The translations under genes and the position numbers were made by a program. A stretch of 64,000 bases of DNA from Blattabacterium cuenoti (GTDB lineage: Bacteria > Bacteroidota > Bacteroidia > Flavobacteriales > Blattabacteriaceae), in assembly GCF_014251255.1 (NCBI RefSeq), contig NZ_CP059182.1, forward strand, positions 1 to 64,000, written 5' to 3'. Shown here piece after piece: positions 1 through 64,000 of the stretch. Each line of letters begins with the position of its first letter. The stretch's first letter is position 1. The notes below the pieces were generated by a model, which was given only the letters and a program-made list of their open reading frames with translations, had not been told where the DNA came from and made no database searches.

Positions 1-18
1 TTGAAAATTTTAAAAATT

Positions 19-1275
19 ATGGATAATGAAGCTTTAATAGATTCTTTTTCAGATTTTAAATATGAAAAAAATATAGATAGAGTTAATCTCATGGCTATTT
101 TAGAAGAATCCATACGATGTGTATTGAGAAAAAAATACGATTCTTCTAAAAATTATGATATTATTGTTAATCCAGATCAAGGAGATTTAGAAATTTGGAG
201 AAATCGTATAGTTGTAAAAGATGGGTTTGTGAAGGATCTCAATAAAGAAATAGAATTATCTACAGCTCGTAAAATAGAACCAGATTTTGAAATAGGAGAA
301 GAAGTCACAGAAAAAGTAGAACTAAAATCTCTTGGAAGAAGATCTATTTTATCTTTAAGACAAAATTTACTTTCGAAAGTGAACGAATATGATAATACAA
401 ATACTTACAAAAAATTCAAAAATAAAATAGGAGAAATTATTAACGTTGAAGTTTATCACATTTTACCTAGACAAATTATTATGAGAGATGAAGAACAAAA
501 CGAAATGGTTCTTCCTAAACAAGAACAAATTCCAAATGATTTTTTTCGAAAAGGAGATCCTGTTAGAGTATTAGTAAAAAGAGTAGATTGGAAAGATAAT
601 AAACCTTTTGCTATTCTGACTAGAAAAGATGAAACTTTTTTAGAAGAACTTTTTAAATTAGAAATACCAGAAGTTTCTGAAGGATTAATCACGGTTAAAA
701 AAGTAGCGCGTATTCCAGGAGAAAAAGCAAAAATTGCTGTCGAGTCTTATGATGATCGTATAGATCCTGTAGGAGCTTGTGTTGGAATGAAAGGATCTAG
801 AATTCATCCTATTGTTAGAGAATTAAAAAACGAAAATATAGATGTAATCAATTATACATCCAATATACAATTATATATAACGAGAGCTTTAAGTCCTGCT
901 AAAGTTTCCATGATGGAGGTGAATGAAGAACACAAATATGTGAATGTATATGTCAAATTTGAAGAAATATCTAAAGCGATTGGAAAAGGAGGACAAAATA
1001 TAAAATTAGCTAGTCAATTAACAGGATATAAAATCCATATTTTTAGAGATTTTCCTTATGAAGATGACGTAGAACTAACAGAATTCTCTGACGAAATAGA
1101 ACCAGAAGTTCTAAAAAAATTTCATCAAGTGGGATTGAATACTGCAAAATCCGTTTTAAACTATAGAAATAATGATCTTAGTCAACGGACTGATCTTGAA
1201 GAAAAAATTATTAAAAAAGTAATTTTTATCCTCAAAAAAGAATTTGAGGAAGAATTCAATAATAATAAAAAATAA
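19..1275 (+). CDS. nusA: Transcription termination/antitermination factor NusA
   Basis: NusA binds RNA polymerase and nascent RNA and modulates pausing, termination and antitermination. The N-terminal ~125 residues match the polymerase-binding domain (MDNEALIDSFSDFK, GDLEIWRNRIVV, ARKIEPDFEIGEEV). An S1-like stretch follows at about 135-200, then two KH domains at about 225-345 with the motifs GMKGSRI and IGKGGQNI. The frame is open from a TTG at base 1, but flavobacterial homologues begin at the residues encoded from the ATG at 19, so I start there. The length (418 aa) is normal for the phylum, without the acidic repeats of gammaproteobacteria. It precedes infB in the usual bacterial order. 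High confidence. Confidence 0.95.
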   Translation: MDNEALIDSFSDFKYEKNIDRVNLMAILEESIRCVLRKKYDSSKNYDIIVNPDQGDLEIWRNRIVVKDGFVKDLNKEIELSTARKIEPDFEIGEEVTEKVELKSLGRRSILSLRQNLLSKVNEYDNTNTYKKFKNKIGEIINVEVYHILPRQIIMRDEEQNEMVLPKQEQIPNDFFRKGDPVRVLVKRVDWKDNKPFAILTRKDETFLEELFKLEIPEVSEGLITVKKVARIPGEKAKIAVESYDDRIDPVGACVGMKGSRIHPIVRELKNENIDVINYTSNIQLYITRALSPAKVSMMEVNEEHKYVNVYVKFEEISKAIGKGGQNIKLASQLTGYKIHIFRDFPYEDDVELTEFSDEIEPEVLKKFHQVGLNTAKSVLNYRNNDLSQRTDLEEKIIKKVIFILKKEFEEEFNNNKK

Positions 1276-1332
1276 TCCATGAATTTTTTTTGTGTCTAAA
1301 TTTTTATTTTTGTTCTTATTATTAAGATTTAT

Positions 1333-4029
1333 ATGACTGATAAAATCAGATTAAAAACAGTATTAACCAAATTCAATATTTCCTTACAAAGAGTTGTCAA
1401 TTTTTTGAAAAGAAAAGGGATTAAAATAGAAAATAATCCTAATGCAAAAATAGAGGAACAAGTATACAGATTTCTTGTAAGAGAATTTAAAACTTATAAA
1501 GAAATACGAGATGCTTCTGAAAAAGCTTTTTTACAAAAAAGAAAAGAAAAAGAAAAAATAAAAAAAGAAGTATTGAAATCCAAACATAATAATGTTGCTC
1601 ATCAAATCATACGTGCAAAATCAGAGAAACTAGTTAGATTAAAAAAAATAGGAAAAATAGATATTGACACATTAGAAAAAAAATATGGAACTCCCGAAGG
1701 GACAAAAGACAAAAAACATATTGAAGTTGAAGAGAAAAAAACAGGAAATCATAAATCTATTATTCAAAAACATAAAGAAAAAAATAATAAAAAACCTGAA
1801 CATATAGATACTATCTATCAAAAACTAGATGGTGTCATGTTAACAGGAGATAGAATTGATCTATCTCAATTTGAAAAAAAAAGAACAAAACAAGAAAATA
1901 AAAAAAAACGAAAAAGAATTAAAAAAGAAATAATTCTTGAAGAGATAAAAAATATTCCTATCAATAGTGTGAATAATAGTAGAAATAAACAGGAAAAAGA
2001 AAGAAGAAATATTTTTAAAAATTTTTCTCATGAAAAAAAAATGGAGAAATCAAAGAATAAAAAAAATTATCAAAAATCTATAGTTACTGAAGAACAAATT
2101 GAAAAACAGATTAAAGAAACTTTAGAAAAACTTTCTTCAAAAGGAATTAAATCAAAAGCTTCAAAAATTAGAAAAGAAAAACGTTTACATAAAAAAGAAA
2201 AAAGAATTCTTAAAAATGAAAAAATAAAAAATGAAAAACAAGAACAAGAAAAAGTTCTTAAACTAGCTGAATTTACAACTGTAAATGAATTAGCATCTAT
2301 GATGAACGTAAATGCAACAGATGTTATTGTTTCTTGTATGTCATTAGGAATTATGGTGACTATGAATCAAAGATTAGACGCAGAGATATTAACCCTTGTT
2401 GCTGATGAATTCGGATACAATGTAGAATTTGTAGGATTAGATTTAGAAGAAGCTATTCAAGGAGATCATGATTTAGAAGAAAATTTAAAATCTAGACCTC
2501 CTATTATTACTGTTATGGGACATGTGGATCATGGAAAAACATCTTTATTAGATTATATTAGAAATACTAATGTAATTGCTGGAGAAGCTGGTGGAATAAC
2601 TCAACATATAGCAGCTTATAGTGTTGAACTATCGAATAATCAAAGTATCACCTTTTTAGATACACCTGGTCATGAAGCTTTTACTGCTATGAGAGCAAGA
2701 GGAGCACAAATCACGGATATAGCGATTATTGTGATAGCTGTAGATGATCAAGTAATGCCTCAAACTAAAGAAGCTATTAGCCATGCTCAAGCAGCAAATG
2801 TTCCTATTATTTTTGTGTTTAATAAAATTGATAAACCCAATGCAAACCCTGATAAAATTAGAGAACAATTAGCTAATTTAAATTTTTTAGTAGAAGAATG
2901 GGGGGGGAAATATCCCTCTCAAGAAATTTCAGCAAAGTTAGGAAATGGAGTAGATAAATTATTAGAAAAAGTTCTTTTAGTCTCTGAATTATTAGATTTA
3001 AAAGCAAATCCAAATAAACCTGCGACAGGAACTGTTATAGAAGCTTCTTTAGATAAAGGAAGAGGATATATAACCACCTTGCTTTTGCAAGGCGGAACAT
3101 TAAAAGTAGGTGATTATGTTTTAGCAGGAAGTCATCATGGAAAAGTCAAAAATATTTTAGATGAACGTGGAAAATCTATTCCATGTTCAGGACCATCAAA
3201 ACCTATCAAAATTCTAGGATTAAACGGAGCTCCTACTGCTGGAGATAAATTTAAAGTATTCAAAGATGAAAAAGAAGCAAAACAACTTGCTTCTAGAAGA
3301 GAACAACTGCAAAGAGAACAAAATATAAGAGCTCAAAAACATTTGACTCTAGATGAAATAGGAAGACGTATAGCTCTAGGAGACTTTAAAGAATTAAAAA
3401 TTATTATTAAAGGAGATGTTGATGGTTCTGTAGAAGCTCTTACAGATTCTTTACAAAAATTATCTATAAATAGGATCATGATTAATATTATATATAAAAG
3501 TGTTGGTCAAATTACAGAATCTGATGTTTTGTTAGCAAGTGCTTCAGATGCTATTATAGTAGGATTTAATGTACGTCCCAATACTGGAGCTAAAAATATT
3601 GCAAAAAAAGAAAATATAGAAATACGAATTTATTCAATTATATATGACGTTATTAATGATGTTCAAGAAGCTATGGATGGAATGTTATCTCCAGAAACAA
3701 GAGAAAAAATTTTAGGAAATGCAGAAATAAGAGAACTTTTTAAGTTTCCAAAAACAGGAACTATAGCTGGATGTATGGTCGTAGAAGGAAAATTATTACG
3801 TAAAGCAAAAGTTAGATTAATTAGAGAAGGAATTGTAATATACAACAATGGTGTTTTTACTTCTCTAAAACGTTTTAAAGAAGATGTAAAAGAAGTTTCT
3901 AAAGGATATGAATGTGGATTGGGGATAAAAGATTATCATAATCTTAAATATGGAGATATTATAGAAGTCTATGAAGAACTATCTTATTCTCCTCCTCCTA
4001 CTACAACAACTACAAACAAAAAGAAATAA
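1333..4029 (+). CDS. infB: Translation initiation factor IF-2
   Basis: IF-2 is the GTPase that brings initiator tRNA to the ribosome. The N-terminal ~310 residues are a Lys/Glu-rich, low-complexity extension. The IF2_N region follows ([21 protein letters not shown]). The G domain has G1 GHVDHGKTS at 396-404, G3 DTPGHEAF and G4 NKID, followed by domains II, III and the C-terminal fMet-tRNA-binding barrel. The C terminus carries a proline/threonine run ([13 protein letters not shown]) that looks like simple-repeat drift. It lies 57 bp after nusA and 14 bp before aspS, so the three are probably co-transcribed. Confidence 0.97.
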
Positions 4030-4043
4030 GTTAAAAAAATCAA

Positions 4044-5783
4044 GTGAGTCTTAGTCAATCATCATACAGAACACATAATTGTGGAGAACTTTGTAAGAAA
4101 GATATTGGAAAAAAAGTAGTTTTATCTGGATGGATTCAAAAATTAAGAAATTTAGGATCTATAACTTTTATAGATATTAGAGATTATTTTGGAATAACAC
4201 AACTTATTTTTTCAAAAAAATTCAAAAAAAATATTGAATTGGGAAAAGAATTTCTCATTAAAGTTAATGGAAAAGTAGTAGAAAGAGTTTCTAAAAACTC
4301 TAAAATTCCTACAGGAGAAATAGAAGTCCTATTATCTAGAATAGAGGTATTAAACTCCTCCATATCTCCTCCTTTTTTCATAGAAGATAAAACAGATGGA
4401 GATGAAAAATCACGTATGAAATATAGGTATTTGGATATACGAAGAAATCCAATAAAAAATAATTTGAAACTTCGTCATAATATTTCTATAGAAATACGAA
4501 ATTTTCTTTCTAAAAATGGATTCTTAGAAATAGAAACACCTATGTTAATTAATCATACTCCTGAAGGAGCTAGAAGTTTTGTAGTTCCATCTAGAATACA
4601 TTCTGGAAAATTTTATTCTTTACCTCAATCTCCTCAATTATTTAAACAATTATTGATGATTGGTGGAATTGATAAATATTTTCAAATTGTAAAATGTTTT
4701 AGAGATGAAGATGCTCGTTCTGATCGTCAAATAGAATTTACACAAATAGATTGTGAAATGGTTTTTGTAAATGTTAATGATGTATTGATTTTTTTTGAAA
4801 AATTCATAAAATACATATTCAAAAAAATAAAAAATATTCAATTAGAACCTTTTACAAAGATTACTTATTCTGATGCAATTAAAATGTATGGAACAGATAA
4901 ACCTGATTTACGTTTTGAAATTAAATTTTTGGAGTTGAATGATTTAGTTCAAGAAAGAGGAATTGAATTTTTTAAAAAAAAAGAACTAACAATAGGAATA
5001 ACTATTCCAAAATGTAGTTCTTATCCATGTGAAAAAATTCATTCCATTATTGAATGGATGAAACAAACAAAAATAGGAATTAAAGATATTTTTTGGTTGA
5101 AATATTTTCCAGATAAAACATTATTTTCTCCAATGAGTAATTTTATGAAAAAAGAAGATCTGATAATGTTCATAAAACATTTGAAGGCAAACCCTGGAGA
5201 CTTATTATTCATTTTTTATGGAAAGGAAAAAATGAGAAATCAACTCAGTCAATTTCGTATGAAATTAATCAATTTTTTAAAAAAATTAAAAGAAAATATT
5301 AAAATATTTAAACCTTTATGGGTTACAGATTTTCCACTATTAGAATGGAATAATAAAATTAAAAGATATAAACCTTTTCACCACCCTTTTACAAATCCAA
5401 AAGAAGAGGATCTTCATCTTATAAAAAAAAATCCAGAAAATGTTCGTTCACAATCTTATGATTTAATTATTAATGGAGTTGAAATTGGAGGAGGATCTAT
5501 TCGTATTCATAATAAATCCATTCAAAATTTAATTTTAAAACATTTAGGATTCTCTGTAAAAGAAATTCAATCTAAATTTGGTTTTTTAATCAGAGCTTTT
5601 GAATATGGAGTTCCACCTCATGGTGGAATTGCTTTTGGGTTCGATAGATTAATTGCCCTTTTAGAGGGGAAAAAAAATATAAAAGAATTTATTGCTTTTC
5701 CAAAAAATAATTCTGGAAAAGATCTAATGATAGATGCTCCATCTTTCTTAGAAAAGAAGAAACTAAATGAATTATATTCATAA
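4044..5783 (+). CDS. aspS: Aspartyl-tRNA synthetase
   Basis: Class II synthetase that charges tRNA-Asp. The N-terminal OB-fold anticodon domain shows RTHNCGEL and VLSGWIQKLRNLG. Class II motif 2 is FRDEDARSDRQIEFTQID (about 220-237) and motif 3 is GIAFGFDRLIALL near the C terminus, with GVEIGGGSIRIH before it. The start is a GTG at 4044; no ATG lies between it and the conserved RTHNCGEL block, so the GTG is needed. At 579 aa it is near the usual bacterial length. Its 3' end overlaps the convergent ppa gene by 6 bp inside a long perfect hairpin (5754-5801). Confidence 0.95.
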   Translation: MSLSQSSYRTHNCGELCKKDIGKKVVLSGWIQKLRNLGSITFIDIRDYFGITQLIFSKKFKKNIELGKEFLIKVNGKVVERVSKNSKIPTGEIEVLLSRIEVLNSSISPPFFIEDKTDGDEKSRMKYRYLDIRRNPIKNNLKLRHNISIEIRNFLSKNGFLEIETPMLINHTPEGARSFVVPSRIHSGKFYSLPQSPQLFKQLLMIGGIDKYFQIVKCFRDEDARSDRQIEFTQIDCEMVFVNVNDVLIFFEKFIKYIFKKIKNIQLEPFTKITYSDAIKMYGTDKPDLRFEIKFLELNDLVQERGIEFFKKKELTIGITIPKCSSYPCEKIHSIIEWMKQTKIGIKDIFWLKYFPDKTLFSPMSNFMKKEDLIMFIKHLKANPGDLLFIFYGKEKMRNQLSQFRMKLINFLKKLKENIKIFKPLWVTDFPLLEWNNKIKRYKPFHHPFTNPKEEDLHLIKKNPENVRSQSYDLIINGVEIGGGSIRIHNKSIQNLILKHLGFSVKEIQSKFGFLIRAFEYGVPPHGGIAFGFDRLIALLEGKKNIKEFIAFPKNNSGKDLMIDAPSFLEKKKLNELYS

Positions 5784-5801
5784 TTCATTTAGTTTCTTCT
5801 T
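5754..5801. terminator. Perfect 22-bp-arm hairpin at the aspS/ppa convergent junction
   Basis: Bases 5754-5775 are exactly the reverse complement of 5780-5801, with a 4-nt loop (attc). The arms contain AAACTAAATGAATTAT and its complement. Both genes terminate within the structure: the aspS stop is at 5781-5783 and the ppa stop is on the other strand at 5778-5780. The right arm ends in a pyrimidine-rich tract on either strand, which suits a bidirectional intrinsic terminator shared by the two genes. The structure is read directly from the sequence; terminator activity is inferred. Confidence 0.75.
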
Positions 5802-6275
5802 ATATCGTAAAGATGATTCTTCATAAATAAAAAGAGCTTCTTTTTGGTTTTTCCAGTTTCCTATTTTTACTTCCTTACCCTCTAAATATTTGTATTCCAT
5901 GAAGAAATGTTCAATTTCTTTCTTCGCATGAAAAGAAATTTCTTCAATATTATTAATAATATTATAATTAGGATCTTCTATTGGGACACAAATAATTTTT
6001 TCATCTTCTCCTTTTTCATCCGTCATAAAAAAAATACCAATAGGTTTAACTCTAATTAAACAACCTGGAATTGTTGGTTCTGTTAAAAAAACTAATGCAT
6101 CTAATGGATCTCCATCTTTTGAAAGAGTTTTTGGAATAAATCCATAATCCGTAGGATAACTCATAGGAGAATATAGAACTCTATCTAAACGAATTAAATT
6201 ATTTTTCTTATCAAATTCATATTTATTTCGACTTCCTTTAGGAATCTCAATTAGTACATCAAAATTTGTTTTCAT
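5778..6275 (-). CDS. ppa: Inorganic pyrophosphatase
   Basis: Soluble family I pyrophosphatase, which hydrolyses PPi to phosphate and drives biosynthetic reactions forward. The family signature is visible as KDGDPLDALVF (D-G-D-P-x-D metal ligands), with LDRVLYSPMSYPTDYGFIPKTL before it and DEKIICVP after it. At 165 aa it is the usual bacterial size. It starts 13 bp downstream of the stop of the E2 gene on the same strand, so the pair is probably one transcript. Its C-terminal KKLNEL repeats the C-terminal region of AspS because the shared palindrome encodes the same residues on both strands. Confidence 0.95.
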   Translation of the reverse strand: MKTNFDVLIEIPKGSRNKYEFDKKNNLIRLDRVLYSPMSYPTDYGFIPKTLSKDGDPLDALVFLTEPTIPGCLIRVKPIGIFFMTDEKGEDEKIICVPIEDPNYNIINNIEEISFHAKKEIEHFFMEYKYLEGKEVKIGNWKNQKEALFIYEESSLRYKKKLNEL

Positions 6276-6288
6276 ATTTTTTTTTGGA

Positions 6289-7458
6289 CTATATTTTTGT
6301 GTAACAATTAAATTTCTCTAAATACAAAGCAACTTTTTTAGCAAATCCTCCTCCTAAAACCCCATCTATAACGCGATGATCATAAGAATGTGACAAATAA
6401 ATTTTATGTCTAATTCCAACAAAATCTCCTTCTGGAGTTTCTATAATGGAAAGTTTTTTTTGTATTACTCCTATTGCCAATATAGCTACTTGTGGTTGAT
6501 GAATAATAGGAGTTCCAAATAAATTTCCAAAACTACCTATATTGCTAATAGTATAAGTTCCTCCTTGTGTTTCTTCAGGTTTTAATTGATTCAATTTTGC
6601 TCTTTTTATTAAATCATTAATAATTTTTATTAATCCTCCTAAACTATAAGAATCTGCATGTTTAATGACAGGAACAATTAAATTACCATCAGGTAATGCG
6701 GTAGCCAATCCTATATGAATATTTCTTTTTTTTATAATATTAGTTCCATTAACAGAAATATTGATCATTGGAAGATCTTTTATAGCCTTAACCACACATT
6801 CCACAAATACAGACATTAAAGTCAATTTTTCTCCTGTATTTTTTTGAAAAGTATCTTTCATTTTTTCTCTCCACTTAACAATGTTTGTTACATCCGCTTC
6901 AACAAAAGAAGTAACATGTGCAGATATATTTTTACTTTCCATCATATGTGATGCAGTGATTTTACGCATTCTATCCATTTCTTCTATGATCTCCTCATCA
7001 TTATCATTTTTACCACTACTAGTAAATGAAAAATTATTGTAAGGAGAAATGATTTTATTTTTATTTAAATGAATATACTTCAATATATCTCTTTTGGTAA
7101 CACGTCTATTTTCTCCAGTTCCTTTTATAGTTTCTAATTCAGAGAAATTAATTCCTTCTCTATGAGCAATAGAACGTACAAGAGGGGAATAAAATCTTTT
7201 TTTTAATGGTTCTTTTTCTTCTGTTTCTAAAATAGCTATAGCAGTTCCTACCTTAACCACTTCATTCGGAAAAAATAATTTTTTTTTCAAGATTCCATTT
7301 ACAGGAGAAGAAATTTCAGAATCTATTTTATCCGTAGCTATCTCTACTAAGAGATCTTCTTTTTTTATAGAATCTCCTTCGTTTTTTAACCAACGAATGA
7401 TAGTAGCCTCCGCTATACTTTCACCCATGGCTGGAAGGGTCAAATTATACTCGGACAT
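6289..7458 (-). CDS. 2-oxo acid dehydrogenase E2 (dihydrolipoamide acyltransferase), branched-chain/pyruvate type
   Basis: Acyltransferase core of a 2-oxo acid dehydrogenase complex. An N-terminal lipoyl domain carries the lipoylated lysine in EIATDKID (Lys44). A peripheral-subunit-binding domain lies at about 93-130 (SPLVRSIAHREGINFSEL). The C-terminal catalytic domain ends with the acyltransferase motif SYDHRVIDG. The lipoyl domain (MGESIAEATIIRWLK) resembles flavobacterial branched-chain keto acid dehydrogenase E2 more than pyruvate dehydrogenase E2, but substrate cannot be settled from sequence alone. No E1 or E3 gene lies nearby, so its partners must be encoded elsewhere. It differs from SucB at 53855. 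Confidence 0.85.
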   Translation of the reverse strand: MSEYNLTLPAMGESIAEATIIRWLKNEGDSIKKEDLLVEIATDKIDSEISSPVNGILKKKLFFPNEVVKVGTAIAILETEEKEPLKKRFYSPLVRSIAHREGINFSELETIKGTGENRRVTKRDILKYIHLNKNKIISPYNNFSFTSSGKNDNDEEIIEEMDRMRKITASHMMESKNISAHVTSFVEADVTNIVKWREKMKDTFQKNTGEKLTLMSVFVECVVKAIKDLPMINISVNGTNIIKKRNIHIGLATALPDGNLIVPVIKHADSYSLGGLIKIINDLIKRAKLNQLKPEETQGGTYTISNIGSFGNLFGTPIIHQPQVAILAIGVIQKKLSIIETPEGDFVGIRHKIYLSHSYDHRVIDGVLGGGFAKKVALYLEKFNCYTKI

Positions 7459-7578
7459 CTAAATTTTTTATCGTTTTATTATATATTGTTTTTTTTTCTG
7501 ATATTAACCATATTTTACAATCTATCTAAAAAAAAGAAAAAACCAATAAAACCAAAAATAATAAATTCATTTTAAAAA

Positions 7579-9123
7579 ATGAAAATTCTTTCTTTGAATC
7601 AAATTAAAAAAGTTGATCAATATTGTATTGATTACGAAGATATTTCTTCTATAGAATTAATGGAAAGAGCTGCAAAAAGTTGTTTCGATTGGATTATTCA
7701 ACATTATAATCATAAACTTAGAAAAATATCATTTATAATATTAGTAGGAAATGGAAAAAATGGAGGAGATGGACTTTCTTTATCTAGAATGTTACATTTG
7801 CATGGCGCTAGGGTCAAGATATATATCTTGAATATTTCTAATCATTTTTCAAATGAATTTATAATTAATAAAAATAAAATATTAAGATATGGAATTGAAT
7901 TGAATTCAATAAATGAAGGAGATAAATTTCCATTATTTGATAATAAAAATAAACTTATAGATGCAATTTTTGGAATCGGATTGAATCGTCCTATTAAAAA
8001 AAAATATTGGAAGTCTTTTTTTTATTATCTAAATAATCAGAAATTTTCATCTGTTATTTCTATAGATGTTCCTTCTGGTCTTTTTATGGAAAAAAATCAT
8101 GATATTATCATAAAAGCGACTCATACATTAACTTTTCAAGTTCCAAAAATTCCTTTTTTTTTATCAGATTATGCTTTTTACGTTGGAAAATGGTATTTAT
8201 TAAATATTGGATGGAAAAAAAAATACATACATAATATGTATGTAAAAAATTTTTACATTGATAATACAGATGTTCATTCTATTTATAGAAGTAGGGAAAA
8301 ATTTTCACACAAAGGAAATTATGGTCATGGACTTATTATAGGAGGAAGTTATGGAATGATTGGATCTGTTTTACTTTCTGCAAAAGCAAGTTTTCGAATT
8401 GGAATAGGAAAATTAAGTGTATATCTTCCACATTGTGGAAATAAAATTATACAAACTGTTCTTCCAGAATCTATTATAAAAACAGATCGAAAAGAAAATT
8501 TAATTTCTTCTATTCCTAATAATTTTATTATTCAAAAATATGCAGCAATAGGAATAGGAATGGGAATGGGAAAAGATCCTATCACTGAATATGCATTAGA
8601 ATCTTTTCTCTTAAGATTAAGAAAGAAAAATAAAAAAATTCCTATGGTGATAGATGCAGATGCGATTAATATTCTATCAAAAAAACCAAATATACTAAAT
8701 CTTTTATTAGAAAAAGAAACTATTCTCACTCCGCATCAAAAAGAATTTGAGAGATTATGTGGGACATGGAAAAATGATTATCAAAAATTATCTCTTTTGA
8801 AAAAATTTTCTAAAAAATATAACATTTTCTTAGTATTGAAAGGAGCGCATACTGTTATTTCTACTCCTCATGGAAATCTTTATTTCAATAGTACTGGAAA
8901 TCCAGGAATGGCTACAGCTGGAAGTGGAGATGTCCTGACAGGCATGATTACAGGTTTATTAGCTCAAGGTTATTCTTCAAAAAACGCTTGTATTATGGGA
9001 GTTTATTTGCATGGTCTAGCTGGAGATATAGCCTCTAAAGAATTAAACGAAGAATCTATAATGGCCATGGATATTATAAATTATATAGGAAAAGCTTATA
9101 AAAAACTAAAAAATCATGAATGA
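7579..9123 (+). CDS. nnr: Bifunctional NAD(P)H-hydrate epimerase / ADP-dependent NAD(P)H-hydrate dehydratase
   Basis: Repairs NAD(P)HX, a damaged hydrated form of NAD(P)H. The N-terminal YjeF-type epimerase domain (about 1-215) shows GNGKNGGDGLSLSR and IDVPSGLF. The C-terminal carbohydrate-kinase-like dehydratase domain (about 225-510) shows VIDADAIN, LTPHQKEFERL and the ATP/ADP-site motif AGSGDVLTGMITGLLAQGY. At 514 aa it is the normal fused length. Its end overlaps the convergent lnt gene by 10 bp. Keeping a metabolite-repair enzyme in a reduced genome suggests it is important. Confidence 0.92.
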   Translation: MKILSLNQIKKVDQYCIDYEDISSIELMERAAKSCFDWIIQHYNHKLRKISFIILVGNGKNGGDGLSLSRMLHLHGARVKIYILNISNHFSNEFIINKNKILRYGIELNSINEGDKFPLFDNKNKLIDAIFGIGLNRPIKKKYWKSFFYYLNNQKFSSVISIDVPSGLFMEKNHDIIIKATHTLTFQVPKIPFFLSDYAFYVGKWYLLNIGWKKKYIHNMYVKNFYIDNTDVHSIYRSREKFSHKGNYGHGLIIGGSYGMIGSVLLSAKASFRIGIGKLSVYLPHCGNKIIQTVLPESIIKTDRKENLISSIPNNFIIQKYAAIGIGMGMGKDPITEYALESFLLRLRKKNKKIPMVIDADAINILSKKPNILNLLLEKETILTPHQKEFERLCGTWKNDYQKLSLLKKFSKKYNIFLVLKGAHTVISTPHGNLYFNSTGNPGMATAGSGDVLTGMITGLLAQGYSSKNACIMGVYLHGLAGDIASKELNEESIMAMDIINYIGKAYKKLKNHE

Positions 9124-10823
9124 AGAATATATTTTTTGATACACAAACGATATGTTATCGTATATAACAAAATTATTATTGATAGAAAAAAACTAATTTT
9201 AAAAATATAATCTCCATACTTGATATAAAAAGTTTTCTTTTTATTTAGAAAAATTTTTCTGGATAAAACTCCTTTTTTTCCGTACGGAATAGAAGATATA
9301 ATTTCTCCTTTTTCATTAATAAAACAAGACACGCCTGTATTTGCAGATCTGGCAATAAATTTTCTATTTTCAATAGCTCTAAGACATGCATAAGATAAAT
9401 GTTGCTTATATCCTTGTGAGACCCCCCACCATCCATCATTAGTAATGAGGGTCATAAATTCTGCATTCTTTTTAAAGAATTGAGAGACATATTCTCCAAA
9501 TACAGATTCATAACAAATAATAGGAGCGATCTTTATTCCTAAAAAAGGATGTGTAAATATTGTATAATGAGGATCTTTTCCGTGTTCCATTACGGATCCT
9601 CCAAAATTAAGAAAAATATTTCCCAATATAGGAAAAAAAATTTTTTTATAAGGAAAAGTTTCTACAGCTGGAACTAATTTAGATTTATGATGAAATTCAA
9701 TCTGATCATCAGAATATGTTTCTATTTGTATGATAGAATTAAATATATCAATCCATAAGATTTCATTTCTAAAAAAAATTGGAGTTGAAGTTTGACTAAA
9801 CTCTTTTTTTTTAGAAGAGTTGAATAATTCTATTCCTGTAATAAATACGGTTTTTGGAGAAATTTTTTTTATATGATTTCTAAATATTGAGATGATGTTA
9901 TTTTTTCCTATATTTTTCAGATAAATTTTTTTTCCATTTCCTGGAAATAGAGTTTCAGGTGCTATAATAAAAGTAGTATTTTTATCAATTTTTTTATCTA
10001 TTAACTTTATCAATATAGAAATTAATTTTTTCGTTGAAATTTTATATTTTTGATGATATGGATTGATATTAGGTTGTAAAATTAGAACGTTAACAGTTCC
10101 AGTTACATCTTTTTTTTCTTCACATTTTAAATATATGTAATTTGAAATAAGAATGAGGAAAAAAATTTTTCCTATATTAAAAAATATGTTCTTATATAAA
10201 GAAAGTATGTTTTTATTTTTTTGATATTTGATAATAGAATTCATAAATCCTATATTCACAATCCATATCCATAATGTTCCCCCTAATATTCCAGTATATT
10301 CATACCATTGAATCCATTTTATATGATTAGAAAAACCATTTCCTAAATTTAGCCATGGCCAAGAAAACTCCCATTCTAAATGCATTTTTTCAAATGAAAT
10401 CCATATACAAACTAAAAATAAATATCCTATATTTCTATTTTCTACATGTTTTTTTATCCATGAGTAAAACGAAAAAACAATGGACATTAAAAAAGCATTT
10501 ATTGTAACAGGAGTTAAATAGGCTTCTGTTGAAAAACTTCCATCAGGTCTTTTTGCATAAAATAACCACCATGTGGATATAGCATTCCATGTAAAAAAAG
10601 TAAAAAAAGACAAGAAAAATATTAATACAATTTTTTTCTCTGAATCTGAAGAATAAAAATGTTCTTCTGCATATAAAATAGGAATAAAAGCTATAAACAA
10701 ATACAAGGGATTTCCATAAGTAGGCCATCCCAATCCTAATAAAATTCCAGAAAGAATACTAAAAAAGAAAAATTTAATATTTTTACTCCTATGTTTTATA
10801 AGAAATCTTGAATGACAAGACAA
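9114..10823 (-). CDS. lnt: Apolipoprotein N-acyltransferase
   Basis: Inner-membrane enzyme that adds the third acyl chain to lipoproteins so that the Lol system can move them to the outer membrane. N-terminal hydrophobic segments (LSGILLGLGWPTYGNPLYLF and others) are followed by a nitrilase-type domain. The catalytic triad candidates are Glu in APETLF, Lys in KSKLVPAVETF and Cys in IICYESVFGE. The GWWG motif of the family is also present. The start is a TTG at 10821-10823 because no ATG precedes the first membrane segment, so the exact start is uncertain. LolD (56511) is another part of lipoprotein transport in this window. Confidence 0.92.
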   Translation of the reverse strand: MSCHSRFLIKHRSKNIKFFFFSILSGILLGLGWPTYGNPLYLFIAFIPILYAEEHFYSSDSEKKIVLIFFLSFFTFFTWNAISTWWLFYAKRPDGSFSTEAYLTPVTINAFLMSIVFSFYSWIKKHVENRNIGYLFLVCIWISFEKMHLEWEFSWPWLNLGNGFSNHIKWIQWYEYTGILGGTLWIWIVNIGFMNSIIKYQKNKNILSLYKNIFFNIGKIFFLILISNYIYLKCEEKKDVTGTVNVLILQPNINPYHQKYKISTKKLISILIKLIDKKIDKNTTFIIAPETLFPGNGKKIYLKNIGKNNIISIFRNHIKKISPKTVFITGIELFNSSKKKEFSQTSTPIFFRNEILWIDIFNSIIQIETYSDDQIEFHHKSKLVPAVETFPYKKIFFPILGNIFLNFGGSVMEHGKDPHYTIFTHPFLGIKIAPIICYESVFGEYVSQFFKKNAEFMTLITNDGWWGVSQGYKQHLSYACLRAIENRKFIARSANTGVSCFINEKGEIISSIPYGKKGVLSRKIFLNKKKTFYIKYGDYIFKISFFLSIIILLYTITYRLCIKKYILHS

Positions 10824-10894
10824 TTTATTAAATAAAATTATTTGATTGCATTTGACAGGTTTTTCTCCTTACAGAGTTAAAAAGAAAAACTATG

Positions 10895-11316
10895 TGGAGC
10901 TGGCGGGATTCGAACCCGCGTCCAAACAAGTAGCATAAAAAATTTCTACATACTTATCCAAAAAAATTTTTTTAGACTAAAATCGGTTTTTGGATACCAA
11001 ATAAAAGTTTAGATTCTAAAAAAAATAGGAAAACTTAAGAATCATCCGTTTTCTTGTCCTTATATATGTTTTAGTATCTCTATATAATCAGTGTATTTAT
11101 AAGGAAAAATTCCTGAGAGACATTTTGCTTCCACATATTGTGGATTTAGCTATGAAATAATATCAAATTAAGAATTATTTTTCAAGCAGCAAAAGCATAT
11201 TGTTTTTCGCCATTTATATTGACTTTGTAAGTCTGTATTTACGTGTAAGATCTTACGTAACACGGTATGCTTAATTTTACAACTAATCTTGCTGTCAATT
11301 CCAAAAAGTCAGCCCC
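10895..11316 (-). ncRNA. ssrA: tmRNA (transfer-messenger RNA)
   Basis: Rescues stalled ribosomes and tags the truncated protein. Read on the minus strand, the 5' end GGGGCUGA (from 11316) pairs with the 3' end CAGCUCC (ending at 10896, discriminator A at 10895). The T arm GCGGGUUCGAAUCCCGC is intact. The tag reading frame is at 11182-11211 and encodes GEKQYAFAA followed by TGA, a typical YA(x)AA-type degradation tag. CCA is not encoded after the discriminator. A TA-AAG-TTTG sequence at 11326-11334 is a possible but imperfect Bacteroidetes -7 element. It sits between rodA and lnt; the rest of this 10824-11459 gap holds no gene that I can see. Confidence 0.95.
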
Positions 11317-11459
11317 TTTTTTTTTCAAACTTTAATCATTTTTTCTTATGATGAAAAGAACAAATTTATTAAAAAATTTTGAATATTACATTCATATAAG
11401 TCGTTTTTTTTTTAAAAATAATCCCACTCATGATGCATAGAAAACAATAAAAAAGTTAT

Positions 11460-12719
11460 TCAAATCAAACTCGCTTGATTTGCAGCATCTAATCTAATGA
11501 AAATGAATAACAAAACAGTAAAAGACCAAAAAGAAGATCCTCCGTAACTGAAAAAAGGTAAAACAATTCCTATTGTTGGAAAAAGTCCCATTACCATGCT
11601 TAAATTAATAAAAAAATGAACAAAAATAATATTCCCTACTGAATATCCAAAAATTCTTCCAAAAATATCTTTTTGTCTTTCGGACAAAAAATATATTCTA
11701 CTAATGAACAACAAATAAAATATGATTAATATAATACTTCCTATAAAACCCCACTCTTCTCCTACAGTACAAAAAATATAATCCGTATGTTGTTCAGGAA
11801 CAAATTTTCCTTTTGTTATAGTTCCTTTTTTATATCCTTTTCCAAAAAATTTACCGGAACCAATAGCTGTTTTTGAATACAGGAGATTATATCCTATATT
11901 ATCTCGATATTTTTTATCGAATTCATTTTGAAAAAGAATATTAATCCTATCTTGATGATGTTTCTTTAAAAATTTTTGAAAAAAAAATGGAGAAACGACA
12001 ACGAAAATGGATAAAAAAATAAAAACAAATAAATAAAATAATAAATCATTTATATTTATAAACCTGTTTTCTTTTCTTAAGAAAAAAATCAATAGTAAAA
12101 TTGAAAAAATACAGAATATAATAATCCAAGATGATATCTTTAAAGAAGCAATAAACAAAAAAATTAAAAGCAATAAAAAAAGAAGAAAAGAAATAGACAA
12201 TCCTTGTCTATATAAAGTCAAAATAAATGAAGAAAAAACTATAGATGAACCTGGATCTGGTTGAAAAAATATTAATAATGAAGGTATTATTATTAATAAA
12301 ACAGATACATATAATAATGTTTTTTTATTTTTCTGAACATTTTCTTGACTCAAAAGATAAGAAATGATTAAAGATGTGGATATTTTTGACAATTCAGAAG
12401 GTTGAAAACTAATAGGACCAAAAACATACCAAGATTTTGATCCATTTATATTTTTTCCTAAAAAAAACACTCCAATCAAAAGAAATAACGTAAATAAAAA
12501 AAAGAATGAAGAGAAATATTTATAATGTATTGGTTTGAATAAAAAAATTATGAATATGGAAAAAAAACTAAATAAAATCCATATTAATTGTTTTTCTGCT
12601 TTCTCATAAGAAACAGAATATAAATTCATATATCCAAAAAAAATCATGAAAATATAGATAAGAACAATATACCAATCTATATTTTCTAATAATGTTTTAT
12701 TTCTTTTGATTTTTATCAA
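11460..12719 (-). CDS. rodA: Rod-shape glycosyltransferase RodA (SEDS family)
   Basis: Polytopic SEDS peptidoglycan polymerase that works with PBP2 during cell elongation. About ten hydrophobic segments are visible. Family motifs include FQPSELSKI, FQPDPGSS, and the C-terminal GLFPTIGIVLPFFSYGGSS. The large loop contains QDRINILFQNE and GKGYKKGTITKGKFVPEQHTDYIF, typical of RodA. At 419 aa it has the usual length. Its start overlaps the end of the PBP2 gene by 23 bp, consistent with translational coupling in the mre operon. Confidence 0.95.
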   Translation of the reverse strand: MIKIKRNKTLLENIDWYIVLIYIFMIFFGYMNLYSVSYEKAEKQLIWILFSFFSIFIIFLFKPIHYKYFSSFFFLFTLFLLIGVFFLGKNINGSKSWYVFGPISFQPSELSKISTSLIISYLLSQENVQKNKKTLLYVSVLLIIIPSLLIFFQPDPGSSIVFSSFILTLYRQGLSISFLLFLLLLIFLFIASLKISSWIIIFCIFSILLLIFFLRKENRFININDLLFYLFVFIFLSIFVVVSPFFFQKFLKKHHQDRINILFQNEFDKKYRDNIGYNLLYSKTAIGSGKFFGKGYKKGTITKGKFVPEQHTDYIFCTVGEEWGFIGSIILIIFYLLFISRIYFLSERQKDIFGRIFGYSVGNIIFVHFFINLSMVMGLFPTIGIVLPFFSYGGSSFWSFTVLLFIFIRLDAANQASLI

Positions 12720-14592
12720 TTATTTTTTTTTTATTTTTCATTCTTGCTATACTATTGTATACTTTTTGTAATCCTAAATTCATAATTTTTTTTTCAAGAT
12801 TTTTTCTAGAAATATTGTTTTTAATGTATTTTTCTGCAATTAGACTGGCGATAGGACCAGCCCAACGAGATCCAAATCCTCCATTTTCTATAATTACGGA
12901 AACAGCTATTTTAGGGTCTTCTACTGGAGCAAATAGTATAAAAATAGAATGATCAGGTAAAGATATTGTTTTATGATTGACACTAATAAAGTTTTGTGAC
13001 GTTCCTGTTTTTCCAGCCATTCTAATATCCGAAGATTTGAAACTTTTTCCAGTTCCAATTATAAATACTTTTTCCATTCCACTAATAATTAAATCAAAAT
13101 ATTTCTTTTTTACTTTTGTATATTTAGCACGAGTATAATTAGGATTAGAAATAGGTTGATTATTAATACATTTTACAATATGTGGGGTATAAAAAAAGCC
13201 TTTATTGGCTATAGCACAAACCATATTAGCTAATTGTATGGGAGTGACATTGATTTCTCCTTGACCAATACTGTTTGAAATAATTGTAATAGCATTCCAT
13301 TTTGTATATCCATATTTTTTATTGTAATAATCTCCAGAAGGAATGATTCCTTTTTCTCCAGTAGCCAAATCATTGCACAAATAATTTCCAAATCCAAAAC
13401 TTTTAATGATATCAGACCATTCATTAGCTCCTTTTGTTAAATTTTTTGGATATTTTTCAATAACACGTTTATAAACTTGTGCAAAATAATTGTTACAAGA
13501 AACAGCAACAGCTGTTTCTATTCCTATAGGAAATCCATGAATTCCTGAATGACAATGAATTCTTTTTTTTCCATATTTAAATCCATTATAGCATATAAAA
13601 GTTGTTTTTGTATTTACTACTCCCATCTGAAGACCTGCTAATTCTGTCATTAACTTAAATGGAGAAGCTGGAGGATAACGGGCTTGTGTTGTTCTATCCA
13701 ATAAAGGATAGTCTATTGTATTTTTAATTAATTTTTTAAATTCTTTAGATCGGTTAATTCCCACAAACAAATTAGGATTATTGATAGGACTAGAAACTAA
13801 AGATAAAATTTCTCCATTTTTAGGATTAATAGCTACTATTCCACCTTTTTTTTGAAACATAAGTTTTTCTGCATAATTCTGTAAATTCCAATCTATAGTT
13901 AAAGAAATATCATTTCCACCAATTGCTTTTATATTATTTTTTCTGTTATTATAGGGAGCGATAATACATCCTTTTCTATTTCTTATCCAATATTTCACTC
14001 CTTTTTTTCCTCTTAATATTTTTTCATAAGATTTTTCTACTCCAGCCCATCCAATAAAATCTCCTCTTTGATAATAATTAGATTCTTTCTTTATATCTTT
14101 TTGACTTACTTCTCCAAGATATCCTAAAATATTAGCAGAGCTTTCTACTTTATAATCTCTAAGAGAACGTTTTGTCCAATCAAATCCTTTGTATTTGTAA
14201 AGTTTTTCTTGTATAGTAGCAAATTTCTCTTTTGAAATGAAAGGAAGAAAAACAGAAGGTAAATATTTTGAATAAGCTTTTGCTTTTTCTAAATTTTTGT
14301 GAAAAGTATCTTCTTTTATCCCTAAAAGATTACAAAATTCAATAACATTGAAATTTTCATCTATAAGTATAGGAATTACTATTAATTCATAAATAGATTT
14401 GTTAAATACTAATAAATTATTATTTCTATCGAAAATAGAACCTCTTTCAGGAATAATAATTTCTTGTTTTATAGAAGTGTTGAATGCATTTAAAATATAT
14501 TTTTCAGTATATATTTGTAGATAAAATAATCTAGTTATAAAAATTAAACCTATAAAACTTAAAATAATATAGAAAATATATAATTTCTTCAA
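12697..14592 (-). CDS. mrdA: Penicillin-binding protein 2 (peptidoglycan transpeptidase)
   Basis: Elongasome transpeptidase that cross-links peptidoglycan and partners RodA. One N-terminal membrane anchor (LYIFYIILSFIGLIFITRLF) precedes a dimerization domain containing PERGSIFDRNNNLL. The transpeptidase domain has its three active-site motifs: SPFK (serine nucleophile, in RYPPASPFKLM), SCNNYF (SxN) and GKTGTS (KTG). It overlaps mreD by 4 bp and rodA by 23 bp. The 631-aa length is normal. High confidence. Confidence 0.95.
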   Translation of the reverse strand: MKKLYIFYIILSFIGLIFITRLFYLQIYTEKYILNAFNTSIKQEIIIPERGSIFDRNNNLLVFNKSIYELIVIPILIDENFNVIEFCNLLGIKEDTFHKNLEKAKAYSKYLPSVFLPFISKEKFATIQEKLYKYKGFDWTKRSLRDYKVESSANILGYLGEVSQKDIKKESNYYQRGDFIGWAGVEKSYEKILRGKKGVKYWIRNRKGCIIAPYNNRKNNIKAIGGNDISLTIDWNLQNYAEKLMFQKKGGIVAINPKNGEILSLVSSPINNPNLFVGINRSKEFKKLIKNTIDYPLLDRTTQARYPPASPFKLMTELAGLQMGVVNTKTTFICYNGFKYGKKRIHCHSGIHGFPIGIETAVAVSCNNYFAQVYKRVIEKYPKNLTKGANEWSDIIKSFGFGNYLCNDLATGEKGIIPSGDYYNKKYGYTKWNAITIISNSIGQGEINVTPIQLANMVCAIANKGFFYTPHIVKCINNQPISNPNYTRAKYTKVKKKYFDLIISGMEKVFIIGTGKSFKSSDIRMAGKTGTSQNFISVNHKTISLPDHSIFILFAPVEDPKIAVSVIIENGGFGSRWAGPIASLIAEKYIKNNISRKNLEKKIMNLGLQKVYNSIARMKNKKKIIDKNQKK

Positions 14593-15101
14593 TGTTTAAT
14601 TTTTCTTCTAAAGAAAAAATATATAATACACAAAATAGTTGTAAAAATACTGCTAAATATAATTTTCAATAAAAAAATTTTTCTAAAATAAGATAACTTC
14701 AATATTTCTAATATGAACAAAGAAAAATGATGTGTAAGAATCAACGAAAATATATAAAGAAATTTTCTAATAAAAGGTAATTCATAAATGGAAAAGTTAC
14801 TTTTTTGTAGAAAATTTTTTCCTTCAAAAAATTGTAAAAATTTTAACCGCAAAAAAGCGGAAAGAGTCGTAGAAAAAGCGTGTATTCCTCCAGAATTCAT
14901 ACAGTGATCTATAATCCAACCTATCATAAAAGATAAAAATAAGAAGACCAATTGATTTCCATAATATGAATAAATTAGTATAAAAATAATATACATATAA
15001 GTATACCAACCTAAAAATATAGAGTTTAATATTGATACTTGAATTAAACAAATCAAAAAAATGGAAAAAATAGATAAGAAAAAATTCTTTAGAAAATTCA
15101 T
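14589..15101 (-). CDS. mreD: Rod-shape-determining protein MreD
   Basis: Small integral membrane subunit of the elongasome. The 170-residue protein is almost entirely hydrophobic, with about five or six segments (for example FLKNFFLSIFSIFLICLIQV). The conserved region MIGWIIDHCMNSGGIHAFSTTL resembles the MreD core. The family is poorly conserved, so the call rests on topology and its place between mreC (1-bp overlap) and pbp2 (4-bp overlap). Confidence 0.85.
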   Translation of the reverse strand: MNFLKNFFLSIFSIFLICLIQVSILNSIFLGWYTYMYIIFILIYSYYGNQLVFLFLSFMIGWIIDHCMNSGGIHAFSTTLSAFLRLKFLQFFEGKNFLQKSNFSIYELPFIRKFLYIFSLILTHHFSLFILEILKLSYFRKIFLLKIIFSSIFTTILCIIYFFFRRKIKH

Positions 15102-15934
15102 TATTTACTTTCAACTTTATAAAGTTGAACATTTTTCCATTCTTTTCTAAATAAATTTTTCACAACATAGGCATTTTCTATGGTAGAGAAATTTTCTAAT
15201 AATTTTACTTTTATAACATAATTAGCATGCTCTTCATCAAATCTATAACAAAAAACTTTTCCAATTGGAATTCCTTCAGGAAAAGTTGCAGATTTTCCAT
15301 CTGTTTCTACTATATCTCCTTTATGTATGATAGAATGTTTGGGAATATCGTATAAAACAACGTATTCATGATCTAATCCATCCCAACTAACTGTTCCAAA
15401 ATATTTATTTCTTTTTAGTCTCGCATTAACTTTAATTTTTGGATTTAAAAGAGAAATAGCTGTACTAAAGTGTGGGGAAGTTTTTATAATAATCCCTGCA
15501 ATTCCATTAGGTAAAATAATTCCCATATCTGTTTTAATTCCATCCAAATTTCCTTTATTTATAGTAATATAATTTTCCTGTTCATGGATACTATTATTAA
15601 TAATTTTGACAGGGGTATAAACATATTGTTGTAGATAATCAATATTATCTTTTTTAAAATCTTTAATTATTTTACTTATTTTTGAAGAAATATGAGAACG
15701 ACGTAATCTTATATTTTCTTTTATAAGTCTATCATTTTCAACTTTTAATAAAAAATAACTACGTAATATATGAATTGTTTCGTACATTTTTCCTACCAAA
15801 AAATTGGAGGAACCATTATAAATATATTGATGAATATTATTTTTAGAAAATGAAAGAAAAATAGCTAAAGATTCTAATAGAAAAAATAAAATAAAAAAAC
15901 GCCATTTTATAATGGAATTAAAAAACTCACGCAT
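15101..15934 (-). CDS. mreC: Rod-shape-determining protein MreC
   Basis: Bitopic periplasmic scaffold that links MreB/MreD to PBP2. A single N-terminal membrane segment (FFILFFLLESLAIFLSF) is followed by a coiled-coil-like region (about 55-95) and the beta-rich MreC domain. In that domain NKGNLDGIKTDMGIILPNGIAGII and PKHSIIHKGDIVETDG are recognisable. At 277 aa it has the usual length. It lies 36 bp after mreB in the operon. Confidence 0.92.
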   Translation of the reverse strand: MREFFNSIIKWRFFILFFLLESLAIFLSFSKNNIHQYIYNGSSNFLVGKMYETIHILRSYFLLKVENDRLIKENIRLRRSHISSKISKIIKDFKKDNIDYLQQYVYTPVKIINNSIHEQENYITINKGNLDGIKTDMGIILPNGIAGIIIKTSPHFSTAISLLNPKIKVNARLKRNKYFGTVSWDGLDHEYVVLYDIPKHSIIHKGDIVETDGKSATFPEGIPIGKVFCYRFDEEHANYVIKVKLLENFSTIENAYVVKNLFRKEWKNVQLYKVESK

Positions 15935-15970
15935 AAATATAAAAGCATAAAATTATAAAAATCTTTTTTT

Positions 15971-17008
15971 TTATTTCATCAAAAATGTAAATTTATCAAT
16001 ATTTTTCAAAGCAACTCCTGTTCCTTTTACCACAGCTCTTAAAGGATCTTCTACTAAAGAAACAGAAAGACCTGTTTTTTTAGAAATTCTTCTATCTAAT
16101 CCTCTTAGAAGGGATCCTCCTCCTGCCATGTATATTCCTGTTTTATATATATCTGCAGCAAGTTCTGGAGGAGTTCTAGATAGTGTTTCCATGACAGCGT
16201 CTTCAATACGTAAAATAGATTTATCAAGTGCAGGAATAGTTTCTTTATAAGAAAGATTCATTTCTTTAGGTTTTCCTGTTGGCAAATCTCTTCCTTGAAT
16301 ATGAATATCTACAGGAGGATTTTCAATAGATTCTATAGCGGCTCCTATATCTATTTTAATTTTTTCAGCAGTTCTTTCCCCAATGTACAAATTGTATTTA
16401 GTCCTAAGAAAATAGGCAATATCATTAGTAAAAACATCTCCGGCTATTTTAATGGATTTTTGACAAACAATTCCACCTAAAGCAATTACTCCACATTCTG
16501 TGGTCCCTCCTCCGATATCAATAATCATATTTCCTTCAGCTTTTGTAACAGATATGCCGGATCCAATAGCTGCCGCCATAGGTTCTTCAATAAGATAAAC
16601 TTCTTTAGCATTTAAATGTTGAGCAGAATCTTTCACAGCTCTTTTTTCTACTTCTGTAATTCCAGATGGAATACAAATAACCATAACTAATGATGGAGTA
16701 AATAATTTTTTATTTATTCCTGGAATTTTTTTGATAAATTCTCTTATCATAAGTTCTGCTACTTGATAGTCTGCTATGACTCCATCTTTTAATGGTTTAT
16801 AAATTTTAATATTTTCATGTGTTTTTCCTTGCATTTGTTTCGCCTCTTCTCCTACAGCTAAAACTTTTTTACTTCTTACATCTATAGCAATGATTGAGGG
16901 TAAATCAACAATCACTTTATTGTCATGCATAATAAGAGTATTTGCTGTTCCCAAATCTATAGCAATTTCTTGAGTAAATAAATTTTTCATCAAATCAACT
17001 AATCCCAT
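15971..17008 (-). CDS. mreB: Rod-shape-determining protein MreB (actin homologue)
   Basis: Bacterial actin that organises peptidoglycan elongation. The phosphate 1 motif is IAIDLGTANT, the phosphate 2 motif is MIIDIGGGTTECG and the adenosine motif is MAGGGSLLRGLD. EEPMAAAIG is also conserved. At 345 aa it is full length. It is the first gene of mreB-mreC-mreD-pbp2-rodA, read leftwards, and its upstream region is shared with the divergent folK. Keeping the full rod operon implies a peptidoglycan wall is still made. Confidence 0.97.
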   Translation of the reverse strand: MGLVDLMKNLFTQEIAIDLGTANTLIMHDNKVIVDLPSIIAIDVRSKKVLAVGEEAKQMQGKTHENIKIYKPLKDGVIADYQVAELMIREFIKKIPGINKKLFTPSLVMVICIPSGITEVEKRAVKDSAQHLNAKEVYLIEEPMAAAIGSGISVTKAEGNMIIDIGGGTTECGVIALGGIVCQKSIKIAGDVFTNDIAYFLRTKYNLYIGERTAEKIKIDIGAAIESIENPPVDIHIQGRDLPTGKPKEMNLSYKETIPALDKSILRIEDAVMETLSRTPPELAADIYKTGIYMAGGGSLLRGLDRRISKKTGLSVSLVEDPLRAVVKGTGVALKNIDKFTFLMK

Positions 17009-17118
17009 AGTTTTTTGTTATGGATTCTAAATCTTTACTCAATTTAAAAAATAAAAAAATATTTTTCTATTTAAAAATGAAGTTTTTCAGTATCTTATGA
17101 AAGATATAATTTTTTCTT

Positions 17119-17643
17119 TTGAAAGAACACAACATTTATTTGTTACAAGGAAGCAACAAAGAAAATAAAAAAGAATATTTGGATAAATCTTTATTCCTAA
17201 TTTGTAAAAAAATTGGGAAAATAATTAAAAAATCTTCCTATTTTGAAAGCGTAGCTTGGAATATGAATAAAAATACATCTTCTTTTTATAATAGAGCTTT
17301 GCATGTAAAAACATTTCATTCTCCTATAGAATTATTGGAAAATATTTTAGAAATTGAATCCATTGTAGGGAGAAAATCAAAAAAAAACATTTTTTCTTTT
17401 AAGAAAAAAAGAAAATACCAAGATAGAGAAATTGATATTGATATCATATTTTATGATCATCTTATAATACATAGCTCTATGTTAACGATTCCGCACCCTT
17501 TATTTCATTTACGTAGATTTGCTATAGAACCAATGTGTGAAATTTATCCAAAAAAATATCATCCTATATTTAATTTAACAATATTGGAAATATTAGGAGC
17601 ATGTATAGATAAATTAGAAGTAAAAAAAATATCAACTTTTTGA
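17119..17643 (+). CDS. folK: 2-amino-4-hydroxy-6-hydroxymethyldihydropteridine pyrophosphokinase
   Basis: Transfers pyrophosphate from ATP to 6-hydroxymethyl-7,8-dihydropterin in folate synthesis. The HPPK signature is QDREIDIDIIFYD, followed by LTIPHPLFHLRRFAIEPMCEI. The N-terminal YLLQGSNKENKKEYL matches the usual LGSN-x-GN block, with Q-G in place of L-G. The start is a TTG at 17119, which begins directly at the conserved N terminus. At 174 aa it is slightly longer than typical, with a Lys-rich insert (SFKKKRK). It overlaps the next gene. Confidence 0.9.
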   Translation: MKEHNIYLLQGSNKENKKEYLDKSLFLICKKIGKIIKKSSYFESVAWNMNKNTSSFYNRALHVKTFHSPIELLENILEIESIVGRKSKKNIFSFKKKRKYQDREIDIDIIFYDHLIIHSSMLTIPHPLFHLRRFAIEPMCEIYPKKYHPIFNLTILEILGACIDKLEVKKISTF

Positions 17644-17657
17644 TTTTATCCAAAAAA

Positions 17658-19946
17658 ATGAATGTTATAAAATTCTTATTTCAAGGGATTATAAGAAATA
17701 GAAAAAAAAATAAAATAATTTCAATACTATTATATAAAAAGTTAATTATTTTATTTTTTTTTCTATCTTTTCATACTTCTTTTCTTCTTTCAGAGGAAGA
17801 AAACAATAAAAATAAATTTGAAGACTCTACGAAAATAGTAAATCTTATTCTGAAAGATAAATTCAAAAATCTGAAATATAGTTCAAATGCACAAGAATAT
17901 AATATGAAAGAAGGAAAATTTTATTTAAATGGAAATGTTTTCATAGAATTTCTAGATGTGAAAATTGAAGCAGATTGGATAGAATTTAATTGGAAAAATG
18001 GAGACATTAATGCAAAAGGAATAAAAGATAAATATATAAAAGTTGTACAAGGTGATAAAAAATATTTTTTGAAAAATTTTTGCATCAATTTGAATAATCA
18101 AAAAGGAGAAGCAAATGACGTTTACATACAAGAAAAAGATCATGTTATGATAGCCAATCATATAAAAAAAGAAAATAATGAAATGACTCTAATGAAAGAA
18201 GTGATATATACATCTGATCCTTTTTTTATAAAATCTGATCCTTTTTTTATAAAGAAAAAAAATAACCATCCTGATTTTTATTTAAAAACAAATAAATTAA
18301 AATATTTCCATGAAAAAAAATCGATTATTACTGGACCAGTATTTTTTTATTGGCATAAAATTCCTATGCCTATAGTTCTTCCATTTTTATACATTAAAAA
18401 TAATAACGAATTTTATGGAATAAAATTTCCTATACTTAGAATTAAAAATAAAGAAATTTATATGGAAAAAATAGGTTTATTTTTTCCCGTTTCCAATTCT
18501 TTAAATTTTTCAATATTCAGTTCTATATATGGAAGTGAAAAATGGAAGATAGAGACAGAAATGAAATATAAATTTCAGAAAGAGAACCCATATCATGGAT
18601 TAATTTCTTTTAATTATCAAGGATTTTCAAATAAAAAATTTGATTCTCAATTCAAATGGAAACATAATAAAAAATTTCAATCCAATATAGAATTTAATAC
18701 AGACATAAATTATGTAATAAGCAACAGACTTTTTGAAAAAAAAAATGAAGTTTTTATTTCAAATATTAATCTAAAAAAAAAATTTGATAATCATTCTTTA
18801 TTAACTATGTCCACTCATTTTATTCAAGATGAAAATGAGAACAAAAAAGAAACAAAGTTAAAAATACCAGAAATTCGTTTTTTGATACGTAAAAATCATT
18901 TTTTGAATGAAAAGAATCCACTAATACATTATTATTTATTTGATTATCATGCATTTTTATATAAATCAATTAATTTTTATCCATATAATTCTCCTATTTC
19001 AAAACAAAAAATGAATTTTAAAATTCAAACCAGTATGAACCATACTATCAGTATGTCAACTGATATTCGTTTTTTTCCTTTTTTAAAGATCCTGCCAAAA
19101 ATTCATTATAATATACTTTGGGATTTTTATTCGAGATGTTTTTTTTATACTAAAAATATATCAACGGATATTATTTCTACTCCATTATCCAATAATTTAG
19201 AAATAAACTCTATTCTTTTAAAACATGAAATAGAACCTATATTATCTTTACAGATAAAAGATTCCTCTAATTCTTTTTCTGAAAAAAAAATAAGTTTGAT
19301 ATTAAAAAATAATTTGGAATTGAAAAAAAATACTGAAAAAAACATAAAAATACTTGAATTTTTTCAAATAAGTACTTCTTATATTTTTGGAGCTCCTTCT
19401 AAATGGGAAAATATACATTTTATGGGATATACTGATTTTAAAAATCATTTAGGAATCAAATATAAGGGGGGAATTAACTTCAAAGAAAAAGAAGAAGAAA
19501 AAAGAAATAAAAAAATCTATTTTTATTTTTCATTTTTTTACAATTTCATAAGAAATGAAATGAATTTTCATAAAAAAAATGAATCTTGTAAACAAGGAAA
19601 AAACCGTTATAAATATTTTCTTTTTGATAAAGAGAATTATGCAAAATATATGATGATTCCAATGAATTTCAAAGTCAATTTGAATTCAAGTTTTCATGAA
19701 AAAAATACAAAAAAATATTTTAATACATTTTTAAGTGTTAATGGATCTATAGAAATAACAAAATATTGGAAAATAAATATTCGCACAGATTACGATTTGT
19801 TGAAAAAACAGATGACATTCGCCAATATAATTTTTCATAAAGATTTAAGAAGTTTCAAAATAGATTTTAATTGGTCTCCCATAGGAGATCGTTCTTGGTC
19901 TTTTTTTATTGGAATAAAAGATCCTATTTTAAAAAGTATTTTTTGA
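17658..19946 (+). CDS. lptD: LptD-like outer-membrane LPS assembly protein
   Basis: Probable outer-membrane translocon that inserts lipopolysaccharide. An N-terminal signal or anchor (KLIILFFFLSFHTSFLLS) is followed by an OstA-like beta-jellyroll region (GKFYLNGNVFIEFLDVKIEADWIEFNWKNG) and a long region of alternating beta strands ending in a C-terminal Phe, as in outer-membrane barrels. The frame opens at a TTG at 17640, but the ATG at 17658 is the better start. Residues SDPFFIK are duplicated in tandem (18213-18254). With LptB-like and OstA-like genes in the window it suggests a working LPS export route. At 763 aa it is somewhat shorter than free-living flavobacterial relatives. Confidence 0.8.
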   Translation: MNVIKFLFQGIIRNRKKNKIISILLYKKLIILFFFLSFHTSFLLSEEENNKNKFEDSTKIVNLILKDKFKNLKYSSNAQEYNMKEGKFYLNGNVFIEFLDVKIEADWIEFNWKNGDINAKGIKDKYIKVVQGDKKYFLKNFCINLNNQKGEANDVYIQEKDHVMIANHIKKENNEMTLMKEVIYTSDPFFIKSDPFFIKKKNNHPDFYLKTNKLKYFHEKKSIITGPVFFYWHKIPMPIVLPFLYIKNNNEFYGIKFPILRIKNKEIYMEKIGLFFPVSNSLNFSIFSSIYGSEKWKIETEMKYKFQKENPYHGLISFNYQGFSNKKFDSQFKWKHNKKFQSNIEFNTDINYVISNRLFEKKNEVFISNINLKKKFDNHSLLTMSTHFIQDENENKKETKLKIPEIRFLIRKNHFLNEKNPLIHYYLFDYHAFLYKSINFYPYNSPISKQKMNFKIQTSMNHTISMSTDIRFFPFLKILPKIHYNILWDFYSRCFFYTKNISTDIISTPLSNNLEINSILLKHEIEPILSLQIKDSSNSFSEKKISLILKNNLELKKNTEKNIKILEFFQISTSYIFGAPSKWENIHFMGYTDFKNHLGIKYKGGINFKEKEEEKRNKKIYFYFSFFYNFIRNEMNFHKKNESCKQGKNRYKYFLFDKENYAKYMMIPMNFKVNLNSSFHEKNTKKYFNTFLSVNGSIEITKYWKINIRTDYDLLKKQMTFANIIFHKDLRSFKIDFNWSPIGDRSWSFFIGIKDPILKSIF
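18213..18254 (+). repeat. 21-bp in-frame tandem duplication within the LptD-like gene
   Basis: Two adjacent 21-bp units (18213-18233 and 18234-18254) differ only at the last base and encode S-D-P-F-F-I-K twice. Length divisible by three keeps the frame open. It looks like a recent replication-slippage duplication. Confidence 0.85.
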
Positions 19947-19975
19947 TATAGTGAAAAAAAAACATTATTCATAAT

Positions 19976-20368
19976 ATGAAACAAAAAAAATATTCAATAA
20001 AAAAAATTCCATCTTTTGGACCATATCGTTCATATGTTATTGTAGAGAATTTTTTATTTGTTTCTGGACAAATAGCCATTGATCCTACAACTCAGAAATT
20101 AATTTCTGAAACGATAGAAATGGAAACTGAAAGAGTTATGAAAAATTTGAAGATTATTCTTTCAGAAACTGAAATTGGATTTGAAAATGTAATAAAAACT
20201 TCTTTGTTTATAAAAAATATAGAAGACTATCCCAAAATAAATTCTATATATTCTAAATTTTTTCATAAAGAAAATTATCCAGCTAGAGAAACTATACAAG
20301 TTTTAGGATTACCAAAAAACGCAAACATAGAGATATCTTTAATAGCGTACAAAAATATGAAAAATTAG
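19976..20368 (+). CDS. ridA: RidA family enamine/imine deaminase
   Basis: RidA proteins hydrolyse reactive enamine/imine intermediates released by PLP enzymes. The 130-residue protein fits the family throughout: FGPYRSYVIVENFLFVSGQIAIDP at the N terminus, a central helix MKNLKIILSETEIGFENVIKT, and the C-terminal PARETIQVLGLPKNANIEIS with the conserved Arg and Glu of the active site. It is flanked by the LptD-like and OstA-like genes on the same strand and may simply share their transcript. Confidence 0.93.
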   Translation: MKQKKYSIKKIPSFGPYRSYVIVENFLFVSGQIAIDPTTQKLISETIEMETERVMKNLKIILSETEIGFENVIKTSLFIKNIEDYPKINSIYSKFFHKENYPARETIQVLGLPKNANIEISLIAYKNMKN

Positions 20369-20418
20369 AATTTGAATGAATTCAATTAGAACATGGATTC
20401 CGATTATTTTATAATCAT

Positions 20419-22089
20419 ATGATTCTTAATTTTACTTTTACTAAAAAATATTTAGTAATATTTGGTTTATTTTTATTCTTCTTTAATAAGAAAGTATACC
20501 CTTTTCCAAGGAAAAATTTTTTTTTGAAAAAAAAGATACAGATTATTCATACTGACTTTATTCAAAAAAATGAAAAACATTATAACAATATCATTTTAAC
20601 TGGTCATGTTCATTTGAAATATAGTAAATATCATCTTTTTTGTGATAAAGCTATATTTTATAAAAAAAAAAATAAATTTTCTGGATATGGAAATATCCAG
20701 TTATTATCAAATAATAATAGAATTTATTCTAAAAAAATAGAATATTCAAAAAATATTTTGAAAGTATCAAAAAATGTGGTTTTATTTCAAGACAATATAA
20801 AACTAATGGCAAATGCAATTAGTTTTAATTTGAGAAAAAAATATTTTCAAGCGGATCAAAATGTTATTTTATTTTTTAAAAAATTAAAATTATCTACCAA
20901 TATTTTAAAATACGATTTTCAATTGAAAAAAGTTTTTTACAAAAAAGGAGGATCTATTTCTTATAGAGATTTTTTACTTTCCAGTAAAGAAGGAAGTTAT
21001 TTTCTTAAAAAAGAAAAAATCGAATTAAATAATGAAATTAAATTGGTTAATAAAAATTATACAATCTTTTCTAAGAAGATGGAGTGTTTCTTTCAATTGA
21101 AAAAACTAAATTTTTATAGTCCTACTATAGTAATATATAATAATCAAACAAATAATTTTCTTTCTGCTAAAGCAGATCCTTTTTTATTTGGAAAAAAAAT
21201 TTTTTTTACGAAAAAATTTCGTATCCATTATAATGGAAAAATTATAAAAGGAGAATGTTTATTTTTAGACTATAAAAAAAAATATGGATTTATAAAAAAT
21301 GTCTTTTTTGAAGATCCTAAAATAGGATATTTAATAGGAGGTTATGGGGATTTTGATTTGAATTCTGGATTTTTCTCTTTAAAAGAAAATCCAACGGCTA
21401 TCATAAAAATTTACAAAGATTCAATCTATATTCGTTCTGATACTATTGAAATTGCTTTTTTGAAGAAAAAATCTTCTATATTCATTAAAGCTTTTCCTAT
21501 TAAAAACATTTTTTTTAGAAATAAAGTTATACAAGGAAAATGTAGTCTCTTGAAATATGAACTATCAAATAATTCCAACATAACTCATTTAACATTAAAT
21601 GGAAATCCTATTTTTTGGATTAACAACAACCAACAAATTACTGGAGATGACATTCATCTTTTCACGAAAGATGGAATTATAGATTCATTGGATATGACAA
21701 ATGTATTTTTTATAAAAAAAATAAACTCAGAAAAATTTCATCAAATACAAGGAGAAAAAATGACTGGTTTTTTTAGAAAAGAAAATATGGAAAAAATTTT
21801 GATTAAAGGAAATGCTAAAAGTATTATTTTTTTTGATTCTACTTGGATTAACAAATCATCTTGTGGAATGATTTCTTTAGATTTTGAAAAAGAAAAAGAA
21901 CTCATAAAAGTTTCTTATCTAAAGAAAGTTTATTCAGAGCTTTTTTATTTTCCTTTTCATATTCTTTTTTATAAGGAAAACCTTTTTCTTCCTAAATTTT
22001 CTTGGAAAGAAAAAGAAAGAGAAGAAATAAAAACTGAAAAAAATTCTCTTTTAAAACAGATAGAAAAGTATAAAAAAAAGTTGAATTGA
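20419..22089 (+). CDS. OstA-like (LptA/LptC-type) envelope protein
   Basis: Secreted protein with an N-terminal hydrophobic signal (YLVIFGLFLFFFNKKVYPF) followed by repeated beta-strand units of the OstA type, such as NIILTGHVHLKYSKYHLFCDKAIFY cut into short strands, IQGEKMTGFF and VIQGKCSLLKYE. Flavobacteria encode a similar long OstA-like protein. The likely role is a periplasmic bridge for LPS between the LptB-driven exporter and the LptD-like translocon. The function is inferred from fold and neighbours. At 556 aa it is much longer than E. coli LptA. Its stop overlaps the next gene's upstream region. Confidence 0.72.
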   Translation: MILNFTFTKKYLVIFGLFLFFFNKKVYPFPRKNFFLKKKIQIIHTDFIQKNEKHYNNIILTGHVHLKYSKYHLFCDKAIFYKKKNKFSGYGNIQLLSNNNRIYSKKIEYSKNILKVSKNVVLFQDNIKLMANAISFNLRKKYFQADQNVILFFKKLKLSTNILKYDFQLKKVFYKKGGSISYRDFLLSSKEGSYFLKKEKIELNNEIKLVNKNYTIFSKKMECFFQLKKLNFYSPTIVIYNNQTNNFLSAKADPFLFGKKIFFTKKFRIHYNGKIIKGECLFLDYKKKYGFIKNVFFEDPKIGYLIGGYGDFDLNSGFFSLKENPTAIIKIYKDSIYIRSDTIEIAFLKKKSSIFIKAFPIKNIFFRNKVIQGKCSLLKYELSNNSNITHLTLNGNPIFWINNNQQITGDDIHLFTKDGIIDSLDMTNVFFIKKINSEKFHQIQGEKMTGFFRKENMEKILIKGNAKSIIFFDSTWINKSSCGMISLDFEKEKELIKVSYLKKVYSELFYFPFHILFYKENLFLPKFSWKEKEREEIKTEKNSLLKQIEKYKKKLN

Positions 22090-22091
22090 CT

Positions 22092-23297
22092 ATGAGAATA
22101 GGAAAAGAATTAGAGAATGATTTTATTCAATATCAAACTCAAATCAACCCTAACCCCATGAAAATTATAGTGGATTATGCAAAAGGAAATTACATTTATG
22201 GAAAAGATGGAAAAAAATATTTAGATTTTGTAGCAGGAGTTTCTGTTAATGTATTAGGACATGGAAATAAAAAAATAAAAAAAGCCATAAAAAAACAGGT
22301 AGATAAGTATTTACATACTATGGTATATGGAGAATTTATACAAGAAGTATGTGTCAAACTTTGTAAAAAAATAGCAGAAAACATTCCATCTCCATTAGAG
22401 ACTACTTACTTGGTCAGTTCAGGAACTGAAGCCGTGGAAGGCGCTTTAAAACTTGCTAAGTGTTATACAGGACGGGAAGAAATTATTTCTTGTAAATGGT
22501 CTTATCATGGAAGTACACATGGATCTATGAGTGTTATGGGGGCTGAAAAAAATAAAAGACCTTTTAGACCTTTACTCCCTTTGGTCAAATTTATAACATT
22601 TAATCAAATAGAAGAATTCATTTCTTCTATTACAGAAAAAACAGCTTGTGTAATTTTAGAAACAATACAAACTTCTTCAGGAATAAGATTACCTGATCAT
22701 TCTTTTTTAAAAGAAGTTAGAAAACAATGCAAAAAAAAAAATATTTTAATGATTCTGGATGAAATACAGACAGGATTTGGAAGAACAGGAAAACTTTTTG
22801 CTTTTGAACATTATGATGGAATTGTTCCTGATATTTTAATTATGGGAAAAGGTATGGGAGGAGGAATGCCTATAAGTGGTTTTATATCCTCTAATAAAAT
22901 CATGAGATCTTTTTGTGATCGTGTTCCATTAGGACATCTCACAACTTTTGGTGGAAATGCTGTAGCAGCATCAGCTGCTTTGGAAACACTAATTCAACTA
23001 GTTGATTCTAATATTATGAAACAAGTTCCTTTAAAAGAAAAATGGATTAGAAAATATTTAGTTCATGATGAAATAAAAAATATTCATGGAAAAGGACTCT
23101 TTTTATCTATTGAATTAAAAAACAAGAATTCTATAGAAAAAGTATTACATTCTTGTATGAAAAAAGGATTGATTCTATTTCGTTTTTTATTTCATAGTAA
23201 TTCTTTACGTATTTCTCCTCCATTAACTATTGCAGAAAAAGAAATAAAAACAGGATGTTCTATTATTAAAGAGAGTTTAAATGAATTAAAAAGATAA
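22092..23297 (+). CDS. Class III PLP-dependent aminotransferase
   Basis: Fold type I, class III aminotransferase (ornithine/acetylornithine/GABA group). Motifs are GKKYLDFVAGVSVNVLGHGN near the N terminus, SSGTEAVEGALKLAKCYTGR for phosphate binding, ILDEIQTGFGRTGKLF with the pyridine-N Asp, and the Schiff-base lysine in MGKGMGGGMPISG. At 402 aa it is full length. The ATG at 22092 is preferred over the in-frame TTG at 22086. The substrate cannot be read from sequence; no arginine or biotin pathway gene is adjacent to guide it. Confidence 0.85.
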   Translation: MRIGKELENDFIQYQTQINPNPMKIIVDYAKGNYIYGKDGKKYLDFVAGVSVNVLGHGNKKIKKAIKKQVDKYLHTMVYGEFIQEVCVKLCKKIAENIPSPLETTYLVSSGTEAVEGALKLAKCYTGREEIISCKWSYHGSTHGSMSVMGAEKNKRPFRPLLPLVKFITFNQIEEFISSITEKTACVILETIQTSSGIRLPDHSFLKEVRKQCKKKNILMILDEIQTGFGRTGKLFAFEHYDGIVPDILIMGKGMGGGMPISGFISSNKIMRSFCDRVPLGHLTTFGGNAVAASAALETLIQLVDSNIMKQVPLKEKWIRKYLVHDEIKNIHGKGLFLSIELKNKNSIEKVLHSCMKKGLILFRFLFHSNSLRISPPLTIAEKEIKTGCSIIKESLNELKR

Positions 23298-23307
23298 TAA
23301 AACATAA

Positions 23308-24074
23308 ATGAAATTAAGATTTTTTATTGAATTAGCTTATAATGGAAAACATTATCATGGATGGCAAATACAAAAAAAAGAAAATAATACTATAGAAGAA
23401 AAGTTAGAATATTGTTTATCTAAATTATTGAAAACATCTTTAAATGTAATAGGAGCAGGAAGAACAGATAGTGGAGTTCATGCAAAACAAATGTTTGCAC
23501 ATTTTGATTTAGAAAAAAACATAAAAAGTATTAATATAAACTTAATAAAAAGATTAAATCTTTTTTTGCCTAAAGACATCAGGATCATTAATATTTTCCC
23601 GGTAAAAAAACATATTCATGCCAGATTTAGTGCAATAAGTCGTACTTATCAGTATTATTTACTATGTGAAAAAAATCCATTTCTTCAAGATTTTTCTTGG
23701 TATTGTTTTTATCCGTTAGATATAAAAAAAATGAATGTAGCTTCTAAAATTTTAATGGAGTATAGAAATTTTAGTTCTTTTTGTAAAAAAGAAAAAGACA
23801 AAAAAAAAACAATATCTGTAAAGTATATAATGCTTATTGGTCAATAAAAAAAAATAATACATGCTTTTGTTTTACTATTGAAGCAAATAGGTTCTTAAGA
23901 AGTATGGTAAGATTAATTATTGGAACACTTATTGACGTGGGAAGAAAAAAAATAAGTATAAATAAATTTGTGGAAATTATAGAATCAAAAAATAATGCTA
24001 ATTGTAGTCCGATCGTTCCTGCATGTGGGTTGTTTCTTACTAAAATTCTTTATCCAGAAGATATTTTTTTATGA
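23308..24074 (+). pseudogene. truA: tRNA pseudouridine synthase TruA, frameshifted at a poly(A) tract
   Basis: TruA makes pseudouridine at positions 38-40 of tRNA. The first part (23308 to about 23800) has the catalytic Asp in GAGRTDSGVHA and reads ...EKDKKK before leaving frame and stopping at 23845-23847. The C-terminal half is intact in the -1 frame up to the TGA at 24072-24074 (VYNAYWSIKKNN, EANRFLRSMVRLIIGTL, ACGLFLTKILYPE). The break coincides with a run of ten A at 23800-23809; eleven A would join the two halves exactly. Either the gene is newly dead, or RNA polymerase slippage restores some full-length product, or it is a sequencing error. Its stop overlaps the start of the next gene. 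Confidence 0.88.
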
Positions 24075-25810
24075 AAAAAAAAGGATTCTACTTCAAACAA
24101 CTTTTAAAAATGAGTTTAAATTATAAACTCATTTTAATATCAACAATAATCACTTCTATATTAATATCTTTTATCTCTGCTTATCGACCAAAATTAATAC
24201 AAAAAGCTATAGACGTTCATATAGTTTACAAAGATTTTTTTGGACTGAAAAATGTATTGACATGGATAATTATTCTTCTTTTTCTAGAAAGTATATTTCA
24301 TTTTATTTTATTATATCTATCTAATATTCTTGCTCAAAATGTGATTGAAAAGATTAGAATTCTTTTATTTGAAAAATTTTTACATTTGAAAAATTCGTTT
24401 TTTAATAAAACGTCAATAGGAAAATTAGTCTCTTACTCTGTTTCAGATATAGAAACAATCACTGTGATATTTAACGATGGAATTTTACTAGTCTCTGTAG
24501 ATATATTAAGAATAATGATGATTATCATTATGATGTATACTGTGCATAAAAAATTGTCTTTTATTGTTATTTGTACTATTCCATTTGTGTATATAGTTAC
24601 TCGTTTTTTTCAAAAAACATTAAAAAAAACATTTCACGAAGAACGTGTACATAATTCACGTTTAAATAGTTTTTTGCAAGAAAATATTATAGGAATGTCC
24701 ATTGTTCAGCTTTTTCATAAAGAAAAAGAAGAATATTTAAAATTTAAATCTATAAATCATAGGTTAATGAATGCACATTTTAAAACAATTTTTTATTTTT
24801 CTATTTTTTTTCCAATAGTAGAAATTATATCTGCAGTAACAATAAGTATTGTCATATTTTATGGAGGATACAATTCCATTGATAATGGAAATGTAAAACC
24901 TGGACAAATCATTGCTTTTATTTTTTTTATTTATCTTATTTTTCGTCCTATACGACAAATAGCAGATAGATTTAATTTAATACAAAGAGGAATAGCAGGA
25001 ATAGAACGTATATTTTCCATATTAAATTATGGAGAAACAATTTCAGATAAAGGAAATATACGAATTAAAGAGCTAAAAGGACATATTGTATTTAATAATG
25101 TTTATTTTTCCTATATTGATAGAGAAATGGTTCTAAAAGGAATCTCTTTTGAAATAAAACCCGGAGAAAAAGTAGCTATAGTAGGATCTACAGGTTCTGG
25201 AAAATCTACAATGACACATTTAATTTCCAGATTTTATGAAATAAAAAAAGGAAATATTGTCATTGATGGACATCAGATTCAAGATATTGAATTAAAAAAT
25301 TTAAGATCTCATATTAGAGTAGTAACGCAAGATACATTTTTATTTAATGATTCTATTATAAACAATATTACTTTAGGAGATCCTTCTATTAGCATAGAAA
25401 AAATAGAAAAAATGGCAAAAAAAATAGGAATTCATAGCTTTATAACATCTTTGCCACATGGATATAAACATATTGTAAAAGAAAGAGGAGATATTTTATC
25501 TCTTGGAGAAAAACAATTAATTTCTTTTTTAAGAGTTCAAATGCATCCTTATTCTATGCTTATTCTAGATGAAGCAACAGTATCTTTAAATAAAGAATTA
25601 GAAAAATTGATTTATCATGCTACAAATTGTATGACAAAAAATAAAACTTCAATTATTATTACTCATAGACTTTCTACATTAGAAAATGTAGACAAAATAT
25701 TAGCTTTGAATAAAGGACATATTGTTGAAAAAGGAACCCATGAAGAGTTAATTCAATTAAATGGATATTATGCAGGATTATATAAAGAAACTTTTCATAG
25801 AAGAAGATGA
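24071..25810 (+). CDS. ABC exporter, fused membrane and ATPase domains (MsbA/multidrug type)
   Basis: Half-size exporter: an N-terminal membrane domain with about six hydrophobic segments (1-300) and a C-terminal ATPase. Walker A is VGSTGSGKST, the Q-loop is VTQDTFLF, the signature is LSLGEKQL instead of LSGGQ, Walker B is LILDEAT and the H-loop is ITHRLST. The D-loop reads VSLN where SSVD/SALD is usual, so the Asp is Asn. Related flavobacterial exporters also have LSxG-type signatures. A lipid-A/LPS flippase role would fit the Lpt genes around it, but substrate is not decided. The start codon overlaps the truA stop. Confidence 0.87.
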   Translation: MKKKGFYFKQLLKMSLNYKLILISTIITSILISFISAYRPKLIQKAIDVHIVYKDFFGLKNVLTWIIILLFLESIFHFILLYLSNILAQNVIEKIRILLFEKFLHLKNSFFNKTSIGKLVSYSVSDIETITVIFNDGILLVSVDILRIMMIIIMMYTVHKKLSFIVICTIPFVYIVTRFFQKTLKKTFHEERVHNSRLNSFLQENIIGMSIVQLFHKEKEEYLKFKSINHRLMNAHFKTIFYFSIFFPIVEIISAVTISIVIFYGGYNSIDNGNVKPGQIIAFIFFIYLIFRPIRQIADRFNLIQRGIAGIERIFSILNYGETISDKGNIRIKELKGHIVFNNVYFSYIDREMVLKGISFEIKPGEKVAIVGSTGSGKSTMTHLISRFYEIKKGNIVIDGHQIQDIELKNLRSHIRVVTQDTFLFNDSIINNITLGDPSISIEKIEKMAKKIGIHSFITSLPHGYKHIVKERGDILSLGEKQLISFLRVQMHPYSMLILDEATVSLNKELEKLIYHATNCMTKNKTSIIITHRLSTLENVDKILALNKGHIVEKGTHEELIQLNGYYAGLYKETFHRRR

Positions 25811-25815
25811 TTCTT

Positions 25816-27081
25816 TTATGTACAAGATTTTTCTATTTTTTTAAAATAAGTTTTTTTTAATTGATTTTTCGCCCAATTTCTAATCTCATGTTCTTTTTTT
25901 ATGTTTGTCAAAATCATTTTTAATGTTGGATAATCTTTTTCCATAGAAAGAGAATGAGATGGAATGATTTCTAATAATTTTACAATAAGAAAAGTTTCTT
26001 TTCCATTGATAACTTCTTTATAAGGATTAGAAATTTCACCATTTTTTAAAGAATGTAATATTCTTTTCATTTTGTTTGTTAGATGATTTTCTTCAATCAA
26101 TTTCTTTTTCCATACAAAAGTATTTATGAATTGATCTTCCATTCTATTTTTGAGAATATTATCTAATAAAACTGTTTTAGGAAAAATTTTGTGATTAATG
26201 ATACGTTTTTTTATTAGACTAATAAATGATTTTGTTTTAGAAAGTTCTTCTTTTGTATACTTGTGTTTAATTAGAATATGTCTTATATCTATTTTGTCCC
26301 CTATTTTTTTTTCTAGTTGAACTAAATGAAATCCTAAATTAGTTTCAAAAGGTTCTGAAATTTCTTTTTCTTTCAAAGAAAAAACTATACGTTCAAATTC
26401 TTTTGATATATTTTCTTTTTTAATTCCTTTCATTAATCCTCCTTTGAATGCTGAAGGAATATCTTCTGATAATAAAATAGCTTTCATAGAAAAATCAACA
26501 TCGGAATGGATTTCATTTTTTATTTTTTTTAAAAAGTCAATAATTTTTTTTCTGTTTACTTTGCTTTTTTTTGGATAAAAATCCATATAAGATATCCAAA
26601 ATTTTTTAGGAACCTTAGGAAGAGACTTTTTTTCTTTTAAAAAAAAAGATCTCACTTCTTCAGGAGATACTTCTACATTTTTAACTATTTTCTGATTATA
26701 TTTTTTTATAGATTGATTCTCTTTCATTTTCTCAATGAATTCTTCTAATGAAAAATATTTCTGAATAGTGGGATCATTTTCATTATTATAGTAGGAGGAA
26801 TAGTCTGATTCTTCTTCTTGATTAGACTGATTAAAAATTTGTATTTCTGGATCTATTTTTGCGTGATAAAGTATTAATTTTTGAATTATCAAATTCTCTA
26901 ATCCTTGACAGAAATTTTTATTATTAGAATAATCTAAATAATGCTTTACTTCAGAATTCAAAATTATCTCATTCCCTATTACTGCAGAAATCTCATTTAT
27001 TTTCTTTAAAGAATTTTCTAAAGAGAAAGAAAAATAAGGACAAAGAAACAAAATAATAATAAAAAAATATTTATAACCCAT
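25816..27081 (-). CDS. surA: SurA-like periplasmic peptidyl-prolyl isomerase/chaperone
   Basis: Periplasmic chaperone for outer-membrane proteins. A signal peptide (YFFIIILFLCPYFSFS) is followed by the SurA N-terminal region (NEISAVIGNEIILNSEVKHYL). One parvulin domain is clear at about 165-265 (GGLMKGIKKENISKEFE, EISEPFETNLGFHLVQLEKK). The start of a second rotamase-like region follows (IDIRHILIKHK). At 421 aa it is the usual SurA size. It fits the outer-membrane assembly genes nearby. It converges with the ABC exporter, with only 5 bp between the two stops. Confidence 0.85.
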   Translation of the reverse strand: MGYKYFFIIILFLCPYFSFSLENSLKKINEISAVIGNEIILNSEVKHYLDYSNNKNFCQGLENLIIQKLILYHAKIDPEIQIFNQSNQEEESDYSSYYNNENDPTIQKYFSLEEFIEKMKENQSIKKYNQKIVKNVEVSPEEVRSFFLKEKKSLPKVPKKFWISYMDFYPKKSKVNRKKIIDFLKKIKNEIHSDVDFSMKAILLSEDIPSAFKGGLMKGIKKENISKEFERIVFSLKEKEISEPFETNLGFHLVQLEKKIGDKIDIRHILIKHKYTKEELSKTKSFISLIKKRIINHKIFPKTVLLDNILKNRMEDQFINTFVWKKKLIEENHLTNKMKRILHSLKNGEISNPYKEVINGKETFLIVKLLEIIPSHSLSMEKDYPTLKMILTNIKKEHEIRNWAKNQLKKTYFKKIEKSCT

Positions 27082-27149
27082 ATTTTATTTTACTAAATAT
27101 AATTTGCAAATTTAAAAAATATTTTCAATTTTTTGAAAAAAAGAAAATT

Positions 27150-27890
27150 ATGTCATTAATAGTCAAAAATCTGTATAAAAAACGTAAAAAAAAATACATA
27201 GTAAAAAATGTTTCTTTGCAATTATCTCAAGGAGAAATAGTAGGATTAATAGGTCCTAATGGAGCTGGGAAAACAACTTTTTTTTATATGATAGTGGGAT
27301 TAATTATGCCTGATCAAGGAAAAATTTTTCTTAATGGAGAAAACATCACAAAAGTACCTATGTATCAACGTTCTAGAAAAGGAATTGGATATTTATCACA
27401 AGAACCATCTATTTTTAGAAAATTATCTGTAGAAGATAATATTTTATGCATATTAGAAATGAAAAAAAATTCTTCTAAAGAAAGAAAAGAAAAAACAGAA
27501 AAACTTATTCAGGAATTTAGATTGCAACATATTCGAAAAATACGTGGAGATCTTCTTTCTGTCGGAGAACGTAGACGTACTGAAATTGCTAGATGTTTAG
27601 CAACAAAACCTAATTTTATTCTTTTGGATGAACCTTTTTCTGGAATAGATCCAATAGCTACGGAAGAATTAAAAAAAATTCTTTTTTCTTTGAAAGAAAA
27701 AAGAATTGGAATATTGATAACTGATCATAATGTACAAGAAACATTTCTAATAGCAGATTCTCTTTATTTTATGTTTGAAGGAAACATATTAAAAAAAGGT
27801 TCCTCTAAGGAATTAATACAAGATCCTATAGTAAAACAAGTTTATTTAGGAAATAGGAATAATAGATTATTAGAATTAATAAAAAAATAA
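27150..27890 (+). CDS. lptB: LPS export ABC transporter ATP-binding protein LptB
   Basis: Stand-alone ATPase that powers extraction of LPS from the inner membrane. Walker A is GPNGAGKTTFFYM, the Q-loop region is GIGYLSQEPSIFRKLSVEDNI (split here for length: GIGYLSQEPSIF then RKLSVEDNI), the signature is LSVGERRRTEIARCLA, Walker B is FILLDEPFSGID and the H-loop is LITDHNVQE. YLSQEPSIFRKL and the GERRR signature are characteristic of LptB. At 246 aa it is full length. It is divergent from surA. LptF/LptG are not in this window. Confidence 0.93.
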   Translation: MSLIVKNLYKKRKKKYIVKNVSLQLSQGEIVGLIGPNGAGKTTFFYMIVGLIMPDQGKIFLNGENITKVPMYQRSRKGIGYLSQEPSIFRKLSVEDNILCILEMKKNSSKERKEKTEKLIQEFRLQHIRKIRGDLLSVGERRRTEIARCLATKPNFILLDEPFSGIDPIATEELKKILFSLKEKRIGILITDHNVQETFLIADSLYFMFEGNILKKGSSKELIQDPIVKQVYLGNRNNRLLELIKK

Positions 27891-27898
27891 ATCAAATA

Positions 27899-28525
27899 AT
27901 GAATCATCGTTTCATAGGACCAGAAGTCGGATTATTTTTAAATGGAGAACCCCCAATTCCAATAGCTAAAAAAAATTTTTTTTATGAAAAAATATTTGCT
28001 GTAAATGGAGCTTTTTCCTATCTAAAAAAATTATCAATACAAGTTGATTGGACAATAGGAGATTTTGATTCTTTAAAAGAAAATTTAGAAAAATTAGACA
28101 ATAAATTTTTTAAAAATTATGATCAAAATTATACAGATTTTGATAAAGCATTGAAAATAATCTATAAAAAAGGTTTTTTTAATATAAATGTTTGGGGAGC
28201 TAGTGGAAAAGAACAAGATCATTTCTTGGGAAACTTATCTACAGCTTTAAAATACAAAAAAAAATTATCTATTATTTTTCATGATAATTATCATTCTTAT
28301 TTTTTTTCTCATAAAAAAAATTCTTTTTCTCATAAAAAAAATAAAAAAATTTCTCTTTTTCCATTTCCAAAAGTAGAAGGATTATCAACTTATGGTGTAA
28401 AATATCCTCTTACTAACAAATTATTAAAAATGGGTGAATGTATAGGAATTAGGAATGAAATTATACATAATAAAATAGAGATAAATTATAAAAAAGGAGA
28501 ATTATTAATCTTTTTAGAAAGATAA
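27899..28525 (+). CDS. thiN: Thiamine pyrophosphokinase
   Basis: Converts thiamine to thiamine diphosphate with ATP. The family motifs are WTIGDFDSLKEN and QNYTDFDKALKII (TD-x-x-KA), and the C-terminal domain has GLSTYGVKYPL. At 208 aa it is the usual size. A small in-frame duplication gives S-H-K-K-N twice in a poly-Lys stretch. It follows lptB by 8 bp. The product is the cofactor of SucA and other 2-oxo acid dehydrogenases in the cell. Confidence 0.88.
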   Translation: MNHRFIGPEVGLFLNGEPPIPIAKKNFFYEKIFAVNGAFSYLKKLSIQVDWTIGDFDSLKENLEKLDNKFFKNYDQNYTDFDKALKIIYKKGFFNINVWGASGKEQDHFLGNLSTALKYKKKLSIIFHDNYHSYFFSHKKNSFSHKKNKKISLFPFPKVEGLSTYGVKYPLTNKLLKMGECIGIRNEIIHNKIEINYKKGELLIFLER

Positions 28526-28536
28526 ATTTTTATCAA

Positions 28537-29064
28537 TCATAGATTCTGATTAATCCTAAAAATAATTTTATTCGTATGTCTTTCCAAGACATTATTTTCT
28601 CCTAAATTATTCAAAGAAATGTGAACATATCCATGGTAAATCATATTGAGAACAAATGCAGTTTGTTGAATAGGTCGTAAAAATTCATCTATAGTAAAAT
28701 TATTTCTAAATCCTGCATGGAAAGAGTTTTTTTCTGCTCCAGAAGTAATAGATACTAATAAATGTTTTCCTGAAAGAAAATCTTTTCCATCATTATATAA
28801 TTTTGTAAAAACTTTATCTTTCCATTCTTTTAAAAGAGATGGATAACTATACCAATAGAATGGAAATTGAAAAACAATGAATTTTACATTTATAATAATT
28901 TTAATTTCTTCATCTACTTTGATTTTAAAATCAGGATAAATATTGTATAAATCTCGTATAAGAATTCTTTCTTTATTTTTATCATGAATGATTTTTACAA
29001 TTTTTTTGTTCAAAAAAGATTTCTCTATGTTAGGATGAGCTACTAAAAACAAAATTTTTTTCAT
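28537..29064 (-). CDS. Flavodoxin-fold NAD(P)H oxidoreductase (KefF/MdaB/NQO-like)
   Basis: Probable FMN/FAD-dependent quinone reductase. The N-terminal LFLVAHPNIEKSFLNKKIV carries the flavodoxin-fold phosphate loop (AHP-x-x-x-S). VFQFPFYWYSYPSLLKEWKDKV is the hallmark of the NQO/KefF family, followed by GKHLLVSITSGA. At 175 aa it is normal for the family. No Kef potassium channel gene is adjacent, so a general quinone or redox-stress role is more likely; the substrate is not known. Confidence 0.82.
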   Translation of the reverse strand: MKKILFLVAHPNIEKSFLNKKIVKIIHDKNKERILIRDLYNIYPDFKIKVDEEIKIIINVKFIVFQFPFYWYSYPSLLKEWKDKVFTKLYNDGKDFLSGKHLLVSITSGAEKNSFHAGFRNNFTIDEFLRPIQQTAFVLNMIYHGYVHISLNNLGENNVLERHTNKIIFRINQNL

Positions 29065-29101
29065 TTTGTTATGAAAATAAAAAAAAAATAAACTTAAAAA
29101 C

Positions 29102-30037
29102 TTAAATTAAACTATTTAATTTTAATTTCTTCATCATATTGGAAATATGATTAGCAGAATTTTTCAAAAGATCTCTTTCTTCTTTGTTTAACTGTAATTC
29201 TATAATTTTTTCAACTCCATCTTTTCCCAAAAGAACAGGAACTCCTAGATATATATTTTTCAAATCATATTCTCCTTTTAAAAAAACAGAACATGAAAAA
29301 ATACGTTTTGAGTCTTTTATGATAGCTTCTACCATTTGAACGACAGATGCACTAGGTGCCATCCAAGCAGATGTTCCTAGTAAATTGACAATCTGTTCTC
29401 CACCCTTTTTTGTTTTTTCAATAATATCCTGATTTTTATCTTTTGATAAAAATTCCTGTATTGGAATTCCAGAGACAGAGGTATATCTATATAAAGGGAC
29501 CATAGTATCTCCATGTCCACCCAATAACAAAGATTGTATATCATGAGGAGAACAATTCAATTCTCTTGATAAAAAATAACGATATCTAACTGAATCTAAT
29601 ATTCCAGCCATTCCTATGACACGAGAAGAGTCCACTCTTAATGTCATATAACTAACATAAGACATTACATCCAATGGATTAGACACTATTATAAACTTTG
29701 CTTTTGGAGAAAAAAGGATAGATTTTTTAGTTACAGAATGAATTATTTCTGCATTTGTGTTCATTAAATCATCGCGATTCATTCCTGGTTTTCTAGGAAT
29801 CCCACAAGTAATAATAATAATTTCAGAATTTTCTGATTTGGAAAAATCATTAGTGATTCCAATAACATGAGTATTGGATCCTATAATGGAAAGCATCTGA
29901 GAAATATCTAAACTTTTTCCTTCGGCAAATTTTTCTCTAACATCTAATAAAATAATTTCTTTCACTATGTCTTTTTGAGATAATAAACTAGCACATGATG
30001 CCCCCACATTCCCTGCTCCAATAATAGTAACTTTCAT
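29102..30037 (-). CDS. mdh: Malate dehydrogenase
   Basis: NAD-dependent malate/oxaloacetate interconversion in the TCA cycle. The Rossmann motif is IGAGNVGASCA at the N terminus, followed by the Asp-ended strand IILLDV. Substrate and catalytic residues are visible in CGIPRKPGMNRDDL, VSNPLDVMSYV and LLGGHGDTMVPL (active-site His). At 311 aa it is the LDH-like malate dehydrogenase type common in Bacteroidetes. It acts with SucA, SucB and SucC in this window. Divergent from gcvP. Confidence 0.95.
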   Translation of the reverse strand: MKVTIIGAGNVGASCASLLSQKDIVKEIILLDVREKFAEGKSLDISQMLSIIGSNTHVIGITNDFSKSENSEIIIITCGIPRKPGMNRDDLMNTNAEIIHSVTKKSILFSPKAKFIIVSNPLDVMSYVSYMTLRVDSSRVIGMAGILDSVRYRYFLSRELNCSPHDIQSLLLGGHGDTMVPLYRYTSVSGIPIQEFLSKDKNQDIIEKTKKGGEQIVNLLGTSAWMAPSASVVQMVEAIIKDSKRIFSCSVFLKGEYDLKNIYLGVPVLLGKDGVEKIIELQLNKEERDLLKNSANHISNMMKKLKLNSLI

Positions 30038-30076
30038 TTAATTATGTTTTTAATACAAATGTATGATTTTATCTAT

Positions 30077-30110
30077 TTTGAATGGTTCAGATAAAAAATA
30101 TTTAATTTTG
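30077..30110 (+). promoter_or_regulatory. Candidate Bacteroidetes-type promoter for gcvP
   Basis: A TTTG at 30077-30080 is followed after 22 bases by TAATTTTG at 30103-30110. This matches the Flavobacterium pattern TTG-N17-23-TAnnTTTG. A transcript starting just after it would leave almost no leader for the TTG at 30125 but a normal leader for the ATG at 30155. The genome is so AT-rich that chance matches are expected, so this is only a candidate. Confidence 0.4.
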
Positions 30111-30154
30111 TAATTGATTATTAATTGAATCAAAAAAAATATTTATTGTTGTTT

Positions 30155-33022
30155 ATGAACAAAGATTTCATATATAGACATATAGGACCTACCAACGAAG
30201 AAGTTTATAAAATGTTGAAAATATTAAAATGTCATTCTATCAAAGATTTAATAAATAAAACAATACCAAAAGAAATACGTTTTAACAAAAAACTAAATAT
30301 TCCGAATTCTATTTCTGAATATAAATATTTAAATCATATTTATAGAATTAGTAAAAAAAATAAAATTTATCGTTCTTATATAGGATTGGGATATAAAAAT
30401 ACTATAACTCCTGCTGTTATTCAAAGAAATATTTTAGAAAATCCAAATTGGTATACTCCTTACACTCCTTATCAATCCGAAATATCTCAAGGACGTTTGG
30501 AAGCATTAATCAATTTCCAAACTATGGTTTCAGACCTTACGGGAATGAATATAAGTAACGCCTCTATGTTAGATGAAGGAAGTGCAACAGCTGATGCAAT
30601 GTTTATGACTTATAAATATTCTCTAAAAAAAAGACGTGTCAAAAATTATCCACATTTTTTTGTTTCAAATGAAATCCTTCCACAAACATTGGATATTATA
30701 AAGACAAGATGTTATGGAATAGGAATTAATCTTGTTCAAGACTTTCACGAAAACATACAAAAAAGATCCAATGAAAAGGAAATATTTGGATTATTGCTTC
30801 CTTATCCTTCTTCTTCAGGAGAAATTTATGATTACAGTGAAACTATAAAATATGCAAAACTAAAAAATATATCGGTTATAATCTCTACAGATTTAATGGC
30901 TTTAACTTTGTTAAAACCTCCTGGAGAATGGGGAGCCGATGTAGTTGTAGGATCTACACAATCTTTTGGAATTCCTATGGGATATGGAGGACCTCATGCT
31001 GCTTTTTTTTCTACTCATGAAAAATATAAACGTCTTCTTCCAGGAAGAATTATTGGAGAGTCTTTGGATCGAAAGAACAAAAAAGCATTTCGTATGTCCC
31101 TACAAACAAGAGAACAACATATTAAACGAGAAAGAGCAACTTCTAATATATGTACATCACAGGTTTTACCTGCTATAATGGCCTCTATGTATGCTGTATA
31201 TCATGGTCCAGAAGGATTAAAATCTATAGCAGAAAATATTCATAAACGGACTAAAAAACTTGAATCATTACTGATGAATAACATTCATAATATTCATCAA
31301 ATAAATACATCTTATTTTGATACTCTTAGAATCAGAATAGATTCAACCAAAATAGAACCATTAAAAATGGTAGCTAAACGTAAAAAAACCAATTTCAGAT
31401 ATATAGATAAAAATCATTTAACAATTACTTTAGACGAGACGACTTGTTCTCAAGATATAGATCATATTGTTTCTATTTTTCATGAAGTTTATAATAATAA
31501 ATATCAAAAAATTAAAAAGAATAAAGAAAAAGAATCTAATAATAGAATTCCTAATTTTTTAAAAAGAACCTCTAATTTTTTAGAACATCAAATTTTCCAT
31601 AAGTTTCATTCAGAAAATGAACTAATTCGTTATATTAAAAAATTAGAAAAAAAAGATCTTTCATTAACACATTCAATGATTCCATTAGGATCATGTACTA
31701 TGAAATTAAATGCATCTGCAGAATTACTTTATTTAAACCAATATAAATGGAGAGATCTGCATCCTTTTGTTCCTGAAAATCAATCCAAAGGGTACCAGTT
31801 GATTATTAAAAATTTAAAAAAATATTTAAAAGAAATAACTGGATTTCATGGAATTTCTTTACAACCTAATTCAGGAGCTCAAGGAGAATATGCTGGACTA
31901 ATGGTTATAAAATATTATCATAATTCACGAAAAGAATCTAAAAGAAATATAGCATTAATTCCTTCTTCTTCACATGGAACTAATCCGGCATCCGCAATGA
32001 TGGCTGGAATGAAGGTGATCTTAATTTCTACTCAAAAAGATGGATCTATTGATAAAAATGATTTATTCAAAAAAGCAAAAGAGAATAAAAATTTTTTATC
32101 TGTATTTATGATCACTTATCCTTCTACTCATGGTGTATACGAATCTCATGTAAAAGAAATAATAGAAATTATTCATGAAAATGGAGGACAAGTTTATATG
32201 GATGGAGCAAATATGAATGCACAAGTAGGATTAATAAAACCGGCAAATTTAGGAGTGGATATTTGTCATCTTAATCTACATAAAACTTTTGCTATTCCTC
32301 ATGGAGGTGGTGGACCTGGAATGGGGCCTATTTGTGTTGCTCCTCATTTATCTCCTTTCCTTCCTAATCATCCTTTACAACAAACAAAGAAAAGAAAAAT
32401 GACATTAACAATTTCTTCTTCTCCATATGGATCTCCCCTTATTCTCCCTATTTCTTATGCTTATATTCGTTTATTGGGACCAAATGGATTAAAAAAATGT
32501 ACAGAAATATCTGTATTAAATGCTAATTACATAAAGGAAAAATTAAAAAATTATTATCAAATATTATATTCAGGAAAGAATGATACAGTAGCACATGAAT
32601 TGATTATAGACTGCAGAAATTTTAAAAAAACTATTGGAATAGAAGTAATAGATATTGCAAAAAGAATGATGGATTATGGATTTCATGCTCCTACTGTTTC
32701 TTTTCCTGTAGAAGGATGCATGATGATAGAACCTACAGAAAGTGAATCTAAAAAAGAATTAGATCTATTTATTGAAACAATGATAAATATACGAAAAGAA
32801 ATTAATGAAATTTCAGAAGGTAAATTTTCTAAAGAGGAAAATGTATTAAAAAATGCTCCACATAGTTTAGATTTATTAACAGAAAATAATTGGAAATATC
32901 CATATACTAGAAAAAAAGCTGCTTATCCATTGGATTGGGTAAGAGAAAGAAAATTTTGGCCTTCAACTGATAGAATAAATGATGGATATGGAGATAGAAA
33001 CTTGATTTGTACATGTACTTAA
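30155..33022 (+). CDS. gcvP: Glycine dehydrogenase (decarboxylating), glycine cleavage P protein
   Basis: PLP enzyme that decarboxylates glycine and passes the aminomethyl group to the lipoylated H protein. It is the single-chain form (about 955 aa) with two homologous halves. Recognisable blocks are FIYRHIGPTNEE at the N terminus, DEGSATADAM, PLGSCTMKLNA, and the cofactor lysine (about residue 710) in LNLHKTFAIPHGGGGPG. The ATG at 30155 is preferred over the in-frame TTG at 30125 because homologues start at the RHIG block. Its stop codon overlaps that of the convergent tsaD. GcvT, GcvH and Lpd are not in the window. Confidence 0.96.
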   Translation: MNKDFIYRHIGPTNEEVYKMLKILKCHSIKDLINKTIPKEIRFNKKLNIPNSISEYKYLNHIYRISKKNKIYRSYIGLGYKNTITPAVIQRNILENPNWYTPYTPYQSEISQGRLEALINFQTMVSDLTGMNISNASMLDEGSATADAMFMTYKYSLKKRRVKNYPHFFVSNEILPQTLDIIKTRCYGIGINLVQDFHENIQKRSNEKEIFGLLLPYPSSSGEIYDYSETIKYAKLKNISVIISTDLMALTLLKPPGEWGADVVVGSTQSFGIPMGYGGPHAAFFSTHEKYKRLLPGRIIGESLDRKNKKAFRMSLQTREQHIKRERATSNICTSQVLPAIMASMYAVYHGPEGLKSIAENIHKRTKKLESLLMNNIHNIHQINTSYFDTLRIRIDSTKIEPLKMVAKRKKTNFRYIDKNHLTITLDETTCSQDIDHIVSIFHEVYNNKYQKIKKNKEKESNNRIPNFLKRTSNFLEHQIFHKFHSENELIRYIKKLEKKDLSLTHSMIPLGSCTMKLNASAELLYLNQYKWRDLHPFVPENQSKGYQLIIKNLKKYLKEITGFHGISLQPNSGAQGEYAGLMVIKYYHNSRKESKRNIALIPSSSHGTNPASAMMAGMKVILISTQKDGSIDKNDLFKKAKENKNFLSVFMITYPSTHGVYESHVKEIIEIIHENGGQVYMDGANMNAQVGLIKPANLGVDICHLNLHKTFAIPHGGGGPGMGPICVAPHLSPFLPNHPLQQTKKRKMTLTISSSPYGSPLILPISYAYIRLLGPNGLKKCTEISVLNANYIKEKLKNYYQILYSGKNDTVAHELIIDCRNFKKTIGIEVIDIAKRMMDYGFHAPTVSFPVEGCMMIEPTESESKKELDLFIETMINIRKEINEISEGKFSKEENVLKNAPHSLDLLTENNWKYPYTRKKAAYPLDWVRERKFWPSTDRINDGYGDRNLICTCT

Positions 33023-34062
33023 TAAAATCTTTGAAATTTTGAATATGAACAGACATTAACAGAATCAAAAATATTTTTTTCATATTTAAGTAATCCTGTT
33101 ATGGCTATCATCGCAGCATTGTCTGTTGCATATTTTTTTTTTGGAATAAAAATTTCCCATTTTTTGTTTTGTTTTTCAAAAACAAGAAAATGGCGTATGA
33201 TTTCACTATTAGCAGAAACTCCTCCTGCTAAAGAGACTCTAAAAATTCCGGTATCTGAAATAGCTGCTTTCACCTTTTCTAAAAGAATCTCTGCAATGAT
33301 TCTTTGGATAGAAGCACATAAATCGTATAAATTATTTTCAATGAAATATGGATTTTTTTTTGATTTATTTTTAATAAATTGCAAAACATGACTTTTTAAT
33401 CCACTAAAACTAAAATCTAATCCTTTTACTAAAGGTTTTGAAAAAATAAATCTTTTGTAATTTCCTCTTTTAGAAAAAGATTCCAGTTTTGGCCCCCCAG
33501 GATAAGAAAAACCAAACATTCTAGCTATTTTATCAAAAGCATCTCCTACAGAATCATCTAAAGTAGATCCTAATATATCCATTTTGAAAAAATCACTAAC
33601 TTTTACTATTTGAGTATGTCCTCCACTTATCATTAAACATAAAAATGGAAATTTTGGATAAGAATTTTTGTTTATATTCACTTTTTTTATAAACTGAGAA
33701 AGAATATGAGCTTGGACATGGTTAACGCTTATCAAAGGAATTTTTAATCCCATTGAAAATGATTTTGCAAAAGAAGCTCCTACTAATAAAGGACCTATTA
33801 ACCCTGGTCCTAGGGTAAAAGATACAGCATCAATTTGATTTTTTTTTATTTTTGCAGATGAAATAGCCATATTTACAGCCTTTGTGAGATATTTATCATG
33901 TAGTCTTGCAGCTAACTCTGGAACAACGCCGCCATATTTTTCATGAATTTTTTGATGAAGAATGATATTGGATAATACATTTCTATCTCTGTTAATAACA
34001 GAGACAGCAGTATCGTCACATGACGTTTCTATTCCAAGAATAACAATAGATTTTTTTTTCAT
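33019..34062 (-). CDS. tsaD: tRNA N6-threonylcarbamoyladenosine transferase TsaD
   Basis: Transfers threonylcarbamoyl to A37 of ANN-decoding tRNAs. The ASKHA-fold motifs are ILGIETSCDDTAVSV at the N terminus, SVNHVQAHILSQF with two metal-binding histidines, MISGGHTQIV, and LAGGVSANSEI near the C terminus. At 347 aa it is normal. It belongs to the near-universal gene set kept even in very small genomes. It converges with gcvP, the stop codons sharing bases. Confidence 0.96.
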   Translation of the reverse strand: MKKKSIVILGIETSCDDTAVSVINRDRNVLSNIILHQKIHEKYGGVVPELAARLHDKYLTKAVNMAISSAKIKKNQIDAVSFTLGPGLIGPLLVGASFAKSFSMGLKIPLISVNHVQAHILSQFIKKVNINKNSYPKFPFLCLMISGGHTQIVKVSDFFKMDILGSTLDDSVGDAFDKIARMFGFSYPGGPKLESFSKRGNYKRFIFSKPLVKGLDFSFSGLKSHVLQFIKNKSKKNPYFIENNLYDLCASIQRIIAEILLEKVKAAISDTGIFRVSLAGGVSANSEIIRHFLVFEKQNKKWEIFIPKKKYATDNAAMIAITGLLKYEKNIFDSVNVCSYSKFQRFY

Positions 34063-34280
34063 ACTTAAAATTATAAGTTTGATCTGGATAAATAAAAATA
34101 TTTTTCATAATTATGAAATTATTATTAAAAAAAAAGTATTCTACACAATTTGATAGTAATTAAAAGTCAATGTAAAATTTGAAAAAAAAATACATTGAAT
34201 AATAATCAAATTCATCTTCAAAAGAAAGTTTTGTATCTTGGTATTTTTAATACCTTTAAAAAAAAATAAAATATAAAACA

Positions 34281-34784
34281 ATGATTCTAAGACATAATAC
34301 AGACGAAATAGACAATACTATTGTCAGAAAACTTAACATAAATGCTAGAACTCCATATACTGAAATTAGTAAACAAATCAGCAAAGAAATTAAACCTTTA
34401 TCCGTTGGAACTGTTCATGTTAGAGTTAAAAAATTAGAAGAAGCTGGAATTATAAAAGGAAGTACATTAATAATTGGATACGAGTCATTGGGATTTCATT
34501 TGATCGCTTTTGTAGGAATATTCTCTGATTCTAGAGAATCTCAATTAGTTAAAGAAGAATTAAAAAAAATTCCAAATGTTGTACAATTGTACATTACCTC
34601 AGGTAAGTATAATCTTTTTTGCAGAATTATAGCTAAAGATCCTTCAGATGCGAGAGATGTTATTTCTAAAATAGGAGAAATCAAAGGAGTTCTTAGAACA
34701 GAATCGACTATTTGTTTAGAAGAAAGCATTAATGATGAAAATAGATTACTATCTAACATATTACAACAACAACATCAATCATAA
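34281..34784 (+). CDS. Lrp/AsnC family transcriptional regulator
   Basis: N-terminal winged helix-turn-helix (IDNTIVRKLNINARTPYTEI ... VGTVHVRVKKLEEAGII) and a C-terminal RAM/ligand domain (LIAFVGIFSDS, KIPNVVQLYITSGKYNLFCRI). At 167 aa it is the standard Lrp/AsnC size, with an extra Gln-rich tail (ILQQQHQS). Such proteins sense amino acids and bind DNA as octamers. It is the only clear transcriptional repressor or activator in the window, which stands out in a genome that has otherwise shed regulators. The 218-bp gap upstream may hold its operator, but I cannot identify one. Confidence 0.92.
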   Translation: MILRHNTDEIDNTIVRKLNINARTPYTEISKQISKEIKPLSVGTVHVRVKKLEEAGIIKGSTLIIGYESLGFHLIAFVGIFSDSRESQLVKEELKKIPNVVQLYITSGKYNLFCRIIAKDPSDARDVISKIGEIKGVLRTESTICLEESINDENRLLSNILQQQHQS

Positions 34785-34856
34785 TAAGAATTTATTATAT
34801 AAAAAATGACGATATTATAATATCCTGTTCTCATTATTATTATTTATTGAAGTTTA

Positions 34857-34877
34857 TTATGTTGTTTTCCAACATAA
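34857..34877. terminator. Small hairpin between the Lrp gene and the 7TM-HD gene
   Basis: TTATGTTG (34857-34864) and CAACATAA (34870-34877) form an 8-bp perfect stem with a 5-nt loop. There is no strong T tract after it, so it could be a weak terminator or merely a secondary structure in the leader of the next gene. Confidence 0.3.
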
Positions 34878-34925
34878 CATATTCATCTTTCCAAAAAATT
34901 GCATAGTTTCAATTTTTTTAAGGAA

Positions 34926-36959
34926 ATGTCTAAATTCTTCAGATTGTATTATATAATATCTAAAAAAATCTTAGATAAATTTTTAGTTACGCTTATTGCT
35001 ATATTAGCATTAACATTTTGTTTCCCAAAAAAAAAGATTTTTAAATATAAATTTTCAAAAGGAAAAACTTGGATTTACGAAGACTTATTTTCTCCGTTGA
35101 ATTTACGGATATTAAAAAATAATAAAGATATCAGTTTAGAAATTGAAAATATAAAGAAAAAATCAAATTTTTTTTGTTTTAAAAATATAAAAATAGCCAA
35201 AAATATAAAAAAAAAAATCAAAAAATTTTTAATAAAAAAGAAACTTTTTGCTTTTCAAAAAAAAATTACTAAAATAGTAAATACTATATACAAATATGGA
35301 TATATAGATTCTAATCATTTTCCAAAGAAAGATAATATTTCCTTCGTTTTTTATAAAAAAAACAAACATTGGATATCTTTTTCGTATAAAAAAATTTATA
35401 CTTTTAATAGAGTCCAAAATTTGATTGAAAAAGAAATTCCTAAAAATAGACATCATGAATTTCTCATAAAAAAAATATTAAAAAAAACTATAGTACCGGA
35501 TCTTTTTTATGAAAGAAATTATAATGAAAAAATTTTTAATGAAAAAATAAAATCTATTAAAAAAATCAAATTTTCTATTGCAAAGGGAGAAAAAATTGTC
35601 AGTAAAAATGATATTCTTAATGAAGAAAAATTTCAAATGTTATCCTTATTAAAAAAGGAATATGAAACCAAAATATGGAACAAAAAAAATAACTATTTTT
35701 TGATTTTAGGATATTTTTTAATCATTAGTATGATTTTCTCCATACTTTTTTTGTATCTTTTTTATTTTCAAAAAAAAATATTTAAAAGTAATAGAAAAAT
35801 TAATTTTTTAATAATCAATATATTATTGATATCATTTATTACAATCACAATCTTAAAATATTATTCTAAAACATTATATTTGATTCCTTTTTGTATTCTT
35901 CCCATAAGTATTCGTGCATTTTTTAATTTCAACTTGAGTTTCATCATTCACTTAATAACTATTTTATTATTATCATTGATTACCCCAAATAGTTTCGAAT
36001 TTATTTTTATTCAAATTACTACAGGTTTTTTAGTCTTGTTGACAAAAAAAAATATTTTTAAAATGAAAAACCTATTCCTAACTGTAGGAAAAATTACAGT
36101 AACTTATATAGTTATTTTTTGCTCACTTACTTTAATCCGGGAAGGATCTTTAGAAAAAATCTCTTTGTACACTTTTTTTCTATTTTTTTTTAGTGGATTA
36201 TTAACTTTGTTTGTTTATCCATTTATATTCATTTTCGAAAAATTGTTCAATATAACTTCAGATATTTCATTATTAGAACTTTCTGATGTAAACACCCCTA
36301 TACTAAGATTATTATCTAAAAAAGCTCCAGGAACTTTACAACATGTTTTAACCGTATCAAATATAGCAGAAGAAGCTGCTATAGCTATTGGAGCGAATTC
36401 TTTGTTAGTGAAAATAGGAGCTATTTACCATGATATTGGAAAAATACAGAATTCCATTTTTTTTACAGAAAACCAACACAACATAACACTTAATCCTCAT
36501 GAAAATTTGAGTCCAAAAGAAAGTGCTAAAATTATTTTAGAACATGTTCCAATTGGGATAAAATTAGCAAAAAAACATCATTTACCTGATCCTATTACTG
36601 ATTTTATAAAAACTCATCATGGAAACAGTCTTGTTTATTACTTTTATGAAAAACAAAAAGAAAAATATCCTAATGTTTTGATAGATAAAAAACAATTTCA
36701 ATATTCTGGACCTAAACCATTTTCTAAAGAAACAGTTATTGTTATGATATGTGATTCTATAGAAGCCGCTTCAAAAAGTATAAAAAATCCATCTGATAAA
36801 GATTTAAATAATTTAGTAGAGAAAATTATTTTTAAACAAAAAATAGAAAATCAATTTTCCAATTCAAATATTACTTTGAAGGAAATAGAAAAAGTCAAAA
36901 AAGTTATTCAAAAAAAATTGATAAACATCTATCATTCTAGAATAGAATACCCTATGTGA
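34926..36959 (+). CDS. 7TM-HD membrane phosphohydrolase (PgpH/YqfF-like)
   Basis: Large membrane protein with an N-terminal anchor, an extracytoplasmic 7TM-HD extracellular domain (about 40-250), seven or so hydrophobic segments (about 255-480) and a cytosolic HD domain. HD metal ligands are visible in GAIYHDIGKIQNS, in LEHVPIGIKLAKKHHLPD and in KTHHGNSLVYYF, followed by MICDSIEAAS. PgpH relatives hydrolyse cyclic di-AMP. The ATG at 34926 is better than the TTG at 34899 because the homologous N terminus starts there. The enzyme activity is inferred from the family. At 678 aa it is full length. Confidence 0.85.
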   Translation: MSKFFRLYYIISKKILDKFLVTLIAILALTFCFPKKKIFKYKFSKGKTWIYEDLFSPLNLRILKNNKDISLEIENIKKKSNFFCFKNIKIAKNIKKKIKKFLIKKKLFAFQKKITKIVNTIYKYGYIDSNHFPKKDNISFVFYKKNKHWISFSYKKIYTFNRVQNLIEKEIPKNRHHEFLIKKILKKTIVPDLFYERNYNEKIFNEKIKSIKKIKFSIAKGEKIVSKNDILNEEKFQMLSLLKKEYETKIWNKKNNYFLILGYFLIISMIFSILFLYLFYFQKKIFKSNRKINFLIINILLISFITITILKYYSKTLYLIPFCILPISIRAFFNFNLSFIIHLITILLLSLITPNSFEFIFIQITTGFLVLLTKKNIFKMKNLFLTVGKITVTYIVIFCSLTLIREGSLEKISLYTFFLFFFSGLLTLFVYPFIFIFEKLFNITSDISLLELSDVNTPILRLLSKKAPGTLQHVLTVSNIAEEAAIAIGANSLLVKIGAIYHDIGKIQNSIFFTENQHNITLNPHENLSPKESAKIILEHVPIGIKLAKKHHLPDPITDFIKTHHGNSLVYYFYEKQKEKYPNVLIDKKQFQYSGPKPFSKETVIVMICDSIEAASKSIKNPSDKDLNNLVEKIIFKQKIENQFSNSNITLKEIEKVKKVIQKKLINIYHSRIEYPM

Positions 36960-37038
36960 AAATTATTTGTCTATTTAATAGATCTATTTTAGATTTGTAA
37001 AATGAACAATTAGTTTTTAGTCGTCTGTTTTTGTTGCA

Positions 37039-37046
37039 TATATTTG
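37039..37046 (+). promoter_or_regulatory. Candidate -7 promoter element for the tRNA cluster
   Basis: TATATTTG is an exact match to the Bacteroidetes -7 consensus TAnnTTTG and ends 9 bases before the tRNA-Ser gene, a fitting distance for transcription to begin close to its 5' end. No TTG lies at the expected -33 distance. Confidence 0.45.
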
Positions 37047-37055
37047 ATTTATAAT

Positions 37056-37140
37056 GGAGAGTTGCCGGAGTGGTTAACGGAACAGTTTGCTAAACTGTCG
37101 GTATGAAAATACCGCGTGGGTTCGAATCCCACATTCTCCG
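37056..37140 (+). tRNA. tRNA-Ser (GCU)
   Basis: An 85-nt tRNA with acceptor GGAGAGU paired to AUUCUCC, a long variable arm (CGGUAUGAAAAUACCG) typical of serine tRNAs, and anticodon loop UUGCUAA giving anticodon GCU for AGC/AGU codons. The T arm is GUGGGUUCGAAUCCCAC. CCA is not encoded. First of three closely spaced tRNAs. Confidence 0.96.
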
Positions 37141-37144
37141 TTTT

Positions 37145-37219
37145 CGGGGTATAGCGTAGTTCGGTTATCGCGCCTGGTTTGGGACCAGGAGGTCGTAGGT
37201 TCAAATCCTGCTACCCCGA
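37145..37219 (+). tRNA. tRNA-Pro (UGG)
   Basis: Acceptor CGGGGUA pairs with UACCCCG; the anticodon stem CCUGG/CCAGG encloses loop UUUGGGA with anticodon UGG. The T arm GUAGGUUCAAAUCCUGC is intact. CCA is not encoded. It lies 4 bp after tRNA-Ser. Confidence 0.96.
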
Positions 37220-37231
37220 CGTAACATTTTG

Positions 37232-37305
37232 GATCACGTAGCTCAAATGGATAGAGCAACTGCCTTCTAAGCAGTAGGTCACAGGTTCGAATCCTGTCGT
37301 GATCA
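37232..37305 (+). tRNA. tRNA-Arg (UCU)
   Basis: Acceptor GAUCACG pairs with CGUGAUC; D stem GCUC/GAGC; anticodon stem ACUGC/GCAGU around loop CUUCUAA with anticodon UCU for AGA/AGG. The T arm ACAGGUUCGAAUCCUGU is intact. CCA is not encoded. AGA is the favoured arginine codon in this AT-rich sequence. Confidence 0.96.
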
Positions 37306-37330
37306 CAATTTCTTCTTTTCTATTTTTTTA

Positions 37331-38011
37331 TCAGTTTTTTTTTCCTTTCAAAACTTCATCTATCATTCCATATTTTTTAGCTTCTTCAGAAGTCATCCAA
37401 TAATCTCTATCTGAATCTTTTTCTATCTTCTCAATAGGAGCATCTGTATGTATTGAAATAATTTCATAAAGTTCTTTTTTCAATTTTAAAATTTCACGAA
37501 CTGTAATTTCTATATCTGAAGCTTGTCCATGTGTTCCCCCTATTGGTTGATGAATCATAATTCTAGAATGTTTCAATCCAGATCTTTTATTTTTTGCTCC
37601 TGCACAAAGTAAAACTGCTGCCATAGATGCTGCCATTCCTGTACAAATGGTAGCGACATCTGGTTCAACAATTTGCATGGTATCATATATTCCTAATCCT
37701 GCATAAACATCTCCTCCTGGAGAATTAATATAAATTTGAATATCCTTTAAAGAATCTACAGACTGTAAAAATAACAATTGAGCTTGTACAATATTAGCAA
37801 CTTGGTCTTCTATAGGAGTTCCCAAAAAAATAACACGATCCATCATTAATCTAGAAAAAACATCCATTTGAGCTACATTTAATTTCCGTTCTTCAACAAT
37901 ATAAGGTGTTGTAGATTGAATATATCTATCAATAGTTAAACTATTAATTTTTTTATGTTTAGTTGCATATTTAATAAACTCTTCTGAATCCTTATTGTAC
38001 TTATAATCCAT
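37331..38011 (-). CDS. clpP: ATP-dependent Clp protease proteolytic subunit
   Basis: Serine protease that forms the double-heptamer barrel. Catalytic Ser is in TGMAASMAAVLLCAG, catalytic His in SRIMIHQPIGG, and the Asp lies in the following DSDRDYWM region. GAGAKNKRSGLKHSR and INSPGGDVYAG are typical. At 226 aa it is full length. Its unfoldase partner here could be the ClpC-like protein at 60116, which keeps a ClpP-docking G-I-G-F loop. It converges on the tRNA cluster with 25 bp between them. Confidence 0.96.
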   Translation of the reverse strand: MDYKYNKDSEEFIKYATKHKKINSLTIDRYIQSTTPYIVEERKLNVAQMDVFSRLMMDRVIFLGTPIEDQVANIVQAQLLFLQSVDSLKDIQIYINSPGGDVYAGLGIYDTMQIVEPDVATICTGMAASMAAVLLCAGAKNKRSGLKHSRIMIHQPIGGTHGQASDIEITVREILKLKKELYEIISIHTDAPIEKIEKDSDRDYWMTSEEAKKYGMIDEVLKGKKN

Positions 38012-38122
38012 TATTATTAAAGTAATTTTATTTTTTTAATTTACTCATATTTCTTATCATAAAAAATTTTCATATGAATAAAAAATGTAGAAATTAGAAT
38101 AATTTTTATTAATAAAAAATTA

Positions 38123-39586
38123 TTGAATTTGTACAAAAAATTAATGATTCAAACCATTGTTTATTCTATAGGTTTCATTTTTCAAAAGATTATTAATTAC
38201 ACTTTTTTAAAAATTTTTACTCAATCTTTGAAAAAAGAAGAATTTTCTCTTTATACCGATATGTATGCTTTATCTTTTCTAGTTATAGCTTTTCTTTCTT
38301 TTGGATTAGAAAATACTTATTTTAGATTTTTATCTAAAAAAACTTACGATAAAGAGGTTATTTTTTCAACAGGAGTTTTTGTACAATTGTTTCTCACTTC
38401 TTTTTTTTTGATCATTTCTATGAATTCAATCAAATATTTAGTTTCTATTGCTGGATATAAGAATCATCCAGAATATTTTTTCATGTTTTTTTTAATCATA
38501 TTTTTTGATACTATTTGCATTCTTCCTATGGCTTGGCTTCGTACTAATGAAATGGCTTTAAAATATACCATTATAAATATGATTAATATATTAATCCAAT
38601 CTATTTTTATAATTTATCTGTTTTCTTTTTCTAAGAAAAGTAATCACTTGAATTGTTTTTCTATTGTTGAATTAGTTAATTCTTTTACAGATAAAACAGG
38701 TTATATTTTTTTTTCAAATGTGGTTTCATCTTTAACTAATTTTTTTTTAGTTATTCCTATTCTTTTAAAAGAAGTCTCTATCAAAAAATTTAATCAGTCT
38801 CTTGCTAAAAAAATGTTAAATTATGGAATTCCTATCATGCTTGGAACTATTGCTTTTTCTCTTAATGAAAACCTTGATAAAATTTTGATTAAAAGATGTC
38901 TTTCTGATGAAATTAATGGAGCTTATTCTGCATGTTACAAAATAGCATCCTTTATGAGTTTGTATATTCGTGCATTTCGGTTAGGAATTGAACCTTTTTT
39001 TTTTAAAAAATCCGAAGATCCTTATGCAAAAAATTATTACGAAGAAATCACATATATGTTTATAATATTGGGATTAATGTTTTATGTATTGATATGTGGA
39101 AATATTTCTTTGTTTATAGAATTTTTGATTGATAAAAAATACCATTTTGCAATTCCCATTATCCCAATAATAATGATGGGAAATTTATTTTTAGGAATTT
39201 ATATAAATTTGTCTATTTTTTATAAAACTATAGATAAACCTATTATAGGAACTTATATTTCCTTAATAGGGGTTTTGGTAACCGTTTTATTTAATGTAAT
39301 TTTAATAATAATTCCTAATAGTAGTTTTATGGTTTCTGCATGGGGAACATTCACTTCTTATGGAAGTATGGTTTTAGTTTTGTTTCTTTGGGGAAAGAAA
39401 AAATTGAATCAATTTTTTAATTGCAAAAAAAAAATATGGAAAATTATCATCCATTTGTTAATGGCATTTCTTTTAGTAAGAGTTACTAATAAAAACAAAA
39501 TAGAAATTAGTTTGTTTTTACAATTTTTGTACCTGATCATAATTTTTTTATCAGAAAGAAAATTTTTGAATAAGATAATTCTATAA
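38123..39586 (+). CDS. Polysaccharide biosynthesis flippase (Wzx/MATE-like)
   Basis: Integral membrane protein of 487 aa with about 12-14 hydrophobic segments over its whole length (for example FLVIAFLSFGLENTYFRFLS, FFLIISMNSI). Flavobacterial relatives begin LYKKLxxQT, so the TTG start at 38123 (MNLYKKLMIQT) is preferred over the ATG at 38144. It probably moves a lipid-linked sugar across the inner membrane. It precedes the dUTPase-like ORF and a sugar nucleotidyltransferase, an order I recall from flavobacteria. The substrate is unknown. Confidence 0.78.
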   Translation: MNLYKKLMIQTIVYSIGFIFQKIINYTFLKIFTQSLKKEEFSLYTDMYALSFLVIAFLSFGLENTYFRFLSKKTYDKEVIFSTGVFVQLFLTSFFLIISMNSIKYLVSIAGYKNHPEYFFMFFLIIFFDTICILPMAWLRTNEMALKYTIINMINILIQSIFIIYLFSFSKKSNHLNCFSIVELVNSFTDKTGYIFFSNVVSSLTNFFLVIPILLKEVSIKKFNQSLAKKMLNYGIPIMLGTIAFSLNENLDKILIKRCLSDEINGAYSACYKIASFMSLYIRAFRLGIEPFFFKKSEDPYAKNYYEEITYMFIILGLMFYVLICGNISLFIEFLIDKKYHFAIPIIPIIMMGNLFLGIYINLSIFYKTIDKPIIGTYISLIGVLVTVLFNVILIIIPNSSFMVSAWGTFTSYGSMVLVLFLWGKKKLNQFFNCKKKIWKIIIHLLMAFLLVRVTNKNKIEISLFLQFLYLIIIFLSERKFLNKIIL

Positions 39587-39600
39587 ATTAATTTTAAAAG

Positions 39601-39966
39601 TTGACATTGTTTTTAAGAGCTTATATAAAAAAATCTATTTCTATAAATTTTTTGGAAAGAAGATTAATTTCAACAGGAATCTATATTCATTTTGATGAAA
39701 CGAGAAACAATTTGATCGTAAAAAAAAATTTTTTAAAAACAATCTGTTTAGTTTTTTTTACGGAAAAAATGAAAAAAATAGATTCTAAATCTAAAGAAAT
39801 AAAAATCATTATCATCAATATTTCTTTAAAATCTATTTTAATTCACCCTTATGATCCAATAGCAATCGTAAACATTACTAAAGAAATTAAAATAGAATGG
39901 AAATTATCTAATATACTGAATAAAAGTGTAAGAGGAAGTGGTAGTTTTGGTAGTACTGGAAGATAA
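39601..39966 (+). CDS. dut: Degenerate dUTPase-like protein
   Basis: A 121-residue ORF that aligns by eye to dUTPase but has lost most active-site motifs. LFLRA stands where motif 1 MDLRA should carry Asp; RRLISTGIYIHF matches the R-x-LVPTGLYI strand; motif 2 (RPRSGLA) is unrecognisable; KKIDSKSKEIKIIIINIS aligns with motif 3 and its strand (G-x-IDADYRGE); DPIAIVNIT stands at motif 4; RGSGSFGSTGR retains motif 5. About 20 N-terminal residues are missing and the start is a TTG. The frame is still open, so it is either a very recent relict or a protein with another role. Its place between flippase and nucleotidyltransferase is the flavobacterial dut position. Confidence 0.7.
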   Translation: MTLFLRAYIKKSISINFLERRLISTGIYIHFDETRNNLIVKKNFLKTICLVFFTEKMKKIDSKSKEIKIIIINISLKSILIHPYDPIAIVNITKEIKIEWKLSNILNKSVRGSGSFGSTGR

Positions 39967-39981
39967 TTAAAAAAAATAAAT

Positions 39982-40995
39982 ATGAAAATTATAATGCCTA
40001 TGGCAGGAAAAGGATCACGTCTACGTCCACATACCTTAATTACTCCTAAACCGTTTATTTCTATCGCAGGAAAATCTATTTTGAATAGACTACTGGAAAA
40101 TCTATCTCAATCTATTTTTTCTATAAAAAAAATCATTTTTATCATAGGAAATGCAGAAAAAAAAATAGAAAATCAATTAATCAATATTGCTACCAAAATT
40201 GGTTTAGATGTTTCCATATACTATCAAAAAGAACCATTAGGAACTGCAGATGCTTTGCTAAAAGCTAAAGATGATTTGAAAGGGCCTACAATTATTGCTT
40301 TTTCCGACACTTTATTTTACAACAATCACTTTGAAAAAATAAATTTAGATGATAATATTATATGGACAAAAAGAGTAAAAAATCCTAGTTTATTTGGAAT
40401 AGTAAAATATGATTCTAATACAAAATCGATTATTCATTTTATAGAAAAACCAAAAAATAATCTATCAAATTTAGCAATGATTGGTATTTATTATTTTAAT
40501 AATAGTTCTTTTCTTAAAAAAGAACTGCAATCTATATTAGATCATAATATAAAAAACGAAGAAGAATACCAATTAACATCTGCATTAGAAAATATGAGAA
40601 AAAAAGGGATAAGATTTACTATTCACCAAGTTAAAGAATGGATGGATTTTGGAAATAAAAAAAGAACTATTTCTTCCAATTCAAAAATATTATCTATTGA
40701 ATCTAATAATAGATTAGAATTAATTAATAAAGAATCAATCATAAAAAATAGTTTGATTATAAAACCTTGTTTTATAGGAAAAAAAACAATTGTTGAAAAC
40801 AGTATTATTGGTCCTTATGTCTCAATAGGAAAATATACAAAAATAAAAAATAGCAAAATAGAAAAATCTTTAATTCAAGACCATGTAGAAATTACACATG
40901 CTAATTTATTTAATTCTATGATTGGAAATTATGTCTTTTATATTGGAAAAGCAAAAGAAGTTAATTTAGGAGATTATTCTCAATTAAAAAATTGA
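39982..40995 (+). CDS. Sugar-phosphate nucleotidyltransferase
   Basis: N-terminal nucleotidyltransferase domain with the signature MPMAGKGSRLRPHTLITPKP, followed by SIAGKSILNRLLENL and a metal-site Asp in AFSDTLF. The C terminus (about 245-335) has left-handed beta-helix-like hexapeptides (VENSIIGPYVSIGKYTKI). It activates a sugar-1-phosphate, but glucose, mannose and N-acetylglucosamine cannot be distinguished. With the flippase it suggests a surviving surface-glycan or lipid-A-related pathway. Confidence 0.85.
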   Translation: MKIIMPMAGKGSRLRPHTLITPKPFISIAGKSILNRLLENLSQSIFSIKKIIFIIGNAEKKIENQLINIATKIGLDVSIYYQKEPLGTADALLKAKDDLKGPTIIAFSDTLFYNNHFEKINLDDNIIWTKRVKNPSLFGIVKYDSNTKSIIHFIEKPKNNLSNLAMIGIYYFNNSSFLKKELQSILDHNIKNEEEYQLTSALENMRKKGIRFTIHQVKEWMDFGNKKRTISSNSKILSIESNNRLELINKESIIKNSLIIKPCFIGKKTIVENSIIGPYVSIGKYTKIKNSKIEKSLIQDHVEITHANLFNSMIGNYVFYIGKAKEVNLGDYSQLKN

Positions 40996-41074
40996 GAAAA
41001 AAGTTTTTATAGAAAAAAAATAAATCACTGAATAAAAATTCATAATTTTTTTTATATTTGGATAAAAATTCCAT

Positions 41075-41269
41075 ATGATGGATTTTGTTTTTATTTTTTT
41101 CATACTACTTGGAACTTTTGGTACCACAGAAATTGTGGTTATTGTGATTCTTGCACTTTTACTTTTCGGAGGAAAAAAAATACCAGAATTAATGAAAGGA
41201 TTAGGTACAGGATTGAAAGAGTTCAAAAAAGCTTCTGAAAAAGAAGATTCTGCAGTAGAAGAAGAATAA
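41075..41269 (+). CDS. tatA: Twin-arginine translocase subunit TatA
   Basis: A 64-residue protein with one N-terminal membrane helix ([21 protein letters not shown]) with the invariant FG-K-IPEL hinge, an amphipathic helix ([14 protein letters not shown]) and a short acidic tail. This is the TatA/E architecture. Two adjacent ATG codons (41075, 41078) are possible starts. TatC is not in the window. Three residues of extra hydrophobic sequence precede the usual start. Confidence 0.93.
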
Positions 41270-41329
41270 ATATTTTTTTCATTTTTTGTTTGTTTGTTGA
41301 TTAACTTAGCGTTTTTTTTTGACTAATTA

Positions 41330-42298
41330 ATGACAACAATAAGAAATATTCTGTTCTTTGTTCTAATCTTAAAAAGCCTGATGATTCAATCGGCGTCAAA
41401 ACCATTTTTAGAACAAAAAAAGAGTTCAAAAAAAACATAATAGAAACATTATTATTCCTACTACTACTCTATACTACACTACTATTGACACCTATGAATT
41501 GAAATCAAAAATCAACCATCTGAATCAAAAATCTCAAATAAAAATAATATTGTTTCTGCTTCTGTAGAAAGTTATCTTTGTATGGTATGGGAAGATATAT
41601 AGAAAAAATGATTTCATTATCTAATTTTTATTTTTCTATGTTTGAAGAAAAATTTGAAAAATATCATCTTCCAAAAGAATTAAAAAAGATGCATCAGCTA
41701 TCATAGTAGAATCAAATCTAACTTATAAAGTTACATCTCAAATTGGAGCACAAGGAATTTGGTAAATTATACCTGAAACAGGAAAAAAACATAATTTAAA
41801 AATTAATAATTTTTATGATGAGAGAAATGACCCCGTCAAATCTACAGAAGTTGCTTACAAATACTTTCAATATTTATTGAAAAAAAAATAAGAAATTGGG
41901 AATTAGTTTTATCATCCTATAATGGTGGGACCAGGGAAAATTGATAAAATATTTCTACGTCATAAAAAAGAAAAAAAAATTTTTGGGATTTATGGAATAA
42001 ACTTCCAAAAGGAACCAAAAATTATATTTCTAAATTTATTGCTATGAATTATGTCATAAATTATTATAGAAAACATAATATTTTTCCTTCAATAACAAGA
42101 ACTGTTGATCATGATCATCATCATATTCGTCATCATTATATTCATATGAAAAATCATGAAAAAAAATTAATTTTTATTTTTCCTACGTTAAATGTTAAAA
42201 ATTTAAATTTTATCCATTCAAAACATTTTGTATATCCCATTTTTTTTTCTGAAAAATATTTTTCTCTCTTTCTCTTTCCAAAAAGAAAAATAAAATAA
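41330..42298 (+). pseudogene. mltD: Membrane-bound lytic murein transglycosylase (MltD-like), decayed
   Basis: Remains of an SLT-fold lytic transglycosylase read across several frames. A signal peptide is intact (RNILFFVLILKSLMIQS, from ATG 41330). Then come MGRYIEKMISLSNFYF and MFEEKFEKYHLPKELKK; the catalytic Glu in IIVESNLTYKV (GAA 41709-41711); IGAQGIW followed by TAA at 41763-41765 where Gln is expected; NFYDERNDPVKSTEVAY; RNWELVLSSYNGG; PGKIDKIF; and KFIAMNYVINYYRKHNIFP. Frames change at A runs (41682-41687 and 41880-41888) and at a GGG near 41929. The C-terminal 84-residue open frame from 42044 is part of this gene, not a separate one. This explains the 1-kb gap between tatA and recA. 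Confidence 0.88.
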
Positions 42299-42324
42299 TT
42301 GAAGAAGAATTTATTTTAAAGATT

Positions 42325-43317
42325 ATGAATGAAAAATTTGAACAAAAAAAAAGATCCTTAAGACTTGTATTAGATAAAATGGATAAAATTTATGGAAAAG
42401 GAACAGTAATGCGTATGGGGGATTCTCAAATTGAAAATTTGGAAATTATATCTTCTGGATCACTTAGTTTAGATATTGCTTTAGGAATAAAAGGATTCCC
42501 TAAAGGTCGTATTATAGAAATATTCGGACCAGAATCCTCTGGAAAAACAACTTTAGCTTTACATGCAATTACTCAATCTCAAAAATCAGGTGGATTTGCA
42601 GGATTTATTGATGCAGAACACGCTTTTGATTGTATTTATGCAAAAAAAATAGGTGTTAATATAAAAGAATTAATTATTTCTCAACCAGATAATGGAGAAC
42701 AAGCTCTTGAAATAGTAGATAATTTAATTAGATCTGGAGTTATTGATATGATAGTCGTTGATTCAGTAGCAGCTTTAACTCCTAAAAGTGAAATTGAAGG
42801 AGAAATGGGGGATTCTAAGATTGGATTACAAGCAAGATTAATGTCTCAAGCTCTGAGAAAACTTACTTCTAGTATAGGAAAATCTAAAAGTATTCTAATA
42901 TTTATTAATCAATTACGTGAAAAAATTGGAGTGTATGGAAATCCAGAAGTAACGACTGGAGGAAATGCTTTAAAATTTTATTCTTCCATAAGATTAGATA
43001 TAAGAAAAGGAAATCAAATTAAAAATGGAGAAAAAATTTTAGGAAATAGAACAAAAGTAAAAGTAGTGAAAAACAAGCTTTCTCCTCCTTTTAAAACTGC
43101 AGAATTTGATATTCTATATGGAGAGGGGATTTCCAAAATAGGAGAAATTCTTGATTTGGGTGTAGACTTAGGTATTATCAAAAAAAATGGATCTTGGTTT
43201 AGTTATGGAGATGTGAAATTAGGACAAGGACGAGATTCTGTAAGAGAATTTTTAAAAGAAAAGAAAAATATTATAAATGAAATGAAAAAAAATATAATTA
43301 ATCAATATATTCAATAA
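42325..43317 (+). CDS. recA: Recombinase RecA
   Basis: Homologous recombination and SOS ATPase. Walker A is [12 protein letters not shown], Walker B is [10 protein letters not shown], with [20 protein letters not shown] for loop 1 and [20 protein letters not shown] for the loop 2 region. At 330 aa it is near normal, with a shortened basic C terminus. Its retention shows that recombination was not lost in this lineage. It follows the dead mltD by 26 bp. Confidence 0.97.
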
Positions 43318-43333
43318 ATTCTTAGAAAGAAAT

Positions 43334-44098
43334 ATGAAAATTACTTTTTTAGGAACTGGAACTTCACAAGGAATTCCTGTTATTGGATCTAAACATCCAG
43401 TCTGTTTATCTAAGAATCCAAAAGATAAAAGACTTAGAAGTTCAATTATGATAGAAAAAAATCAAAAATATTTTTTGATAGATTGTAGTCCAGATTTTCG
43501 TTATCAAATGCTAAGAAGTAATCATGAAAGATTGGATGCTATTTTTATAACACATGAACACCAAGATCATATAGGAGGATTAGATGATATAAGACCTATT
43601 AATTTTAATATGAAAAAAACTATTCCAGTTTATGGATTACGTCGTGTATTAGAAAGTTTAAAAAAGCGATTTTATTATATTTTTTTAGAAAAAAAAAAAT
43701 CAAATACTTCAAATATATCTATTCATGAATTAGATGATTATACAGATTTTTTTATTGTTGAATCCTTTAAAGTTTTTCCTTTATCCATATGGCATGGATC
43801 ACTTCCTATTTTAGGATTTCGTATAGAAAATTTTGCATATATAACGGATGCAAGTAGCATTCCTATTCATACTATGAAACAATTAAAAGGATTAGATATT
43901 TTTGTTTTAAATGTATTAAGAAAAATTCCAAAACATCCTTCTCATTTTACATTATCCGAAGCTTTAAAAACAATTCAAAAAATTCGTCCTAAAAAAACTT
44001 ACTTAACGCATATTAGTCATTTATTAGGTTTCCATGAAGAAATACAGACACAATTACCTAAAAATGTTCATTTGGCTTATGATGGATTGATTCTTTAG
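43334..44098 (+). CDS. MBL-fold metallohydrolase (PhnP-like)
   Basis: Metallo-beta-lactamase fold. The N-terminal FLGTGTSQGIPVIG is typical of the PhnP/RNase Z side of the superfamily, and the metal-binding motif is THEHQDHIGGLDD (HxHxDH). The later histidines appear in SIWHGSLPILGF and THISHLLGF. Relatives include cyclic phosphate phosphodiesterases. The true substrate is unknown. At 254 aa it is standard for the group. It lies 16 bp after recA and may be co-transcribed. Confidence 0.87.
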   Translation: MKITFLGTGTSQGIPVIGSKHPVCLSKNPKDKRLRSSIMIEKNQKYFLIDCSPDFRYQMLRSNHERLDAIFITHEHQDHIGGLDDIRPINFNMKKTIPVYGLRRVLESLKKRFYYIFLEKKKSNTSNISIHELDDYTDFFIVESFKVFPLSIWHGSLPILGFRIENFAYITDASSIPIHTMKQLKGLDIFVLNVLRKIPKHPSHFTLSEALKTIQKIRPKKTYLTHISHLLGFHEEIQTQLPKNVHLAYDGLIL

Positions 44099-44246
44099 AT
44101 CCAAATCCTTATTATTATTTATTTTCACAATATTTTATAATAAAAAATTTTTTTAACTAATATTATCTAATATTATTTTTATTATTTATGTTATTTAATT
44201 CTGTGTTATCAGATAAGGAAATCAGGTCTAAAAAAAATATAATAAT

Positions 44247-47200
44247 ATGCGAACGTTAAAAAATATTCTTTTTTCTACAAAAATTACTGCTGTTTTATTT
44301 TTATTATTATCCTTATCTATGGCATTGGCTACTTTTTTAGAAAAAAAATATTCTACAAATATGGCCAAAATATTTGTTTATGAATCAAGTTGGTTTGAAA
44401 CAATAATGTTTCTAATTATAATTAATTTAATAGGAAATATATGGAGATATAAATTATGGAATAAAAATAAGTTTCCTTTATTCGTTTTTCATATATCATT
44501 TGTATTTATTTTTATTGGAGGAATATTTTCTAGATATTATAGTTTCGAAGGAGTTATGTCTATCAGAGAAGGAGAAACTAATAGGAAAATTATTTCTAGA
44601 AAAAACTATATCAAATTACAAGTAGATAAAGGATCGCATACAATGGTTTATCAAGATCCTTATATTTTATCTTCTTTTCATAATGGATATAAAGGAAAAT
44701 TTCTTTTTAAAGGAAACATTTTAAAAATAAAAATTGTCGATTATATTCCATGCGCAAAAGTTATTCTTTCTAAAAAGAAACCAGAAACAAAAATTCTAAA
44801 AATTGTTTCAACAAATGAAAAAAAAGGAAGAACTGAAAATTTTATTAAAGATGGAAAAATCTTAAAAATAAACGGAATTTTTTTCTCTTTTAATAAAAAA
44901 ATACCATTTGGTATACAAATTTTTGAAAAAAACAAGAAACTTTATGTGAAATCTTCTTTTTTAGGAAAAAGTATGAATATGATAAATAAAAAAATAGATC
45001 TCTTATCTAAAGAGACTCCTACTTTTTTAAAAATAAGGCATTTATATAGAATTGAAATAGACAAAAATCATGAAATGCAATGGGTAATTCCTGAAGGGAT
45101 TGTAAAAGGAAAATTAGAATATATTCAATCATGTGACAATGAAGATAATGAAAAAGAAAATAATAAGAATTTATTAGATGCTATTACTGCAGAAATCTCA
45201 TTTAAAAATCAATCCAAATTAATCACTTTTTTAGGAGGTAAAAATAGAACAGAAATGAGTGATCCTATATCATTCAACAAAAATTATAAGATTTCTATTG
45301 GATATGGTTCTATATTATTGAATCTTCCTTTTTTTTTACGATTAAATAAATTTAAAGTAGAAAATTATCCAGGTTCTGAATTTCCATCTTTTTTTATTAG
45401 TCATGTTACAATAATAGATAAAGAAAAAAAGAGAAATCGTTTTATTTATATGAATAATGTTCTAGATTATAAAGGATATAGATTTTTTCAATCCGGATAT
45501 GATCCGGATGGAAAAGGAACACATTTTTCTGTAAATAATGATTTTATAGGAACTAGTTTATCATACATTGGATATGGATTCATGAGTTTAGGAATGTTTC
45601 TTACTCTGTTTTGGAAAGGAACTAGGTTTAGTTATCTTAAAAAAAAATTAAGAAATTTATCTCAAACTTTTGTATTTATTTTATTTTTTTTAGTTTTTTT
45701 TTCAAAAACTTATGCTGATGATGAAAGTATAATGCATGATGGTTTGAATAAAATTCCTTTAGAAAGTATTTCTGAAAATATTCACATTTCTAAAGAACAT
45801 GGAAATAATTTTGGACATTTATTGGTTCAAGACCACAAAGGAAGGATAAAACCAGTGAATACTCTTGCAATAGAACTTCTAAGAAAGATACATAAGAAAA
45901 ATTTTATAGAAAATTTAGATGCTAACCAATGGTTTATTTCTATACATCAAGATAATTTTTTTTGGACTAAGGTTCCTTTTATAAAAGTTGATAAAAAAGG
46001 AGGATATGAGTTTTTAACAAAAATACGAGTAAATAGAAAATATTATGTTTCTTTGATGGATCTTTATATTGTTGATTATAAATCAAAAAGATTAAAGTTT
46101 ATTCTTCAAAAAGATTATGAAAAAGCTTTTTCTAAAAATCCTGCTCAAAGAAATGAATATGACAAAGCTGTTATTAATCTTAGTGAAAAAGTAGGAATTC
46201 TTCATGGTATTTTTCAAGGAAAATATCTTCGTATTTTTCCTATTCCAAACGATAAAAATCATACTTGGTCTAGTTGGATCAGTTCAGATTCAAAGAGTTT
46301 AAATCCTATTGGTTTTTTTATGATAAACAATTATTTGAAATCTTTGTTTGATTCACAAAATCAAAGAAATTGGAAAATTGCGGATAAAGAGATTCAAAAA
46401 ATACGGTTATATCAAATCAAACATGCTTCTTCTTTTTCTCCTTCCGATAGAAAAATAAAGATTGAAATTCTTTATAACAAATTAAATATTTTTTATCATT
46501 TGTCTTTTTTTTATATCCTTATTGGAATAGTAATTCTTTCAATTTCTTTTGTAAAAATCTTTTTTCAAAAAAAATACATGAATTGGATTTATAAAATTTT
46601 GATTCTAATTTTATCGTTTCTGTTTATTTTGGAATTTTTAGGATTAATTTCAAGATGGTATCTATCTGGACATGCTCCATGGACTAATGGGTATGAATCT
46701 TCTATTTTCATTAGTTGGTGTTTAGTTGGAGTAGGATTTGTATTTTATAAAAATCAATTTGTTCCAGGAATTACAGCATTAATTTCATCTATTTTGTTGA
46801 TGTTATCAAATGGAATGGATCCTGAAATAACCAATCTAGTTCCAGTTTTAAAATCTCATTGGTTAATCATACATGTAGCTGTAATAACATCAAGTTATGG
46901 TTTTTTTTTCACAGGAGCATTTTTAGGATTTTTTGTATTGATTTTATATATTATTTTAGGATTAGGACATAGAAACAATAATTTTTCTTCTTCTTATAAG
47001 AAAAAAATTCAAATTCATATTGATCAATTAACTATTATTAATGAAATGAGTATTACAATAGGACTTTTTTTATTAACTATAGGAACTTTTTTGGGATCTA
47101 TTTGGGCTAATAGGAGTTGGGGCCGTTATTGGAGTTGGGATCCAAAAGAAACTTGGGCTTTTATCAGCATAATGATTTATGCTTTTGTATTACATATGCG

Positions 47201-47447
47201 TTTAGTTCCAAGTCTTAAAGGTGTATTTTCTTTCAATATTTCCAGTATTTTAGCAATATGTTCCATTATTATGACTTATTTTGGAGTAAACTATTACCTA
47301 TCCGGATTACATTCTTATGCTAAGGGAGATCCTATTTCTATTCCTTATTGGATTTATTATAGTTTACTCATTTTAGTCATTGTTACAATTTTATCATACT
47401 GTTCAAAAAAACATTATGAAAAAAATAGACAAGTGACTAGTAAATAA
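44247..47447 (+). CDS. ccsBA: Fused ResB-CcsA cytochrome c biogenesis protein
   Basis: System II cytochrome c synthase as one 1066-residue chain: heme export and ligation to apocytochrome c at the periplasmic face. The N-terminal ~430 residues resemble ResB/CcsB (four hydrophobic segments around a large periplasmic domain; MNNVLDYKGYRFFQSGYDPDG). A second periplasmic region follows (GRIKPVNTLAIELLRKI). The C-terminal ~350 residues are CcsA with the tryptophan-rich heme motif WGRYWSWDPKETWAF at about 955-970 and a conserved His in GLHSYAKG. It implies c-type cytochromes are used in respiration. Confidence 0.93.
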   Translation: MRTLKNILFSTKITAVLFLLLSLSMALATFLEKKYSTNMAKIFVYESSWFETIMFLIIINLIGNIWRYKLWNKNKFPLFVFHISFVFIFIGGIFSRYYSFEGVMSIREGETNRKIISRKNYIKLQVDKGSHTMVYQDPYILSSFHNGYKGKFLFKGNILKIKIVDYIPCAKVILSKKKPETKILKIVSTNEKKGRTENFIKDGKILKINGIFFSFNKKIPFGIQIFEKNKKLYVKSSFLGKSMNMINKKIDLLSKETPTFLKIRHLYRIEIDKNHEMQWVIPEGIVKGKLEYIQSCDNEDNEKENNKNLLDAITAEISFKNQSKLITFLGGKNRTEMSDPISFNKNYKISIGYGSILLNLPFFLRLNKFKVENYPGSEFPSFFISHVTIIDKEKKRNRFIYMNNVLDYKGYRFFQSGYDPDGKGTHFSVNNDFIGTSLSYIGYGFMSLGMFLTLFWKGTRFSYLKKKLRNLSQTFVFILFFLVFFSKTYADDESIMHDGLNKIPLESISENIHISKEHGNNFGHLLVQDHKGRIKPVNTLAIELLRKIHKKNFIENLDANQWFISIHQDNFFWTKVPFIKVDKKGGYEFLTKIRVNRKYYVSLMDLYIVDYKSKRLKFILQKDYEKAFSKNPAQRNEYDKAVINLSEKVGILHGIFQGKYLRIFPIPNDKNHTWSSWISSDSKSLNPIGFFMINNYLKSLFDSQNQRNWKIADKEIQKIRLYQIKHASSFSPSDRKIKIEILYNKLNIFYHLSFFYILIGIVILSISFVKIFFQKKYMNWIYKILILILSFLFILEFLGLISRWYLSGHAPWTNGYESSIFISWCLVGVGFVFYKNQFVPGITALISSILLMLSNGMDPEITNLVPVLKSHWLIIHVAVITSSYGFFFTGAFLGFFVLILYIILGLGHRNNNFSSSYKKKIQIHIDQLTIINEMSITIGLFLLTIGTFLGSIWANRSWGRYWSWDPKETWAFISIMIYAFVLHMRLVPSLKGVFSFNISSILAICSIIMTYFGVNYYLSGLHSYAKGDPISIPYWIYYSLLILVIVTILSYCSKKHYEKNRQVTSK

Positions 47448-47510
47448 TATTTTTACTTAATTTATTCAAATCAAAACATATAAACACAAGTATTAAATAT
47501 TAAAAAAAAA

Positions 47511-48284
47511 TTGGAAAAAAAAAGAAGTACTCTCTTTAGAGATGCATTTGGTCATTTACATTTTATAAAACGTTTTTTAATTTTCACTTTTGGGTGTATT
47601 TCTTATAATCGTTACAATGGATTTAATCAATTACAGCTAAAAGGAACAGAATATATTAAAGATCTTCCTGATAAAAGAGTTCTTTTTGTTTCTAACCATC
47701 AAACTTATTTTGCAGATGTTTTTGCTATGTTTCATGTATTTTGCAGTGTTAAGAATGGATTTATAAATACAATAAAAAATCCTATTTATCTTTTGAATCC
47801 GAAAGTCAATTTATATTATGTAGCTGCAAAAGAAACTATGAATCAATGTTTTATAACAAAACTATTTACTTATTCAGGAGCTATCACTGTAAAAAGAACA
47901 TGGAGAGAAGGAGATAAAAAAATATCTAGACCTTTAGATCTATCTGAGATTACTCGTATGGGAACCGCTTTAAATGATGGATGGTTAATAACCTTTCCAC
48001 AAGGAACTACCAAAGCATTTGCGCCTGGACGTAGAGGAATTGTTCATGTTATAAGAAAATTTAATCCTATTGTTGTTCCCATTGTAATAGATGGGTTTCA
48101 AAAAGCTTATGATAAAAAAGGAATAAGAGTGAAAAAAAAAGGAGTTTTACAAAAAATGAGATTTAAAGAACCAATACAATTGGATATAAAAAATGATTCT
48201 ACTGAAAATATAATGGAAAAAATCATGGATTCCATAGAACAATCTTCTAAATATGAAAAAATAAAAAATATTTATGAAATATAA
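47511..48284 (+). CDS. plsC: 1-acyl-sn-glycerol-3-phosphate acyltransferase
   Basis: Adds the second acyl chain in phosphatidic acid synthesis. The acyltransferase block is FVSNHQTYFADVFAMF, where His and Asp are five residues apart (H-x5-D) instead of the canonical H-x4-D. The second conserved block is ITFPQGTTKAFAPGRRG, standing for the EGTR motif. At 257 aa the size fits PlsC. The start is a TTG at 47511. The gene overlaps alaS by 11 bp. The spacing may be a lineage feature of Bacteroidetes. Confidence 0.83.
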   Translation: MEKKRSTLFRDAFGHLHFIKRFLIFTFGCISYNRYNGFNQLQLKGTEYIKDLPDKRVLFVSNHQTYFADVFAMFHVFCSVKNGFINTIKNPIYLLNPKVNLYYVAAKETMNQCFITKLFTYSGAITVKRTWREGDKKISRPLDLSEITRMGTALNDGWLITFPQGTTKAFAPGRRGIVHVIRKFNPIVVPIVIDGFQKAYDKKGIRVKKKGVLQKMRFKEPIQLDIKNDSTENIMEKIMDSIEQSSKYEKIKNIYEI

Positions 48285-50964
48285 ACATCTTTATATAAGA
48301 AATACTTTCCTTAATTTTTTTAAAAAAAAAAAACATCAAGTTTTTTCTTCCTTTCCTATTTTTCTAAAAAATGATCCGACTCTTCTTTTCATTAATGCTG
48401 GAATGAATCCTTTTAAGGATTACTTTATAGGACACAAGGAACCAAAATATAAAAGGATTGTAAACATTCAAAAGTGTCTAAGAATTTCTGGGAAATATAA
48501 TGATTTAGAAAATGTAGGATATGATAATTATCATCATACTATGTTTGAAATGTTGGGAAATTGGTCTTTTGGAGACTATTCGAGAAAAGAAACCATAGAA
48601 TGGGCTTGGGAACTTTTGATACAAGTTTTTAATATTCCTGAGAAAAATATTTACATATCTATTTTTTTAGGAGATGAAAAAGATGGATTATCTATGGATA
48701 AAGAAACTTTGCAATGTTGGGAATCATTAATTAGTAGAAATAATATTCTATTTTTTGGAAAAAAAGAAAATTTTTGGGAGATGGGAAACATAGGTCCTTG
48801 TGGACCTTGTTCTGAGATTCATGTAGATTTACGTAGCAAAAAAGAAAAAGAGAAATTATCTGGAAAATATCTTATAAATAAAAATCATCCTAAAATAATA
48901 GAAATTTGGAATCTTGTTTTTATAGAATTTTTACGAAAATCAAATGGAACATTAGAAAAACTTTCTAAAAAACATGTAGATACAGGAATGGGATTGGAAA
49001 GATTGTGTATGATTTTACAGGGAAAATCTTCTAGTTATGAAACCGATATTTTCTTTCCTCTGATTAGAGAGATCAAAGAATCTTTAGGAAAAATTTATAA
49101 GGAAGAATTTTATCAAGATGTTTCCATTCGGATTATAGCAGATCATTTAAGAGCTATTGTATTTTCTATTTCAGATGGGGTGTTTCCATCAAACAATGGA
49201 GCAGGTTATGTAATAAGAAGAATTTTAAGAAGATCCGTTATTTATATTACTCGTTTTTTCTATAAGAAAGAACCTTTTCTTTATAAATTTGTAAATTCTT
49301 TAGTAAGGGAAATGAAAAATTTTTTTCCTGAATTAAAAAATAAAGAAGAACACATTCAATATATAATTAAAAAAGAAGAAACTTCTTTTTTTAAAGTAAT
49401 TGAAAAAGGAAATGAACGAATTCAACATATAATTCTAAAATATAAAAAAGATAATAAAAAAATAATTGATGGAAACACAATTTTTAAATTGTACGATACT
49501 TATGGATTTCCAATAGAATTATCTAAGATGATAGCTAATCAGAATAATTTATTGATTGATGAAAAATTATTTCAAAAACAATTACTAAAACAAAAAGAAA
49601 AATCTAAAAAAGAAAATAATAAAGAAATAAAAAAAGATTGGATTCAAATTCATGATAATTCCTCATTGAGGAATGAAAATTTTATAGGATATGATTTTTT
49701 AGAATGTGATATTTTAATTGTAAAATATAGAAAAGTAGAAAATGATTCTTCTATTCATAAGAAGAAAAAAGATTATTATCATGAATTAGTTTTTTCAAAA
49801 ACTCCTTTTTATCCTGAAGGAGGAGGGCAATTAGGAGATACTGGTATTATAAAAAACGAAATAGATGAAATTTATATTGAAAATACAAAAAAAGAAAATT
49901 CTATAATTATACATATCGTTAAAGAACTTCCTTTAAATATTTCTTTGTCTTTTAAAGCTATAGTTCACAAGGACAGAAGAAAAAAAATTGAAAAAAATCA
50001 TACAGCGACTCATTTATTATATTTTGCATTGAAAAAAGTTTTAGGAAAACATATTCAACAAAAAGGATCTTATATTGGAGTAGATCACTTACGTTTTGAT
50101 TTTTCACATCATAAGAAAATAACAATTGAAGAGTTACATAAAATAGAAGAAATAGTTCAAGAACTAATTTTTGATGATCTTCCCTTAAAAGAAAAACGAT
50201 GTTATCCTTTACAAGAAGCTATCAAAAAAGGACTTCATGGAGACTTTCATGAAAAGTATGGACAAAAAGTACGAGTGGTGACTTTTGGTTTTTCTTCTGA
50301 ATTATGTATTGGAACACATACTAAATCCACTGGGAAAATTCAAGTATTCAATATCTTATCAGAGTCTTCTATTTCGTATGGAATACGAAGAATCAAAGCA
50401 ATCACTTCAAAAAAAGCAATTCAACATTTAAAAAACATTCGATTTCAACATGAAGACTTAAAAAAAATCATAAAATATCCGGAATCTCCAATGAAAAGTT
50501 TTCTTAGTTTACAAAAACTAAATAAAAAATTAAAAAAAGAAATTGAAAAAATACATGATCAACAAATCAAAATCTTTAAAAAAGAATATCTTTCAAAAGC
50601 TATTCAATTCTCTTTTATGACATATATATGTGATATATCTAATGAAGAAAAAGAATTAGATATTCATATTATTAAAAAAATTGTTTTAGATTTACGAAAT
50701 GAAATATCAAATTTATTTATGATAGTAGGATTTCTAAAAAAAGAAAAACCAATGATTTTGATATCTATTTCAGATTTTCTTATTAAAAGAAAAAATATTC
50801 ATGCTCATCAAATTATAAAAAAAATGACGGATTATATTCATGGAAAGTCTTGGGGAAAATCGTTTTTTGCAACTTCTATAGGAAGTAATAAAGAAGGATT
50901 GAATTTAGTTTCAAAAGAAATAAATCAATACATAAATAAAATCGAAAATAAAAAAAATGATTGA
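48274..50964 (+). CDS. alaS: Alanyl-tRNA synthetase
   Basis: Class II synthetase with an editing domain. Aminoacylation motifs are FFINAGMNPFKDYF (with I for T) and DTGMGLERL. The editing domain has HTATH (His576 and His580) and CIGTHTKSTG (Cys678, His682), so the zinc ligands appear complete. A C-terminal oligomerisation region follows. At 896 aa it is full length. The ATG at 48274 overlaps the end of plsC. Confidence 0.96.
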   Translation: MKYKHLYIRNTFLNFFKKKKHQVFSSFPIFLKNDPTLLFINAGMNPFKDYFIGHKEPKYKRIVNIQKCLRISGKYNDLENVGYDNYHHTMFEMLGNWSFGDYSRKETIEWAWELLIQVFNIPEKNIYISIFLGDEKDGLSMDKETLQCWESLISRNNILFFGKKENFWEMGNIGPCGPCSEIHVDLRSKKEKEKLSGKYLINKNHPKIIEIWNLVFIEFLRKSNGTLEKLSKKHVDTGMGLERLCMILQGKSSSYETDIFFPLIREIKESLGKIYKEEFYQDVSIRIIADHLRAIVFSISDGVFPSNNGAGYVIRRILRRSVIYITRFFYKKEPFLYKFVNSLVREMKNFFPELKNKEEHIQYIIKKEETSFFKVIEKGNERIQHIILKYKKDNKKIIDGNTIFKLYDTYGFPIELSKMIANQNNLLIDEKLFQKQLLKQKEKSKKENNKEIKKDWIQIHDNSSLRNENFIGYDFLECDILIVKYRKVENDSSIHKKKKDYYHELVFSKTPFYPEGGGQLGDTGIIKNEIDEIYIENTKKENSIIIHIVKELPLNISLSFKAIVHKDRRKKIEKNHTATHLLYFALKKVLGKHIQQKGSYIGVDHLRFDFSHHKKITIEELHKIEEIVQELIFDDLPLKEKRCYPLQEAIKKGLHGDFHEKYGQKVRVVTFGFSSELCIGTHTKSTGKIQVFNILSESSISYGIRRIKAITSKKAIQHLKNIRFQHEDLKKIIKYPESPMKSFLSLQKLNKKLKKEIEKIHDQQIKIFKKEYLSKAIQFSFMTYICDISNEEKELDIHIIKKIVLDLRNEISNLFMIVGFLKKEKPMILISISDFLIKRKNIHAHQIIKKMTDYIHGKSWGKSFFATSIGSNKEGLNLVSKEINQYINKIENKKND

Positions 50965-51071
50965 ATTCAATTTATAGGTGAATGAATCTTTGGATAATAA
51001 ATTTTGTTATAGTTTTATTTGTTATATTGGAAGTCTTTATTTTCATTTAAAACAAATTATATGATGAATCT

Positions 51072-53837
51072 ATGAATGATAGATATTCTTTTTTAAACAC
51101 TCTCCATTTAAAAGATATAGAATCTCTTTACAAAAAATATAAGAATAATCCTAATTCTATAGAACAAAGTTGGTGTGCTTTTTTTCATGGATTTGATTTT
51201 AGTGAAGAAAATTCTCTAAAAGAAGAAAAAAATAAAACGACTTTTAATTCTAATTCTTCTAATCTAGATACAGAATTTTTAGTTTTCAATATGATTCATT
51301 CATACAAAACAAGAGGTCACTTTTTGACTAATACAAATCCTATAAAAAATAAAAAAATAAGAGACTTTTCTTCTTCAGATTTAGACTTAAAAAATTTTGG
51401 ACTATCTGAAAAAGAACTTGATCTTCAATTTGAAGCGGGAAAATTAATTGGATTAGGAAAAACTTCCTTAAAAAATATAGTTGACTATCTAAAAAATATT
51501 TATTGCAATTCTATAGGAATAGAATATATGTATATTTCTGATCCTAAAAAAATAGAATGGATTGAAAAATGGTTTCAAAAAGGAAAATTCTCTTTTTCTA
51601 AGGAAAAAAGAAAGTTTTTTTTGAAAAAATTAAATGAAGCTGTTACATTTGAAAATTTTGTTCATACTAAATTTGTAGGTCAAAAAAGATTTTCTATAGA
51701 AGGAAATGAATCTCTATTGCCTGCATTGGAAGAAATGATAGAATATGCTTCCAATAAGTATCTAACAGAAGATTTTGTAATAGGAATGTCACATAGAGGT
51801 CGTTTAAATATTCTATCAAATTTTTTTCATAAGAACTATTCTCATATTTTCAGTGAGTTTCAAGGAAAAGAATATAAAGAAAAAATATTTTCCGGAGATG
51901 TGAAATATCATTTAGGTTTTACAAAAATTAGAAAAACTAGTCAAGATCGACATATAAAGATGAGTTTGGTTCCAAATCCATCTCATTTGGAATCTGTGGA
52001 TTCTATTGTAGAAGGGCTTACAAGAGCTAAGATAGATATCAATTACAATAAAAATAGTCATTCTGAAAAAATTATTCCTGTTTTAATTCATGGAGATGCA
52101 GCATTATCAGGACAAGGAATTGTTTATGAAGTTCTACAATTATCTAGATTAAAAGGTTATAAAACTGGAGGAACAATTCATATTGTAATTAATAATCAAA
52201 TAGGATTTACTACAAACAATACCGAAGGTCGTTCTAGTATTTATTGTACTGATATAGCAAAAATAGTACTTTCTCCTGTATTACATGTTAATGCAGACGA
52301 TATAGAATCTGTTATTCGTGCTATTTATTTTGCAGTAGATTTTAGAATGCATTATCATGAAGATGTTTTTATAGATTTAATTGGATATAGAAAGTATGGA
52401 CATAATGAAGGAGATGAACCTCGTTTTACTCAGCCTTTTTTATATAAAACTATTTCTAAACATCCTAGTTCTTATTCTTTATATAAAGAGAAGTTAGAAA
52501 GAGAAAAAATCATTCATATAGATGACGTCAAAAAAATGGAAAAAGAGTATGAAGAAATTCTTCAAATAGGATACAATGAGTCTAAAACTATAAAATGGAA
52601 TGTTCTAAATTCTTTTTTAGAAGAAGAAAAAACATGGAATAATTTTCCCATAACATATAATAATAAAGATATCTTTAAAAAAGTAAAGACTCAATTTCCA
52701 ATTAAAAGACTTATAGAAATTGCTAGTAAAATTTTTACTCTTCCTATTGAAAAAAAATTTTTTAAAAAAACGAAATTTCTTTTTCAAAAAAGATTAAATA
52801 TGATTAAAAATCATTTAGTAGATTGGAGTATAGCAGAATTATTAGCATATGGAACACTTTTATATGAAGGATTTCATATTCGTTTATCAGGAGAAGATGT
52901 CGCAAGAGGGACGTTTTCTCACCGTCACGCAGTCGTAAAAACAGAAGAAGAAGAAGAAGAAATTATTCCTTTGAATAAAATTCGTATAGGACAAGGAAAA
53001 ATACAAGTGTATAATTCTCCCCTTTCAGAATATGGGGTTTTAGGATTTGATTATGGATATGCTTTATTTTCTCCTTACATTTTAACTTTATGGGAAGCTC
53101 AATTTGGAGATTTTGGAAATGGAGGACAAATTATTATAGATCAATATATTTCTTCTGGAGAAAATAAATGGAAAATCAGAAATGGAATTGTTATGTTGCT
53201 TCCTCATGGATATGAGGGACAGGGGCCAGAACATTCTTCTGCTCGTATAGAACGTTATTTACAACTTTGTGCTAACAATAATTTATTTGTTGTTAATTGT
53301 ACTACTCCATCTAATTTTTATCATCTTTTAAGAAGACAAATGAAACTAAATTTCAGAAAACCACTTATCGTTTTCACTCCAAAAAGTTTGCTTCGTCATA
53401 CAAAATGTTTATCAAATATAAAAGAACTCTCTGAAGGACAATTTCATGAGATTTTAGACGATCCTTATATTGCTTCTGCAAATATTGAAAAAATTACGAA
53501 ATTAATTTTCTGTTCTGGAAAAATATATTATGAATTATTAAATAAAAAAGAATCTATTAAAGATGAAAAAACCGCTTTAATTCGTATTGAACAAATTTAT
53601 CCTTTGAAAGAAGAAAAAATTAAAAAATTGTTTAATAAATACAAAAATAAAAAAAGTGTTCTTTGGGTACAAGAAGAACCAGAAAATATGGGATTGTGGA
53701 GTTTTATTTTAAGAAAATTGGGAAATAGCATTCCATTTCATTTAATCGCACCAGATGAAAGTGCTAGTCCTTCTACAGGTTCTTATTCATATTTTTTTAA
53801 AATTCAAAATCAAATATTAGAAAAAGCTTTTCAATAA
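51072..53837 (+). CDS. sucA: 2-oxoglutarate dehydrogenase E1 component
   Basis: Thiamine-diphosphate E1 of the 2-oxoglutarate dehydrogenase complex, which converts 2-oxoglutarate to succinyl-CoA together with SucB and E3. The N-terminal anchor (FLNTLHLKDIESLYKKYKNN) and the active-site blocks GMSHRGRLNIL, IHGDAALSGQGIVYE, IVINNQIGFTTN and YRKYGHNEGDEPRFTQP are all present. The C-terminal half has LPHGYEGQGPEHSSARIERY. At 921 aa it is full length. sucB follows after 17 bp. Confidence 0.97.
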   Translation: MNDRYSFLNTLHLKDIESLYKKYKNNPNSIEQSWCAFFHGFDFSEENSLKEEKNKTTFNSNSSNLDTEFLVFNMIHSYKTRGHFLTNTNPIKNKKIRDFSSSDLDLKNFGLSEKELDLQFEAGKLIGLGKTSLKNIVDYLKNIYCNSIGIEYMYISDPKKIEWIEKWFQKGKFSFSKEKRKFFLKKLNEAVTFENFVHTKFVGQKRFSIEGNESLLPALEEMIEYASNKYLTEDFVIGMSHRGRLNILSNFFHKNYSHIFSEFQGKEYKEKIFSGDVKYHLGFTKIRKTSQDRHIKMSLVPNPSHLESVDSIVEGLTRAKIDINYNKNSHSEKIIPVLIHGDAALSGQGIVYEVLQLSRLKGYKTGGTIHIVINNQIGFTTNNTEGRSSIYCTDIAKIVLSPVLHVNADDIESVIRAIYFAVDFRMHYHEDVFIDLIGYRKYGHNEGDEPRFTQPFLYKTISKHPSSYSLYKEKLEREKIIHIDDVKKMEKEYEEILQIGYNESKTIKWNVLNSFLEEEKTWNNFPITYNNKDIFKKVKTQFPIKRLIEIASKIFTLPIEKKFFKKTKFLFQKRLNMIKNHLVDWSIAELLAYGTLLYEGFHIRLSGEDVARGTFSHRHAVVKTEEEEEEIIPLNKIRIGQGKIQVYNSPLSEYGVLGFDYGYALFSPYILTLWEAQFGDFGNGGQIIIDQYISSGENKWKIRNGIVMLLPHGYEGQGPEHSSARIERYLQLCANNNLFVVNCTTPSNFYHLLRRQMKLNFRKPLIVFTPKSLLRHTKCLSNIKELSEGQFHEILDDPYIASANIEKITKLIFCSGKIYYELLNKKESIKDEKTALIRIEQIYPLKEEKIKKLFNKYKNKKSVLWVQEEPENMGLWSFILRKLGNSIPFHLIAPDESASPSTGSYSYFFKIQNQILEKAFQ

Positions 53838-53854
53838 TTAAATTCAAATTATCT

Positions 53855-55159
53855 ATGATAATAAAGGTTAAGGTTCCTTCTCCAGGAGAATCAATTACAG
53901 AGGTAGAAGTTTCCTCATGGCTCGTTAAAAATGGTGATTACGTTTCTAAAGGTCAAATAATAGCAGAAATAGATTCAGATAAAGCAACTTTGGAAATTTC
54001 TGCAGAAGAAAATGGAATAATAACCTTAATGAAAAAAAAAGGAGAAAAAATACAAGTAGGCGATATTCTATGTCTCATAGAAACTTCTTATGAAAAGAAA
54101 TCAAATCTTCTTCATGCAGAAAAAACAGAAGAAAAAAAAGAAATAAATAATAAAAGAATTGAAACAGTAAAAAAATATCCTTCTCCATCTGCAAAAAAAA
54201 TATTAACAGAAAAAAATATTCTCATAGAATCTGTTCAAGGGACTGGAAAACATGGAAGAATTACAAAAGGAGATTGTCTTGTTGCGGTTTCATCCACATC
54301 CTCTTCATCTTCTTCTTCTCCTATTATTATTACTACTAGTAGTAATAATAATAATGGAAATGGAGATGTTGATGATGATCATCATTATTTTTCTCCCCCT
54401 ACAGGTAGAGTTCCAACAGCATCTAGATATCATAAGAAAACCCCTCTTTCTTCTCTAAGAAGAAAATTATCTGAAAGATTGGTTTCTGTTAAAAATAGAA
54501 CAGCATTACTGACTACATTTAATGAAGTAGATATGAAGGAAATTTTTTTGATAAGGAAAAAATATAAAAATATTTTCAAAGAAAAACATGGTGTTAATTT
54601 AGGATTTATGTCTTTTTTTACGAAATCATGTGTTAGAGCATTATCTCTATATCCAGATGTAAATGCAATGATTAGTGGAGAAAATAAAATTAATTTCGAA
54701 TACTGTGATATTAGTATTGCTATATCTGGACCAAAAGGATTAATGGTTCCTGTCATAAGAAATGCAGAAAATTTGTCATTCAGAGGAATAGAACAAGAAA
54801 TTAGTAGATTATCTGAACGTGTTCGTAATGGAAAAATCTCTATAGATGAAATGACAGGGGGAACGTTTACCATAACTAATGGAGGAGTATTTGGATCTAT
54901 GCTTTCTACCCCGATTATCAACCCACCTCAAAGTGCTATTTTAGGAATGCATAAAATAGTGGAAAGACCTATTGCAATTAATGGATCAATTGAAATACGA
55001 CCTATAATGTATTTAGCACTATCTTATGATCATAGAATTATTGATGGAAGAGAATCTGTTGGATTTTTAGTTTCTGTAAAAGAATCAATAGAGAATCCAG
55101 TCAAATTTTTAATGGAAAAAAGTGAAAAAAATATTTCTAAAATATTAGAATTAGATTAA
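53855..55159 (+). CDS. sucB: 2-oxoglutarate dehydrogenase E2 (dihydrolipoamide succinyltransferase)
   Basis: E2 core of the 2-oxoglutarate dehydrogenase complex. The lipoyl domain has the modified Lys43 in EIDSDKATLEIS. A binding domain lies at about 108-145 (YPSPSAKKILTEKNILIESV). The catalytic domain carries the motif SYDHRIIDGRESVGFL. Between the binding and catalytic domains is an unusual linker of Ser, Thr, Asn and Asp runs (54290-54393). At 434 aa it is a normal size. It is downstream of sucA in the usual operon. No E3 gene is nearby. Confidence 0.95.
   Translation: MIIKVKVPSPGESITEVEVSSWLVKNGDYVSKGQIIAEIDSDKATLEISAEENGIITLMKKKGEKIQVGDILCLIETSYEKKSNLLHAEKTEEKKEINNKRIETVKKYPSPSAKKILTEKNILIESVQGTGKHGRITKGDCLVAVSSTSSSSSSSPIIITTSSNNNNGNGDVDDDHHYFSPPTGRVPTASRYHKKTPLSSLRRKLSERLVSVKNRTALLTTFNEVDMKEIFLIRKKYKNIFKEKHGVNLGFMSFFTKSCVRALSLYPDVNAMISGENKINFEYCDISIAISGPKGLMVPVIRNAENLSFRGIEQEISRLSERVRNGKISIDEMTGGTFTITNGGVFGSMLSTPIINPPQSAILGMHKIVERPIAINGSIEIRPIMYLALSYDHRIIDGRESVGFLVSVKESIENPVKFLMEKSEKNISKILELD
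54290..54393 (+). repeat. Low-complexity trinucleotide-rich linker within sucB
   Basis: The DNA is a chain of short trinucleotide runs (tct/tca, att, act, agt, aat, gat, cat) that encode homopolymer-like tracts of Ser, Ile, Thr, Asn, Asp and His between the binding and catalytic domains. The rest of the gene is ordinary coding sequence. Confidence 0.7.
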
Positions 55160-55246
55160 TATAAATCTACCGCTTTATTTTCATTATATAAAATGATATA
55201 AAAAAATTGGATAGATTTTGATTTAACTGAGGATCCCTCATGAAAT

Positions 55247-55801
55247 TTATTTTCTAAAGTAGGGATTTTGTCTATTTTTTCTACTTATATTCATTTTTTT
55301 CATTTGTATTTTTATGATTTGAATATAATCATGTAATAAACCTGTCACATCTGTTTTTTTTGCTTCTAATAACAAGACTTCAGCTCTTTTTTTATCTCCT
55401 TTTGACAAAGAAGCAATTGCTAAGTTTAATTTCGCTATTGCAATGTTTTGCTTAAATTTTAATCCAAAATCTAAAGCTTTTTGCATATAGATTTCTGATT
55501 GACGAATATCAGATTCTGAATATAAAATTCCATTTAAAAAATAATAATAAGCAATTTGATTTTTAGTAAGTTGTAATTTTGGATCTTTTACATATTCTAA
55601 ACATTTTTTTAATCCTTTCATATCTTTTTTTCGTATTTTAAAAAAAGCTAATAACAAAAATTCATTTCTGAAAATGAAAAAAATGGGAAAGAAACTTAAT
55701 CCAATTAAAATTGTTCCCCATAAATAATTTTTATGAAAAAAAAAATAAATAGATAGGATTAAAATAATTAAAAATAGGACTATTTTTGTGTGTTTTTTCA
55801 T
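55247..55801 (-). CDS. Membrane-anchored TPR-like protein of unknown function
   Basis: A 184-residue protein with two N-terminal hydrophobic helices (TKIVLFLIILILSIYFFF and GTILIGLSFFPIFFIF) followed by helical repeats that resemble tetratricopeptide units (QIAYYYFLNGILYSESD, AIAKLNLAIASLSKGDKKRA). I recall similar small TPR proteins in flavobacteria but cannot name it. It is on the minus strand downstream of the esterase gene. The function is unknown; a scaffold role at the inner membrane is the most that can be inferred. Confidence 0.65.
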   Translation of the reverse strand: MKKHTKIVLFLIILILSIYFFFHKNYLWGTILIGLSFFPIFFIFRNEFLLLAFFKIRKKDMKGLKKCLEYVKDPKLQLTKNQIAYYYFLNGILYSESDIRQSEIYMQKALDFGLKFKQNIAIAKLNLAIASLSKGDKKRAEVLLLEAKKTDVTGLLHDYIQIIKIQMKKMNISRKNRQNPYFRK

Positions 55802-55826
55802 TATGAAAATTTTGATAAAAAATTTT

Positions 55827-56495
55827 TCAATTTTTTTTTTTTATCCAATGAATGAGATCTCTATAATTAGAATTACATAAAGTATGTCCGGAATTGTATT
55901 CTTTATAATGAAAAGAAAGAATTTTTTTTTTTTTCAAAAAATGTAATCCTTTTTTTGCCCAGTTAATAGGAATAATCGGATCATATTTTCCGTGAGAAAT
56001 AAAAACTTCTAAATTTGAATAAAAAGTGGAATTTACTTTTTTTGGTAGAAAACATTCTTCTAAATATCCACTTAATGCGATGACTTTTTTTACTTTATCA
56101 GGTTTTTTTAAAGCAATAGCATAGCTTAAGATTGCTCCTTGGCTAAATCCACATAACCATACTTGAGTTCTGTTTAGTTTATATTCTTCTATGGCTTCAT
56201 CTATAAAATAAGATATTTTTTCTATTGTTTTCTTAGCCTGTAAGATATTATTTATGAATTTTTCTTTATTAGGATTAGAAAAATCAATATCGTACCATGA
56301 ATATTTATTGTTTCCAATTGAATAAATTCCTTGAATGCTAATTATAAAGAAATTTTCTGGAATATCTTTTTTAAAAGAAAAAAGATCATTTTCATTGCTT
56401 CCATATCCATGAATCATCAGAAAAAGAGTAGGAAATTTTTCATGAACAGATTTTTTTACAATATGTTTAATAGAAAGTTGATTCTTTAAAAACAT
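55827..56495 (-). CDS. Alpha/beta hydrolase (phospholipase/carboxylesterase family)
   Basis: A 222-residue serine hydrolase. The oxyanion region is MIHGYGSNENDLFSF, the nucleophile is Ser in CGFSQGAILSY (G-x-S-x-G), the Asp is in SHGKYDPIIPI, and the His is in YNSGHTLC. The length and motifs fit the carboxylesterase/acyl-protein thioesterase family. The substrate is unknown. It lies between the LolD-like gene and the TPR-like gene, all on the minus strand. Confidence 0.85.
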   Translation of the reverse strand: MFLKNQLSIKHIVKKSVHEKFPTLFLMIHGYGSNENDLFSFKKDIPENFFIISIQGIYSIGNNKYSWYDIDFSNPNKEKFINNILQAKKTIEKISYFIDEAIEEYKLNRTQVWLCGFSQGAILSYAIALKKPDKVKKVIALSGYLEECFLPKKVNSTFYSNLEVFISHGKYDPIIPINWAKKGLHFLKKKKILSFHYKEYNSGHTLCNSNYRDLIHWIKKKN

Positions 56496-56510
56496 TTTTC
56501 TTGTTATTTT

Positions 56511-57185
56511 CTAGTATTTGGTTATTACTCCTTTTTCTATTTTTAATTTTTCATCAGCCATATCTGCTAATTGGATATTATGAGTAACTATTAAAAATGT
56601 TTGTTGAAATTTTTTTCTAAGATAGAAAAAAATAGAATGTAATTTTTCGGCATTTTTTGTATCTAAATTTCCAGAAGGTTCATCCGCAAAAATCACTTTT
56701 GGGTTATTAATTAAAGCTCTTGCTACTGATAATCTTTGTTTTTGTCCTCCTGAAAGTTCTTCAGGTTTTGAATTTATACATTCAGAAAGATTCAATTGAT
56801 TTAATAGTTCTTTTGCTTTTTTTTTCACATGATCTTTATTATTTTTTTTCTTTATGAATCCAGGTAAACAAACATTTTCTAATGCTGTGAATTCAGGAAG
56901 AAGTTGATGAGTTTGAAAAACAAAACCTATTTCTTCATTTCTAATCATGGAAAGTTTTTTTTCAGAAAGAGATAGGACATCGAATCCATTTATTTTTAAA
57001 ATAGTTTTTTCATTTTTTTTAAAAGTCGGTCGATCCAATGTCCCTAAGATATGTAATAATGTGCTTTTTCCAGATCCAGACTCTCCTAAGATACATACAA
57101 TACTTCCTTTTTTTACTCTAATATTTACACCTTTCAATATTTCATATCTTCCAAATGATTTGGATATGTTTTCAGCTTGAATCAT
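56511..57185 (-). CDS. lolD: ABC transporter ATP-binding protein, LolD-like
   Basis: ATPase of the MacB/LolD/FtsE group. Walker A is LGESGSGKSTLLHILG, the Q-loop is VFQTHQLLPEFTALENV, the signature is LSGGQKQRLSVARAL, Walker B is VIFADEPSGNLD and the H-loop is IVTHNIQ. GTLDRPT and the QLLPEFTALENV block are typical of LolD, which releases lipoproteins from the inner membrane. LolC/E are not in the window, so the assignment within the subgroup is by motif only. At 224 aa it is normal. Confidence 0.87.
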   Translation of the reverse strand: MIQAENISKSFGRYEILKGVNIRVKKGSIVCILGESGSGKSTLLHILGTLDRPTFKKNEKTILKINGFDVLSLSEKKLSMIRNEEIGFVFQTHQLLPEFTALENVCLPGFIKKKNNKDHVKKKAKELLNQLNLSECINSKPEELSGGQKQRLSVARALINNPKVIFADEPSGNLDTKNAEKLHSIFFYLRKKFQQTFLIVTHNIQLADMADEKLKIEKGVITKY

Positions 57186-57228
57186 AGAATAGAGAATAAA
57201 ATATGTAAATTTAAAAATCTTCTTTTAA

Positions 57229-57272
57229 ATTAACCGAAAAAAAACGTTTCATTAACCGAAAAAAAACGTTTC
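57229..57272. repeat. Exact 22-bp tandem duplication upstream of sucC
   Basis: The unit attaaccgaaaaaaaacgtt plus tc occurs twice in direct succession at 57229-57250 and 57251-57272 without a mismatch. It lies in the 139-bp intergenic region between the divergent LolD-like gene and sucC. The CG dinucleotides flanking an A tract stand out in this AT-rich region. It may be an operator duplication or simple slippage. Confidence 0.85.
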
Positions 57273-57324
57273 AAAAATCAACGAATTTTATAAATTTACT
57301 TTTTCACATAAAAACTATTCTAAC

Positions 57325-58530
57325 ATGAATTTATATGAATTTCAGGGAAGAGAAATATTAAATTCTTTTTCTATTAAAGTCCCTGACGGAATTGTTGCTT
57401 CCACTCCAGAAGAATCTGTACAAGCAGCAAAAAAAATATTAGAAAATACAAAAAAAAAATCTTTAGTTATTAAAGCTCAAATACATGCAGGAGGACGTGG
57501 AAAAAGTGGAGGGATCCAAATAGCAAAATCTTTAAAAGAAGTCTATGAAAAATCAAAAAGTATTTTAGGAAAATATCTGATTACTCCACAAACTTCAAAA
57601 AAAGGAAAATTAGTTCGTAAAGTTCTTATATCTGAAGATGTTTATTCTAATTCTTATATTTATGATGAATATTATATATCAATATTTATGAACCGTGATA
57701 TAGAAAAAAATATAATTGTTTTTTCTAAAGAAGGAGGAATGGATATAGAAGAAGTGTATAAAAATCATCCCGATAAAATATACACAGAAGAAATAGATCC
57801 AGGGTTAGGAATACAGTTTTTTCAGATTAAACGAATTGGTTTTCTTTTCAATCTAAAAGGTTCATATTTGAATAATAAATTCAGAGATTTTGTAATTTCT
57901 CTTTACAAAGCTTATTTATATTATGATGCCTTACTTTTAGAAATTAATCCTTTAATTAAAACTTTGGATAATGAAATGATGGCCGTAGATACAAAAATTG
58001 TATTAGATAATAATGCTTTATTTCGTCATAAAAAATATTATGATGAAATGCGTCGTCAAAAAAAAGAAGATCCTATTGAAATAGAAGCTTTTGAAGCAAA
58101 ACTTAATTTTTTAAAATTAAATGGGAATGTTGGGTGTATGGTTAATGGAGCGGGATTAGCTATGGCAACTATGGATATGATTAAATGTTGTGGAGGAAAT
58201 CCAGCTAATTTCCTAGATATAGGTGGAGATGCAGATACAAATCGTGTAGAAAAAGCTTTTCGTATTATTTTAAATGATAAATCTGTCAAAGCAATATTAA
58301 TTAATATTTTTGGAGGAATTGTTCGTTGTGATACAGTAGCAGAAGGAATTATTAATTCTTATCGTAAAAGAAACCATGAAATTGATATTAAAAAAATACC
58401 AATAGTTATTCGTTTACAAGGAACAAATGAAAATACGGCAAAAAAAATGCTTCAAACTAGTCAATTACCTATTTATTCTGCTGATTCTTTGGAAGAAGCA
58501 GCGAATAAAATAAAAGAAATTTTACTGTGA
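57325..58530 (+). CDS. sucC: Succinate-CoA ligase (ADP-forming) beta subunit
   Basis: The ATP-grasp subunit that converts succinyl-CoA to succinate with ATP formation. N-terminal MNLYEFQGREILNSFSI, ATP-grasp blocks VIKAQIHAGGRGKSGG and LEINPLIKT, and the C-terminal CoA-ligase block NIFGGIVRCDTVAEG are present. At 401 aa it is slightly longer than E. coli SucC. sucD is not adjacent. It continues the TCA steps of SucA and SucB. Its stop overlaps the start region of dnaX. Confidence 0.96.
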   Translation: MNLYEFQGREILNSFSIKVPDGIVASTPEESVQAAKKILENTKKKSLVIKAQIHAGGRGKSGGIQIAKSLKEVYEKSKSILGKYLITPQTSKKGKLVRKVLISEDVYSNSYIYDEYYISIFMNRDIEKNIIVFSKEGGMDIEEVYKNHPDKIYTEEIDPGLGIQFFQIKRIGFLFNLKGSYLNNKFRDFVISLYKAYLYYDALLLEINPLIKTLDNEMMAVDTKIVLDNNALFRHKKYYDEMRRQKKEDPIEIEAFEAKLNFLKLNGNVGCMVNGAGLAMATMDMIKCCGGNPANFLDIGGDADTNRVEKAFRIILNDKSVKAILINIFGGIVRCDTVAEGIINSYRKRNHEIDIKKIPIVIRLQGTNENTAKKMLQTSQLPIYSADSLEEAANKIKEILL

Positions 58531-58532
58531 AA

Positions 58533-59975
58533 ATGAAAGAGATGCTTTTTTATATTGTATTGACTAAAAAGTATAGACCACTAAAATGGAACGATGTTGT
58601 TGGACAAAAAGAAATAACAGTTTCTTTGAGAAGAGCAATTACAAAAAGTCGTTTATCTCAAATTTTGTTTTTTTTTGGTCCAAAAGGAGTTGGAAAAAAT
58701 ACATGTGCACGTCTTTTAGCTAAAGAATTAAACTCTTTTTCAGAATCAGAAGACCAATCCTTTAATTTATTTGAAATAAATGGTTTTTTGAAACATTCAA
58801 TAGAAGATATTTATGAAATCGTCAGTCAGATTCGTTTTTATCCAAAAAAAGGAAAATATAAAATATTTATTATTAATAACACACAATTTTTTTCTCAAAA
58901 AATTTTCAACGTTTTTTTTAAATTTTTTGAGAAACTTCCTTCACATGTATTATTTATTTTCTGTGATACAAAAAAAAATAGAATACTAGATTCTTTTATT
59001 TCACGTTGTCAAGTTTATGAGTTTCAGTCTATTTCTTTAAAAGATATTTATTTATATTTGAAAATGATAGCTGAAAAAGAAGAAATAGAAATAGAAAAAG
59101 AAGCCTTATTTATTATTTCTCAATATGTCAATGGATCATTAAGTGATGCTATTGATATTTTTGATAAATTAATTTTTCATGAACATGAAGAAAAAAAAAT
59201 AATATCTAAGGAATTTGTGATGGAAAAACTGGGAATTTTGGATCCTGATTATTATTTTCAAATCATTGATTCTCTCTTAGATGAAAAAACTTCTTACAAA
59301 GTATTAATTTTATTAGATCAAATTTTCAAAAAAAAGATTCATTATATCCATTTTATAAATGGATTTACCAAACATCTTAAAGATTTATTTTTATCTAAAT
59401 ATCCTGAAACAAGACTTCTTTTAAAATTAAGAAAAAAAACAACTATACAATCTTATATACAACAATCAGAAAAAATATCTTCCTTTTTTTTAAGAAGAGC
59501 TTTAATGATTTGTTGTAAAATGGAAAACGAATTAGAATTTAGTAAAAATCCAAGATTAATAATAGAAATATATTTAATACAGTTATCAAATTTTTTGAAT
59601 AAAAATTTTTTTTGTGAGAAATTCAAAAATATTTTACAAGAAAATTGGGAAAATTTTCTGATAAAATTTTCTGATAAAATTAATCCCACTTATTTAAATC
59701 TTTTGACAAAAGAAATACAGTTTCACATATTGTCAAAAAATAAAATACTTCTAATAGCTCCTTCCAAATTAGGAACTACTCGTGAGTTTTTTTTCATACA
59801 AACATATTTTGTAAAATATTTTAGGAAAATATGGAAAAATCCATATTTAGAATTTAAAATCATGATCCAAGAATCAGAAAATTCTAAAAAAGAACAATAC
59901 GATTTTCTATCAAAAAAAAATAAGTATGTAGAAAAATTGATTAAAAGATTAAATTTAAAAGTTTCATCTTCATAA
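58533..59975 (+). CDS. dnaX: DNA polymerase III clamp-loader subunit DnaX, with degenerate ATPase motifs
   Basis: Homologue of the tau/gamma clamp loader. TKKYRPLKWNDVVGQKEI, GKYKIFIINNTQFFS and FISRCQVYEF align with the family. However, Walker A reads GPKGVGKN (Asn56 in place of the Thr after Lys), the Walker B D-E pair is Asn-Asn (IINNTQ), the sensor-1 threonine-rich motif is FIFCDTK, and the four zinc-binding cysteines after the P-loop are gone because that module is deleted. The SRC arginine finger remains. At 481 aa it is shorter than free-living relatives. The ATG at 58533 is preferred over the GTG at 58527 that overlaps sucC. Confidence 0.85.
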   Translation: MKEMLFYIVLTKKYRPLKWNDVVGQKEITVSLRRAITKSRLSQILFFFGPKGVGKNTCARLLAKELNSFSESEDQSFNLFEINGFLKHSIEDIYEIVSQIRFYPKKGKYKIFIINNTQFFSQKIFNVFFKFFEKLPSHVLFIFCDTKKNRILDSFISRCQVYEFQSISLKDIYLYLKMIAEKEEIEIEKEALFIISQYVNGSLSDAIDIFDKLIFHEHEEKKIISKEFVMEKLGILDPDYYFQIIDSLLDEKTSYKVLILLDQIFKKKIHYIHFINGFTKHLKDLFLSKYPETRLLLKLRKKTTIQSYIQQSEKISSFFLRRALMICCKMENELEFSKNPRLIIEIYLIQLSNFLNKNFFCEKFKNILQENWENFLIKFSDKINPTYLNLLTKEIQFHILSKNKILLIAPSKLGTTREFFFIQTYFVKYFRKIWKNPYLEFKIMIQESENSKKEQYDFLSKKNKYVEKLIKRLNLKVSSS

Positions 59976-60115
59976 AATTCTAAAATTCATAAAAAAAAGA
60001 AGAATCATAGGATGAGGATGAGTCTGTATGTATAAATGATTTTTTATTCATTTGTAGAAATAAAAGATATCATTTATCTTTTTTTATTAAGAAATATTTT
60101 TAATGATTTGAATTT

Positions 60116-62335
60116 ATGATTCATTATTTTTCATATTTTTTTTTGAAAAAAAAACAAATATTTGTTCCTAACAATAGGAAAATAAATTTCTATTTTTCAT
60201 CATCTTCAGATGAAGATATTGAAAATGATAGTTCCACTTCTTATGGATCCTCATCTGGAGAGAGGAGGAGTAGTAATAGTGGGGGGAGTAGTAGTGGTGA
60301 TGGTGGTGGGAGAAGTACAGGATCTAGTAGTAGTAGCAGTTATTATGGAGGAGGAACTTCTTCAATAAGAAGTAAAACACCTGTTCTGGATAATTTTGGA
60401 AGAGATTTGAATGCTATAGCCATTGAAGGAAAATTAGATCCTGTAGTTGGGAGAGACAAAGAAGTTGAACGTGTTTCTCAAATTTTGAGTAGAAGAAAAA
60501 AGAATAATCCACTCCTTATAGGGGAACCTGGAGTTGGAAAATCCGCTATTGCAGAAGGATTAGCTTTACGCATTGTTCAAAAAAAAGTTTCTAGAGTTTT
60601 ATATAATAAAAGAGTCGTCGTATTAGATTTAGCAAGTTTAGTAGCTGGAACTAAATATAGGGGACAATTTGAAGAAAGAATGAAAGCAATTATAAACGAA
60701 TCAGAAAAAAATTCAGATTTAATTCTTTTCATAGATGAAATTCATACTATGATTGGAGCAGGAGGAACGACAGGTTCTTTAGATGCTTCTAATATATTTA
60801 AACCTGCTTTAGCTAAGGGAGATATTCAATGTATTGGAGCAACTACATTAAATGAATACAGACAATACATAGAAAAAGATGGAGCATTAGAACGTAGATT
60901 TCAAAAAATTATAGTTGAACCTTCTTCAGAAGAAGAAACTATTGATATTTTAAAAAAAATAAAAGGAAAATATGAAAGTCACCATAATGTCATTTATACA
61001 GAAAAAGCAATAAAAGCTTGTGTGAATCTTACTGGACGATATATTGTAGATCGTTATTTACCAGATAAAGCTATTGATGCATTAGATGAATCTGGATCTC
61101 GTGTCCATATTAAAAATATTAAAGTTCCACAAGAAATTATTCTTTTAGAGAAAGAATTGGAAAATATTCGTGAAGAAAAATCTAAAGTAGTTAAAAGTCA
61201 GAAATATGAAGAAGCAGCACAATTAAGAGATACAGAAAAAAAAATAGAAAAAAAATTGATAAAAGCTCAAAAAATATGGGAAGAATCTTCCAAAAAAAAT
61301 AAAGAAATTGTTTCAGAAGAAAATGTAGAAGAAGTAGTCTCTATGATGAGCGGAATTCCTGTAAATAGAATTGCTCAATCAGAAATGAAAAAATTAAATA
61401 AAATGAGAAATATTCTGAAAAAAAGAATTATAGGACAAGATGAAGCAGTAGAAAAAATTGTAAAAGCAGTTCAAAGAAATAGGACAGGATTAAAAGATCC
61501 TAACAGGCCTATAGGATCTTTTATTTTTTTAGGACAAACAGGAGTAGGAAAAACTTATTTGGCAAAAATATTTTCGAAAGAATTATTTGATTCTTCAGAA
61601 TCATTAATACGTATTGATATGAGTGAATATATGGAAAAGTTTTCTGTTTCTAGATTAATAGGAGCTCCTCCAGGTTATGTTGGATACGAAGAAGGAGGAC
61701 AATTAACAGAAATTATACGCCGTCGTCCTTACAGTGTTATATTATTAGATGAAATTGAAAAAGCTCATCATGAAGTTTTTAATATTTTATTACAGATACT
61801 TGATTACGGAAGTGTCACAGATAGCCTTGGAAGAAAAATAAACTTTAAAAATACTGTCATCATTTGTACCTCAAATACAGGAACACAACAATTAAAAGAA
61901 TTTGGAAAAGGAATTGGATTCGAGACTCAAGCAAGAAAATCGAATGACTATATAAAAAATATTTTAGAACATGCTTTAAAACGAACTTTTTCTCCAGAGT
62001 TTCTAAATAGAATAGATGATATTATTATTTTTAATTCTCTAAAAAAAGAAGATCTATCTAAAATAACTCATTTAGAATTAGAAAAAGTAAAAATTTACTT
62101 ATCTAATTTAGGATATGAAGTTATTTTTCTTCCTGAAGTAAAAGATTTTATTAAAGAAAAAGGATTTGATAAAGAATATGGAGTTAGACCTTTAAAAAGA
62201 ATCATAGAAAAATTTATAAAAAATACTATTTCAGAATGTATTATTAATGAAACTTTAAAAAAAGGAGATCAAATTACATTGAAAATGAATGAAAAAAAAG
62301 ATGATATACAAGTTTTAATTCAAAAAAAATTATAA
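60116..62335 (+). CDS. clpC: ClpC-type AAA+ unfoldase lacking the N-terminal Clp-N domain
   Basis: ATP-dependent unfoldase. From about residue 90 it follows Clp[20 protein letters not shown], first Walker [14 protein letters not shown] (about 136), [12 protein letters not shown], a UVR-type helix [19 protein letters not shown], second Walker [13 protein letters not shown] (about 475), and a ClpP-docking loop GKGIGFE. The first ~90 residues are a Ser/Gly-rich linker preceded by a short basic stretch; the usual ~150-residue Clp-N substrate domain is absent, and only about 140 bp separate it from dnaX. Total 739 aa against about 850 in free-living flavobacteria. A partner for ClpP (37331). Confidence 0.9.
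60198..60368 (+). repeat. Low-complexity Ser/Gly tract at the 5' end of clpC
   Basis: Trinucleotide-rich DNA (agt, ggg/ggt, tca) encodes runs of Ser and Gly between a short N terminus and the conserved [10 protein letters not shown] block. It is locally far richer in G than the surrounding sequence. Confidence 0.65.
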
Positions 62336-62339
62336 TTTA

Positions 62340-63002
62340 ATGTTCAATATTACTATTGAAAAAAAAGTAAAAATCATTATAGAAATTTTAAATTCTCTTT
62401 ATCCTAATCCTGTCAGTTCATTATATTATGTCAATGAATTCACTTTGCTTATAGCTATTCTCCTTACTACGAGAAGTAAAGAGAATGAAGTTAACAAAAT
62501 AACAAAACATTTGTTTAAAAAAATGAAAACACCTCAGGAAGTTATTCAACATTCTATTAATGATATTAAAAATTCAATAAGATATATTGGACTTTATAAT
62601 AAAAAATCTAAAAATATTTATAATTTATCCATTTTTTTAATGAAAAAATACCATGGTATTATTCCAAAAAATCTTTCTATATTAGAATCTTTTCCAGGAG
62701 TAGGTCATAAAACGGCTTCTGTTTTTTTATCTTTTGTATCAAAAAAACGTGTTTTTCCTATAGATACTCATATTTATAGAATGATGATACGTTGGGGATT
62801 AACCAACGGAAAAAACATAAAACAAGCAGAAAAAGATGCTAAAAAAGTGTTCAAAAAAATGAATTGGAAAAAATTACATCTTCAAATTCTTTTTTACGGA
62901 AAAGAATATTCACCGTCTAAAAATTGGAATCTCAAAAAAGATATCATTTATCAAAAATTATTAAAATTAAAAATAAAAGATCATAAAATTTCAAAAAGGT
63001 AA
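62340..63002 (+). CDS. nth: Endonuclease III-like DNA glycosylase without iron-sulfur cysteines
   Basis: Base-excision repair glycosylase/AP lyase for oxidised pyrimidines. The helix-hairpin-helix motif is FPGVGHKTASVFL with catalytic Lys124, and catalytic Asp142 is in FPIDTHIYRM. The family block LLTTRSKENEVNKI replaces the usual L-x-AQTTD region. The protein contains no cysteine at all, so the C-terminal [4Fe-4S] cluster (C-x6-C-x2-C-x5-C in E. coli) cannot form; its place is taken by YSPSKNWNLKKD. At 220 aa the length is normal. It starts 4 bp after clpC. Confidence 0.87.
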   Translation: MFNITIEKKVKIIIEILNSLYPNPVSSLYYVNEFTLLIAILLTTRSKENEVNKITKHLFKKMKTPQEVIQHSINDIKNSIRYIGLYNKKSKNIYNLSIFLMKKYHGIIPKNLSILESFPGVGHKTASVFLSFVSKKRVFPIDTHIYRMMIRWGLTNGKNIKQAEKDAKKVFKKMNWKKLHLQILFYGKEYSPSKNWNLKKDIIYQKLLKLKIKDHKISKR

Positions 63003-63350
63003 ATCATCAAAATCATCAGATGATAAAGATGGAGATATAGAAGATGTTTTTCTTGGATTTTCTTCTAAAGAATGTTGGGAAATTTCTTCTATTTTCCATC
63101 CTTGGATAGAATTAAAATATTTGGTGACTCCTTCTGGATTCGTCCATTCTCTTCCACGAATATTTATAAAAACTTTGATTTTATCTTCTGGTCTTACAGA
63201 TCCTAATAGATCTACTTTATCTTGAATAAATTCAATTAATATATTTTGAGGATATGGTTCTTCAGTAGTAAGAACTATTTCTCTTTTTCTAAATCCACTT
63301 CCAAATTTTTGAGGATCAAATAATTTTTTAACTCTTCCTATTATTTCCAT
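62991..63350 (-). CDS. DUF3127 family protein (putative single-stranded-DNA-binding-like)
   Basis: A 119-residue protein that matches the Bacteroidetes DUF3127 family: EIIGRVKKLFDPQKFGSGFR, KREIVLTTEEPYPQNILIEF, and NIRGREWTNPEGVTKYFNS. The predicted fold is an OB barrel, and the C terminus is acidic ending in DDFDDLPF, which resembles the acidic DDDIPF-type tip of SSB. That points to nucleic-acid binding with a protein-interaction tail, but the biochemical role is not established. It converges on nth with a 12-bp overlap. Confidence 0.85.
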   Translation of the reverse strand: MEIIGRVKKLFDPQKFGSGFRKREIVLTTEEPYPQNILIEFIQDKVDLLGSVRPEDKIKVFINIRGREWTNPEGVTKYFNSIQGWKIEEISQHSLEENPRKTSSISPSLSSDDFDDLPF

Positions 63351-63356
63351 GTAATT

Positions 63357-64000
63357 TTATTTATTATTTTCTTGTATATGTGTCTTATGGTTAATGTCAT
63401 TCTTTTTTCTATTAATAGATTCTCCAATCTTACTAGATATATTAAAAGATGTAATCATATTATTTAACATTTCACTAGCAGCTCCTGGAGAATTAGGTAA
63501 CAAAATTAAATTAGTATTTGTTTTTTCACCCACAGATTGAAGAGTATCATAATGTTGAGTCACTACGATTAAAGCAGAAGCTTCTTGAGAATTTATTCCA
63601 ACATTATTTAATACTTCTACAGATTCCAAAATTCCTCTAGCTATCTCTCTCCTTTGATCCGCTGTCCCTTTTCCCTGCAATTTTTTACTTTCCGCTTCAG
63701 CTTGAGCTTTAGCTACAATTTTAATTCTTTCCGCTTCAGCTTTATATTCTGCAGCGACTTTTTCTCTTTCTGCTGTATTAATACGATTCATAGCTTGTTT
63801 TACTTGTTCATCAGGATCAAGATCTGTTACTAATGCTTTAATAATAGAATATCCATAATCTAACATAGAACCTTCTAATTCTCTTTTTACAGCAAGAGCT
63901 ATATCATCTTTTCTTTCAAAAACATCATCCAAACGCATTTTTGGAACTTCAGCTCTTACAACATCAAATATATAAGAAGTGATTTGAGAATTAGAATTAT
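63357..64000 (-). CDS. SPFH/band-7 membrane protein (stomatin/QmcA-like), 5' part outside the window
   Basis: The C-terminal ~214 residues of an SPFH-domain protein; the frame runs open to the window edge, so the start is missing. Visible blocks are ITSYIFDVVRAEVPKMRLDD, VFERKDDIALAVKREL, LVTDLDPDEQVKQAMNRIN, a long charged helix rich in Ala/Glu/Lys (about 90 residues) and SALIVVTQHYDTLQSVG. These match the flavobacterial SPFH protein of the slipin/paraslipin type, which forms membrane microdomain scaffolds. The function is inferred from family. Confidence 0.87.
   Translation of the reverse strand, partial: NSNSQITSYIFDVVRAEVPKMRLDDVFERKDDIALAVKRELEGSMLDYGYSIIKALVTDLDPDEQVKQAMNRINTAEREKVAAEYKAEAERIKIVAKAQAEAESKKLQGKGTADQRREIARGILESVEVLNNVGINSQEASALIVVTQHYDTLQSVGEKTNTNLILLPNSPGAASEMLNNMITSFNISSKIGESINRKKNDINHKTHIQENNK

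Follow-up and report, generated by a model that had tools for sequence, protein, structure and literature searches.

In the reading we favour, which we hold with moderate confidence, the DnaX orthologue of Blattabacterium had lost ATP hydrolysis by the time of the common ancestor of the genus, and was kept as a nucleotide-binding, tau-like scaffold while the clamp system was dismantled genus-wide. The sliding clamp and its loader are regarded as core, essential parts of the replication machinery, and it seems that this cockroach symbiont, a bacterium of about 600 kb, copies its chromosome without the standard set.

The window analysed is a stretch of 64,000 nucleotides of Blattabacterium cuenoti, whose genome is a single contig of 632,233 bp. 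Its dnaX gene is flanked by sucC and clpC, and the gene order sucC-dnaX-clpC is likewise found in congeners. The features considered here are given below, with positions in the window and residue equivalences in E. coli gamma numbering.

58527..59975, + strand: dnaX ORF, 482 aa, with a GTG or ATG start (alternative ATG starts at 58533 and 58542)
58569..58580, + strand: box II K15-Y16-R17-P18, part of the nucleotide pocket; K, Y and P the same in all 46 Blattabacterium species
58602..58607, + strand: G26-Q27, adjoining the adenine loop; no variation among the 46 species
58677..58703, + strand: Walker A GPKGVGKNT, residues 51-59; G51, G54, G56 and K57 invariant
58698-58700, + strand: Asn58 at the Walker A Mg-ligand position, equivalent to E. 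coli T52
58731..58760, + strand: zinc-module site; no module, which several relatives with intact Walker motifs lack too
58875..58880, + strand: Walker B, Asn117-Asn118 in place of Asp-Glu (E. coli D126-E127)
58968..58970, + strand: sensor-1 Thr148 (E. coli T157), kept; the preceding pair is Cys-Asp for Ala-Thr (A155-T156)
59001..59009, + strand: SRC motif S159-R160-C161 with the arginine finger, kept in this species
59142..59144, + strand: Ser206 in place of the sensor-2 Arg (E. coli R215); Arg gone in 46 of 46 Blattabacterium
59193..59591, + strand: DnaX domain III (collar), residues 223-355; modelled with the clamp-loader fold, dN/dS 0.37
59649..59972, + strand: residues 375-482, a tau-type C-terminal domain; shares homology with the tails found in long flavobacterial DnaX

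The identity of the ORF is well established. Its top model is NCBIfam PRK14971 (1e-89), which makes it a DnaX orthologue over domains I-III, and TIGR02397 scores it at 238.8 bits, slightly below the 250-bit cut-off. The PDB sequence matches are E. coli gamma/tau chains (3e-32). An AlphaFold model built with 57 sequences (pLDDT 86.8) has the clamp-loader fold, and a Foldseek search with this model retrieved 8vam_D (E 1.3e-23), the top PDB matches all being E. coli clamp-loader subunits. The tail aligns with those of long flavobacterial DnaX, with a domain match in F068 as well. Compared with bacterial DnaX (gamma/tau) of E. coli and flavobacteria, as described by PRK14971 and TIGR02397, the Blattabacterium protein is thus orthologous in sequence and alike in domain order, fold, P-loop, box II, and tau-type tail, but it lacks the hydrolytic residues, and its partners delta and delta' are missing.

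A sequence-only reading of this DNA had described an Asn at the Walker A Mg-ligand position and an Asn-Asn pair in Walker B, and both substitutions are confirmed (T52 to Asn58, and D126-E127 to Asn117-Asn118). Its description of sensor 1 as altered applies to the A155-T156 pair, now Cys-Asp, but not to the Thr matching T157, which is retained as Thr148. The deletion of the zinc module is real; as a sign of inactivity we rejected it, because the module is also absent from flavobacterial DnaX with intact Walker motifs (G027, G029, G036, G038, G068, and Walczuchella), including free-living species. An additional defect of the ATP site, the replacement of the sensor-2 Arg by Ser206, had been overlooked. 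Overall, the claim that this DnaX is unable to hydrolyse ATP is well supported at the sequence level, and it holds genus-wide.

Genome searches yielded 49 Blattabacterium species, 46 of them with an AAA+-bearing DnaX, and 15 relatives were used for comparison. In the alignment of these proteins, the ATP site is lost throughout the genus (46 species) and intact in all 15 relatives. The P-loop pattern GxxGxGK is present, with its Lys, in all 46 Blattabacterium proteins, the sensor-2 Arg is lost in all 46, and the Walker B Asp in 45. The residue following the Walker A Lys is Asn in 41 species, Ser in four, and His in one. The sole Walker B exception, G017, has Asp-Asp in this motif and Ser after the Lys, yet no sensor-2 Arg. 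The sensor-1 Thr matching T157 is lost in 23 of the 46 species, and the SRC arginine finger is present in 27. The Walker A Ser/Thr, D126, and R215 are jointly absent from 42 of the 46 Blattabacterium proteins and from none of the 15 relatives, so the pattern is not due to chance; every relative, free-living or symbiotic, keeps all of these residues, including symbionts with 300-kb genomes. Given a genus-wide loss and 15 intact relatives, inactivation appears older than the diversification of Blattabacterium and would date to the common ancestor of the genus or earlier.

Could these observations be an artefact, caused by sequencing errors or by an intact second dnaX elsewhere? This is hardly conceivable, as 46 species assemblies carry the same changes and the single-contig genome, searched as a whole for a second dnaX or another DnaX-like loader, contains only one dnaX and no such loader. 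Persistence of ATP hydrolysis through unusual residues is very improbable too. Such an activity could draw on the invariant P-loop Lys, and on the SRC Arg and sensor-1 Thr still found in 27 and 23 of the 46 species, respectively, but 45 of the 46 have Asn, Lys, Arg, Gln, or His in place of the Walker B Asp, and none has the sensor-2 Arg; as the replacements vary among species, they fit loss and not redesign. The closest parallel within the loader is delta' (HolB), an inactive subunit with an SRC finger: like delta', Blattabacterium DnaX would be a non-hydrolysing subunit, and the finger is kept in DnaX of this species. However, delta' has a degenerate Walker A, whereas Blattabacterium DnaX has an invariant P-loop and has lost Walker B and sensor 2, and its sequence and locus are those of DnaX.

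Profiles of HolA and HolB built from relatives were applied to the 49 Blattabacterium genomes and to relatives. Neither delta (HolA) nor delta' (HolB) was detected in any of the 49 genomes: the HolB profile returned just dnaX and Clp-type matches, the HolA profile nothing, and delta'/DnaX searches otherwise gave only RuvB- and Clp-type ATPases. The same profiles recovered both genes in G068 (1.3 Mb), G082 (309,299 bp), G069, and G070. The earlier suggestion that the cell uses another loader subunit is thus contradicted, with delta, delta', and a second DnaX-like loader all undetected here. Its alternative, a clamp loaded without the motor, presupposes ongoing clamp-dependent replication, against which stand the polymerase and the clamp gene themselves. 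All 27 Blattabacterium species aligned have a full-length DnaE that carries the PDIDIDF active-site motif, and in each of them its internal clamp-binding motif is replaced or deleted; the latter motif is present in three of three controls (QADMF in E. coli, QASLF in G068, and QCSLF in G082). By synteny, dnaN is absent from the pdxH-pheT interval in eight of the 49 genomes (G009, G010, G017, G020, G021, G044, G045, and G048). The beta-clamp gene is divergent in Blattabacterium (G059 carries such a divergent dnaN), and its ORF is split in G002, G018, and G049. Where dnaN survives, the protein-binding pocket of beta is mostly conserved, so some clamp use may persist in dnaN-bearing species. The C-terminal clamp motif of beta reads (I/V)MS, not (V/I)MP, in all Blattabacterium with an aligned C terminus (e.g. 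L184).

In every Blattabacterium examined, all that remains of DNA polymerase I is a 5' nuclease domain of about 300 aa, as in the following gene.

G000:C1:327599-328450 (L234): reduced DNA polymerase I, 5' nuclease domain only

Pol I was rejected as a substitute replicase, its polymerase domain being absent. With Pol I so reduced and no further replicative polymerase identified, DnaE is the sole replicase detected.

Selection on dnaX was evaluated through dN/dS pooled over ten close pairs. The ratio is 0.39 for dnaX (CI 0.35-0.44), 0.37 for dnaN, 0.16 for dnaE, 0.27 for sucC, and 0.18 for clpC. Neutral simulations using the genome's own base composition gave 0.94-0.99 (about 0.97) and 14-44 stops per pair, and intact pairs have none. 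Within dnaX, the tail (0.43), the AAA+ region (0.39), and the collar (0.37) differ little, and some comparisons within the clamp-less clade reach 0.70-0.85. No increase specific to clamp loss stands out, as pairs with and without a clamp have overlapping ratios to sucC. Judging from these substitution patterns, dnaX is under relaxed but clear purifying selection after the loss of its ATP site, and is not a dead gene.

Twenty-three columns are invariant across the 46 species, 12 of which lie in the nucleotide-pocket region: K15, Y16, P18, G26, and Q27 in box II, and F49, G51, G54, G56, K57, C60, and A61 in the P-loop region. Invariant columns cluster in residues 49-61 (p = 3e-7). In AAA+ clamp loaders, box II and the P-loop region generally belong to the nucleotide pocket. 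In E. coli gamma, this pocket is lined by the P-loop Lys and the adenine loop (PMC6997377). As the invariant regions are those lining the pocket of E. coli gamma, we infer that DnaX would still bind a nucleotide, without hydrolysing it.

The gene itself has a patchy distribution. G020 and G022 have lost it altogether, and in G021 just the collar and tail are left, so its function is dispensable in some lineages. In a tree of SucC, ClpC, and DnaE, obtained by a quick method and with several weak or open forks, dnaN loss is found in a seven-species group plus G048; four of these seven species keep a dnaX ORF, as does G048. Five species thus have dnaX without dnaN (G009, G010, G017, G045, and G048), and G022 has the clamp gene and no dnaX. 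In four further species, G003, G023, G041, and G044, dnaX is split, and the first three of these genes are interrupted at an A11 tract where collar and tail join. In free-living G027, G029, and G037 (L031, L025, and L023), dnaX ends past an A10-A11 tract, with the tau tail in another frame, and in F068 (L127) an A10 tract lies in frame just past the DnaX collar. Such tracts resemble slippage sites known to yield gamma and tau elsewhere (PMC5009743), and the A tract after the collar is likely a gamma/tau slippage site older than Blattabacterium. It is therefore doubtful that dnaX is truly broken in G003, G023, and G041, given the A11 break and the similar tracts with out-of-frame tails in free-living relatives; these split genes may be decoded instead.

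What would an inactive DnaX do? It may be doing little: plain decay, in which a DnaX without important function is becoming a pseudogene, as often happens in reduced genomes, would account for the two losses and the truncation, for a dN/dS above that of the housekeeping genes compared, and for near-neutral values in parts of the clamp-less clade. We nevertheless consider it rather unlikely, since the frame stays open in most species when simulated neutral evolution introduces 14-44 stops even in close pairs, and since neither the pooled dN/dS nor a nucleotide pocket invariant in 46 of 46 species is that of a decaying gene. Still less probable, in our opinion, is a residual loader, that is, a DnaX homo-oligomer opening or holding the beta ring through nucleotide binding alone, with neither hydrolysis nor delta subunits. 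The co-occurrence of dnaX and dnaN in most species, the preserved binding pocket of beta, the constraint on dnaN, and the conserved P-loop are all in its favour, but the Mg ligand, the Walker B Asp, and the sensor-2 Arg are lost, there is no delta to open the ring, and the clamp-binding motif of alpha is gone. Also against it are the five species with dnaX and no clamp, and the one with a clamp and no dnaX.

The tau-like scaffold, which we prefer, would be a passive connector in cells whose replication no longer needs ATP-driven clamp loading. DnaX would hold an adenine nucleotide as a structural cofactor and self-associate through its collar, and its tail would tether the sole replicase, DnaE, to DnaX and perhaps to the helicase. 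In E. coli, the C-terminal domains of tau link alpha and DnaB, the tail binding alpha and the linker binding DnaB (PMC11470591), and without the clamp the processivity of the Pol III core is limited to 10-20 nucleotides (PMC5872134), which makes a passive tether a reasonable function to propose. A more far-reaching version, in which the ~600-kb chromosome is replicated independently of the clamp and the nucleotide-holding, non-hydrolysing DnaX takes the place of the sliding clamp by tethering DnaE, is only tentatively put forward. Walczuchella and other small-genome relatives (F064, F065, F080, and F082) are insect symbionts of the same family as Blattabacterium, and they show the reciprocal situation: the intact DnaX motor and HolB are kept and the tau tail is lost (HolA is present in F082, in pieces in F064 and F065, and not found in F080). 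This reciprocal retention of motor and tail fits the idea of DnaX as two separable functions. However, the tail is no more constrained than the AAA+ region, contrary to what a pure tether model would predict, so we propose two functions and a tether with caution; that dnaX evolves under weaker constraint than dnaE, sucC, and clpC also speaks against a scaffold.

Genes for clamp and loader are reported to be fully lost in Carsonella (PMC2175510) and in Portiera of Bemisia tabaci (PMC5322561), and Uzinura to have neither dnaN nor dnaX (PMC3971599). These symbionts resemble Blattabacterium in replicating with DnaE and no or a partial clamp set, but their genomes are smaller and the genes were lost outright, whereas Blattabacterium keeps a DnaX that is apparently catalytically dead. 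In Blattabacterium, dnaX has been listed as present (PMC3971599), and dnaN was not found in strain Bge (PMC2768785) and was reported as a pseudogene in one strain (PMC6039017). In our incomplete coverage of the literature, we found neither a dead ATP site, nor loss of the clamp-binding motif, nor the lack of HolA and HolB reported for this genus. Retention of a motor-dead DnaX thus appears to be new, while clamp loss was already known in tinier symbionts. The 49 related genomes show clamp and loader disappearing step by step: the missing delta and delta', the dead motor, and the lost clamp hook of the polymerase are common to the species examined, whereas the clamp and dnaX genes have disappeared from only some of them. 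Species with dnaX and no clamp, or the reverse, and the reciprocal retention of motor and tail are natural separation-of-function cases, through which the roles of DnaX beyond clamp loading, and how far a replisome can be simplified, become testable.

Other loci yielded minor observations. A low-complexity stretch rich in Ser and Gly lies close to the N terminus of the clpC-type ORF (window 60116-62335) and varies in length among congeners, and the lipoyl-enzyme E2 ORF (window 53855-55159) has a Ser/Asn/Asp-rich low-complexity linker that is largely missing in G022. The LolD-type ABC ATPase of G022 (L062, about 3175-3844) looks out of frame at its C terminus; lolD is a reported pseudogene in other Blattabacterium (PMC6039017).
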